Below, in pieces: positions 1-43,013 of a stretch of 43,013 bases of DNA. The notes below the pieces were generated by a model. It saw only the letters and a list, made by a program, of their open reading frames with translations, was not told where the DNA came from and searched no databases. The position numbers were made by a program, and so were the translations under genes. The DNA comes from Chitinophagales bacterium. GTDB lineage: Bacteria > Bacteroidota > Bacteroidia > Chitinophagales > JADIYW01. The stretch covers positions 1-43,013 of the forward strand of contig JAGNZZ010000009.1 in the NCBI GenBank assembly GCA_017984135.1, read 5' to 3'. Every line of letters begins with the position of its first letter. The stretch's first letter is position 1.

Positions 1-2
1 TG

Positions 3-59
3 GTAATGGTAGGCACCTTACTAATTACAATTTATATGAATACTACAAGGAATGATTAA
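3..59 (+). CDS. 3' end of an unidentified gene, possibly a membrane protein (partial)
   Basis: An open frame enters from the left edge and stops at TAA 57-59. The visible 18 residues include a hydrophobic stretch (VGTLLITIY) followed by a short polar tail (NTTRND), which fits the C-terminus of a membrane protein. It converges with clpX, and the two stop codons overlap by three bases. The piece is too short to assign a family, and it could be a chance open frame. Confidence 0.4.
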   Translation, partial: VMVGTLLITIYMNTTRND

Positions 60-1294
60 GCCACTTTGAGCTTTGCCATCTTGGATTTATTTAATTTCTT
101 TTTTACGTATGCTTCTGTAATCCTATAATTTTGTGCCTCTGATTTAGATGGCAATTCATACATCGCATCTGTAATGATGGCTTCGCAAATAGAACGCAAA
201 CCACGAGCTCCTAATTTATATTCCAATGCTTTATCTACAATAAAATCAATAGCATCATTATCGAATTCTAAATCAATGCCGTCCATTTTAAATAATTTTT
301 TATATTGTTTTAATAAGGCATTTTTAGGTTGTGTTAAAATATTAGTTAGCGCATGTTTGTCCAATTCATCTAAATGCACCAATACCGGCAAACGACCTAA
401 CAATTCGGGAATGATTCCAAATGCTCGAATATCTTGATGTGTAATATAAGGCAATAGATTTTTGTCGTCAATTTCTGCTGCTGCTTTGTTGCTTTTAAAT
501 CCAATGGTTGAGGTATTGATACGCTTAGAAATCACTCGATCAATGCCATCAAAAGAGCCACCACAAACGAATAAAATATTTTTAGTATCTACTTTGATTA
601 GTTTTTGTTCCGGATGTTTACGTCCACCTTGAGGTGGCACTAATACATCGGTACCTTCAATCAGTTTTAAAAGTGATTGTTGAGTTCCTTCTTTTATGTC
701 GCGTGTTAAAGATGGATTATCGCCTTTGCGAGAAATTTTATCGATTTCATCAATAAAAACAATTCCTTTTTCAGCCGTTTCCACATCATAATTACATACT
801 TGCAACAAACGTGTTATAATACTTTCTACATCTTCGCCTACATAGCCGGCTTCAGTAAAGATGGTGGCATCCACAATGGTAAATGGTACTTTTAAAAGTT
901 TAGCAATTGATTTTACAATTAATGTTTTGCCGGTTCCGGTTCTTCCAGCCATAATGATGTTTGATTTCTCAATTTCAACTTCATCATTTTTTAAATTTTG
1001 GGACAAACGTTTGTAATGATTATATACAGCAACAGCGATAACTTTTTTAGCTTCCTCTTGGCCAATAACATAATCATCTAAATATTCTTTAATGTCTTTA
1101 GGTTTAAGATTTTTTGGGCGATCAAAACTGGTGGAATTTGTATTTTTTTGAGATTGAACATCTTCATTAAGCAGTTTGTTTGCTTGCTCAATGCAGTTAT
1201 CACAAATTTGCGCATCGATGCCGGAAATTAAAACTTGTACGTTTGTTTTTGGTTTTCCGCAGAAGCTACACTTATCCATTTCTTTTTTTGCCAT
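56..1294 (-). CDS. clpX: ATP-dependent Clp protease ATP-binding subunit ClpX
   Basis: ClpX is the AAA+ unfoldase that feeds proteins into the ClpP barrel in the cytoplasm. The 412 residues match the family's usual size. The N-terminal zinc-binding domain has Cys9, Cys12, Cys31 and Cys34. Walker A is GRTGTGKT (117-124), Walker B is around DEID (182-185), the pore loop is GYVG (151-153 region), the RKH loop is 225-227, the ClpP-contacting IGF loop is 264-266, and the sensor-2 motif GARGLRS is 362-368. The Walker A carries Arg where ClpX usually has Pro (GPTG), an oddity that keeps the catalytic Gly, Lys and Thr. It lies 68 bp downstream of clpP on the same strand, separated by a strong hairpin. 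Identification is certain. Confidence 0.98.
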   Translation of the reverse strand: MAKKEMDKCSFCGKPKTNVQVLISGIDAQICDNCIEQANKLLNEDVQSQKNTNSTSFDRPKNLKPKDIKEYLDDYVIGQEEAKKVIAVAVYNHYKRLSQNLKNDEVEIEKSNIIMAGRTGTGKTLIVKSIAKLLKVPFTIVDATIFTEAGYVGEDVESIITRLLQVCNYDVETAEKGIVFIDEIDKISRKGDNPSLTRDIKEGTQQSLLKLIEGTDVLVPPQGGRKHPEQKLIKVDTKNILFVCGGSFDGIDRVISKRINTSTIGFKSNKAAAEIDDKNLLPYITHQDIRAFGIIPELLGRLPVLVHLDELDKHALTNILTQPKNALLKQYKKLFKMDGIDLEFDNDAIDFIVDKALEYKLGARGLRSICEAIITDAMYELPSKSEAQNYRITEAYVKKKLNKSKMAKLKVA

Positions 1295-1307
1295 AATCGT
1301 TTTTTAT

Positions 1308-1340
1308 AAATTAAGGACGCAAACGATGCGTCCTTAATTT
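1308..1340. promoter_or_regulatory. 13-bp perfect hairpin between clpP and clpX
   Basis: AAATTAAGGACGC (1308-1320) and its exact reverse complement (1328-1340) flank a 7-nt loop. The hairpin sits in the 68-bp gap between clpP and clpX. Neither strand has a long T-tract directly after the stem, so it is not a classic terminator. Partial termination or an mRNA processing or stabilising structure that sets the clpP to clpX ratio is my inference. Confidence 0.6.
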
Positions 1341-1362
1341 AATGAATAAAAGTTTAAAATGT

Positions 1363-2034
1363 TTATTTTTTAAGTAAAACTTCATCAATCATGCCATACG
1401 TTTTCGCTTCTTCGCTGGTCATCCAATAATCGCGATCCGAATCTTTGTAAACTTTGTCGTATTCTTGTCCACTATGGTTTGAGATGATTTCATACAATTC
1501 TTTTTTCAATTTCTGAATTTCATTGTATGTAATTTCAATTTCAGAAGCTTGGCCTTGTGCACCGCCCATAGGTTGGTGAATCATTACACGACTGTGTTTT
1601 AAGGCACTTCGTTTTCCTTTTTCACCTGCACATAATAATACGGCAGCCATAGAAGCAGCAATGCCTACACAGCATGTCGCCACATTAGGCTCCACATATT
1701 GCATGGTATCGTAAATTCCTAAACCAGCATACACGCTACCACCTGGAGAATTTACATAAATTTGTATATCTCTATTTTTATCGGCAGAATCTAAGAATAA
1801 CAATTGAGCCATAATAACATTGGCAACATAATCATCAATACCTGTTCCCATGAAAATAATTCTATCCATCATTAAACGTGAGAATACGTCTAATGCAGCC
1901 ACATTCATTGGTCGTTCTTCAATGATGTTCGGTGTTAAGTTGGTAATGCTGGTTTGTAAATAATTATCTACATACACTGAGGATAATCCGTGATGTTTGG
2001 TAGCATACTTTCTGAATTCTTTACCGTAGTCCAT
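1363..2034 (-). CDS. clpP: ATP-dependent Clp protease proteolytic subunit ClpP
   Basis: ClpP forms the tetradecameric serine-protease chamber that works with ClpX. The protein is 223 residues. The catalytic triad is readable as Ser128 in GIAASMAA, His153 in RVMIHQP and Asp202 in SDRDYWMT. The oxyanion-forming NSPGGS segment is at 95-100, and YGMID near 213-217 matches the family C-terminal motif. The gene follows tig (78-bp gap) and precedes clpX, the conserved tig-clpP-clpX order. The N-terminal ~25 residues are longer than the mature E. coli enzyme and may be a processed propeptide or a phylum-typical extension. Identification is certain. Confidence 0.97.
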   Translation of the reverse strand: MDYGKEFRKYATKHHGLSSVYVDNYLQTSITNLTPNIIEERPMNVAALDVFSRLMMDRIIFMGTGIDDYVANVIMAQLLFLDSADKNRDIQIYVNSPGGSVYAGLGIYDTMQYVEPNVATCCVGIAASMAAVLLCAGEKGKRSALKHSRVMIHQPMGGAQGQASEIEITYNEIQKLKKELYEIISNHSGQEYDKVYKDSDRDYWMTSEEAKTYGMIDEVLLKK

Positions 2035-2078
2035 TTTGTTAAGATTTTTAGATGGTTAGAAATGAAAGAAGTGTATTT

Positions 2079-2106
2079 GAAATTTGAGATACCACTATCT
2101 CATTTC
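2079..2106. promoter_or_regulatory. Imperfect hairpin between tig and clpP
   Basis: GAAAT-tt-GAGATA (2079-2091) pairs with TATCTC-ATTTC (2096-2106) around a CCAC loop, with a two-base bulge on one side. It lies in the 78-bp tig-clpP gap, just after the tig stop in the direction of transcription. There is no clear T-tract, so its role is uncertain. Confidence 0.35.
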
Positions 2107-2112
2107 CCAAAT

Positions 2113-3201
2113 CTAATCCTCTTTTTTATTTAAAAGTTCATCAAATGAAACAGATTTTTCTATAATATCCAATTGACTTTCAATAAATGTGAACAATTTC
2201 TGTTCCATTGCACCTTCGTATGACTTTTTGACATGGTCTTCTTTTGCCAACATGGTGTTATTGAATTGTTCAATCATCTCATCGGTAATGCCACCACCAT
2301 ACATCATAAATTGTACTTTAATTTGTTCTTTAGAGAAATTTTTCACCTCTTCAAATTCCACTTTAATTTCATTTTCTTTAGCAATAGCATTGGTTATTAA
2401 ATTCCATTTCAAGCCTTTTTCAAATTGAGGATATTCTGTATCAATTTGTGTATCATCAATTGGCTTTTCATTAGTCGCTTTGATGAATTTTTTCAAAAAT
2501 GATTCCGGCAACTGAATCTCTATTTTTTCTAACAAAGTAGTATAAATGGTCTCTTTAAGCTGATTTTCAGCTGATTTATCAGAAAAATCTTGAAGTTCTT
2601 TACGTACTTTTTCTTTAAATTCTTCTAAAGAATTTACTACACCTGGACCATACACTTTATCAAATAATTCTTGATTTAACTCCACTTTTTCAAACTCAGG
2701 CTTCTCACCTTCTGCTCTATCGGGATTGGTTATATTGCCATATCGTTCACGTAATTTTTCCACCTCATCATCCAATGTTTTATCGTCAATGGCAACAACA
2801 CTTTTTTCTATTTTAGTTTTTTTGCTTACTGCTTTCACATCCACACTTGGAGCTAACCCCAATTCATATTCAAATGTAAAATCAGAAGGATTATTAATGT
2901 CAAAAACGATATTGTCAGCAGGAATAGGCAATGGACGACCTAAGATATCAATTTTATTCGACTCAATATGTTGGTTTAATGCTTCAGAAACTTCTTTGTT
3001 TAATTCATCTAACAAGATAGAATTTCCATACATTTTTTTGATGATGGCACCTGGCACATGTCCTTTTCTAAAACCTTTTATAGCAGCGTTATTTTTTGCA
3101 GCTGTAATTCCTTTTTCTACTTTAGGTAAGTAGTCTTCTTTTTTTAATTCAATGCTAATAATAGCATTTAATTCATCGATGTTCTTTTGAGAAATATTCA
3201 C
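2113..3201 (-). CDS. tig: Trigger factor lacking its PPIase domain
   Basis: Trigger factor is the ribosome-docked chaperone that shields nascent chains. The ribosome-binding signature GFRKGHVP is at 43-50, and residues 1-120 form the N-terminal domain. Helical arms follow from about 120-158 and 172-362. The protein is 362 residues where the family is usually about 430-450. The text runs from the first arm (RERYGNITNPDR, ~151-162) almost straight into the C-terminal arm (ELNQELFDKVYG, ~174-185), leaving no room for the FKBP-like PPIase domain. The frame is open throughout, so this is a clean in-frame loss and not a frameshift. The start is GTG at 3199-3201; an in-frame TAA lies five codons upstream and no nearby ATG fits the conserved N-terminus. 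It is first in the tig-clpP-clpX run. Confidence 0.93.
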   Translation of the reverse strand: MNISQKNIDELNAIISIELKKEDYLPKVEKGITAAKNNAAIKGFRKGHVPGAIIKKMYGNSILLDELNKEVSEALNQHIESNKIDILGRPLPIPADNIVFDINNPSDFTFEYELGLAPSVDVKAVSKKTKIEKSVVAIDDKTLDDEVEKLRERYGNITNPDRAEGEKPEFEKVELNQELFDKVYGPGVVNSLEEFKEKVRKELQDFSDKSAENQLKETIYTTLLEKIEIQLPESFLKKFIKATNEKPIDDTQIDTEYPQFEKGLKWNLITNAIAKENEIKVEFEEVKNFSKEQIKVQFMMYGGGITDEMIEQFNNTMLAKEDHVKKSYEGAMEQKLFTFIESQLDIIEKSVSFDELLNKKED

Positions 3202-3250
3202 TTTTGATACTATTTAATGTTAAATAAGAAATGTTGCCAAATTGAACAAG

Positions 3251-3271
3251 ATTCTTCACTTCGTTCAGAAT
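3251..3271. repeat. Possible dispersed Bacteroidota intergenic element
   Basis: ATTCT (3251-3255) and AGAAT (3267-3271) flank CACTTCGTTC-type sequence, between tig and the tRNA gene. I recall similar TTCACTTCGTTCAGAATG text scattered through intergenic DNA of this phylum, but that is memory and not a search result. Only one copy is present in this window. Confidence 0.25.
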
Positions 3272-3288
3272 GACAACATTCAAGTTTG

Positions 3289-3368
3289 TGCGGGTGGAGG
3301 GACTCGAACCCCCATGGTTGCCCGCTAGATCCTAAGTCTAGTGCGTCTACCAATTTCGCCACACCCGC
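3289..3368 (-). tRNA. tRNA-Leu, anticodon UAG
   Basis: On the minus strand a class II tRNA folds from GCGGGTG (5' acceptor, 3362-3368) pairing with CACCCGC, with discriminator A at 3289. The D-arm contains GGCGAAATTGGTAGACGC. The anticodon stem CTAGA/TCTAG encloses the loop CTTAGGA with anticodon TAG, reading CUA (and probably other CUN) leucine codons. A short extra arm of about 11 nt and a GGGGGTTCGAGTCCCTC T-arm follow. CCA is not encoded; CAA follows the discriminator. At 80 nt it is a little short for tRNA-Leu because of the small variable arm. Confidence 0.95.
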
Positions 3369-3454
3369 AATTCCGATTGCTCAGAAGAGGTGCAAAGATA
3401 CAAATTATTTGATAATTAGTCAATTTGAAAAATTAAGCGAATATAAAATATTAC

Positions 3455-3462
3455 TATCTTTG
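3455..3462 (+). promoter_or_regulatory. Bacteroidota -7 box TATCTTTG before the OmpH-like gene
   Basis: TATCTTTG matches the phylum's TAnnTTTG -7 element and ends 8 nt before the ATG at 3471. If used, the transcript would have almost no leader. I do not see a well-spaced TTTG -33 element. Confidence 0.5.
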
Positions 3463-3470
3463 TGCACATT

Positions 3471-4070
3471 ATGAAAAATATATCATTAGCGTTAAACGCA
3501 CTTTTATTCGTTTTAGTGGGAATTTTATTCTACTTGCATTTTTCGTCCAAGAAACAAAATGCGACACCTCAAATCATAAAAACCGATGGAAAATCGGTTA
3601 CAGTTCCTCAAATTGCCTATATTGACATTGATACATTTCAATCTCAATATGATTATTTTAAAATAGGCAAACAAAAATTGGAAGTGAAGCAAAAAGCAAT
3701 GGAATCGGAATTGGAAAGAAGCATGAGTGCCTTTCAGGCTGAATACAATTCATTGGTACAAAAAGCACAAACGATGACTGAAGAAGAAGGTATGGCAGCT
3801 CAACAGAAACTGATGGAAAAACAGCAAAAAATTGAAGAGCGCAAACAAACCATGGAAATGCAGTTCATGAAAGAAACGCAAGATTTTAATGTGGAATTAC
3901 AAGAGCGCATTATTGAGTATTTAAAAAAATACAATGCCAATGGTGCATATACCTATATTCTTCCTTATTCTAAAGAAACCATCAATTTATTATATGTAAA
4001 TGATGCCTACAATATTACCAATGATGTTTTAAACGGGATGAATGAAGAATACGCCAAATCTAAAAAATAA
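3471..4070 (+). CDS. OmpH/Skp-like periplasmic chaperone
   Basis: The 199-residue product starts with a hydrophobic N-terminal segment (residues ~5-22, an uncleaved anchor or signal). A long charged coiled coil at ~65-150, rich in Q, E, K and M, then a short hydrophobic C-terminal part (YTYILPYSKETINLLYVNDA) complete it. This layout is that of the OmpH/Skp family, which escorts outer-membrane proteins across the periplasm. I chose the ATG at 3471 over the in-frame GTG at 3462 because the GTG lies inside the -7 box and the conserved hydrophobic start begins at MKN. The gene is monocistronic, ending in a perfect terminator. Confidence 0.8.
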   Translation: MKNISLALNALLFVLVGILFYLHFSSKKQNATPQIIKTDGKSVTVPQIAYIDIDTFQSQYDYFKIGKQKLEVKQKAMESELERSMSAFQAEYNSLVQKAQTMTEEEGMAAQQKLMEKQQKIEERKQTMEMQFMKETQDFNVELQERIIEYLKKYNANGAYTYILPYSKETINLLYVNDAYNITNDVLNGMNEEYAKSKK

Positions 4071-4090
4071 AAAAAGTAATTAAATAATAA

Positions 4091-4123
4091 AAAAAAGTTC
4101 AAGTAATTTGCTTGAACTTTTTT
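4091..4123 (+). terminator. Rho-independent terminator after the OmpH-like gene
   Basis: AAAAAAGTTCAAG (4091-4103) pairs perfectly with CTTGAACTTTTTT (4111-4123) around a 7-nt loop, followed by ATTTTTA. The flanking A- and T-tracts would let it work in either direction. Confidence 0.9.
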
Positions 4124-4152
4124 ATTTTTAGTTTGTACCTTGTCATCTGTCC

Positions 4153-6387
4153 ATGGAAATAAACGTAGAAGCAGAAAAGGAAGCCATCATTAAAGATTAT
4201 CGTCAACTGTTGCGATTAGCACGTCCGCGCATGAAAAAAGGCGACGATAAACGCATTCGCCATGCATTTGAATTGGCAGTAGATGCGCATAAGCACATGC
4301 GGCGTAAAAGTGGCGAACCGTATATTCATCATCCAATTGCAGTGGCAAAAATTGTTTCCGGCGATATGGGATTGGGTTCCACTTCCATCATTTGTGCTTT
4401 GCTGCACGATACGGTGGAAGATACCGATTTAACGATAGATGACATTAAAAAAGAATTTGGAAATACCTCCGCCAAAATTATTGATGGACTAACCAAAATC
4501 AGTAAAATTTCTCATCAAACAGAATCGGTACAAGCAGAAAATTATCGCAAGATTTTATTAACCCTAAGTGATGATATTCGTGTTATTTTAATAAAAATTG
4601 CCGACAGGTTGCACAATATGCGCACCTTAGATGGACAAAGCAGGAAAAACCAACTTAAAATTGCTTCGGAAACTATTTATTTATATGCACCTTTAGCGCA
4701 TCGTTTAGGCTTATATTCCATTAAAGGAGAATTGGAAGATTTGGCAATGAAATATACCGAAACGGAGAAATATAAAGAAATTGCCAAATCCTTAGAATCC
4801 ACTAAAAAAGAACGTACCAAATACATCAACGATTTTGTACGGCCATTACAAGAAGAGATGGACAAATCAGGATTGAATGCCAATGTTTTTGGGCGACCTA
4901 AATCCATCTCATCCATTTGGAATAAAATGCGTAAAAAAGAAGTTACGTTTGAAGATGTTTATGATAAATTTGCCATTCGTGTTATTATAGATTCTACCGC
5001 AGAAAAAGAAAAAGAAGATTGTTGGCGTGCATATTCTATCGTTACGGATAAATATTCGCCACAACCCAATAGAATGCGCGATTGGATTTCGCATCCAAAA
5101 GGCAATGGGTATGAATCATTGCATACGACCGTGATGGGACCAGGCGGACAATGGGTGGAAGTGCAAATAAGAACGAAACGCATGGATGAAGTGGCTGAAA
5201 AAGGCTTAGCCGCGCATTATAAATACAAAGAAAATAAATTTAAACCATCGAACAATACGGAAGAAGTGATTGAAAGTTGGTTGATGCAAGTGCGTGAATA
5301 TTTAAAAAATCCGGACATCAATCCTATAGAATTTATAAATGATTTTAAACTTCAACTCTACCAAAAAGAAATTTATATTTTTACGCCAAAAGGTGAATTG
5401 AAAATATTGCCGGCAAGTTCTACGGCATTAGATTTTGCTTATACGGTGCACACCAATGTAGGCGATACTTGTATTGGCGCCAAAGTAAACAATAAATTAG
5501 TACCCATCAGCCATGAATTAAAAAATGGCGACCAAGTAGAAATCATTACATCGCGCAAGCAAAAACCAAGTGAAGACTGGTTGAATATTGTAACGACTTC
5601 TCGTGCAAAATCAAAAATCAAAAATTCTTTGCGCGAAGAAAAAAGAAAAATTGCCGACGATGGGAAAGAAATTTTAGAACGAAAATTAAGCCAGTTAAAA
5701 GCAAATTATAACAACGAAAATATTACGCTGTTAGCTTCGTTTTACAAAATGCCAAGTCCGATGGATTTATTGTATGGCATTGCAAAAGGCACCATCAATT
5801 TATTAGAGTTAAAGAAATTTAAAAATGTAGGTGGTAATTTAGAAATTATAAAAGCAGAAAAAATTGGCAAGCCAAAAGATGAAGAAGTTTATTACCACAC
5901 GAATAATGATGATAATAATGGTGAAATACCAAAGAATGCAGAATTGGTTATTTTCGATGAATCATCGAAATTTCCGTATGAGTTTGCAAAATGTTGTGGT
6001 GCCATTCCGGGTGATGATGTGATTGGTTTTATATCAATAAATGGTGTGATAAAAATCCACAGAACCGGTTGCCCGAATGTTATCAATCTGGCATCAAAAT
6101 ATGGTTATCGCATAATAAAAACACGTTGGACGGCAAAAACCACTCCTGCATTTTTAACTACTGTAAAACTTACCGGTTTAGATGATATTGGTATAATTAA
6201 TAAATTGACTACTATCATTTCAGGAGAAATGAAATTAAATATGCAGTCTATTTCTCTAGAAACCAATGAAGGCATTTTTGAAGGCATCATAAAAGTTTTT
6301 GTAAAAGACAACGACCAAGTGAATAAACTACTTCAAAAACTAAAAGCCATAGATGGTGTTAATTCGGTCATTCGAGAAGAGATTTAG
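4153..6387 (+). CDS. rel: Bifunctional (p)ppGpp synthetase/hydrolase, Rel/SpoT family
   Basis: This enzyme makes and degrades the stringent-response alarmone (p)ppGpp. The 744 residues hold all the domains of a long RSH protein. The hydrolase HD domain (about 35-190) has YIHHPIAVA and HDTVEDT (HD at 85-86). The synthetase domain (about 235-355) has RPKSISSIW and GYESLHTTVMGP. The TGS domain is ~403-465. A conserved CC motif with IHRTGCPN near 610-650 is the zinc-finger/helical region, and an ACT domain fills the last ~75 residues. Both HD residues are present, so hydrolase activity is expected; a synthetase role is supported by the intact GYxSLHT segment. It stands alone between a terminator and the repeat array. 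Confidence 0.96.
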   Translation: MEINVEAEKEAIIKDYRQLLRLARPRMKKGDDKRIRHAFELAVDAHKHMRRKSGEPYIHHPIAVAKIVSGDMGLGSTSIICALLHDTVEDTDLTIDDIKKEFGNTSAKIIDGLTKISKISHQTESVQAENYRKILLTLSDDIRVILIKIADRLHNMRTLDGQSRKNQLKIASETIYLYAPLAHRLGLYSIKGELEDLAMKYTETEKYKEIAKSLESTKKERTKYINDFVRPLQEEMDKSGLNANVFGRPKSISSIWNKMRKKEVTFEDVYDKFAIRVIIDSTAEKEKEDCWRAYSIVTDKYSPQPNRMRDWISHPKGNGYESLHTTVMGPGGQWVEVQIRTKRMDEVAEKGLAAHYKYKENKFKPSNNTEEVIESWLMQVREYLKNPDINPIEFINDFKLQLYQKEIYIFTPKGELKILPASSTALDFAYTVHTNVGDTCIGAKVNNKLVPISHELKNGDQVEIITSRKQKPSEDWLNIVTTSRAKSKIKNSLREEKRKIADDGKEILERKLSQLKANYNNENITLLASFYKMPSPMDLLYGIAKGTINLLELKKFKNVGGNLEIIKAEKIGKPKDEEVYYHTNNDDNNGEIPKNAELVIFDESSKFPYEFAKCCGAIPGDDVIGFISINGVIKIHRTGCPNVINLASKYGYRIIKTRWTAKTTPAFLTTVKLTGLDDIGIINKLTTIISGEMKLNMQSISLETNEGIFEGIIKVFVKDNDQVNKLLQKLKAIDGVNSVIREEI

Positions 6388-6506
6388 ATTTATGATTTCA
6401 GATTTGAGTATTGGGAATGAACGAAACAAAAAGGATGATATTATTGAATAATCAATTGCCTGCTACTTGCGCTCGCAAAGTGTTATCACCTTGCGACTGC
6501 TCGTAG

Positions 6507-6529
6507 TTTGTTGGTTACAAACCAACAAA
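6507..6529. promoter_or_regulatory. 10-bp hairpin at the head of the repeat array
   Basis: TTTGTTGGTT (6507-6516) and AACCAACAAA (6520-6529) form a perfect stem with loop ACA. It sits between rel and the tandem array. The first T-run (6540-6545) follows 10 nt later, after a purine-rich spacer, so it could be a poor terminator for rel or part of the repeat family's boundary. Confidence 0.5.
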
Positions 6530-6539
6530 GGTGGAGGAG

Positions 6540-7114
6540 TTTTTTATTAAACAAGATAAAAACTTGATTTATTAATCGTCACAAGTTTCCCACGCTTTCG
6601 CTATACTACAAACTTGCGACAGCTTTGGAGGAGTTTTTTATTAAACAAGTTAAAAACTTGATTTATTAATCGTCACAAGTTTCCCACGCTTTCGCTATAC
6701 TACAAACTTGCGACAGCTTTGGGACAGCTTTGGGTTTTTTATTAAACAAGTTAAAAACTTGATTTATTAATCGTCACAAGTTTCCCACGCTTTCGCTATA
6801 CTACAAACTTGCGACAGCTTTGGAGGAGTTTTTTATTAAACAAGTTAAAAACTTGATTTATTAATCGTCACAAGTTTCCCACGCTTTCGCTATACTACAA
6901 ACTTGCGACAGCTTTGGGACAGCTTTGGGTTTTTTATTAAACAAGTTAAAAACTTGATTTATTAATCGTCACAAGTTTCCCACGCTTTCGCTATACTACA
7001 AACTTGCGACAGCTTTGGAGGAGTTTTTTATTAAACAAGTTAAAAACTTGATTTATTAATCGTCACAAGTTTCCCACGCTATCGCTATACTACAAACTTG
7101 CGACAGCTTTGGGT
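6540..7114. repeat. Higher-order tandem repeat array (six units, three 195-bp dimers)
   Basis: This fills most of the 811-bp gap between rel (6387) and fur (7199), which holds no gene. Units begin at the T-run before ATTAAACAAG at 6540, 6634, 6735, 6829, 6930 and 7024. The spacing is 94, 101, 94, 101 and 94 bp, and the last unit is ~91 bp. The 94-bp type ends in GGAGGAG; the 101-bp type ends in GGGACAGCTTTGGG. Two substitutions are visible, at 6556 (first unit) and 7081 (last unit); inner units look identical. Each unit has two hairpins, for example CAAGTT/AACTTG (6646-6660) and an 11-bp arm GTCACAAGTTT/AAACTTGCGAC (6672-6682, 6704-6714, one mismatch). Stops occur in every frame. Before the array (6388-6539) I see only hairpin-rich AT sequence; after it (7115-7198) lies the fur promoter. 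Confidence 0.95.
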
Positions 7115-7186
7115 AAAAAACTAATTCTATTTTTAGATGGATTTATTTATTTAAAAAACATTTTCCAATAACTTCCAACTATTTAC

Positions 7187-7194
7187 TAATTTTG
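7187..7194 (+). promoter_or_regulatory. -7 box TAATTTTG before fur
   Basis: TAATTTTG fits TAnnTTTG and ends 4 nt before the first ATG (7199) and 10 nt before the second (7205). Transcription would start at or next to the start codon, so the second ATG may be the real one. A TTTT at 7161-7164 could serve as a weak -33. Confidence 0.5.
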
Positions 7195-7198
7195 CCTA

Positions 7199-7663
7199 AT
7201 GGCAATGGATACCAAACTTTTCGCAGAAGTAAAACATATATTTTCTACTTATTTAGAAAATAATAAACAGCGCAAAACACCTGAGCGTTTTTCTATCTTG
7301 GAAGAGATATATAACCGAGAAGATCACTTTGATGCGGAAGAGTTGTACCTGCAAATGAAAAACAATGATTTCAATGTAAGTCGAGCTACTGTATATAATA
7401 CATTAGATGTTTTGGTACAATGTGAATTAGTAACCAAACATCAGTTTGGACAAAACCATGCCATGTACGAAAAATCGTATGGCAACAGAAATCACGATCA
7501 TTTAATTTGTATAGATTGTGGTCACGTTTTTGAGTTTTGCGACCCACGTTTACAACAAGTAAAATCCAGTGCCGGCGAATTGTTTCACCAATCCATAAAA
7601 TCGCATTCCCTCACTTTATACGGCAACTGCCATCATAAAAACTGCGAAAATAAAAAATCTTAA
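7199..7663 (+). CDS. fur: Fur-family metal-dependent transcriptional regulator
   Basis: Fur-family proteins are small dimeric repressors that sense iron, peroxide or zinc. The 154 residues show an N-terminal winged helix (about 20-85, with [13 protein letters not shown] as recognition region). A C-terminal metal-binding domain follows, with [15 protein letters not shown], where a CxxC and His residues bind metal. The C-terminal cysteine pair is spaced as NCHHKNC (C-x4-C) instead of the common CxxC. Two in-frame ATGs lie at 7199 and 7205, and the promoter position slightly favours the second. Whether it acts as Fur, PerR or Zur cannot be told from the sequence. Confidence 0.9.
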
Positions 7664-7721
7664 CTTATTTTATTGAAATAAGTCTTTATTTTACAGATTA
7701 TATCATACTAATAGCCAACTT

Positions 7722-9077
7722 ATGACCACTAAATTATTGACTATTTTTATTAGCCTACTTTTTAATTGTGCCATAGGTTACGCACAAATTCCGATTATAC
7801 CCAAACCCAACGAAATCAAACTAGATAGTGGTCAGTTTAATTTCTCCAAAGGATTGGATATTAAAATTGCTCGAGGCGACAATGCAACACAAGTGCTTCA
7901 AAAAGATTTAATCGCATTTGTCAAAGAAAAAAAAATAAATATTGTACCATTTTCAGCCACGTTCATCTCTTTAAACTTATTAAAGGCAAATGTGGATAGC
8001 ATTCCAAATGATGGATATTTTTTATCGATTTCACCTAATCAGATTCACATCACGGCTACCACCAATGTCGGTTTGTTTTACGGCATTCAAAGTTTAAAAC
8101 AATTGATGCATTTCAACGTATCTAAGAAAATAAATTGCGTCAGCATAAAAGATATTCCGGCTTTCTCCTATCGCGGTTTTCATATTGATGTTGCCCATCG
8201 AAATTTAACAATTTCTACCATAAAACGCTACATAGATGCCATGGCCTTATTGAAATTAAATCAATTGCATTTACAATTTACGGATGAGCATTCCTGGCAT
8301 TTACAATTAAAACAAACCAACATAGATGGCATTGCGGAACAAGCCTATTCCATGGCAGCCATGCAAGAAGTAGTACAATATGCCAACGAACGATTCATTA
8401 ATATAATTCCTGAAATTAATTTAGCGATTCCTTCCTTTTTAAATGACAGCAACTTTGCACAACAAAAAAAATGTTTGGATGAAATAACAAGCTTGTTCCA
8501 AGGGAAATACATCCATTTAAATTTTTATAAAAACTATAAAAAAGAAATTGAACAATATTTGATATCAAAAAATAAAATTGGCATTGAAAGAGATGTAAAT
8601 GTGCTCAACAATGGAATTTATCAAGCTTACAACAGTAAAAAAAATGCAAGCACATTAGCACAATTAGGTAAATCCATCATTCAATCTCCCAAAAATTATT
8701 GCTCATTAGATTTTCAACAATATTGGGATGATGAAAAGAAAGCATTATATATGACCTATCTTCCACTCGACAAAGCTTATGCGTTTAATCCCATTTCAAA
8801 AATAAAAGAGGCTCCAATAAAAGCTAAAATTATCGGTGCTCAAGCATGTGCGCCCACACAATTTATAAAAGATTCTACAGAATTAGAATATATGGTTTTT
8901 CCGCGATTGGTTGCCTTGGCTGAATGTATGTGGACAGCTGCTCCTCAAAAAAAATTCAAAGAGTTTGAAACACGATTAAAGCAACTCAAAAATTATTTTT
9001 TCAAAGAAACCGAAATAATATACGATATCGTGCACATCAATCCTAATAAAGCCAAAAAGAAAAAAACAGAAGATTGA
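7722..9077 (+). CDS. GH20 beta-hexosaminidase-like protein, probable pseudoenzyme
   Basis: The 451-residue product has a signal peptide (about 1-21, ending AIGYAQ). A GH20b-like N-terminal domain follows (about 23-140). A GH20 barrel start (YRGFHIDVAHRNL at 150-162, then QFTDEHSWHLQL) and a recognisable GH20 end (YLPLDKAYAFNP, EYMVFPRLVALAECMWT at 389-405) complete it. The segment that in GH20 enzymes reads HIGGDE and carries the catalytic Asp-Glu reads HLNFYK here (265-270). The substrate-binding NVWTEY motif is replaced by ACAPTQF, and the barrel middle is shortened. No frameshift is seen, so it is an intact but probably inactive relative. A role in binding chitin or peptidoglycan sugars is only a guess. 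Confidence 0.8.
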   Translation: MTTKLLTIFISLLFNCAIGYAQIPIIPKPNEIKLDSGQFNFSKGLDIKIARGDNATQVLQKDLIAFVKEKKINIVPFSATFISLNLLKANVDSIPNDGYFLSISPNQIHITATTNVGLFYGIQSLKQLMHFNVSKKINCVSIKDIPAFSYRGFHIDVAHRNLTISTIKRYIDAMALLKLNQLHLQFTDEHSWHLQLKQTNIDGIAEQAYSMAAMQEVVQYANERFINIIPEINLAIPSFLNDSNFAQQKKCLDEITSLFQGKYIHLNFYKNYKKEIEQYLISKNKIGIERDVNVLNNGIYQAYNSKKNASTLAQLGKSIIQSPKNYCSLDFQQYWDDEKKALYMTYLPLDKAYAFNPISKIKEAPIKAKIIGAQACAPTQFIKDSTELEYMVFPRLVALAECMWTAAPQKKFKEFETRLKQLKNYFFKETEIIYDIVHINPNKAKKKKTED

Positions 9078-9081
9078 ATAG

Positions 9082-9417
9082 TTATAGATTAATTAAAATA
9101 ACACCCACAATAATGACACAAGTACCCACCATTTGTTTCCAAGTAATGGCATCATGAAAAATAAAATGAGCGGAAAATAATAAACCAATAATGGTCAGCG
9201 AAAAAAACAAAGCACTGGCAATGTTTAATGGTATGGTTTTTAAAGCTTCTGTCATACACACAGAATTAATTAATCCAAAAATAAGTGCTACAGCAAACGT
9301 CATCCATTTTTTAGTTGGATGATTGGTCACCATGGCAGCTAATTTAAATCCAATATTGGTTAAAATGCTCGAAGCAATCGCCAACCATATCCAGTAATTT
9401 GTCAACATAGTATCCAT
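9082..9417 (-). CDS. SMR/DMT-superfamily small membrane protein
   Basis: The 111-residue product has four hydrophobic segments, about 8-28, 36-54, 64-84 and 91-111. Its second half (ALKTIPLNIASALFFSLTIIG... then QMVGTCVIIVGVILINL) matches the small multidrug resistance layout. The membrane-embedded Glu of EmrE-type transporters, found in the first helix, is not present: the equivalent stretch reads ILTNIGFK. A proton-coupled drug antiport mechanism is therefore doubtful. It may be a half-EamA-type transporter. It converges with the GH20-like gene, with only 4 bp between their ends. Confidence 0.7.
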   Translation of the reverse strand: MDTMLTNYWIWLAIASSILTNIGFKLAAMVTNHPTKKWMTFAVALIFGLINSVCMTEALKTIPLNIASALFFSLTIIGLLFSAHFIFHDAITWKQMVGTCVIIVGVILINL

Positions 9418-9507
9418 TTTTTTATTTTTCTAAAAATACAAATTTCTAAATAACATCATTAACTTTATCTTAATACTATACATAGTCTATAATTTAAGTA
9501 GATTAAG

Positions 9508-9515
9508 TAGGTTTG
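9508..9515 (+). promoter_or_regulatory. -7 box TAGGTTTG before the DUF2061 gene
   Basis: TAGGTTTG matches TAnnTTTG and lies 10 nt before ATG 9526 (19 nt before ATG 9535). No clear TTTG is visible at the expected upstream distance. Confidence 0.5.
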
Positions 9516-9525
9516 TGTCATTAAA

Positions 9526-10017
9526 ATGAAAATTATGGATTTAAAACATCATATTAGCTTCCTAAAAGGCATCACTTGGAGAGTGGTTGCCACGGCAGAT
9601 ACCATCTTACTGTCATTCATATATACAGGTCATATTGGCAATTCATTAAAAATTGGATTTATTGAGGTTTTTACCAAAATAATCCTGTTTTATTTTCATG
9701 AGCGTATCTGGATACGCATAAAATGGGGCACAAATATTCGTGAAATAGTGAACCTCGAAAATCGGCCTTGTATTGATGATGAAACTAGAAATTTACTAGA
9801 AATTCAGGAAGAACATTATAGAAGTTTTATAAAAGGTGTAAGTTGGCGATTTTTTGGCACTTTAGATACCATTATTATTGCCACCTTTATTACCGGCGAT
9901 TATGCCCAAGCTTTAAAAATTGGAGCTACTGAGTTAGTAACTAAAATTATATTGTATTATTTTCATGAAAGAGCATGGATGCGTTTCACTCCAAAGCTAT
10001 CAACTTCTAAACACTAA
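9526..10017 (+). CDS. Tandem DUF2061 membrane protein
   Basis: The 163-residue product has two copies of one ~60-residue domain. Copy one (about 10-70) runs from FLKGITWRVVATADTILLSF to FYFHERIWIRIKWG; copy two (about 97-156) runs from FIKGVSWRFFGTLDTIIIAT to YYFHERAWMRF. Each has two hydrophobic helices and a conserved FHER motif. This is DUF2061, a small membrane domain of unknown function that is often found doubled in Bacteroidota. The start may be ATG 9526 or 9535. No function can be given. Confidence 0.85.
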   Translation: MKIMDLKHHISFLKGITWRVVATADTILLSFIYTGHIGNSLKIGFIEVFTKIILFYFHERIWIRIKWGTNIREIVNLENRPCIDDETRNLLEIQEEHYRSFIKGVSWRFFGTLDTIIIATFITGDYAQALKIGATELVTKIILYYFHERAWMRFTPKLSTSKH

Positions 10018-10080
10018 TAATTATTTTATCTACAAAAATTGTTTATACTAAATAAATTCCTCAATTTCATAGCATAATAA

Positions 10081-11376
<1,296 letters not shown>

Positions 11377-11379
<3 letters not shown>

Positions 11380-11384
11380 ATTTG
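11377..11384 (+). promoter_or_regulatory. Possible -7 box TAGATTTG overlapping the purA stop codon
   Basis: TAGATTTG fits TAnnTTTG and starts with the purA TAG stop. It lies 24 nt before the chosen pabB start, so it could give pabB its own promoter. Overlap with a stop codon could be coincidence. Confidence 0.35.
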
Positions 11385-11408
11385 TGCGAAACAAAATCAC
11401 AAAAAAAC

Positions 11409-12701
11409 ATGCGAATTTTTCATACGCTTGCCGTTGATGATATCGAAAAATTTAAACATCAACTCTTAGATGTATCCAATTCCGTAGATTATTTTTGTTA
11501 TTTAGATTCCAATAATTATCCCAATTATCCGTATTCTACCTTCGGTTCTCTTTTTGCCATTGATGCACTTAATGTGTGTATAGAAAACTCGAATAGTTTA
11601 GAACAACTGCATCATTTTCAAAAAAAACAGAACGATTGGATTTTTGGATTTTTAAATTATGATTTAAAAAATGAAATTGAATCAATTTCTACTTCTCCAA
11701 AAATTGATTTTATAGAACAACCAATCATTCATTTTTTCGTTCCAAAATTCATTATAAAAATTGAAAACAACGTCGTAGAAATTGGCATCACTCAACCAAA
11801 TCATCTGGAAGATTTTCATCAACTTATCAAAAAAATAATAGTATATCCTTCGTCATATATTCCTTCAAAAAATGAAATAAAACATCGTATAAGTAAGAAA
11901 GAATATTTATTAAAAATTGAACAAATTAAACAGCATATCCAACGTGGTGATATTTACGAAATGAATTTCTGTCAAGAATTTTATTTAGAAAACAAAAGCA
12001 TTCAACCGGTTGAAGTTTTTAATAAATTAAATAAACTTTCCAAAGCGCCGTTTACTTCATTTTACAAAACAGAACATAATTATCTATTGTGTGCATCGCC
12101 GGAACGATTTTTAAAAAAACAAAATAATGTGTTAGTCTCTCAACCAATTAAAGGCACGAGAAAAAGAATCTTACATGATGTAAAAGAAGACAACTTTATT
12201 AAGCAACAATTATTTTTTGACGAAAAAGAGCGAAGCGAAAATGTGATGATAGTAGATTTAGTACGAAATGATTTTGCCCGCATTGCACAAAAAAATTCAG
12301 TGGAAGTAGAAGAATTATTTGGTATTTACTCGTTCGAACAAGTACATCAAATGATATCTACCATTACTTGTAAAATTGATACTAAACTTTCATTCACCGA
12401 TATCATTAGAGCTGTTTTTCCTATGGGTTCCATGACAGGCGCACCAAAAATTGCTGCCATGCAATTAATCGAAAAATACGAAAAAAATAATCGAGGTTTA
12501 TATTCTGGTGCCGTTGGCTACCTCACGCCTAAAGGAAATTTTGATTTCAATGTGGTGATACGAAGTATTTTATACAACAGTAAAAATAAATACGTATCCA
12601 TGCACACCGGAAGTGCAATTACTATTGATAGCAATGCCGAAAAGGAATACGAAGAGTGTTTATTAAAAGCCAAAGCTATGTTTCAAGTATTGAGTGAATA
12701 G
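11409..12701 (+). CDS. pabB: Aminodeoxychorismate synthase component I
   Basis: PabB converts chorismate to aminodeoxychorismate for folate synthesis, using ammonia from a glutaminase partner that is not in this window. The 430 residues hold the chorismate-binding domain. RGDIYEMNFCQEF, the PIKGTR motif (Lys ~248, the PabB hallmark where anthranilate synthase has Ala), ERSENVMIVDLVRND, GSMTGAPKIAAMQ, YSGAVGY and GSAITIDSNAEKEYEE are all present. I chose ATG 11409 over the in-frame TTG at 11382, which falls inside a possible -7 box. The gene ends just before a terminator shared with the converging slyD-like gene. Confidence 0.92.
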   Translation: MRIFHTLAVDDIEKFKHQLLDVSNSVDYFCYLDSNNYPNYPYSTFGSLFAIDALNVCIENSNSLEQLHHFQKKQNDWIFGFLNYDLKNEIESISTSPKIDFIEQPIIHFFVPKFIIKIENNVVEIGITQPNHLEDFHQLIKKIIVYPSSYIPSKNEIKHRISKKEYLLKIEQIKQHIQRGDIYEMNFCQEFYLENKSIQPVEVFNKLNKLSKAPFTSFYKTEHNYLLCASPERFLKKQNNVLVSQPIKGTRKRILHDVKEDNFIKQQLFFDEKERSENVMIVDLVRNDFARIAQKNSVEVEELFGIYSFEQVHQMISTITCKIDTKLSFTDIIRAVFPMGSMTGAPKIAAMQLIEKYEKNNRGLYSGAVGYLTPKGNFDFNVVIRSILYNSKNKYVSMHTGSAITIDSNAEKEYEECLLKAKAMFQVLSE

Positions 12702-12708
12702 CATAAAA

Positions 12709-12733
12709 AAATCTCACTATGAAAGTGAGATTT
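12709..12733 (-). terminator. Terminator between pabB and the SlyD-like gene
   Basis: AAATCTCACT (12709-12718) pairs with AGTGAGATTT (12724-12733). On the minus strand the stem is followed by a run of seven T, so it mainly ends the SlyD-like transcript; on the plus strand the T-run is short. Confidence 0.85.
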
Positions 12734-12758
12734 ACGTTTGATTGATTAAGTGCCATAA

Positions 12759-13274
12759 TTAATGGTGATGTCCACCAGCTCCATGCACATGACCATGAGA
12801 AATTTCATCAGCTGTCGCAGCACGAACTTCTGCCACAGTAACTGTAAAGTTTAATTCTTTGCCTGCCATTGGATGATTAAAATCCATGATCACTTCTTCA
12901 GCAGTTACATCACACACTATTCCTTGAAATTGACGACCTTGATCGTCCATCATTGGCAATACATTGCCCACACGTACCATATCGGTATCAATATTTCCTT
13001 CTGCATCTTTAAAGCTATCAATACTCATTTTAACAATCTCTTGTTCATTACGAACACCATACCCATTTTCAGCAGCAATTTTAAAAGACACACTATCTCC
13101 AGTCGTTTTACCAGCCAAATTGATTTCGAATTCCGGCAATAACATGCCTGCTCCATGTAAATATACCAAAGGTTGTTCAGGATTTGATTTGTCTGCTGTA
13201 ACTAACTCACCTTCTTTATCTACTTTTAGTTCATAGTGGACACTTACCACCATATCTTTGTTTATTAATAACAT
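12759..13274 (-). CDS. slyD: SlyD-type FKBP peptidyl-prolyl cis-trans isomerase
   Basis: SlyD-type proteins are cytoplasmic prolyl isomerase/chaperones that bind nickel or other metals. The 171-residue product has the split FKBP domain: YLHGAGMLLPEFE in the first part, an inserted flap of ~45 residues, then NHPMAGKELNFTVTV. A His-rich tail (HGHVHGAGGHHH) is suited to metal binding. I placed the start at ATG 13274 because a -7 box lies 18-25 nt upstream of it and the longer reading to 13319 would run through that box. MVVSVHYEL at 13253 is a second possible start. With tig lacking its PPIase domain, this is the only clear prolyl isomerase in the window. Confidence 0.88.
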   Translation of the reverse strand: MLLINKDMVVSVHYELKVDKEGELVTADKSNPEQPLVYLHGAGMLLPEFEINLAGKTTGDSVSFKIAAENGYGVRNEQEIVKMSIDSFKDAEGNIDTDMVRVGNVLPMMDDQGRQFQGIVCDVTAEEVIMDFNHPMAGKELNFTVTVAEVRAATADEISHGHVHGAGGHHH

Positions 13275-13291
13275 ATCTATTTTATTTTGTA

Positions 13292-13299
13292 CAAATGTA
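13292..13299 (-). promoter_or_regulatory. -7 box TACATTTG before the SlyD-like gene
   Basis: On the minus strand TACATTTG matches TAnnTTTG and lies 17 nt before the ATG at 13274. This supports the shorter protein start. Confidence 0.55.
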
Positions 13300-13413
13300 C
13301 GTTTTATATTGAAAAGCAAGACATTTTACAGCATTAAATGACATCAATATACCACAAAAACTAGCCTAATTTTTCGATTTTTTTGTGTATTTTTATCCAA
13401 ATTCGTTTTTTTT

Positions 13414-14625
13414 ATGTTTTCAAATATTAAATTAAAAAGAGATGTATATAGCTCAGAAGAGCATCTGATGTTGCAAAAAATGTGTCAACAATTTATTGAG
13501 AAAGAAATTATGCCTTACCATGCAGAATGGGAAGAGCAAGGACAAGTAAGTCGTGAAGTATGGACCAAAGCTGGAGAAACCGGATTATTATGCTTAGATG
13601 TACCCAGCGAATATGGTGGTGCTGGATTAGATTTTTCATTCTGTGCTTTAATTACGGAAGAAATTTCAAAATCAGGTTATACCGGACCAGGTTTTTTCTT
13701 ACATTCAGATATCGTGGCACCTTATATCATAGATTTTGGTTCTGAAGAGCAAAAACATGAATGGTTGCCCAAAATGGTGAGTGGAGAAGCCATTACCGCT
13801 ATTGGCATGACAGAACCTAGTTGTGGCAGCGATTTACAAGCCTTAAAAACAACAGCTATGGATATGGGCGACCACTACGTAATAAATGGACAAAAAACAT
13901 TTATCACCAATGGATACATGAGCGACATGGCCATTATTGCAGCACGTACACTTATTGATGGAAAAGACAATGGTATTTCTTTATTTATAATTGAATCTAC
14001 CAGAGCAGGATACTCCAAAGGTAAGCCTTTTAAAAAGGTGGGAATGAAAGCGCAAGATACTTGTGAATTATTTTTCGACAATGTACAAATTCCAAAAGCA
14101 AACTTATTAGGTGAAGTGGGAAAAGGATTTATCTACATGATGCAGAAATTAAGCAGAGAACGATTATCGGTTGCGTTGATGTCATGTGGTGCGGCAGAAG
14201 GTGCGCTTGAGAATACAATTCAATATGTTTCTTCAAGAACTGCTTTTAAGCAACCAATTGCCAGCTTCCAAAATACCCAATTTAAATTAGCTGAATTAGC
14301 CACTAATTTACAAATACACCAAACATTTATTGATCGGTGTGTGGAACTTTATGTAAAAGGTACATTGAGTGCTGAAACAGCCTCTATGGCGAAATCTTCT
14401 TGTACGGATATGCACTTTAGCTTGGTTGATGAGTGCTTACAATTACATGGTGGTTATGGTTATATGTGGGAATATTTTATAGGCAGAGCGTATGCAGATA
14501 ATAGAGTGGCACGTATTTACGCTGGCACCAACGAAATCATGAAACTGCTCATTGCACGTGGTTTATTTAGAGAATTACACGAGCAACAAAAAAGACAAAA
14601 GGTTGCCGCTGTGGCCAATAACTAG
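13414..14625 (+). CDS. Acyl-CoA dehydrogenase, LCAD-like
   Basis: This FAD enzyme introduces the first double bond in acyl-CoA beta-oxidation. The 403 residues show the usual three-domain order. GMTEPSCGSDLQALKT and TFITNGYMSD lie in the middle FAD-binding sheet. LSRERLSVAL and SRTAFKQPIASFQ follow, then the C-terminal LHGGYGYMWEYFIGRAYAD. The position of the usual catalytic Glu in short/medium-chain enzymes (YEGT) is Ala here (YAGTNEIMK, 369-377). The C-terminal end closely follows the long-chain/isovaleryl type, where the base sits elsewhere. Chain-length preference is therefore probably long or branched, which is inference. It stands as a single gene. Confidence 0.92.
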   Translation: MFSNIKLKRDVYSSEEHLMLQKMCQQFIEKEIMPYHAEWEEQGQVSREVWTKAGETGLLCLDVPSEYGGAGLDFSFCALITEEISKSGYTGPGFFLHSDIVAPYIIDFGSEEQKHEWLPKMVSGEAITAIGMTEPSCGSDLQALKTTAMDMGDHYVINGQKTFITNGYMSDMAIIAARTLIDGKDNGISLFIIESTRAGYSKGKPFKKVGMKAQDTCELFFDNVQIPKANLLGEVGKGFIYMMQKLSRERLSVALMSCGAAEGALENTIQYVSSRTAFKQPIASFQNTQFKLAELATNLQIHQTFIDRCVELYVKGTLSAETASMAKSSCTDMHFSLVDECLQLHGGYGYMWEYFIGRAYADNRVARIYAGTNEIMKLLIARGLFRELHEQQKRQKVAAVANN

Positions 14626-14705
14626 AATTAACATTAATTCGATTTATATATTAAATAGAATCTTGCATTCTGTTGTAAATTCTTTATAACTAAAAATTAT
14701 AAATT

Positions 14706-16853
14706 ATGATTGATTTCTTTAGCCATTTGGCACATGAATTTGAGCTACCATTGAAAAATCCAGTATTGGTTTTTTCACTTATCTTATTTATTATTTTATT
14801 ATCCCCAATTTTATTGCGCAAAATAAATATTCCTGGAATTATCGGTTTAATTATTTCCGGTGTAGTGATTGGACCAGAAGGGTTTAATATCCTTGCTAAA
14901 AATTCAGCCATTGATTTGTTTTCCACCATAGGATTATTGTATATCATGTTTATTGCTGGGTTAGAGTTGGATTTAAATGAATTTAAACTAAATAGAAACA
15001 AAAGTGTAGCGTTCGGATTTTTTACTTTTATTATTCCACTAAGCATTGGATTTCCTGTATGCTATTATTTATTAGGATATAATTTTGATGCCAGTTTTTT
15101 AACAGCAAGTATGTTTGCCACACACACGTTAGTGGCTTATCCTATTGTCAGTAAATTTGGTATTTCTAAAAATCAAGCAGTTGCCATTACGGTTGGTGGA
15201 ACCATTTTAACCGACACGGCAGTATTAATTATTCTTGCGGTTATTATGGGTAAAAGTCAAGGTAATTTGTCTAGTGAATTTTGGATTCGACTATCTATTT
15301 CTTTATCTATTTTTTCGGCAATTATGTTTCTACTTGTACCAAGAATTGCGAAATGGTTTTTTAGCAAATTAGAAAGTGAAAAACATTCTCATTATATCTT
15401 TGTCTTATCGGTTGTTTTCTTTGCCGCATTTTTGGCTGAAGTAGCCGGCGTAGAACCAATTATTGGAGCATTCGTTGCCGGATTAGCTTTAAACAAACTC
15501 ATTCCACACTCATCAGCATTAATGAATCGGATTGAGTTTCTGGGAAACTCATTATTTATTCCATTCTTTTTAATTAGTGTAGGTATGTTGGTCGATGTGC
15601 GTGTTTTATTATCTGGTCCAATGGCTTTAATAATTGCTGGTACACTTTCTATTGTTGCCATTTTGGGAAAATGGCTAGCTGCTTTTTTTACACAATTAAT
15701 TTTCAACTATTCCAATGCACAACGTCAATTAATTTTTGGATTAAGTGGCGCACATGCTGCAGCAACTTTAGCCGTAATTTTAGTAGGATTTAATGAAGGC
15801 ATCTTAGATGAAAATATTTTAAATGGAACCATCATTTTAATTTTGATTACCTGCATTGTTGCATCATTTGCAACGGAACGTGCCGCTAAAGAAATTATTA
15901 TATCGAACGACGATGCGATTGACGATGCGATTATTAAATCAAATTTTGTGAATGACGAACATCTTTTATTGCCCATTGCCAATGTAGAAAATATAGAAAA
16001 AATATTGGAATTAGCCATCATAATAAAAGATAAAAAATCAATACATCCGTTATCAATCCTATCGGTAGTTTCTAATAATGAAGAAGCAGAATTAAACATC
16101 CTTAAAACAAGAAACAAATTAGATGAATATGTAAAATTAGCGGCAGCTACAGAAACAAAGATTAATACCATCAGTACGATTGACCACAACACCGCAAGTG
16201 GCATCATCCGTATTTCTCGCGAAATTATGGCTGATATCATCTTGTTAGGATGGCCACGAAAAGCTGGATTGGTCCAAAAAATAACAGGAGACAAATTAGA
16301 TGCTATTTTAAACAATACAGATAAAAGTATTTTTATTTGTTCCATTGAAAAAGCATTGGTTCAACTTAAAAGAATAATAGTAGCTGCTCCACCTTTGGCT
16401 GAACATGAATTCGGTTTCAAACATTGGATTTCTAAAATAACCAAGCTTTCGCAAGAATTATCTATTCCAATCCAATTATTTTGTAATGAGTTTACAGAAA
16501 AAGCAGTCAACCGAATTTTAACAACAGAAAACATTTCAACACCAATAAAAATAAATTACTTCAATGATTGGGATGATTTTTTAATTATTTCTAGATTCAT
16601 TCAAGAAGATGATTTAATGGTTCTTGTTTCAGCAAGAAAAGGCGCTGCATCTCACATGACTTATTTGGAAAATATTCCTTTAAAATTAGAAAAACATTTT
16701 AGCCAACACAGTAAATTGGTTATTTTTCCTCAACAATATGAGCAAACCTATCGATTGGAAGGATTGGAAGATGTTAATGCAGAACCATTAAACAAAGGCA
16801 TTGAAACCATACAAAAAATTGGAAAGAGCATTGAAAAATTATTTAAAAAATAA
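14706..16853 (+). CDS. CPA2-type cation/proton antiporter with Usp-like C-terminal domain
   Basis: The 715-residue product starts with about 12 membrane helices (residues ~20-400) of the Na+/H+ or K+/H+ antiporter fold. It includes NIPGIIGLIISGVVIGPEG, the GLELDL motif, and THTLVAYPIV with GGTILTDTAVL, where Asp is in the ion site. The C-terminal ~310 residues are soluble and resemble two universal-stress-protein-like alpha/beta units (LLLPIANVENIEKILELA... and ADIILLGWPRKAG..., then RIIVAAPPLAEHE). No TrkA-N (RCK) domain is seen. Usp-tailed CPA2 antiporters are common in Bacteroidota and cyanobacteria. The transported ion cannot be read from the sequence. Confidence 0.9.
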   Translation: MIDFFSHLAHEFELPLKNPVLVFSLILFIILLSPILLRKINIPGIIGLIISGVVIGPEGFNILAKNSAIDLFSTIGLLYIMFIAGLELDLNEFKLNRNKSVAFGFFTFIIPLSIGFPVCYYLLGYNFDASFLTASMFATHTLVAYPIVSKFGISKNQAVAITVGGTILTDTAVLIILAVIMGKSQGNLSSEFWIRLSISLSIFSAIMFLLVPRIAKWFFSKLESEKHSHYIFVLSVVFFAAFLAEVAGVEPIIGAFVAGLALNKLIPHSSALMNRIEFLGNSLFIPFFLISVGMLVDVRVLLSGPMALIIAGTLSIVAILGKWLAAFFTQLIFNYSNAQRQLIFGLSGAHAAATLAVILVGFNEGILDENILNGTIILILITCIVASFATERAAKEIIISNDDAIDDAIIKSNFVNDEHLLLPIANVENIEKILELAIIIKDKKSIHPLSILSVVSNNEEAELNILKTRNKLDEYVKLAAATETKINTISTIDHNTASGIIRISREIMADIILLGWPRKAGLVQKITGDKLDAILNNTDKSIFICSIEKALVQLKRIIVAAPPLAEHEFGFKHWISKITKLSQELSIPIQLFCNEFTEKAVNRILTTENISTPIKINYFNDWDDFLIISRFIQEDDLMVLVSARKGAASHMTYLENIPLKLEKHFSQHSKLVIFPQQYEQTYRLEGLEDVNAEPLNKGIETIQKIGKSIEKLFKK

Positions 16854-16946
16854 ATTTCATCGGTTCTTTTCCTAAAAATCATATTTAATTGTAACCTTTT
16901 TAGTTTTCATATACTCTAATAAGATGAACAATTAAATATAAATAAG

Positions 16947-17327
16947 ATGGAAAACAGAACAACCAATCAAGCATTAGCACCAACATTTTACTTGTTGAAA
17001 TACACATTTGTTGTAATACCCATTGTTGCAGGTGCCGACAAATTTTTGAACATATTGACCAATTGGGAACAATACATCAATCCTACATTAGCTGGAATAT
17101 TGCCATTTTCTGCAGCTACCTTTATGATGATAGTTGGCGTCATTGAAATTATTGCCGGATTCATTGTACTCAAAAAACCAGAAATAGGTGGCTACATAGT
17201 TGCTGCGTGGCTAACATCTATTGCACTTAGCTTACTAGTGGGCTTTAACTTTGTAGATGTAGCTGTGAGAGATTTAGCAATGGCGATTGCCGCATTTTCG
17301 ATGGCTAAAATATCTAAAATTATGTAA
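16947..17327 (+). CDS. DoxX-like small membrane protein
   Basis: The 126-residue product has four hydrophobic helices, about 18-36, 49-72, 77-96 and 103-121. The placing of LLKYTFVVIPIVAGADKFLN and the FLNILTNWEQYINP loop is reminiscent of the DoxX/DoxD membrane family. It sits 18 bp before an ECF sigma factor gene and is probably co-transcribed with it. No anti-sigma factor is visible nearby, so this protein could influence the sigma factor, which is inference only. Confidence 0.6.
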   Translation: MENRTTNQALAPTFYLLKYTFVVIPIVAGADKFLNILTNWEQYINPTLAGILPFSAATFMMIVGVIEIIAGFIVLKKPEIGGYIVAAWLTSIALSLLVGFNFVDVAVRDLAMAIAAFSMAKISKIM

Positions 17328-17345
17328 CCAAAAAATAGAAATCTG

Positions 17346-17996
17346 ATGAAGCAAATTGAACAACTGACAGAAATAGAAATTATTAGTAGCATTTTAAATG
17401 GAGAAAAATCGCTTTATGAAATTATTATACGGAGATTTAATTCATATTTATATAAGATAGGACGTTCGTACAATTATAATCATGAAGACACGCAAGACTT
17501 AATGCAAGACACTTTTATTGACGCCTATAAAAGTCTTTCAAGCTTTGAAGGTCGCGCACAATTCAAAACATGGATTAGCCGAATTATGATTAATCATTGT
17601 TATAAGAAAAGACAAAAATCAAGTTTTAAAAATGAAATCATGCATGATATACACGACCAAGCAGAACCGATGTTTACGAATAATGCGCAACAGCATCCAG
17701 AAAAGTCCATTCAGAATTATGAATTAGGACATATTATTGAAAAAGCTCTTGCCACCTTGCCATTGGAATACAGAATGGTGTTTTCTCTACGAGAAATCAA
17801 TGCAATGAGCACAGCTGAAACGGCTGAACTTTTAAATATTTCAGAAGCAAACGTCAAAATAAGACTCAACAGAGCAAAAAACGCTTTGCAAGCTGAAATT
17901 AAAAAATCGTATGCTGCTACCGAATTATTTGAATTTAATTTAGTGTATTGCAATGCTATTGTTGACAGAGTGATGACGGCTATCCAAGAGCTTTAG
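17346..17996 (+). CDS. ECF-type RNA polymerase sigma factor
   Basis: The 216-residue product has sigma region 2 (about 20-90), with HEDTQDLMQDTFIDAYKSL and GRAQFKTWISRIMINHCYK for -10 recognition and core binding. It has sigma region 4 (about 125-180), with LPLEYRMVFSLREI and STAETAELLNISEANVKIRLNRAKNAL as helix-turn-helix. There is no region 1 or 3, which defines the ECF group. A ~30-residue C-terminal tail with two Cys/hydrophobic stretches (FEFNLVYCNAIVDRV) extends past region 4. Its only neighbour in the same run is the DoxX-like membrane protein; a dedicated anti-sigma factor is not seen. Confidence 0.92.
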   Translation: MKQIEQLTEIEIISSILNGEKSLYEIIIRRFNSYLYKIGRSYNYNHEDTQDLMQDTFIDAYKSLSSFEGRAQFKTWISRIMINHCYKKRQKSSFKNEIMHDIHDQAEPMFTNNAQQHPEKSIQNYELGHIIEKALATLPLEYRMVFSLREINAMSTAETAELLNISEANVKIRLNRAKNALQAEIKKSYAATELFEFNLVYCNAIVDRVMTAIQEL

Positions 17997-18040
17997 ATTA
18001 AAAAAAAATGTTTGACTTTTATTTGTTGACTTTATAAAAA

Positions 18041-18066
18041 ATAGGTTCACCAAATGGTGAACCTAT
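18041..18066 (-). terminator. Terminator between the sigma factor gene and the H1-tailed protein gene
   Basis: ATAGGTTCACC (18041-18051) pairs perfectly with GGTGAACCTAT (18056-18066), loop AAAT. Reading the minus strand, TTTTTTAT follows, so it ends the minus-strand gene; it may also stop sigma-factor transcription. Confidence 0.88.
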
Positions 18067-18110
18067 GATTTTACTAACCAAATAAAATCCAAAGAATTAT
18101 TAATCACTAA

Positions 18111-18881
18111 TTACTTAGTTGCTTTCTTTTTAGCCGGTGCTTTCTTAGCAGGAACAGCTGCTTTTTTTGCTGGTACCGCTGCTTTTTTTACTGGAGCAGC
18201 AGCTTTTTTAGGAGCTGGTGTTGTTGTTTTTTTAGGAGCTGGAGTTACTACATTTTTTACCGGAGCTTTCGCCACTTTCATTTTCACTTCTTTAGTAGCT
18301 TTTGCTGTAGATGCTTTCACTTCTTTGCTTACTTTTTCAACTTTTGTTTCCACTTGTTTTTTTACTTTGTTGATGTTTTTCTCCGCTTCTTTCGTCGCTT
18401 TTGCTACATTTTTTTGTAACCCTGCAGTTGCTTTTTTTACATCTTTTTCCACTTTATTAGCGAATTTATCTGCTTTTTTTTGCAAGTCAGCCGTTGCTTT
18501 TTTTACATCATCTTCTAATTCATCTGTAAACTTATCCGCTTTTTTAGAGAAATTAGCGGCAGCTTTTTTAGCTCTTTTTTCTCCACTTTGAATTTGTTCA
18601 TTTACAAATTGAAATGCTTTTTCTATTCTTACTTTTGCATCATCTACAACATTTTCAGCTTCTGCTAAAATATTAGCGCGAACTTTGTCCACATCTACTA
18701 TTTGTGAAATTCTGCCTTTTATTTTTTCACCATATTCTTGCAAATTTTCTTTCTGTCCATCTACTTGAACTTTTACATCTTCTTTAAGATTTAAAAAGTT
18801 ACTTCTAACTTCTTCAATTTTTGCATTAAAATCGCTGAATAATTTATCAAATGCTTCTTGAAATTTTTTAGTTGTGTCCAT
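18111..18881 (-). CDS. Amphipathic-repeat protein with histone-H1-like Lys/Ala/Pro tail
   Basis: The 256-residue product has no membrane segment or signal peptide. Residues ~1-105 are a charged helical region. Residues ~110-165 carry a 22-residue repeat (two 11-mers), seen as KKADKFTDELEDDVKKATADL then KKADKFANKVEKDVKKATAGL, the pattern of LEA-3 or apolipoprotein-like amphipathic helices. Residues ~195-256 are a disordered KKAAAPxKK tail like histone H1 or the bacterial Hc1/AlgP tails, able to bind nucleic acid. It could coat DNA, polyphosphate or granules (phasin-like) or act in desiccation. Function is unknown. Confidence 0.75.
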   Translation of the reverse strand: MDTTKKFQEAFDKLFSDFNAKIEEVRSNFLNLKEDVKVQVDGQKENLQEYGEKIKGRISQIVDVDKVRANILAEAENVVDDAKVRIEKAFQFVNEQIQSGEKRAKKAAANFSKKADKFTDELEDDVKKATADLQKKADKFANKVEKDVKKATAGLQKNVAKATKEAEKNINKVKKQVETKVEKVSKEVKASTAKATKEVKMKVAKAPVKNVVTPAPKKTTTPAPKKAAAPVKKAAVPAKKAAVPAKKAPAKKKATK

Positions 18882-18904
18882 GTTATTTACATTTTTTGAT
18901 ACTA

Positions 18905-18912
18905 CAAAAATA
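18905..18912 (-). promoter_or_regulatory. -7 box TATTTTTG for the H1-tailed protein gene
   Basis: On the minus strand TATTTTTG fits TAnnTTTG and lies 23 nt before the ATG at 18881. Confidence 0.45.
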
Positions 18913-19024
18913 AATACCTGCTATTAATCGAGCGTTAGTAACACATTAAGTATATTTAATTAAAATGCCTTGATTTTTAAATTAGTTCATTCTTAATGCA
19001 AATTTCAAGTTAAGAAATAATTTT

Positions 19025-19032
19025 TATCTTTG
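19025..19032 (+). promoter_or_regulatory. -7 box TATCTTTG before the methyltransferase gene
   Basis: TATCTTTG matches TAnnTTTG, 52 nt before the ATG at 19085. This gives one of the longer leaders in the window. Confidence 0.5.
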
Positions 19033-19084
19033 TAATTTTACAGATATAATGCAAAATTTGTATTTTTAAACTGCAAAATTACAC

Positions 19085-19837
19085 ATGGATTACAAACAAC
19101 GTTTTTCATCAAGAGTTCAAAATTACATACAATTCAGACCTGGATATCCAGTTGAAATTATTCCTGCACTCCAATTAGAAATAGGCTTAAAGCCAGATGA
19201 TACAATAGCAGACATTGGAAGCGGAACCGGTTTGTCATCAAAACTATTCCTCGAAAATGGAAACACTGTATATGGCGTTGAACCCAACGAACCCATGCGC
19301 AAAGCAGCTGAAGGATTTCTAAATGAGTATAGCAATTTCAAGAGCATACATGGAAGTTCAGAAGCAACTACCTTGCCGAACAACAGCATTGATTTAATAG
19401 TTTGTGCACAAGCCTTTCATTGGTTCGACAGAACAAGAACAAAATTAGAATTCCAACGAATTGCGGCCAACGAAGCACATTTATGTTTAATTTGGAACGA
19501 CCGCAATGAAACAGATATTTTTATGCAAGCTTATGAAAAACTGATTATGGAATATTCCATTGATTATACTAAAATTTCACATCGCAATATTTCTCCAGAA
19601 ATTATTCAAGATTTTTACACGCCACATACATTTAATAAATTCACATTTCATCATGAACAACAGTTCAATTTAGAAGGATTAATTGGCCGGATTATTTCAT
19701 CATCCTATATGCCAAATACATCCGATAAAAATTTTCCACAGTTAAAAAATGCTATCACACATTTATTTAATTCGTACAAACAAAATGAAATGGTTACTTT
19801 TGCATATAACACCTTTTTGTACATCGGTAAAATTTAA
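19085..19837 (+). CDS. Class I SAM-dependent methyltransferase
   Basis: The 250-residue product has the SAM-binding motif I IADIGSGTGLSSKLF (about 40-54), an acidic end of strand 2 in VYGVEPNEPM, and a motif IV-like DLIVCAQAFHWFD (about 103-115). The AFHWFD wording and the N-terminal FSSRVQNYIQFRPGYP resemble the family of small-molecule methyltransferases with the trans-aconitate/UbiE-like fold. The substrate is unknown. It is upstream of eno with a 32-bp gap and may be co-transcribed. Confidence 0.88.
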   Translation: MDYKQRFSSRVQNYIQFRPGYPVEIIPALQLEIGLKPDDTIADIGSGTGLSSKLFLENGNTVYGVEPNEPMRKAAEGFLNEYSNFKSIHGSSEATTLPNNSIDLIVCAQAFHWFDRTRTKLEFQRIAANEAHLCLIWNDRNETDIFMQAYEKLIMEYSIDYTKISHRNISPEIIQDFYTPHTFNKFTFHHEQQFNLEGLIGRIISSSYMPNTSDKNFPQLKNAITHLFNSYKQNEMVTFAYNTFLYIGKI

Positions 19838-19851
19838 AAAATCCATCATAA

Positions 19852-21153
<1,302 letters not shown>

Positions 21154-21166
21154 GAAATAGATTCTA

Positions 21167-21225
21167 TTGGTCGGTGTTCTCGCTTACCAAACATTTGTAT
21201 TTCGGTTGGCAAGGAAACCAACCGA
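21167..21225. promoter_or_regulatory. Paired hairpins after enolase
   Basis: TTGGT (21167-21171) pairs with ACCAA (21186-21190), and TCGGTTGG (21202-21209) pairs perfectly with CCAACCGA (21218-21225). The second, stable stem lies about 70 nt after the eno stop but has no T-run. It could be an mRNA end or part of a dispersed intergenic element. Confidence 0.45.
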
Positions 21226-21286
21226 TAATTAAAAATTTAGACTTTTACAGCATTTTACAAATACATCAAACTAATTAAAAAAAATC

Positions 21287-21682
21287 ATGGACATTACCCT
21301 CGAACAAGCAGAAAAAATTATTGCAGCAGCAAAGAAAAAAGCAGCAGAAATCGACACTAAAATGAACATCGCAATTGTGGATGCGGGTGCTAACTTAAAA
21401 GCATTTGCACGCATGGACGACGCATGGTTAGGCAGCATTGACATTTCCATTAAAAAAGCAAAAACAGCACGTTTTTTTAATTTTCCAACAGGTGTTATTG
21501 GTGAACTTTCACAACCAGGCGGACCATTATACAACATCGAACATTCTAATGGTGGTTTAATTACTTTTCCGGGTGGTTTGCCAATAAAATCAGGAGATGT
21601 CGTAATTGGTGGCATAGGTGTTTCCGGTTCCACTGTGGAAAACGATCAACTTGTTGCAGAAGCAGGAATAGCTGCTTTATAA
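21287..21682 (+). CDS. HbpS/GlcG-family heme-binding-type protein
   Basis: The 131-residue product belongs to the HbpS/GlcG (DUF336) fold. Evidence is [35 protein letters not shown] read in two parts, [19 protein letters not shown] near the end, and the closing [12 protein letters not shown]. Members bind heme or cobalamin or act in glycolate and diol operons. No such operon is present here, so the ligand is unknown. It has no signal peptide. It ends before a terminator-like hairpin. Confidence 0.85.
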
Positions 21683-21700
21683 ACAACTAAAAATATTAAG

Positions 21701-21733
21701 TGGCTTGTTAATTTATTTTAGCAAGCCATTTTT
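21701..21733 (+). terminator. Terminator after the HbpS/GlcG-like gene
   Basis: TGGCTTG (21701-21707) pairs with CAAGCCA (21722-21728) around a 14-nt AT-rich loop, then TTTTTAATTTT. The long loop makes it weaker than the others listed. Confidence 0.65.
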
Positions 21734-21848
21734 AATTTTACATCATTCCTATTCCGTTTACCTATTGGATAAAAGTCTTAAAAATAAAAACAAACAAGCG
21801 TTTATAAATGTCATTTCATTTTCTCGAAATACTTACTACTTTTACATC

Positions 21849-22172
21849 ATGCCTATTATCGATCCAAAATTGAAAGAAAAAATTCCAGCGCTATTGAGAA
21901 ATAAATTTTTCTTATTGATTTTGGGTTATTTCATTTACTGGGCTTTTTTTTCGCAAAATACCATGTATGCGCAATTTAAATTAGCGATGCAACTACGCGA
22001 ACTTGAAAAAGAAGAAGCCTACTATTCACAAGAAATTTTCAAAATTAAAAAAGAAAAAGAAGAATTATTTTCTGGCATTGGAAAAATGGAAAAGTTTGCA
22101 CGCGAACATTATTGGATGAAAAATGACAGCGAAGATTTATACATTTTTATGGAAGAAGCTGAAAAAAAATAA
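21849..22172 (+). CDS. FtsB/DivIC-like septum formation protein
   Basis: The 107-residue product has a short cytoplasmic N-terminus, one membrane helix (about 18-37, FFLLILGYFIYWAFF) and a coiled coil (about 50-80, rich in E and K). A conserved end follows (GKMEKFAREHYWMKNDSEDLYIF). This is the layout of FtsB/DivIC, which links FtsL and FtsQ in the divisome; the AREHYWMKxxxEDLYIF end is typical of Bacteroidota members. The frame is open upstream to 21705, but that part crosses the terminator and reads as non-conserved text, so I start at ATG 21849. Confidence 0.85.
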   Translation: MPIIDPKLKEKIPALLRNKFFLLILGYFIYWAFFSQNTMYAQFKLAMQLRELEKEEAYYSQEIFKIKKEKEELFSGIGKMEKFAREHYWMKNDSEDLYIFMEEAEKK

Positions 22173-22268
22173 ATTACTTCCTCATCGCATATATTTTCAT
22201 TTTATTCCTATCTTTAAGTAAATAGATTATAACATTATCTTACTTGATTTTAATCCTAAGCTTTTGAA

Positions 22269-23390
22269 ATGAAATCGCTGATCGTTTATTCCATTCCTGC
22301 ATTTTTTATTTTAATTGCCATCGAATTAATCATCGATAAAATAAAAAAAACCAACTACTATCGTTTAAACGATTCTATTAGTAATATCAACACAGGAATC
22401 GTACAACAAGTAACTGGCGTTTTGCTGAAATTGCTAAATGTTGGAGTGTACATCTACATCTATGAACATTATCGAATCACCACTATTCCTCTCACTTGGT
22501 ATTCTTGGTTATTGCTATTGTTTGCTGTTGATTTTTTTTACTATTGGTTTCATCGTCTTTCTCATGAAATTAGTATTTTATGGGGTACACATGTGGTGCA
22601 TCATCAAAGCGAAGAATACAATTTATCGGTAGCCTTACGGCAATCTGCCACACAAGTATTTGGTTCATTTTGGTTTTATTTACCTTTGGCTTTTATTGGC
22701 TTCGATCCTGTTTCATTTCTCCTGGTTTCGCAAATACAAACACTTTATCAATTTTGGATACACACACGCATGATTCATAAGTTTCCGAAATGGTTTGAGT
22801 TTATTTTCAATACGCCATCACATCATCGTGTGCATCATGGTGTGAATCCAAAATACATCGACAAAAACCATGGTGGCACGTTCATTATTTATGACAGAAT
22901 TTTTGGTACATTTCAAGAAGAAGAAGAAACTGTACATTATGGAATTACATCTCCATTAAACAGCTGGAATATAGCCATAGCCAATTTTGATTATTATAGC
23001 TGGATTACAAAACAACTTGCAAAAGTAAAAACAGTAAAAGATGCTTTGTTCATTTTAATTCAGCCACCAGGTTGGCGACCTGATTATTTAGGGGGCACCA
23101 TTGAACCAAAAGAAATTGACATCAATAGAAAATTATATGATGTAAAAAGTAGTATTGCTGTTCAAACATATATTGTCATCCAGTTTTTATTGATGTTGGC
23201 TTTTGTTTCGTATTTTTTATTTGAAGTCGAACAATTTAATTTTACTAAAAAAATAATAGGTGTTGCATTTATTATACTTTCTACCATCACCATTGGAACT
23301 TTATTTGAAAAGCAGAAATGGTCTGTAATACTTGAAATCATTAGGCTTTTGCTCGCTATTCCTGTTTTATATTTGTTAATTTTTAAATAA
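22269..23390 (+). CDS. Fatty acid hydroxylase/sterol desaturase family membrane enzyme, AGMO-like
   Basis: The 373-residue membrane protein has the di-iron histidine boxes of the family. HRLSH (HxxxH) comes first, then HVVHH (HxxHH), and later SHHRVHHG, with NHGGTFIIYDRIFGTF after the last box. Several hydrophobic helices lie before the first box and three more at the C-terminus. This architecture, including the extra C-terminal helices, resembles alkylglycerol monooxygenase (AGMO/TMEM195-like). The reaction in bacteria is not known to me. A TATCTTTA element at 22209-22216 is a plausible -7 box. Confidence 0.88.
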   Translation: MKSLIVYSIPAFFILIAIELIIDKIKKTNYYRLNDSISNINTGIVQQVTGVLLKLLNVGVYIYIYEHYRITTIPLTWYSWLLLLFAVDFFYYWFHRLSHEISILWGTHVVHHQSEEYNLSVALRQSATQVFGSFWFYLPLAFIGFDPVSFLLVSQIQTLYQFWIHTRMIHKFPKWFEFIFNTPSHHRVHHGVNPKYIDKNHGGTFIIYDRIFGTFQEEEETVHYGITSPLNSWNIAIANFDYYSWITKQLAKVKTVKDALFILIQPPGWRPDYLGGTIEPKEIDINRKLYDVKSSIAVQTYIVIQFLLMLAFVSYFLFEVEQFNFTKKIIGVAFIILSTITIGTLFEKQKWSVILEIIRLLLAIPVLYLLIFK

Positions 23391-23504
23391 AAAATAAGTT
23401 ATCCAACTCATTTTAGTCCTATTTTCTATTGTACAATTCTTTATCATAAATCAAATTTAGAATACAGAAAATGTAGTATATTTACTTTTCAACTAAGCCT
23501 ATAA

Positions 23505-24854
23505 ATGCCGAAACAACGTTTAGTTTATTTGTTTATCTTTTTCTTTTTTTATGCATGTTCTCAGAAACAAGAACAGAAATCTATTGCCCAAAATAAACAA
23601 CAACCATCTTCAATAGAAAAACCATGTATTGACAGCAGCAACAGTACTTTTTTAGATATTGTTGTAGATAGTTTTCTAGTAAAAGAAAAAGAAGTGGGAC
23701 GAAGAGATAATATCCAAAAAATATTTAAAACATTGAAGTTAGATAAACAGCAATACCAACAGTTTATTGAAGAAACAAAAGAATACATAGACCTAAACAG
23801 TATCAAGCCAAAACATAAATATTTTACCATCACGAAAGAGACAGATTCATCTTCAGAATTGCACTATTTAGCGTTTAAAGTGTCTGAATTTGAATATATC
23901 ATTGCCAACTGCACCGATACTACTTTAGTTCAATACAATCAAGTAGAAACCAATATCAATCAGAAGAAAAAGAAAAAAAACAAAAAATACAAGCCTATTT
24001 ATTATCATCCTTTACATATTACACTTTACGAAAAAGCAATTGACACCACAGAAATTTATTTTGCTGCTGTCATCCAAAAATCCATTGCAAAAACACTAAA
24101 AGAAAACAAACTCGACAATAAAATAATTGACCATATCAATAAAGCCTTTGGCGGAAAATTTAACGTCAATAAACTACGCAAAGGCGACACCTTACAATTC
24201 ATGTATAACCAACTAAGTATTAATGGAAGATTTTTAGAAAATGGGCAACTAAAAGCAATCTGTTGTAAAACTAAAAATAAAAAATTCTATGCTATCGATT
24301 ATTTTATTAAAGATGATAGCAGCTATCAATATACTGACGAAAAAGGAAATTATTACAAAACTTCCTTCTTGAAATCACCCTTACAAAAAGGAGGAAATAT
24401 AGTTTCTCGATTTAATCTAAAACGTTTTCATCCCATTTTGCAAGTTGAAAAAGCACATTTAGGTACTGATTTTGCGGCTCCAACTGGTACACCTATTGTG
24501 GCAACATCAAGTGGTGTAGTTATTGCTTGTGAGTTTAAACAAAACAATGGTAATTACGTAAAAATCCGACACGACAAAACCTACGAAACTCAATACTTAC
24601 ACATGAGTCGTTTTGCTCGAGGCATACGCAATGGTGTACGCGTACAACAAGGGCAAGTAATTGGATATGTAGGCAGCACAGGATTGGCAACTGGTCCACA
24701 TGTTTGTTATCGTTTTTGGAAACATGGCGCACAAGTAGATCCATTAAAAGAAAAATTAAACGTACTCAAAAGAGTATCCAAAGAAATTATAAACGATTAT
24801 TTAATTTATTTCATTGAGAAAAAATCATTGTTGGATAGAATACCGCTTATTTAA
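23505..24854 (+). CDS. M23-family metallopeptidase lipoprotein
   Basis: The 449-residue product starts with a lipoprotein signal (lipobox FYAC, Cys18). Residues ~165-290 form an N-terminal domain similar to those in other cell-wall endopeptidases. The M23 peptidase domain is at ~305-415, with HxxxD in HLGTD (His318, Asp322), the YLHM His366 and GPHV (His399). The usual HxH of the last metal motif reads His-Val-Cys (401), as far as I recall normal for this Bacteroidota subgroup. It probably cuts peptidoglycan cross-links from the periplasmic face. Confidence 0.88.
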   Translation: MPKQRLVYLFIFFFFYACSQKQEQKSIAQNKQQPSSIEKPCIDSSNSTFLDIVVDSFLVKEKEVGRRDNIQKIFKTLKLDKQQYQQFIEETKEYIDLNSIKPKHKYFTITKETDSSSELHYLAFKVSEFEYIIANCTDTTLVQYNQVETNINQKKKKKNKKYKPIYYHPLHITLYEKAIDTTEIYFAAVIQKSIAKTLKENKLDNKIIDHINKAFGGKFNVNKLRKGDTLQFMYNQLSINGRFLENGQLKAICCKTKNKKFYAIDYFIKDDSSYQYTDEKGNYYKTSFLKSPLQKGGNIVSRFNLKRFHPILQVEKAHLGTDFAAPTGTPIVATSSGVVIACEFKQNNGNYVKIRHDKTYETQYLHMSRFARGIRNGVRVQQGQVIGYVGSTGLATGPHVCYRFWKHGAQVDPLKEKLNVLKRVSKEIINDYLIYFIEKKSLLDRIPLI

Positions 24855-24956
24855 AATTCCAAAAAAAATTACTCTTGTATAGTACTGAAATTTTCAAAAC
24901 CATTGCATTAACAATGATTATTATTTATTTTTAGCACACCTAATTTATTTTATTTA

Positions 24957-26750
24957 ATGAGCCAATCAGAAGAATCCTACCACACATACATTGCACCGGA
25001 CACAAGATACTTTAAAACACAAGAAGAGTTTGACAAAGCTGTAAGCATTGATTTTGTAAAATACACCAATGAACTAACCAGCAAAAAACAAAAATTTTTC
25101 GTGTGTTTATCTCATGGACAATCACCTGTTGGTGCTTATAAAAAGATTGCAGAAAACTATCACAGAATTAAAAATCCTGAATATATTTATTATACATTCT
25201 TGAATTCACCATTAAGAACACAAACTGGATTGGAAGGAATGTTCACAGCTGCTGAATTTTTAAAAACTTTAATAAAAAACGGATTCGTAAAAACAGAACA
25301 GATCTTTGGTCGATCCCTAGATGAAACTAACATAGAAAATACCTTAATCGAATTAAATACTTCTATTCAAAATTTTTTAGACGAAAATGGAAAAACAGGA
25401 TTTGACTATGTTTTCTTAGCATCAAACCCTAATGGAAGAATTGGTGGTATTGAGCGAAACTCAAAAGCGTTTGATTCCAACGAAATTTTCACCTTAGTTA
25501 CACTCGGAAAAGATAAAAGAATTACCGCAACGCCATCTTTCTTATTAAAATCTAGAAGAGTCGCATTTTTAGCCACTAAAGCCGATAAACGAAGAACCTT
25601 AGCTTGGCTTTACAGTACGTATGGACAACCCAATGAAAGCCCAAGTTTTATCCGATTTATAGACGATGTAAAAAATAGATTAACCGTATTTATAGATGAC
25701 AAAGCACTCACATGGCCAACGATTACCGTACAACGCGAAACGCCTTATGGAGTTAGTAATATTGTAATAGATTTACCCAATCCGTACAAAGAAAATGCTA
25801 AAGAAAAATTACCGGTAATCATTCTTATTCACGGATTTTTGGGATTGAATTCTTTTGATGGATTATTGACCAATATTGCCTCTTCAAAATATATTGCAGC
25901 AGCCATGCATTATGGTTCTATTCCTTCTGATTTACCTATCGATGATTATTCAAAGCATGTATCTAAAAATATCGAAGCAGTGGTAGAATTTTTTGGCTCA
26001 AAAGGCCATCCGGTTTATCTATTTGACCATTCCATGGGAAATACTTATTTTCTCATGATGGATAGAAAAATTGATGATTATCCTGGAATAAAAAAATATT
26101 TACATGGAAGAATTGGCGCCAATCCATTCTTTGGAGAAGAAACCAAACATGCTTTATTGGGCTTTTTAGATGATGTGATTGTTCCTTCGATGTCTATCAC
26201 TGATAATCTTATTGAAAAACCATTATTTTATGCATTTCGTAGAATTGTACCATTAGATACGAAAAAAGGTGTTCGCAAAAGAAGTATCGCATTAATGAAA
26301 AGTTTGATTTCACAAGATACCATTGGCGACAAAGGCGTTTGGAAATCTATAAAAAGTCGAATCGTATTTTTAATGACAACGATGGACTCATTACCACAGC
26401 TCAATCGAATACCAATCGAGAAAGCACTCAATAAGGTTCCTGCAAAAATTTTTGTAATTCAAGCACATTCAGCTATTCAAGAATCATATAAATTCGACCA
26501 TCAGGTCGGTTTATTTAATATGGCTAAATACCATATTCCTATCCTTATCATTAAAAGCGATCGAGATGGTGTTGCTAAATATGTTCCACGTTTGTATGAA
26601 AGTGAAGGTGTGGAAGTATTAAATGTAACAGATAGAAACGAAAAAGACTTTTTCCGTGAACATTTATATCACATGATTCATCCCATGAGAACAGCAAACA
26701 TAATAGATGATTTTATCACAAAAACAGAAAAAAGAAGAAAATTGATGTAA
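24957..26750 (+). CDS. Fusion of a degenerate NagB/6PGL-like domain with an alpha/beta hydrolase
   Basis: Residues ~15-225 of the 597-residue product follow the glucosamine-6-phosphate isomerase/6-phosphogluconolactonase fold. LSHGQSPVGAYKKI matches the phosphate-loop position, and LLKSRRVAFLATKADKRRTL matches the late helix-strand. At the active-site motif (usually GxxDGHxA) it reads NPNGRIGG (157-164), so the Asp and His are lost. Residues ~255-590 are an alpha/beta hydrolase: oxyanion-type HGFLG (292-296), nucleophile elbow DHSMG with Ser359, and a C-terminal Asp (SDRDG) and His (HLYHMIH) as likely triad partners. The frame is open through the join. No signal peptide is seen. Substrate and partner are unknown. 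Confidence 0.8.
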   Translation: MSQSEESYHTYIAPDTRYFKTQEEFDKAVSIDFVKYTNELTSKKQKFFVCLSHGQSPVGAYKKIAENYHRIKNPEYIYYTFLNSPLRTQTGLEGMFTAAEFLKTLIKNGFVKTEQIFGRSLDETNIENTLIELNTSIQNFLDENGKTGFDYVFLASNPNGRIGGIERNSKAFDSNEIFTLVTLGKDKRITATPSFLLKSRRVAFLATKADKRRTLAWLYSTYGQPNESPSFIRFIDDVKNRLTVFIDDKALTWPTITVQRETPYGVSNIVIDLPNPYKENAKEKLPVIILIHGFLGLNSFDGLLTNIASSKYIAAAMHYGSIPSDLPIDDYSKHVSKNIEAVVEFFGSKGHPVYLFDHSMGNTYFLMMDRKIDDYPGIKKYLHGRIGANPFFGEETKHALLGFLDDVIVPSMSITDNLIEKPLFYAFRRIVPLDTKKGVRKRSIALMKSLISQDTIGDKGVWKSIKSRIVFLMTTMDSLPQLNRIPIEKALNKVPAKIFVIQAHSAIQESYKFDHQVGLFNMAKYHIPILIIKSDRDGVAKYVPRLYESEGVEVLNVTDRNEKDFFREHLYHMIHPMRTANIIDDFITKTEKRRKLM

Positions 26751-26857
26751 TTAAATCATTCTTCTTCTTTTCTTAACTTCTAATTAAGCCTATAATATTC
26801 TTTAAAGCGACAGAATAAGTGTAATTTTATCCTCTGAAAATAAATTTAGATTCTGAT

Positions 26858-26900
26858 AATCTCAGAGCTAAAAGTACATAGCAAAAACACTTCTGAGATT
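26858..26900. promoter_or_regulatory. 9-bp inverted repeat upstream of mrp
   Basis: AATCTCAGA (26858-26866) and TCTGAGATT (26892-26900) are perfect inverted copies 25 bp apart. They end 28 bp before the mrp ATG. The pair could be an operator or a leader hairpin; I do not recognise a matching regulator. Confidence 0.4.
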
Positions 26901-26928
26901 GGCAGAATTTCATTCAAATACGTTGTAT

Positions 26929-28011
26929 ATGAAATTTACTGAACAACAAATTTTACAGGCATTATCTCAAGTAGAAGATCCCGATTTTAAAAAAGATTTG
27001 GTTACGCTTAAAATGATAAAAGATTTATCGTTTACAGACCATGAAATTAATTTTACTATTGAACTGACCACACCAGCTTGCCCACTTAAAGAACAATTAG
27101 AAAACGATTGTAGAAATGCTATTGCACAAATCGTATCCAACGAAGTAAAAGTAAACATCGAATTTTCATCTCGAGTAACCACATTGCGAGATATAAAATC
27201 AGACATATTACCTACTGTAAAAAACATCATCACTGTTGCTTCCGGAAAAGGTGGCGTAGGAAAATCGACAGTTGCCGTAAACTTAGCTTTAGCATTATTG
27301 CGAAGCGGCGCAAAAGTAGGATTAATTGATGCCGACATCTATGGTCCTTCAGTACCAACCATGCTAGGCCTTCAAAATGAACGACCCACTATTCAAAAAA
27401 TAGATGATAAAAACAAAATTGTTCCGGTTGATTATTTAGGTATGCAAGTCATGTCTATCGGTTTTTTAATTCAAGACAAACAGCCGGTAGCTTGGCGCGG
27501 TCCAATGGCTACTTCTGCCTTACGGCAAATAATTACCGATGTTTTGTGGGGTGAATTGGATTATTTAGTCTTGGATTTACCACCCGGAACTGGCGACATA
27601 CATTTAACGTTAGCTCAATTAGTACCTGTTACAGGTGCAGTTGTAGTTACTACACCGCAAGAAGTAGCCATGGCTGACGCACGTAAAGCCATCGCTTTTT
27701 ATCAGTTAGAATCGGTAAATGTAAATGTAGTAGGCGTTATTGAAAACATGTCTTACTTCACTCCTTTAGAGTTACCTGATAAAAAATATTATATTTTTGG
27801 AAAAGGTGGCGGACGCTTATTGGCTCAACAGTTTGATGTACCATTCATAGGGGAATTACCCATTGAACAAGATATTCGAGAAGGCGGTGATTTAGGAAAA
27901 CCCATTGCCTTGCAGTCAGCTACACTTGGCGCAAAAGCATTTGAGCATTTAGCCCAAACAGTAGCCCGACAAATCGCCGTGCAAAATGCAAAAGTCGAAG
28001 TATTATCTTAA
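26929..28011 (+). CDS. mrp: Mrp/ApbC-family iron-sulfur cluster carrier ATPase
   Basis: Mrp/ApbC proteins bind and transfer Fe-S clusters in an ATP-dependent way. The 360 residues have an N-terminal MIP18/DUF59 domain (about 1-75), then the P-loop ATPase with SGKGGVGKSTVAVNLALAL (deviant Walker A). DADIYGPSVPTMLGL and VLDLPPGTGDIHLTLAQ follow. The segment after ENMSYF reads TPLELPDKKYYIF, without the CxxC found there in the E. coli-type protein. I start at ATG 26929; the in-frame TTG at 26899 falls at the end of an inverted repeat. The nifU-like gene follows after 12 bp, supporting a Fe-S assembly run. Confidence 0.93.
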   Translation: MKFTEQQILQALSQVEDPDFKKDLVTLKMIKDLSFTDHEINFTIELTTPACPLKEQLENDCRNAIAQIVSNEVKVNIEFSSRVTTLRDIKSDILPTVKNIITVASGKGGVGKSTVAVNLALALLRSGAKVGLIDADIYGPSVPTMLGLQNERPTIQKIDDKNKIVPVDYLGMQVMSIGFLIQDKQPVAWRGPMATSALRQIITDVLWGELDYLVLDLPPGTGDIHLTLAQLVPVTGAVVVTTPQEVAMADARKAIAFYQLESVNVNVVGVIENMSYFTPLELPDKKYYIFGKGGGRLLAQQFDVPFIGELPIEQDIREGGDLGKPIALQSATLGAKAFEHLAQTVARQIAVQNAKVEVLS

Positions 28012-28023
28012 TTTTATAACACG

Positions 28024-28266
28024 ATGGAAGTAAACAAGATTGAATTATTAAGTAAAGTAGAAGAAGCACTCAATAATATCCGACCATTTCTACAATCAGA
28101 TGGAGGTGATATTGAATTATTGGAAATCACCGATGATTTTATAGCAAGAGTAAAGCTTTTGGGCAATTGCGAAGGCTGTAAAATGAGCTCATCCACCATG
28201 AAAGCAGGCGTGGAAGCCACTGTGAAAAATTTTGTTCCAGAAATTACTGCGGTGGAAGCCATATAA
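28024..28266 (+). CDS. NifU C-terminal domain Fe-S scaffold protein
   Basis: The 80-residue product is a stand-alone NifU C-terminal domain. Its core is DIELLEITDDFIARVKLLGNC then EGCKMSSSTM, with the CxxC (GNCEGC) that holds a transferable Fe-S cluster. Such proteins deliver clusters to apo-enzymes. It lies 12 bp after mrp and 10 bp before pyrF, so the three genes look co-transcribed. Confidence 0.93.
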   Translation: MEVNKIELLSKVEEALNNIRPFLQSDGGDIELLEITDDFIARVKLLGNCEGCKMSSSTMKAGVEATVKNFVPEITAVEAI

Positions 28267-28276
28267 AAAAGCGGCA

Positions 28277-29089
28277 ATGAACAAGAAACAACTCCTCCAA
28301 CAAATCAATAGAAAAAAATCGTATTTATGTATAGGATTGGATAGTGATATTTCAAAAATTCCTCCACATCTTCTAAAATATAAAAATCCGATTTTAGAGT
28401 TTAACAAGCAAATTATTGATGCAACACACGATGTTTGTGTAGCCTACAAACCCAACCTTGCTTTCTATGAAATATATGGTGCGAAAGGCTGGGAAACATT
28501 AGAAAAAACGATTACCCATATTCCTGAAAATATATTTAAAATAGCCGATGCCAAACGTGGTGATATAGGCAACACTTCTACCATGTATGCACAAGCATTT
28601 TTAGAAAATATGCCGTTTGATGCCATTACCATTGCACCCTACATGGGCGAAGATTCTATCACTCCATTTTTAAAAATAAAAAACAAATGGGTGATTGTTT
28701 TGGGATTAACCTCAAATAAAGGTGCACAAGATTTTCAATTTTTAAAAGCAAATAAAAAACCTATTTTCCAACATGTCATAGAAAAAAGCATGCAGTACGG
28801 AACTACGGAAAACATGATGTTTGTGGTAGGTGCCACGAAAGAAGCATTTTTTAAAGATATCCGAGTATTTTGTCCAGATCATTTTTTATTAGTGCCTGGT
28901 GTTGGTGCGCAAGGTGGCGATTTACAAAAACTATCTAAATATGGCATGAACAAAGAGGTGGGTTTATTGGTCAACGCCACACGTAGTATTATCTATGCTT
29001 CCAACGGAAAAGACTTTGCAGAAAAAGCACGAGAAGAAGCCATGCGCTTACAAACAGAAATGAAAACGTATTTAAAACTTTATCGATAA
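28277..29089 (+). CDS. pyrF: Orotidine 5'-phosphate decarboxylase
   Basis: PyrF decarboxylates OMP to UMP, the last step of de novo pyrimidine synthesis. The 270-residue product has LCIGLDSD at the N-terminus, the catalytic Lys/Asp motif DAKRGDIGNTS, and the C-terminal LVPGVGAQGGD with VNATRSI. Length and GDIGNTS wording fit the longer subfamily-2 OMP decarboxylases. The ATG at 28277 is 10 bp after the nifU-like stop; an open frame upstream to 28232 overlaps that gene and lacks conservation. Placement in an Fe-S run is unusual but may be only positional. Confidence 0.93.
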   Translation: MNKKQLLQQINRKKSYLCIGLDSDISKIPPHLLKYKNPILEFNKQIIDATHDVCVAYKPNLAFYEIYGAKGWETLEKTITHIPENIFKIADAKRGDIGNTSTMYAQAFLENMPFDAITIAPYMGEDSITPFLKIKNKWVIVLGLTSNKGAQDFQFLKANKKPIFQHVIEKSMQYGTTENMMFVVGATKEAFFKDIRVFCPDHFLLVPGVGAQGGDLQKLSKYGMNKEVGLLVNATRSIIYASNGKDFAEKAREEAMRLQTEMKTYLKLYR

Positions 29090-29146
29090 ATTTATTTTTT
29101 TCGATACACTTTTTAATGCATTTAATCCCATTTTAATCTTGTTAAA

Positions 29147-30244
29147 ATGAACTTAACTCCAGAAGAAATTCAGCAATATAGCCGACAAATAATTTTGCCG
29201 AATTTTGATGTTTTAGCTCAAGAAAGATTAAAGAATGCCAACGTATTAATTGTTGGAGCTGGCGGATTGGGCTGTCCGGTGGCTCAATATTTAGTAGCTG
29301 CAGGCATAGGAAACATTGGCATTATGGATGCGGATATTGTTTCTATTTCAAATTTACAGCGACAAGTAGTATTTACACACGATGATATTGGCAAAGCCAA
29401 AGTGCAGGTAATCAAAGATAAATTAAGTAGGCTCAATCCATATATTGCCATACATGCTATACCAGAATATTTGAATGAAAAGAATGCCATCACACACATT
29501 TCTAAATACGATATTGTTTGTGATTGCACAGATAATTTTACTGCTCGTTATTTAGTGAATGATGCTTGTGTGCTTGCCCATAAACCGTTTGTAAGTGCAT
29601 CAATTTTACGTTACGAAGGGCAACTTTCTGTGTTTAATCATCAAACAAAAATAAACTATAGAGATGTTTTTCCTGAACCACCAACAGAAGTACAAAACTG
29701 TGCAGAAGCGGGCGTTTTGGGTGTTTTATGTGGCATAATGGGCAGCATGCAAGCCAATGAAGTCATTAAAATAGCTACTCAAATTGGCGAATCGTTGGAA
29801 GGAAAACTTTGGTGCTTTAATGTATTAAACAATTCCATTCAAACTTTTAAAATTCAAGCCTCCGGAATCACCATTACTGAATTGAAGTCTGTTTCAACTG
29901 AAGCCTGTTCCAACACAAATGAAACTAATATAAAGGAAATCGATGTGCATGAATTTCAATATTGGAAAACGAGTCAAGTAGCCTTTCAATTAATTGATGT
30001 TCGTGAAAAATGGGAATACGACATGGTGAATTTGGGTGGAGAATTAATTCCACTATCTCATCTTTTAGAAAATAAAAATAAGATTGATACACATAAAAAA
30101 GTGGTGGTACTTTGTAAAAGTGGCGTTCGTAGTCGAAAAGCAGTTGAACTATTAAATTTAGTAGGTATTCATTCTATTTATTCATTAAAAGGCGGCATCC
30201 TAGCCTATATTAATGAGATTGATAACACGTTGATTCGTTATTAA
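29147..30244 (+). CDS. MoeB/ThiF/HesA-family adenylyltransferase with C-terminal rhodanese domain
   Basis: The protein adenylates the C-terminus of a sulfur carrier (MoaD or ThiS type) and can pass sulfur to it. The 365 residues open with SRQIILPNFD, then the Rossmann/ATP site VLIVGAGGLGCPVAQYL, DADIVSISNLQRQ and DCTDNFTARYLVND. NCAEAGVLGVLCGIMGSMQANE follows. The zinc-binding cysteines of E. coli MoeB are missing: the usual CYRC reads NYRD. The C-terminal rhodanese domain (about 270-360) has the active-site loop LCKSGVRS with Cys323. The sulfur-carrier partner and the cofactor route (molybdopterin or thiamine) are not in this window. Confidence 0.9.
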   Translation: MNLTPEEIQQYSRQIILPNFDVLAQERLKNANVLIVGAGGLGCPVAQYLVAAGIGNIGIMDADIVSISNLQRQVVFTHDDIGKAKVQVIKDKLSRLNPYIAIHAIPEYLNEKNAITHISKYDIVCDCTDNFTARYLVNDACVLAHKPFVSASILRYEGQLSVFNHQTKINYRDVFPEPPTEVQNCAEAGVLGVLCGIMGSMQANEVIKIATQIGESLEGKLWCFNVLNNSIQTFKIQASGITITELKSVSTEACSNTNETNIKEIDVHEFQYWKTSQVAFQLIDVREKWEYDMVNLGGELIPLSHLLENKNKIDTHKKVVVLCKSGVRSRKAVELLNLVGIHSIYSLKGGILAYINEIDNTLIRY

Positions 30245-30333
30245 TGTAACTCATTATATACTAATCAATTATATTGCATCTTCCACAACATTTACTTATA
30301 TTTATGGTTTCAAACAACCAAAAATTATAAAAA

Positions 30334-31560
30334 ATGTGGTCTAAAAATCTATGCTTATTTTCAATTATTACTTTATTTATTTTTTCTTGTAAAAAAGAGG
30401 ATGAACCCAAACAAGCCTTTGAATATAAAGGAACCTTAGGTGATGTGATTCGAATTATTGAAACAGAAACATTTTCACCGACACAAGTGTTGGCACAGCT
30501 GCCTTCTTCAATTTCTGCATTAGTCACTCCAAAATATACGGTTAAAGTATTTTTTGTAGAATATAAATCAGAAAACAAAGATAAAGATACCGTCAAAGCA
30601 AGTGGTATCATCATCATTCCGATGATGGATAGTTTTGCTATTCCTCTGATAAGCTATCAACACGGAACAGTGCTACCTAAAACAAGTGCGCCATCCATAG
30701 TGAAAGGAGAAGAATATAAATTAAATTTAGCGATTGCCAGCATGAGCGGTACATTGGCTTGTGTGCCGGATTATTTAGGGCTTGGAACTGGCGATGGATT
30801 ACACATGTATTTAAATCCGAGAGAAGAAGCCAATTCCGTACGAGATATTTTACGATGTGCCAGAAAGCTAGTGCGTGACAGTGGTTTTACTGCATTAAAT
30901 GGTCAGGTTTTATTATACGGCTACTCGCAAGGTGGCCATGCCACAATGGCTGCACAACGACAAATGGAATTAGAAAATGAAAATGAATTTACACTAACTG
31001 CAAGTGCACCAATGGCTGGTCCTTATGCCATGAGTAGAACTTCTCAATTTAATGTGATGTTAGATTCTTTGTATTACCCAAATCCATTTTATTTACCTTA
31101 TTTAGCGGTGAGTTTATTTAATACGTTTCATGTTTACTCTTCCTATAGCGAACTTTTCAAAGAGCCTTATGCCACTAGTATTCCAAGCATTATTGATGGA
31201 TATCATTCCTATTCGTATGCCAATTCTCAATTTGATTATTATGTAAGCAATATGTTCCTAGATTCCGTAAAACAAGCCATTCGAATCAATCCAAATCATC
31301 CTATTCGAATTGCTTGTAAACTGTATGATTTAGTAGATGATTGGACACCTAAAACACCTACTCGATTGTACCATTGCCATGGCGATGACAATGTATTTTA
31401 TGACAATGCTGTTTATGCAGATTCTGTTTTCCGCGCAAAAGGTGCACCTGTAGAACTGATTGATTTAGGTGCAGATAATCATACTGATTGCGCACCATCT
31501 GCCATATTTTTAGCAGGAACTTGGTTGCAAGGATTTATACAACATAAAAAAATAAAATAG
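30334..31560 (+). CDS. Secreted alpha/beta-hydrolase lipoprotein, lipase-like
   Basis: The 408-residue product has a lipoprotein signal with lipobox IFSC (Cys19), followed by KKEDE, which could act as a surface-export signal in this phylum. The hydrolase core shows SYQHGTVLP as oxyanion region, CVPDYLGLG, and the nucleophile elbow GYSQGG with Ser198. An acid (HGDDNVF, near 350) and His383 in DNHTD are the likely triad partners. The pattern resembles secretory lipases/prolyl-like esterases. It precedes a hypothetical lipoprotein gene. Confidence 0.8.
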   Translation: MWSKNLCLFSIITLFIFSCKKEDEPKQAFEYKGTLGDVIRIIETETFSPTQVLAQLPSSISALVTPKYTVKVFFVEYKSENKDKDTVKASGIIIIPMMDSFAIPLISYQHGTVLPKTSAPSIVKGEEYKLNLAIASMSGTLACVPDYLGLGTGDGLHMYLNPREEANSVRDILRCARKLVRDSGFTALNGQVLLYGYSQGGHATMAAQRQMELENENEFTLTASAPMAGPYAMSRTSQFNVMLDSLYYPNPFYLPYLAVSLFNTFHVYSSYSELFKEPYATSIPSIIDGYHSYSYANSQFDYYVSNMFLDSVKQAIRINPNHPIRIACKLYDLVDDWTPKTPTRLYHCHGDDNVFYDNAVYADSVFRAKGAPVELIDLGADNHTDCAPSAIFLAGTWLQGFIQHKKIK

Positions 31561-31568
31561 TAATTTTG
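31561..31568 (+). promoter_or_regulatory. -7 box TAATTTTG between the lipase-like and next lipoprotein genes
   Basis: TAATTTTG fits TAnnTTTG and ends 3 nt before ATG 31572, directly after the lipase-like stop. Used as a promoter it would produce a leaderless transcript. Chance occurrence is possible in AT-rich DNA. Confidence 0.3.
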
Positions 31569-31571
31569 AAC

Positions 31572-32186
31572 ATGAAAAAAAATATTTTACTTTTTGGCTA
31601 TCTCATTTTGTCGGTATTGATTTTTTCTTGTAAAAAATTAGCCACACCATCGTTCGACAATCCAGATGTTATTTCACAAAGCATTGACACTACCTTGAAA
31701 TCTTTTTATCCGCAAGTGGCTCCTAGTCCGGCATTTGAAGGAATTTATAATTACGACTTTAGTGCACACCTACCAAGTTCCAGTATATTAATTATTAATT
31801 TGTATTGGTATGCTCCATCGAACACACATGGCATTTATTTGCACTTTAATAATAATGATGGTGATGTATTAATTGACAATAATGGATTTATTCAGAGTTT
31901 TGATTCTGGAATAAAAATAGATTCTACAATTAGTGGAAGTTGGAGTGAAAATGAAGATGGCATATTTGCATTCGATTATGTCAACAATCCAAGTGCCCAC
32001 AAAGGAAACTTAGCTGGGAAAAGCGATAAATATATAGTTTTCCGAGCAACCGATCATTCCAATCCACTCTTATTTTACTATGGTTGGCTAAGAGTGACTG
32101 TTTCTGAAAATGGTAGAAACCTCATCGTACATTCCATTGGCTTTCAAAAAAATGCAAATGAAAGTTTGAAAACTGGAGAAGTGTAA
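31572..32186 (+). CDS. Hypothetical lipoprotein with YGW/GE-type C-terminal module
   Basis: The 204-residue product has a lipoprotein signal ending IFSC then KK. The middle is beta-rich with an NNNDGDVLID stretch. The C-terminal part (YIVFRATD... FYYGWLRVTVSENGRNLIVHSIGFQKNANESLKTGE, read in segments) resembles the ends of the two gene products at 38970 and 39569, so the three form a paralogous family. I know no function. I start at ATG 31572 because the in-frame TTG 31566 is inside a -7 box. It lies right after the lipase-like gene. Confidence 0.7.
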   Translation: MKKNILLFGYLILSVLIFSCKKLATPSFDNPDVISQSIDTTLKSFYPQVAPSPAFEGIYNYDFSAHLPSSSILIINLYWYAPSNTHGIYLHFNNNDGDVLIDNNGFIQSFDSGIKIDSTISGSWSENEDGIFAFDYVNNPSAHKGNLAGKSDKYIVFRATDHSNPLLFYYGWLRVTVSENGRNLIVHSIGFQKNANESLKTGEV

Positions 32187-32233
32187 GAATTGAGCTATTA
32201 CTTACTATTTACCAATCAATAAAATAAAAAATT

Positions 32234-32692
32234 ATGGCTTTACCAAGTGTTTATGATGCACAAGTTGTACTACAATTAATTGAACGCATCAATCAATTAA
32301 CACCAACTACGTCTCCAAAATGGGGAAAAATGAATGTGTCTCAAATGTTAGCACATTGCAATGTAACCTATGAATATGTTTTTGATGAACGTGCTGACCA
32401 TCCCAACTTTTTAGTAAAATGGTTGTTGAAAAAATTTGTAAAGAATAAAGTAGTTGGTGAACAACCTTACACGCAAAGTATGAAAACGGCACCTGCTTTT
32501 ATTATTCCGGATACAAAGAATTATGAGCAAGAAAAAACAAGATTAATTAATTACATCAATAAGGTGGTCACTTTAGGTGAAAGCCATTTTAATGGTAAAA
32601 AATCAAATTCATTTGATGAACTCACGCCAACAGAATGGAACAATTTGATGTACAAGCATATTGACCATCATTTACAACAGTTTGGAGTATAA
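32234..32692 (+). CDS. DUF1569 protein (DinB-like four-helix fold)
   Basis: The 152-residue product matches DUF1569, a DinB/YfiT-like helical bundle. Evidence is SPKWGKMNVSQMLAHCN near residues 27-43 and the closing HIDHHLQQFG, with His residues placed as a metal site. Function is unknown; DinB-like proteins often bind metal or bacillithiol-type thiols. It has no signal peptide and ends at a terminator shared with the PKD gene. Confidence 0.82.
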   Translation: MALPSVYDAQVVLQLIERINQLTPTTSPKWGKMNVSQMLAHCNVTYEYVFDERADHPNFLVKWLLKKFVKNKVVGEQPYTQSMKTAPAFIIPDTKNYEQEKTRLINYINKVVTLGESHFNGKKSNSFDELTPTEWNNLMYKHIDHHLQQFGV

Positions 32693-32695
32693 AAA

Positions 32696-32720
32696 AGAGG
32701 CATCCCAAAAGGATGCCTCT
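32696..32720 (-). terminator. Terminator between DUF1569 and the PKD lipoprotein genes
   Basis: AGAGGCATCC (32696-32705) pairs perfectly with GGATGCCTCT (32711-32720). On the minus strand a T6 run follows, so it ends the PKD transcript; it may also act on the plus strand. Confidence 0.88.
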
Positions 32721-32739
32721 ATTAAAAATGAAATTACAC

Positions 32740-33081
32740 TTAATCTGTTTCGTTGTAGATGTATATTGTTTTTGTTGCAGTAGCTTTCACGTTTCCATTA
32801 CTTGCTGTTAACTTAACTTCCATTGCCCCACCGGATGTATATTCATGTGTTGGATTCTCTGCCGTTGATGTAGTACCATCGCCAAAATTCCATAAATAAG
32901 AAGTTGCGCCTGTTGATTCATTTTCAAAAGTAACAGAATAGGATAATGCGCTGGTGAAACCTTCCATGGATGGAACTGAAAACGCAGCCACTACGTCAAT
33001 AGTTGGGGCAACACATTTCTTTTTACAAGAAGTAGAGATAACAACAGCAAATATTGCTAATATTCCAAATATTTTTTTCAT
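32740..33081 (-). CDS. Single-PKD-domain lipoprotein
   Basis: The 113-residue product has a lipoprotein signal (lipobox STSC, followed by KKKC). One PKD domain fills the rest, with the hallmark YLWNFGDGTTSTAENPTHEY. PKD domains are beta-sandwich modules on secreted proteins and usually accompany an enzyme; here there is nothing else. It follows the similar gene at 33111-33485 with a 29-bp gap, a probable tandem duplication. Confidence 0.88.
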   Translation of the reverse strand: MKKIFGILAIFAVVISTSCKKKCVAPTIDVVAAFSVPSMEGFTSALSYSVTFENESTGATSYLWNFGDGTTSTAENPTHEYTSGGAMEVKLTASNGNVKATATKTIYIYNETD

Positions 33082-33110
33082 AGAATTTATTTTTAAAAAT
33101 TAGAAATTGT

Positions 33111-33485
33111 TTAAATAGGTACATCAATTACAGTGGTTGCTGTTGCAGAAGAACTGCCATTTGTCGCTTTTAAGGTTACGGTTCTTACTTCATAATTTGA
33201 GTAGGTATGTGTAGGATTCGCTGCTGTAGAGGTATTTCCATCTCCAAAATCCCAAACATAACTTTTTGCATTGGTAGAAGTGTTGGTAAATTCAATTGTT
33301 GGTCCAATTATGCCTTCTGATCTGTCAGTGGGTGATTTTTTAAAATTTCCACCACCAAACTCCCAAGTAAAGGATGCAGTAACTGCACTTGGTTCACATT
33401 TTTTCTTTTTACACGATCCCACTGTTACTGCTAAGATTAGCATTAGCAGTACACTAAGTTTTTTAAATTTTTTCATAGATTTCAT
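33111..33485 (-). CDS. Single-PKD-domain lipoprotein, second copy
   Basis: The 124-residue product has a lipoprotein signal (VGSC followed by KKKKC) and one PKD domain with YVWDFGDGNTSTAANPTHTY. A short insertion (GGNFKKSPTDRSEG) sets it apart from its neighbour at 32740. Start could be 33485 or the second Met at 33476. The pair is probably a duplication co-transcribed on the minus strand. Confidence 0.86.
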   Translation of the reverse strand: MKSMKKFKKLSVLLMLILAVTVGSCKKKKCEPSAVTASFTWEFGGGNFKKSPTDRSEGIIGPTIEFTNTSTNAKSYVWDFGDGNTSTAANPTHTYSNYEVRTVTLKATNGSSSATATTVIDVPI

Positions 33486-33544
33486 TTTTTTGATTAATTA
33501 AAGATAATTTATTTAAAAGATATAAGCAAATGATTTTTAGATAG

Positions 33545-33694
33545 TTTTTTAATAAAATCAAGGACAATACTTTAAAAGAAGATGGTTCTAAATTAATAGA
33601 CAAGGAATCAAAAAAAAATTCTATTAAGAATCTAAAAAGAGAAACAGCAACAATGTTGTTTAATAATAATATAATTATTGCATCTAAACAATAA
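33545..33694 (+). pseudogene. Possible gene remnant in the gap after the PKD genes
   Basis: A frame of 49 codons without a stop runs through this AT-rich gap and ends at TAA 33692-33694. It reads as a charged Lys/Asn/Glu-rich stretch and has no usable start except a Met near its end. It could be the decayed 3' part of a gene or a chance open frame. Confidence 0.2.
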
Positions 33695-33701
33695 AAGTCA
33701 T

Positions 33702-34169
33702 TTAGTCGATATCACCCAGTGCAAAATTATTTTCTATATGTAAGAAAGCAAAGGCACTTGATTTTTCAATTCCTTTTCTATAATACGTGACGATTAAAAT
33801 ATGCCATGTGCCTTCCGATTCATTTTCCGTAAAATATTGAACAATTTTGTATTTACTATCTTGATTTACTGTTTGATTGATTCGTTCACATATTGCATCA
33901 ACTCCATTTTTTTCAAGCTCATTTTTATAATTGGAAACCGTTTTCCAGGCTCGGCTTTTATCATCACCTCTATATACTACATAAGGTGCTGCTTTGTAGA
34001 AATAACCTAATTCAAAAGATTTTGGATCATTAAAATCTACATTTTTACATATTGATGCCAACTGAATAAGTGTTTGGGCAACTTGTGCAGAATCTTGCTG
34101 ACGTGTTTGAGAATATACGCTACTAAAAACTATGCAGCATAAACCTAAAAGAAATATTTTGAGTTGCAT
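33702..34169 (-). CDS. Hypothetical exported protein
   Basis: The 155-residue product has a signal peptide (about 1-20, ending SSVYS before QTRQQ). The mature part is alpha/beta with no motif I recognise; YKNELEKNGVDAICERINQ and GTWHILIVTYYRKG are the best-defined segments. A role in the periplasm or outside the cell is likely from the signal. It reads on the minus strand, 45 bp after the ferritin-like gene. Confidence 0.65.
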   Translation of the reverse strand: MQLKIFLLGLCCIVFSSVYSQTRQQDSAQVAQTLIQLASICKNVDFNDPKSFELGYFYKAAPYVVYRGDDKSRAWKTVSNYKNELEKNGVDAICERINQTVNQDSKYKIVQYFTENESEGTWHILIVTYYRKGIEKSSAFAFLHIENNFALGDID

Positions 34170-34214
34170 AAGTCTATTGTATTTATTGATTACTTAATGA
34201 ATTAAAGTTAGTTA

Positions 34215-34817
34215 TTATTTTGCGTTTTCTTGTTGAAAATATTTATACTGACAAAGCAATTTCATTTCGTCAATAGGATATTTTTTTGCTAAGTCAATAT
34301 CATTTAATTTTTTTTTATTTCCCCAAGAAAATAGTGTTTCAAAAATGGGTAATAATTTTTTGTTTTTAATTTTAGAAAGGAAATACTCTTCGTGTTCTTT
34401 TTCTTTGATGCCCATTTCTAATAAGGTTAGATGATGCTGTGTAATTCCTAATTCATCAAAATAATGTATCATTCTGAAATACTCGCAAACGTTGCCACTT
34501 TCCAATCTTCCAGCAAAATAATACGGCATAAACCAACCTATAATATAACAAGAAAAAGAAATTATTTTCCCTATGATAAAATATTTATACTCGTATAAAG
34601 AAGAGATTTGGATATGGTATTGCTGCATAATCTTCAACACTTCATCTCTGTGATACCATTCATCTAATTCAATTTGGCGAATGGCCATTTTTTCTTCTTT
34701 ATTTTTTACCGAGCCTGCATGACCTTGATAAGCAAACGAAGCTGCACGCTCTGCCGAATAGGCCATTTGCAGTAATTTAATTAATTGTGGATGATGAATG
34801 TTTGGTTTATTATTCAT
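34215..34817 (-). CDS. Ferritin-like di-iron protein, COQ7-like
   Basis: The 200-residue product carries a set of carboxylate/His ligands typical of ferritin-like di-iron proteins: Glu23 (SAERAA), an ExxH at Glu53-His56 (EWYH), a Glu near 105-112, and a second ExxH at Glu139-His142. Helices between them include a hydrophobic stretch (about 78-101) that may touch the membrane. This spacing resembles COQ7/demethoxyubiquinone hydroxylase. Menaquinone-using Bacteroidota do not need that step, so the true substrate is uncertain. Could also be another ferritin-like oxidase. Confidence 0.65.
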   Translation of the reverse strand: MNNKPNIHHPQLIKLLQMAYSAERAASFAYQGHAGSVKNKEEKMAIRQIELDEWYHRDEVLKIMQQYHIQISSLYEYKYFIIGKIISFSCYIIGWFMPYYFAGRLESGNVCEYFRMIHYFDELGITQHHLTLLEMGIKEKEHEEYFLSKIKNKKLLPIFETLFSWGNKKKLNDIDLAKKYPIDEMKLLCQYKYFQQENAK

Positions 34818-34891
34818 TAAGAGTGATATTCATAGTAATAATTGAATAACAAAGTATGAAGTTAAATAAAATTAGAAGTTGAATAATTTTT

Positions 34892-35104
34892 TTATGCAAA
34901 CATTAATTTGCCTTTTGGCTTAGGAATATCACGCCCAAGAGATGTTGCAGTTTCCAACCATTCGGTTATTATTATTTCTGCATTATGCAAAGCTTCTGAG
35001 TAGCTTTTTCCATCAGCCATGCAACCTGCTAACTCTGGTACTTCTGAAATAAAAGAATTATCATCATTGCTCCAATAAATAATTATTTCGTATTTAGGTT
35101 GCAT
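34892..35104 (-). CDS. hicB: HicB-family antitoxin
   Basis: The 70-residue product matches the HicB fold: YEIIIYWSNDDNSFISEVPELAGCMADGKSY followed by a helix with EALHNAEIIITEWLETA. HicB neutralises the HicA mRNA-cutting toxin. No extra DNA-binding domain is present, so control of transcription may be through the complex. It overlaps the toxin gene by 11 bp. Confidence 0.88.
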   Translation of the reverse strand: MQPKYEIIIYWSNDDNSFISEVPELAGCMADGKSYSEALHNAEIIITEWLETATSLGRDIPKPKGKLMFA

Positions 35105-35351
35105 CGTTAAAGAGTTTATATTTAATAATTATAGTTCGCACTTGTTTTACTTGATATGGTTTTGCTTTAGAATGGTTGGGTTGCAGATTTATAATTTCTT
35201 CAATTCCATCTTTATAAAAAATATGATGACTTCCTTTTATTCTACAATTAAAATCTAAAATTTCTAATAATTTAATTAAATCTGAAAACTCAATGTTATT
35301 ATCAGCATTTCCTGATAATATTTTAAGTATTAATTTGTCTAATTTACTCAT
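35094..35351 (-). CDS. hicA: HicA-family mRNA interferase toxin
   Basis: The 85-residue product has the HicA double-stranded-RNA-binding-like core with the catalytic His region KGSHHIFYKD. SKAKPYQVKQVRTII follows near the end. An N-terminal ~20 residues precede the core. The toxin gene comes first and overlaps hicB by 11 bp, the usual HicAB order. It starts 26 bp after the lpd stop on the same strand, so lpd transcription may read into it. Confidence 0.85.
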   Translation of the reverse strand: MSKLDKLILKILSGNADNNIEFSDLIKLLEILDFNCRIKGSHHIFYKDGIEEIINLQPNHSKAKPYQVKQVRTIIIKYKLFNDAT

Positions 35352-35377
35352 TTTTTTCTTCTTTCCAAACTAAAGAA

Positions 35378-36784
35378 TTATGAATGAATCGACCGATTGG
35401 CAGTTGCTGCTAATGCTGCTTCTTTCAACGCTTCTGTATAAGTTGGGTGTGCATGAGAAATACGTGCAATATCTTCGGCGCTTGCACGGAACTCCATCGC
35501 AACTACTGCTTCGGCAATCATATCGGCAGCGCGTGCACCAATGATGTGTACGCCTAAGATTTCATCCGTTGTGGCATCTGCTAAAATTTTTGCCATTCCA
35601 TCAATATCCATACTTGCGCGTGCTCTACCTAAGGCACGAAACGGAAATGTTCCCACTTTATACGCAATATTATTTGATTTTAATTGTTGCTCTGTTTGCC
35701 CAACCGCAGCCACTTCTGGCCAAGTATATACTACACCAGGAATAAGATTATAGTTGACATGTGGTTTTTGTCCGGCAATAGTTTCTGCCACAAAAACGCC
35801 TTCTTCTTCTGCTTTGTGTGCCAACATTGCGCCTTGTATCACATCGCCGATGGCGTAAATACCATCCACTGTCGTTTGCAAATGCGCATCTACCGGAATT
35901 TGTTTGCGTTCGTTGAGTGTAATGCCGATATTGTCCAAGCCTAAATTATCGGTATATGGTCTTCTGCCAATGGCCACCAAACAATAATCGGCATCTATTT
36001 TTATTTCTTGTTCTTTTTTGTCTAATGCAGTTACTGTTACCGAATCGCCATTGTTTATTGCTCCTGTTACTTTGTGCGACAAATAAAATTTAATGCCTAA
36101 TTTTTTTAAACTTCGTTGTAATTCTTTTCCCATATCATCATCCATGGTAGGAATAATTTTATCCATAAATTCTACTACGGAAACTTGCGTGCCTAATCGT
36201 TGATACACAGAACCCAACTCTAAACCGATAACACCGCCACCAATGATGACCATAGACTTTGGTAATTCTTTTAAAGATAAGGCTTCGGTTGAGGTGATGA
36301 TTCTTGTTTTATCAATTGATAAAAACGGCAATGAAGATGGTTTGGAGCCGGTAGCAATGATGGTTTTAGACGTTTCAATTTGTTCTTCAGTGCCATCTGC
36401 TTTTTTTATAGAAATAGTATTTTTATTAATGAAAGAACCATGACCATTATAAACGGTGATTTTATTTTTTTTCATTAAATAATCGATGCCGGAAGTATTG
36501 GCATCCACCACTTTTTGTTTACGTGCGATGAATTGTTCAAAATTGATGCTTGGATTTTCTTGTAACTCAATGCCATGTTCTTTAAATGTATGTAGCGCGT
36601 TGTGATAGTGTTCCGATGAATCTAATAATGCTTTAGAAGGAATGCAACCTACATTTAAGCACGTGCCGCCAAGTGTATGGTATCGTTCAATAATTGCTGT
36701 ATTGAAACCTAATTGTGCGCAGCGAATAGCGGCAACATATCCACCTGGACCTGAGCCTATAATTGTAATATCGTGTTTGTTCAT
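35378..36784 (-). CDS. lpdA: Dihydrolipoyl dehydrogenase
   Basis: This FAD/NAD enzyme (E3) reoxidises lipoyl groups in the pyruvate and 2-oxoglutarate dehydrogenase complexes. The 468 residues have the FAD site ITIIGSGPGGYVAA and the redox disulfide GGTCLNVGCIPSK. They also have the NAD-binding VIIGGGVIGLELGS and AIGDVIQGAMLAHKAEEEG. The C-terminal catalytic HAHPTYTEAL is present. Start ATG at 36784. Its substrate partner, an E2 component, is at the right edge of the window. Confidence 0.97.
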   Translation of the reverse strand: MNKHDITIIGSGPGGYVAAIRCAQLGFNTAIIERYHTLGGTCLNVGCIPSKALLDSSEHYHNALHTFKEHGIELQENPSINFEQFIARKQKVVDANTSGIDYLMKKNKITVYNGHGSFINKNTISIKKADGTEEQIETSKTIIATGSKPSSLPFLSIDKTRIITSTEALSLKELPKSMVIIGGGVIGLELGSVYQRLGTQVSVVEFMDKIIPTMDDDMGKELQRSLKKLGIKFYLSHKVTGAINNGDSVTVTALDKKEQEIKIDADYCLVAIGRRPYTDNLGLDNIGITLNERKQIPVDAHLQTTVDGIYAIGDVIQGAMLAHKAEEEGVFVAETIAGQKPHVNYNLIPGVVYTWPEVAAVGQTEQQLKSNNIAYKVGTFPFRALGRARASMDIDGMAKILADATTDEILGVHIIGARAADMIAEAVVAMEFRASAEDIARISHAHPTYTEALKEAALAATANRSIHS

Positions 36785-36860
36785 GATTAACTATTTATCT
36801 GATTATAGAACAAAAATACGCTTTAAAAGATTTAAATAAAAATGAGATTTAATGATTCCT

Positions 36861-38309
36861 TTACTTGTTTTCTATATTTGATTTTTCTTTCATCCAAACA
36901 TAAGGCGTATAATTTAAAAACATAGGAATATTGGCTTGCACAATTTTATGGTTGGCTGTTTTTATTTCTTTATTCGCTTTTTCCGGAAATTTCTTTTGCC
37001 AGCCATTTGCTGTAATATGTTTAATACAAACAAACATAAATTGTGTAATTTCATTAAAATGAGCATCTATTTCATTCATTAATTTAGAACGCTGTAAATT
37101 TTGAATTTCAGTAAATGCTAAATCAAATTCATCTTTCATCAAAAAATAAATGCAATAAAACAAGCGATAGAAAATGCGTTCAAATGGTTGTAGTGTTTCA
37201 AAGTCTATAGCCAATAGAGTGCCTAATTTTTCTACCTCATTTAAATAACAAGCAGTCACAATTTCTTGCGTTTTAAATTGCGAAAATGTTTTTATTTTAT
37301 TGCCAAAAACACGAATAGCCTGTTGCATTTCTTCTTTGCATTTATGATACTGTTTCAGCTTATTTAAATTGGTAATGTAGTTTAAAGTCAGCGCAATATT
37401 TTGTTGCGTGATTTCAACAGGAATTTCTTTAAATAAAATAGAGAAATAAACATCTGCTTTTTCATAGTTGGTTCTGATAGAACAAATCGTAGCTAAGTTA
37501 CCAAGTGTGAAACAATATTCATTTTGTACGTAATTATTGATTGTAGAAATTTGCTGTAGTAATGCGTACACATTTTCCCATTCTTCAATTGTAGATGTGT
37601 CGTAATTCCTGTAAGCATTTGCGTATGCAATATGATAATCTGTGAAAATGGTTCTGTATTGGTTTGTATCAATTTTTAAAATATCATAATCAAAATTAAT
37701 TTTCACTAATTGATTGTCTGATTGTTTTTGTTGAAATAAAACGTGCGATTTCAATAAACATAATTTACTATACTGTTCACTTATATATTGCTGTAAAGTA
37801 CTTTCAAATAATTGTTGATTAGCTTGCATTAGCTTTAATCGTTCTGCGTAATTTGGTGAATTCAGACGAATAAAATCTGCGTACGCAAAACTATTTTCAA
37901 GGGTGTTTTGTAGTTCGTGCTGTTGTGCATTATAATTAATTATTTTATTGAAAACGGATTGATACTCGTCAGTAATTTTTAATTGCTGATATAATTTTAA
38001 TTTTAGTTGATTTTTATACTTTTCAGGTAATTTACTGAGTTGTTGCTGCATGTAAATTTCTTCAATTTTATCTTTTAATAATTTCAATTCGTTTCGTAAT
38101 AAATAATCATTTTCTTTTGTCCATTTTTTTTGGAATAGCTTTAAAAAAATTACTGATTTTGAAATTTCTTCGTCATTTTTTGTGCTGCTTAAATACTTAA
38201 ATAATTGAAGCAGCGATGTACGTTTTTCAAATTTTAGAGATGCATAAATCATTTTTTCCTGAGTTTCGCATAAAGCATGTACAATTCTTACAGTAACTAA
38301 ATCTTTCAT
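36861..38309 (-). CDS. Hypothetical protein, TPR-like helical repeats
   Basis: The 482-residue product is almost entirely alpha-helical, rich in Q, N, K and L. Several helix pairs (for example VYALLQQISTINNYVQNEY, then YEKADVYFSILFKE, and NLNKLKQYHKCKEEMQQAI) read like degenerate TPR units. There is no signal peptide or membrane segment. I recognise no family. It stands alone between lpdA and a divergent lipoprotein gene cluster, with a 147-bp shared upstream region. Confidence 0.7.
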   Translation of the reverse strand: MKDLVTVRIVHALCETQEKMIYASLKFEKRTSLLQLFKYLSSTKNDEEISKSVIFLKLFQKKWTKENDYLLRNELKLLKDKIEEIYMQQQLSKLPEKYKNQLKLKLYQQLKITDEYQSVFNKIINYNAQQHELQNTLENSFAYADFIRLNSPNYAERLKLMQANQQLFESTLQQYISEQYSKLCLLKSHVLFQQKQSDNQLVKINFDYDILKIDTNQYRTIFTDYHIAYANAYRNYDTSTIEEWENVYALLQQISTINNYVQNEYCFTLGNLATICSIRTNYEKADVYFSILFKEIPVEITQQNIALTLNYITNLNKLKQYHKCKEEMQQAIRVFGNKIKTFSQFKTQEIVTACYLNEVEKLGTLLAIDFETLQPFERIFYRLFYCIYFLMKDEFDLAFTEIQNLQRSKLMNEIDAHFNEITQFMFVCIKHITANGWQKKFPEKANKEIKTANHKIVQANIPMFLNYTPYVWMKEKSNIENK

Positions 38310-38407
38310 TACAGAAAATTTAACTTAACAAATTGATTTTCAACAGTTTTAATAAAAAAATCTTTTTAAAATTACATAATTTTTCATTACAAATAACAAT
38401 AGATTGA

Positions 38408-38439
38408 TTTGAATATAAATTAATAGTGATACATCTTTG
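38408..38439 (+). promoter_or_regulatory. Promoter of the lipoprotein/GH5 gene cluster
   Basis: TTTG (38408-38411) and CATCTTTG (38432-38439) are 20 bp apart, the -33/-7 layout of Bacteroidota promoters, with one mismatch in the -7 box (C for T). It lies 17 nt before the first ATG (38457) and is the best-formed promoter in the window. Confidence 0.7.
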
Positions 38440-38456
38440 TACCAAATTAAAAAAAA

Positions 38457-38957
38457 ATGAAAACAATGAAAACAAAAATTTTATTATTACTTGTAGCAAC
38501 CAGTACATTATTATTTGCTTGTACAAATGATAAACTTTCCGATAAAAATTTCCTAAGCTTTAAGATTGATGGAACAAGTTGGCAATCTAAAGAAGATAAA
38601 GTATTTGGCAGTTATCATTTTAATGAAACATTAGGTCCGAAATTGATACAAATTGCAGGCAGCAAAGGTGATGCACCAAACGACCAGCCTTTTAATATTA
38701 ATATTTATAATACGGCAACAGAAGGAACTTATACATTTAATCAAGATAATGCTGATAATAGCGTAGTGCAAATTGCACAATTAACTGCTAGTAATTACTT
38801 ATGTGGTGGAACTTTTCAAGATTATAATTTTACGATTGTAATCACAAAAGTTTCTAAAAATCCACAAATAGTAGAAGCAACATTTAGTGGCACCATGCAA
38901 TGTGTAGAAGGCAATACAATTAACATCACAGATGGAAAATTTTATTATCACGAATAA
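38457..38957 (+). CDS. Hypothetical lipoprotein
   Basis: The 166-residue product has a lipoprotein signal (LLFAC, then TNDK). The mature part is beta-rich: FLSFKIDGTSWQSK near its start and GTFQDYNFTIVITKV near the end are typical of small secreted Bacteroidota beta proteins such as DUF6252-like families. Function is unknown. It is the first gene of a five-gene run in which the spacing is 12 to 24 bp. Confidence 0.7.
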   Translation: MKTMKTKILLLLVATSTLLFACTNDKLSDKNFLSFKIDGTSWQSKEDKVFGSYHFNETLGPKLIQIAGSKGDAPNDQPFNINIYNTATEGTYTFNQDNADNSVVQIAQLTASNYLCGGTFQDYNFTIVITKVSKNPQIVEATFSGTMQCVEGNTINITDGKFYYHE

Positions 38958-38969
38958 AAATTAAATACT

Positions 38970-39554
38970 ATGAAAACAACAAACATTTTTTTTCTATTGA
39001 CATTTTTCCTGTTTACAATAAGTTGTAAAAAAGAAAAGGAAACGGACAATCCAAACATCAACCATCGAACGGTAAATCTAGAAATGAAGGTGAGCTCGTA
39101 CAATGCAGACGCTGAAATGAGCGTTGACGTCAATGATGATGGTATGCAGGATTTTGAAATTGAGTTGGATTTATACAAAGATGCTGAAGATGATTATGAT
39201 TATGAATTATGGTTAGATTATGAGCAAAGTGGCAATGAATTTCTTACTCAAGCAATCAACTCCGAAGAATATGTAAAACAGCTTAATAAAAATGATTTAA
39301 TTTCTGGTGGTTCTTCTACATGGTACAGATATTGTAATTTTTTTGAAATTGAAAAATCACCTGGTAATCCAGAAGAGAAATTTGGCTTTGCTGGCAATGG
39401 CGATATACTAATTGGTGTTCGATTTTTGATTGGCACTGAGCTTCATTATGGTTGGATGAAAATTAATGCTTCGTCCGATTATAAAACGGTTACAGTGAAA
39501 GAAGTAGCGTATGAAATTCGTCCGAATGTAGAAGTTAGAGCTGGTGAAAAATAA
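38970..39554 (+). CDS. Hypothetical lipoprotein, YGW/AGE family
   Basis: The 194-residue product has a lipoprotein signal (ISC, then KKEKE). A DVNDDGMQDFEIEL stretch looks like a calcium-binding D-x-N-x-D-G loop. The end (ILIGVRFLIG, LHYGWMKINASSD, VTVKEVAYE, VRAGEK) is shared with the next gene and with 31572-32186. These paralogs probably sit outside the cell. Second gene of the run, 12 bp after the first. Confidence 0.68.
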   Translation: MKTTNIFFLLTFFLFTISCKKEKETDNPNINHRTVNLEMKVSSYNADAEMSVDVNDDGMQDFEIELDLYKDAEDDYDYELWLDYEQSGNEFLTQAINSEEYVKQLNKNDLISGGSSTWYRYCNFFEIEKSPGNPEEKFGFAGNGDILIGVRFLIGTELHYGWMKINASSDYKTVTVKEVAYEIRPNVEVRAGEK

Positions 39555-39568
39555 TAAAAATCATACAC

Positions 39569-40216
39569 ATGAAAACAATACAAGTTTATATTCTATTGGC
39601 AATTATGATTATACTTTCCAGTTGCACTAAAAATCCTAGTACCAATGACAATCCTAATATTGAATCATATATCATCAATGAAACCACCGATTTTTCATCA
39701 CATTTTTATCCTGCTACTTCTACATCGCCAATATATGGTTTAGCTGATATCGACAAAGATGGTGTTGCTGACATTCAGCTGTCTGTGTCTGCCGTTTTTC
39801 TAACTACTACAAAAGGATATCATTCATGGTTAGAAATTTCTGGCATACAAACTGAAATTTATTTTAATGCATCGTTGCTTACTTTTCCTGATATTGGTTC
39901 ATCCTTTTATTATGCTGCAGCATTAAATAAAAACACGCTAATTAATGATGAAACTGCTGATGATTTGCATTATGCTTACACTAATATTGGAAGTGAATAT
40001 TTAGATAGTTTAGGTACTAAAACGCAAATTGGAGCACTTAAAGGAAAAGGCGATACCTACATTGGTTTTAAGTTTAAGAAAGCAGCGCAAAATGGTGGAA
40101 CTATTCATTTTGGCTGGATAAAAATTAATGTTTCAGCAGATAATAGACAAGTTACCATTAAAGAAATTGCGTATCACAAGAAAGCAAATAGTACCATAAA
40201 GGCTGGAGAAAAATAA
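39569..40216 (+). CDS. Hypothetical lipoprotein, YGW/AGE family
   Basis: The 215-residue product has a lipoprotein signal (LSSC, then TKNP), a calcium-loop-like DIDKDGVADIQLSV segment, and the shared end YIGFKFKK, IHFGWIKINVSAD, VTIKEIAYHKK and IKAGEK. It is clearly paralogous to the preceding gene in its C-terminal ~60 residues, less so before that. Gap to the previous gene is 14 bp. Confidence 0.68.
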   Translation: MKTIQVYILLAIMIILSSCTKNPSTNDNPNIESYIINETTDFSSHFYPATSTSPIYGLADIDKDGVADIQLSVSAVFLTTTKGYHSWLEISGIQTEIYFNASLLTFPDIGSSFYYAAALNKNTLINDETADDLHYAYTNIGSEYLDSLGTKTQIGALKGKGDTYIGFKFKKAAQNGGTIHFGWIKINVSADNRQVTIKEIAYHKKANSTIKAGEK

Positions 40217-40240
40217 ATTATAAATATTTAATTTAAACCG

Positions 40241-40642
40241 ATGAAAAAGAACATTTTAATATTGATTTTATGCTCATTTATTTCCATTACTTTTGCTCAA
40301 AATCCTATTGGAAAATGGAAATACATTGCACACTATTCTAGCTTCGACAAAAAGAAAACCAATATGCAAGAAGCTTTATTTCAAACCAGACCTTGTACTA
40401 AAAACACAGTGATTGATTTTCTACAAGATGGTAAAATAGTGAAAGCATATTCCGGTTGCGAAACAAAATATGTAGAGATGCAACAAAAATTATACAAAAA
40501 TCAAAAATGGAAAATAGAAGGAAATTCCATAAAAATAAGTGTTACAAATTTTAGTATTTATACTACCTACACCATCTCATTCATAGGCAATAAAATGACC
40601 TTTGAAAACGTTGATGAAAAGATAGTTTATCAAAAGTTATAA
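40241..40642 (+). CDS. Lipocalin-like exported protein
   Basis: The 133-residue product has a cleavable signal peptide (about 1-19, ending TFAQ). It starts with IGKWKYIAHYSS, the usual opening of lipocalin-like beta-barrels, and continues with alternating beta strands (NTVIDFLQDGKIVKAYSG, YTISFIGNKMTFEN). A small ligand-binding role is likely but unproven. It belongs to the five-gene run, 24 bp after the previous gene. Confidence 0.65.
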   Translation: MKKNILILILCSFISITFAQNPIGKWKYIAHYSSFDKKKTNMQEALFQTRPCTKNTVIDFLQDGKIVKAYSGCETKYVEMQQKLYKNQKWKIEGNSIKISVTNFSIYTTYTISFIGNKMTFENVDEKIVYQKL

Positions 40643-40660
40643 ATAAAAAAATAAAACACG

Positions 40661-41677
40661 ATGAAAAATTTAGCTTTAATTTTGTTTGCTTCCATACTAA
40701 TTCAAGCATGCATACCCACCGGCGGTGGAACCTCCACACCTAAGCTCCCAAACATTACCGTGAAAGGTAAACATATTATAGCTCCTTGTGGAGATACAAT
40801 CCTACTTAAAGGTGTAAATTATGCCGTGTACAATTGGGGTTGGAATGCTACTGAAAATTTATTTCACGAAATTGCGCTGTCGGGTGCAAACTGTGTTCGA
40901 ATCGTTTGGTATAAAAATAATTCGGCATCAGCCTATTCCAATTTATCCTTATTAGATTCCGCAATATCGAGATGTGTACAACAGAAAATGATTCCCATTT
41001 TAGAATTGCATGATGTTACCTGCTCTAATGATACTACGGCAATCATTACTACTGCTAATTATCTCACACAAAATACAGTAAAAACAATTTTATTGAAATA
41101 TCAAAAATGGCTGATTCTAAATCCGGTTAATGAAGCCGGTTATGTTCAATGGAATGGGAATAACGAAACTCGATTTAAGCTAATGTATCAAACAATCATT
41201 TCAAACTTGAGAAATGCCGGATTAAATATGCCTCTAATGTTGGATGCATCTGACTGTGGGCAACATTTAAATTTATGGAAAAATATTGGACAAGCATTAC
41301 AAACGTTTGATCCAAAGCATAATTTAATTTTTTCGGCACACGCTTATTGGTCAGCCTATGCCAATACCTCCACTGCCATAAACCATTTACTAAACGATGC
41401 CGCAACATGGAATATTCCAATTGTTTTGGGTGAAATAGCCAACAAACAAGATGACAATGCAGGAAATTGCTCTTTAAATGTAGATGTGGCAGCAGTAATG
41501 CAAGCAGCACATAATAATCAAATAGGTTATTTAGCTTGGGTGTGGACCAATGACAATTGTGCTGCTCGGCAAATGACATCGAATGGAAATTTTAACACAC
41601 TTACTTCTTACGGAAATACGATAGTGAACTCAAGTAATTATGGCATTAAATTCGCTAAGAAATCAAAATGTTGGTAG
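40661..41677 (+). CDS. GH5-family glycoside hydrolase lipoprotein, mannanase-like
   Basis: The 338-residue product has a lipoprotein signal (LIQAC, Cys17). The (beta/alpha)8 GH5 core shows LLKGVNYAVYNWGW, GANCVRIVWY, IPILELHDVT, the acid/base Glu158 in NPVNEAG, SAHAYW with His227, and the nucleophile Glu258 in VLGEIA. The wording ELHD and VRIV plus the short length resemble the endo-mannanase branch of GH5. It closes the run after the lipocalin-like gene and ends at a strong terminator. Substrate mannan is inference. Confidence 0.82.
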   Translation: MKNLALILFASILIQACIPTGGGTSTPKLPNITVKGKHIIAPCGDTILLKGVNYAVYNWGWNATENLFHEIALSGANCVRIVWYKNNSASAYSNLSLLDSAISRCVQQKMIPILELHDVTCSNDTTAIITTANYLTQNTVKTILLKYQKWLILNPVNEAGYVQWNGNNETRFKLMYQTIISNLRNAGLNMPLMLDASDCGQHLNLWKNIGQALQTFDPKHNLIFSAHAYWSAYANTSTAINHLLNDAATWNIPIVLGEIANKQDDNAGNCSLNVDVAAVMQAAHNNQIGYLAWVWTNDNCAARQMTSNGNFNTLTSYGNTIVNSSNYGIKFAKKSKCW

Positions 41678-41700
41678 TGTCTTTTTCATTTTTTTATTAA

Positions 41701-41731
41701 AAAAAAGCGACTTTTCATTAGTCGCTTTTTT
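41701..41731. terminator. Bidirectional terminator between GH5 and the toxin-antitoxin region
   Basis: AAAAAAGCGAC (41701-41711) pairs perfectly with GTCGCTTTTTT (41721-41731), loop TTTTCATTA. A/T-tracts on both sides make it work on both strands. On the minus strand it would end the sucB/toxin-antitoxin transcript. Confidence 0.9.
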
Positions 41732-41756
41732 GATTTTTTGAAAATTATTAGTGGCA

Positions 41757-41780
41757 TTATAATTCCAATAATGTTTTTAC
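41757..41780. repeat. 24-bp direct repeat, left copy
   Basis: Identical over 24 bp to 42366-42389: begins TTATAATTCC and ends TTTTTAC. The bases just outside differ (A and G here, T and C at the other copy). It has no coding role here. Confidence 0.9.
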
Positions 41781-41801
41781 GCAATATTGTATGCTACGAA
41801 T

Positions 41802-42092
41802 TTATATTTTTAATTTTCTTTTTGGATTTCTACTTGTATGAAAAATACTTTGAATGTAAATTTTATTTCTTACGATTCTATAAATAATTACATAAGGAAA
41901 TTTTGTAATTAATAGTTGCCTTATGTTGTTTTTTATAATTCTAAAATGTAATGGATTCTTTTCAATGTAGAAAATTGCTTTGTAAAGATTCGTTTCAAAT
42001 TTTTTACCTAATCCCATTTGTTCTTTTTCATAATATAAAAAAGCATTGTTTGCCTCTTTAATAGCTCTTTCTAAAAAAATGATGGTGTACAT
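41802..42092 (-). CDS. RelE/ParE-family toxin
   Basis: The 96-residue product has the RelE/ParE layout. It opens with YTIIFLERAIKEANNAFLYYEKEQMGLG and continues with FYIEKNPLHFRI and IRQLLITKFPYVIIYRIV. The closing IYIQSIFHTSRNP is the usual end. ParE members poison gyrase and RelE members cut ribosome-bound mRNA; the two cannot be told apart here. Its start codon shares one base with the antitoxin stop (TAATG), giving translational coupling. Confidence 0.85.
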   Translation of the reverse strand: MYTIIFLERAIKEANNAFLYYEKEQMGLGKKFETNLYKAIFYIEKNPLHFRIIKNNIRQLLITKFPYVIIYRIVRNKIYIQSIFHTSRNPKRKLKI

Positions 42093-42322
42093 TATTTCTT
42101 TATCGAAATTAATTTTTTAGCTTCTTCTAAAGAGTATCCTTTGGTGATGCCTTTTTTGTAATCACTATATTCTTTGTCTAATTGTTTTATTTCTGCATTT
42201 GTTAATTCAAAAGAATTAACTTCTTTGATTTTAGTTAGTAAAGAATGTACAGCAATAACTGTTTCGTTATCTACTTCTTCAATTAAGTGATGTATTTCTT
42301 TTCTTTGGGATGTGATATTCAT
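42092..42322 (-). CDS. Antitoxin of the RelE/ParE toxin
   Basis: The 76-residue product is small and charged, with EIHHLIEEVDNETVIAVHSLL as N-terminal helices. KGYSLEEAKKLI near the end resembles the toxin-wrapping tail of addiction antitoxins found upstream of RelE/ParE-like toxins in this phylum. It is upstream of and coupled to the toxin gene by the TAATG overlap. Its start is 44 bp downstream of the sucB stop. Confidence 0.78.
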   Translation of the reverse strand: MNITSQRKEIHHLIEEVDNETVIAVHSLLTKIKEVNSFELTNAEIKQLDKEYSDYKKGITKGYSLEEAKKLISIKK

Positions 42323-42365
42323 TGCATTTGATTTATTCTAAATTACAATTTTTCAATTATTATTT

Positions 42366-42389
42366 TTATAATTCCAATAATGTTTTTAC
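42366..42389. repeat. 24-bp direct repeat, right copy (3' end of sucB)
   Basis: Identical to 41757-41780. Read on the minus strand it is the codons for VKTLLEL plus the stop of sucB. Confidence 0.9.
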
Positions 42390-43013
42390 CGGATCGCCGG
42401 CAAACAGCATTTTTTCCGGATTTTCCAATAAATCTTTAACCATTACCAAGAAACCAACACTTTCTTTTCCATCTACAATTCTATGGTCGTACGATAATGC
42501 CAAATACATCATTGGTCGTATTTCTACTTTTCCATTGATCGCCATTGGCCTATCTTGTATTTTATGCATTCCTAAAATGGCACTTTGCGGTTGATTGATA
42601 ATTGGTGTTGACATCAACGAACCAAATACGCCACCATTCGTAATGGTAAAGGTGCCGCCTTCCATATCTTCTAAGGTCAGGTTGCCATCTCTACCTAATA
42701 AAGCCAAGCGTTTAATATCTTTTTCAATTTCTGCAAACGACATACTTTCGGTATTTCTAATTACCGGAACGACTAATCCTTTTGGCGTAGAAACGGCGAT
42801 AGAAATATCGCAGAAATCGTGGTAGATAATGTTTTCATCGTCAATGTATGCATTAATAGCCGGAAATTTTTGCAAAGCAATAGCGCATGCTTTGGTGAAG
42901 AACGACATAAATCCTAATCCAATTCCTTTTTGTTCTTCAAAGGATTTTTTGTATTGTGCACGAATTTCGTGAATGCGCGTCATGTCCACTTCATTAAATG
43001 TTGTGAGCATGGC
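42366..43013 (-). CDS. sucB: Dihydrolipoyllysine-residue succinyltransferase, E2 of 2-oxoglutarate dehydrogenase (partial)
   Basis: This is the C-terminal ~215 residues of an E2 acyltransferase; the N-terminal lipoyl and subunit-binding parts lie beyond the right edge. The catalytic domain shows [25 protein letters not shown] from the neighbouring helix, [14 protein letters not shown], and the active-site [10 protein letters not shown]. The wording LTTFNEVDM and the closing [12 protein letters not shown] fit the succinyltransferase type. Its last 24 bp are repeated after the toxin gene, so the end may come from the cassette or from the original gene. Confidence 0.93.

Follow-up and report, generated by a model that had tools for sequence, protein, structure and literature searches.

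The six tandem units between rel and fur in the window (the whole stretch of 43,013 nucleotides that we analyzed) are a variant of the REP-like elements linked to RAYT transposases, ordinary in kind and informative in detail. Each unit is very probably a miniature mobile hairpin pair of the REP/BIME type that belongs to RAYT (HUH/Y1) transposases and that was inserted here and then amplified in tandem. Taken as a whole, the array most plausibly represents an orphan cluster of REP-like elements that was amplified in situ. REP elements, together with their RAYTs, have long been puzzling features of bacterial genomes. Among the ideas offered by an earlier sequence-only reading of this DNA, that of a self-amplifying element came near the mark, in that the unit appears to be a mobile hairpin element tied to RAYTs.

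Layout of the array and of the rel-fur gap

The array consists of six head-to-tail units of 94/101/94/101/94 bp, with a sixth that runs to the array's end, and thus of three 195-bp dimers (Table 1). TRF and a repeat finder, which place 6.0 copies of a 94-bp repeat or 2.9 copies of a 195-bp repeat at positions 6532-7113, confirm this arrangement as the sequence-only reading had described it. The alternation in length arises from the linkers, as cores of 89 bp are separated in turn by 5 bp (AGGAG) and by 12 bp (GACAGCTTTGGG). The 195-bp periodicity is exact across 329 bp, and the six cores differ only at 6556 (T>A, unit 1) and 7081 (T>A, unit 6), so that substitutions are indeed limited to the outermost units. 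This pattern fits the unequal crossing-over that had been proposed. At the position equivalent to 7081, units 1-5 have T and unit 6 has A, as in a related array downstream of rpoB (see below). The A is likely the ancestral state, and its presence in unit 6 fits an escape of edge units from homogenization.

Table 1. Features of the array and its surroundings (window positions)
Feature	Position	Strand	Remarks
rel (RelA/SpoT: HD_4, RelA_SpoT, TGS, ACT)	4153-6387	+	Pfam; upstream neighbor of array
Single hairpin TCGCAAAGTGTTATCACCTTGCGA	6473-6496	.	REP-like repeat distinct from array unit
GTAG + hairpin TTTGTTGGTTACAAACCAACAAA	6503-6529	+	Classical GTAG-footed REP
Unit 1 core, 89 bp	6540-6628	+	Then linker AGGAG 6629-6633; T>A at 6556; covariance model R1, 98.8 bits
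Unit 2 core	6634-6722	+	Then 12-bp linker GACAGCTTTGGG 6723-6734; R1
Hairpin 1 of unit 2	6646-6660	+	CAAGTT-AAA-AACTTG; 6 bp, 3-nt loop; in every unit, 12 bp into core
Hairpin 2 of unit 2	6672-6714	+	GTC[A]CAAGTTT ... AAACTTG[C]GAC; conserved A.C mismatch; in every unit, 38 bp into core
Unit 3 core	6735-6823	+	Then 5-bp linker; R1
Unit 4 core	6829-6917	+	Then 12-bp linker; R1
Unit 5 core	6930-7018	+	Then 5-bp linker; R1
Unit 6 core	7024-7112	+	A at 7081, common to rpoB array; R1
fur (FUR family)	7199-7663	+	Pfam; downstream neighbor of array

How far this layout can be trusted depends on the assembly. At least 18 pairs of contig ends have exactly 127 bp in common, which points to a short-read assembly with k=127. 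Since one 127-mer covers two successive linkers, both the 94/101 alternation and the edge variants can be relied upon. The exact repeat of 329 bp is longer than k, and the number of dimers (three) is thus an unreliable assembler estimate.

Every unit contains two inverted repeats, of which the second has a gap of 19. The array folds better than dinucleotide shuffles (as RNA, z=-4.9), as does a single unit folded as single-stranded DNA (z=-3.5). The two inverted repeats per unit noted earlier are real, but the regular string of about 12 hairpins predicted from them is not obtained: in the minimum-energy fold of the whole array there is no clean row of 12 identical hairpins, because the arms of adjacent units also pair. 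Stops fill all six frames of the array, as had been observed. An Rfam search of the window at the gathering score returned only a tRNA and left the array without a match. We looked for an intrinsic-terminator-like site in the array and found none, and each unit has a weak promoter-like match. Elsewhere in the window, a minus-strand ORF at 18111-18881 holds several tandem repeats (18138-18545) of low complexity; its product is perhaps a Lys/Ala-rich histone-like protein.

Pfam confirms the identity of the two flanking genes. Directly upstream of the array stand two other REP-type hairpins (Table 1): relatives of the first adjoin RAYT genes in the congener G007 and in the array's own genome, and relatives of the second flank a RAYT in G001 (L062). 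Between the array and fur, a possible -7 element (TAATTTTG) stands at 7187. The rel-fur gap measures 811 bp here. In the congeners G001 and G003 it spans about 54 and 82 bp, respectively, and is free of the element; the comparison rests on G001, G003, and G007, as rel lies beyond reach of fur in the other congeners. The gap of G007 holds a 1.7-kb insert (L290 100-1790) in which there is a lipoprotein-like ORF and, on visual inspection, a double hairpin like those on contig C37 (see below). A search for a second assembly carrying the rel-fur array found none.

A family of double hairpins beside RAYT genes

To describe the element beyond the window, we built a covariance model (R1) from six copies out of four genomes. 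Further copies, which the sequence-only reading had suggested looking for, were found in at least 14 of 61 genomes of the order, and in the own genome at the starts of three contigs (C23, C43, and C55). The number of matches per genome reached eight in G013, five in G010, and three in G051; outside the genus, many matches are weak when taken singly (E 0.001-0.05 per genome). The family consensus comprises a T-rich lead, hairpin 1 (6 bp, 3-nt loop), a spacer close to TTTATTTAT, hairpin 2 (3 bp, an A.C mismatch, then 6-7 bp), and CAGC.

Across 52 distinct copies, 90% of the cells are paired and changes on both sides occur in 15 of the 16 pairs. Compensatory cells number 150; shuffles give 38, and slid partners no more than 23. 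This alignment had been fitted to the structure of the model, and the initial, unfitted alignment of six sequences agrees with it. The outer stem of hairpin 2 varies (GTC/GAC, GGC/GCC, CTC/GAG, AGC/GCT) while the A.C mismatch persists, being retained in 43 of the 52 copies. Nearly all copies (33 out of 34) lie outside ORFs of at least 150 aa, where ORF coverage is 60%. The element is thus palindromic, extragenic, and multi-copy. A conserved GTRG ahead of either hairpin, as in canonical REPs, is absent from the aligned copies.

Among the 33 loci found by R1 alone, there are four (L251, L252, L258, and L261) at which a RAYT gene, or a fragment of one, lies no more than about 100 bp away from the element, where 0.08 would be expected (P about 1e-6; 2e-5 if the density is doubled). 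At L258, a RAYT 3' fragment ends in a stop codon right at which the element begins. A search that started from the RAYT genes showed that L050, L051, and L057 are flanked by the element too. In the relatives, RAYT genes usually have copies in inverted orientation on either side: copies downstream are sense and copies upstream antisense in 11 of 13 instances, so that hairpin 1 faces the RAYT gene. The two exceptions each belong to an inverted pair, of which they form the second member. The three RAYT proteins that were run against NCBIfam all pass the RAYT cut-off (NF047646) and fall far below the IS200 cut-off.

The double hairpin also appears to follow one group of RAYTs. It flanks 6 of the 11 RAYTs that carry an ESR[RK].W insertion and none of the 7 that lack it; GTRG hairpins flank 3 of these 7 and none of the 11, and no RAYT flanked by the double hairpin has a GTRG hairpin beside it. 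For the remaining 5 of the 11 insertion-bearing RAYTs, no clear copy was found with R1. As the one-sided exact probability of the split, calculated by hand, is 0.025, we regard it as suggestive and not firm.

We considered whether the array could instead be a selected regulatory RNA or transcription barrier, whose transcribed hairpins insulate or stabilize the rel and fur messages. Its position between two regulators, its better-than-shuffled fold, and the promoter-like match in each unit would suit such a role, and the sequence-only reading had proposed both a barrier between two global regulators and a protein- or RNA-binding platform. We nevertheless consider regulation quite unlikely, because the same element occurs at many unrelated intergenic sites, congeners do with a gap of 54-82 bp that lacks it, no terminator-like site is present, Rfam has no match for the array, and the RAYT linkage accounts for the structure. 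Neither the barrier nor the platform has specific support. We found no evidence that the element serves rel or fur, and any effect on transcription is probably incidental. A plain minisatellite, i.e. a chance inverted-repeat sequence multiplied by replication slippage without any mobile-element ancestry, would match the tandem form, the identical inner units, and the short linkers, but it is highly improbable: the covariation over 52 copies in many genera, together with the RAYT neighborhood, contradicts it and excludes slippage of a chance sequence as the source. Integron attC sites and CRISPR were set aside, as the RAYT link already accounts for the structure.

Tandem arrays elsewhere in the genome

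The own genome carries ~100-bp tandem units with a REP-type hairpin at several sites; counts within it rest on genome searches and on contig ends. Contig C23 begins, downstream of rpoB, inside a unit that is 88% identical to the window unit, C43 opens with a more diverged unit 340 bp ahead of rpoC, and C55 opens with the final 26 bp of a unit. A matching rpoB locus with 3.3 mutually identical units of 96 bp is present in a public MAG contig named Flavobacterium (L072, JAGNSF010000155.1). Beside the array, this contig, binned as Flavobacterium sp., matches the Chitinophagales genome over the stretch compared, and judging from sequence it is probably misbinned. Comparison with relatives gave shorter gaps without the element at rel-fur (G001 and G003) and an array of 3.3 units at rpoB. 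Within each locus the units are uniform, but they differ from one locus to another, a sign of local amplification. That the assembler merely multiplied a single unit is exceedingly improbable: a k=127 assembly does not reliably count an exact repeat of 329 bp, but with two linkers and two edge variants there must be more than one unit, and the independent MAG of the same lineage also has tandem copies at its rpoB locus.

The starts of C23 (rpoB) and C43 (rpoC) might be the two sides of a single array inside rpoBC, but in the closest relative (G004; L286, G004:C63) rpoC has no rpoB directly upstream, and the two genes may for this reason be separated in this lineage. Three further loci (L071, L073, and L074) look like chance matches in sequence that is unrelated and richer in GC.

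Other arrays in the genome contain parts of RAYT genes. At the start of C37 (L269, G000:C37:1-1200), RAYT 3'-end fragments alternate with double hairpins, seven copies in 1.2 kb, whose stems differ in sequence from those of the window unit (GCGGTC..GACCGC, GACACGAGTC..GACTCGCGTC). The end of C34 (L268 1220-1500) has ~100-bp tandem repeats with a RAYT 5' end and a hairpin (GGTGATAACACC; GGCAGGTGTTATCACCTGCC). Each of the four arrays (rel-fur gap, downstream of rpoB, RAYT 3' ends on C37, RAYT 5' end on C34) has its own hairpin. The sole intact RAYT of the own genome (C68:48672-49217) is flanked by GGTTCGTG..CACGAACC hairpins, and its 3' end and hairpin are partially duplicated downstream (L035 1363-2620; G000:C68:48.6-49.9 kb). 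A RAYT 3' end and hairpin are likewise duplicated downstream in G005 (L061). We had expected the intact RAYT of the own genome to be the array's partner, but it carries GGTTCGTG hairpins instead. No RAYT adjoined by the window's exact stem sequence was found in the own genome, and the gapped assembly yielded no intact cognate RAYT, only the intact gene with other hairpins and fragments; the element is thus probably an orphan today.

We propose that a RAYT would have recognized the single-stranded form of the hairpins, probably in the template of the lagging strand, and inserted one copy into the rel-fur gap, beside the two other REP-type hairpins. Duplication would then have turned this copy into a dimer, which would have grown by slippage or unequal exchange, leaving identical inner units and edge units out of step. 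Alternatively, the tandem amplification might itself be an act of the RAYT, in which a nick made at the hairpin would prime a further round of copying of the element and adjoining sequence. We hold this to be a doubtful but possible route; if true, it would explain the ~100-bp tandem units at rel-fur, downstream of rpoB, on C37, and on C34.

Relation to known REP systems

As far as the available text of PMC6006769 describes them, the REPs of RAYT subclass 2.6 (Bertels group 5) in Bacteroidetes have atypical secondary structures without GT[AG]G. Our element fits these published atypical REPs: it comes from the same phylum, lacks the GT[AG]G foot, and has copies beside RAYTs (L252 and L261, both with the YIHQNP motif, and L050, L051, L057, and L251) and elsewhere in the genome (G013, G010, and G051). 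The RAYTs concerned share with that account the motifs NH[LIV]H, WQ, and YIH[QN]NP (G008 and G042) and an insertion before WQ; their assignment to subclass 2.6 is by these motifs and the insertion rather than by the profile of the authors. What differs from the subclass as described there is a double hairpin in which an A.C mismatch is conserved, and the occurrence of six tandem solo copies without a RAYT.

Tandem clusters of nearly identical REPINs including their flanks, up to ~700 bp, occur in Pseudomonas fluorescens SBW25 (PMC3116915). These are likewise short RAYT-linked elements in tandem arrays of near-identical units with flanks, but a REPIN is two inverted REPs that form one long hairpin, whereas the unit here has two separate hairpins in the same orientation, related but not inverted duplicates. 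In E. coli, TnpAREP recognition requires an unpaired position in the REP stem (PMC8266576). The REP/BIME elements are also palindromes with an unpaired stem position and occur as pairs in tandem; in contrast to them, the array unit has no GTAG tetranucleotide, an unrelated stem sequence, and a partner RAYT that is putative. The ends of IS200/IS605 have comparable subterminal hairpins, recognized there by Y1 transposases. Unlike in that family, we see no IS unit with both ends and a transposase, and the three proteins score far below the IS200 cut-off and above the one for RAYTs.

The solo array is a natural example of REP-like amplification without an adjacent transposase. In suggestive form, the sequence comparisons also indicate which hairpin accompanies one poorly described group of RAYTs. 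A Bacteroidetes branch previously known, in the available account (PMC6006769), by its "atypical secondary structures" is here resolved as a double hairpin. Together, the double hairpin, its conserved mismatch, the oriented flanking of RAYT genes, and the match to one subgroup define a substrate that is testable in vitro.
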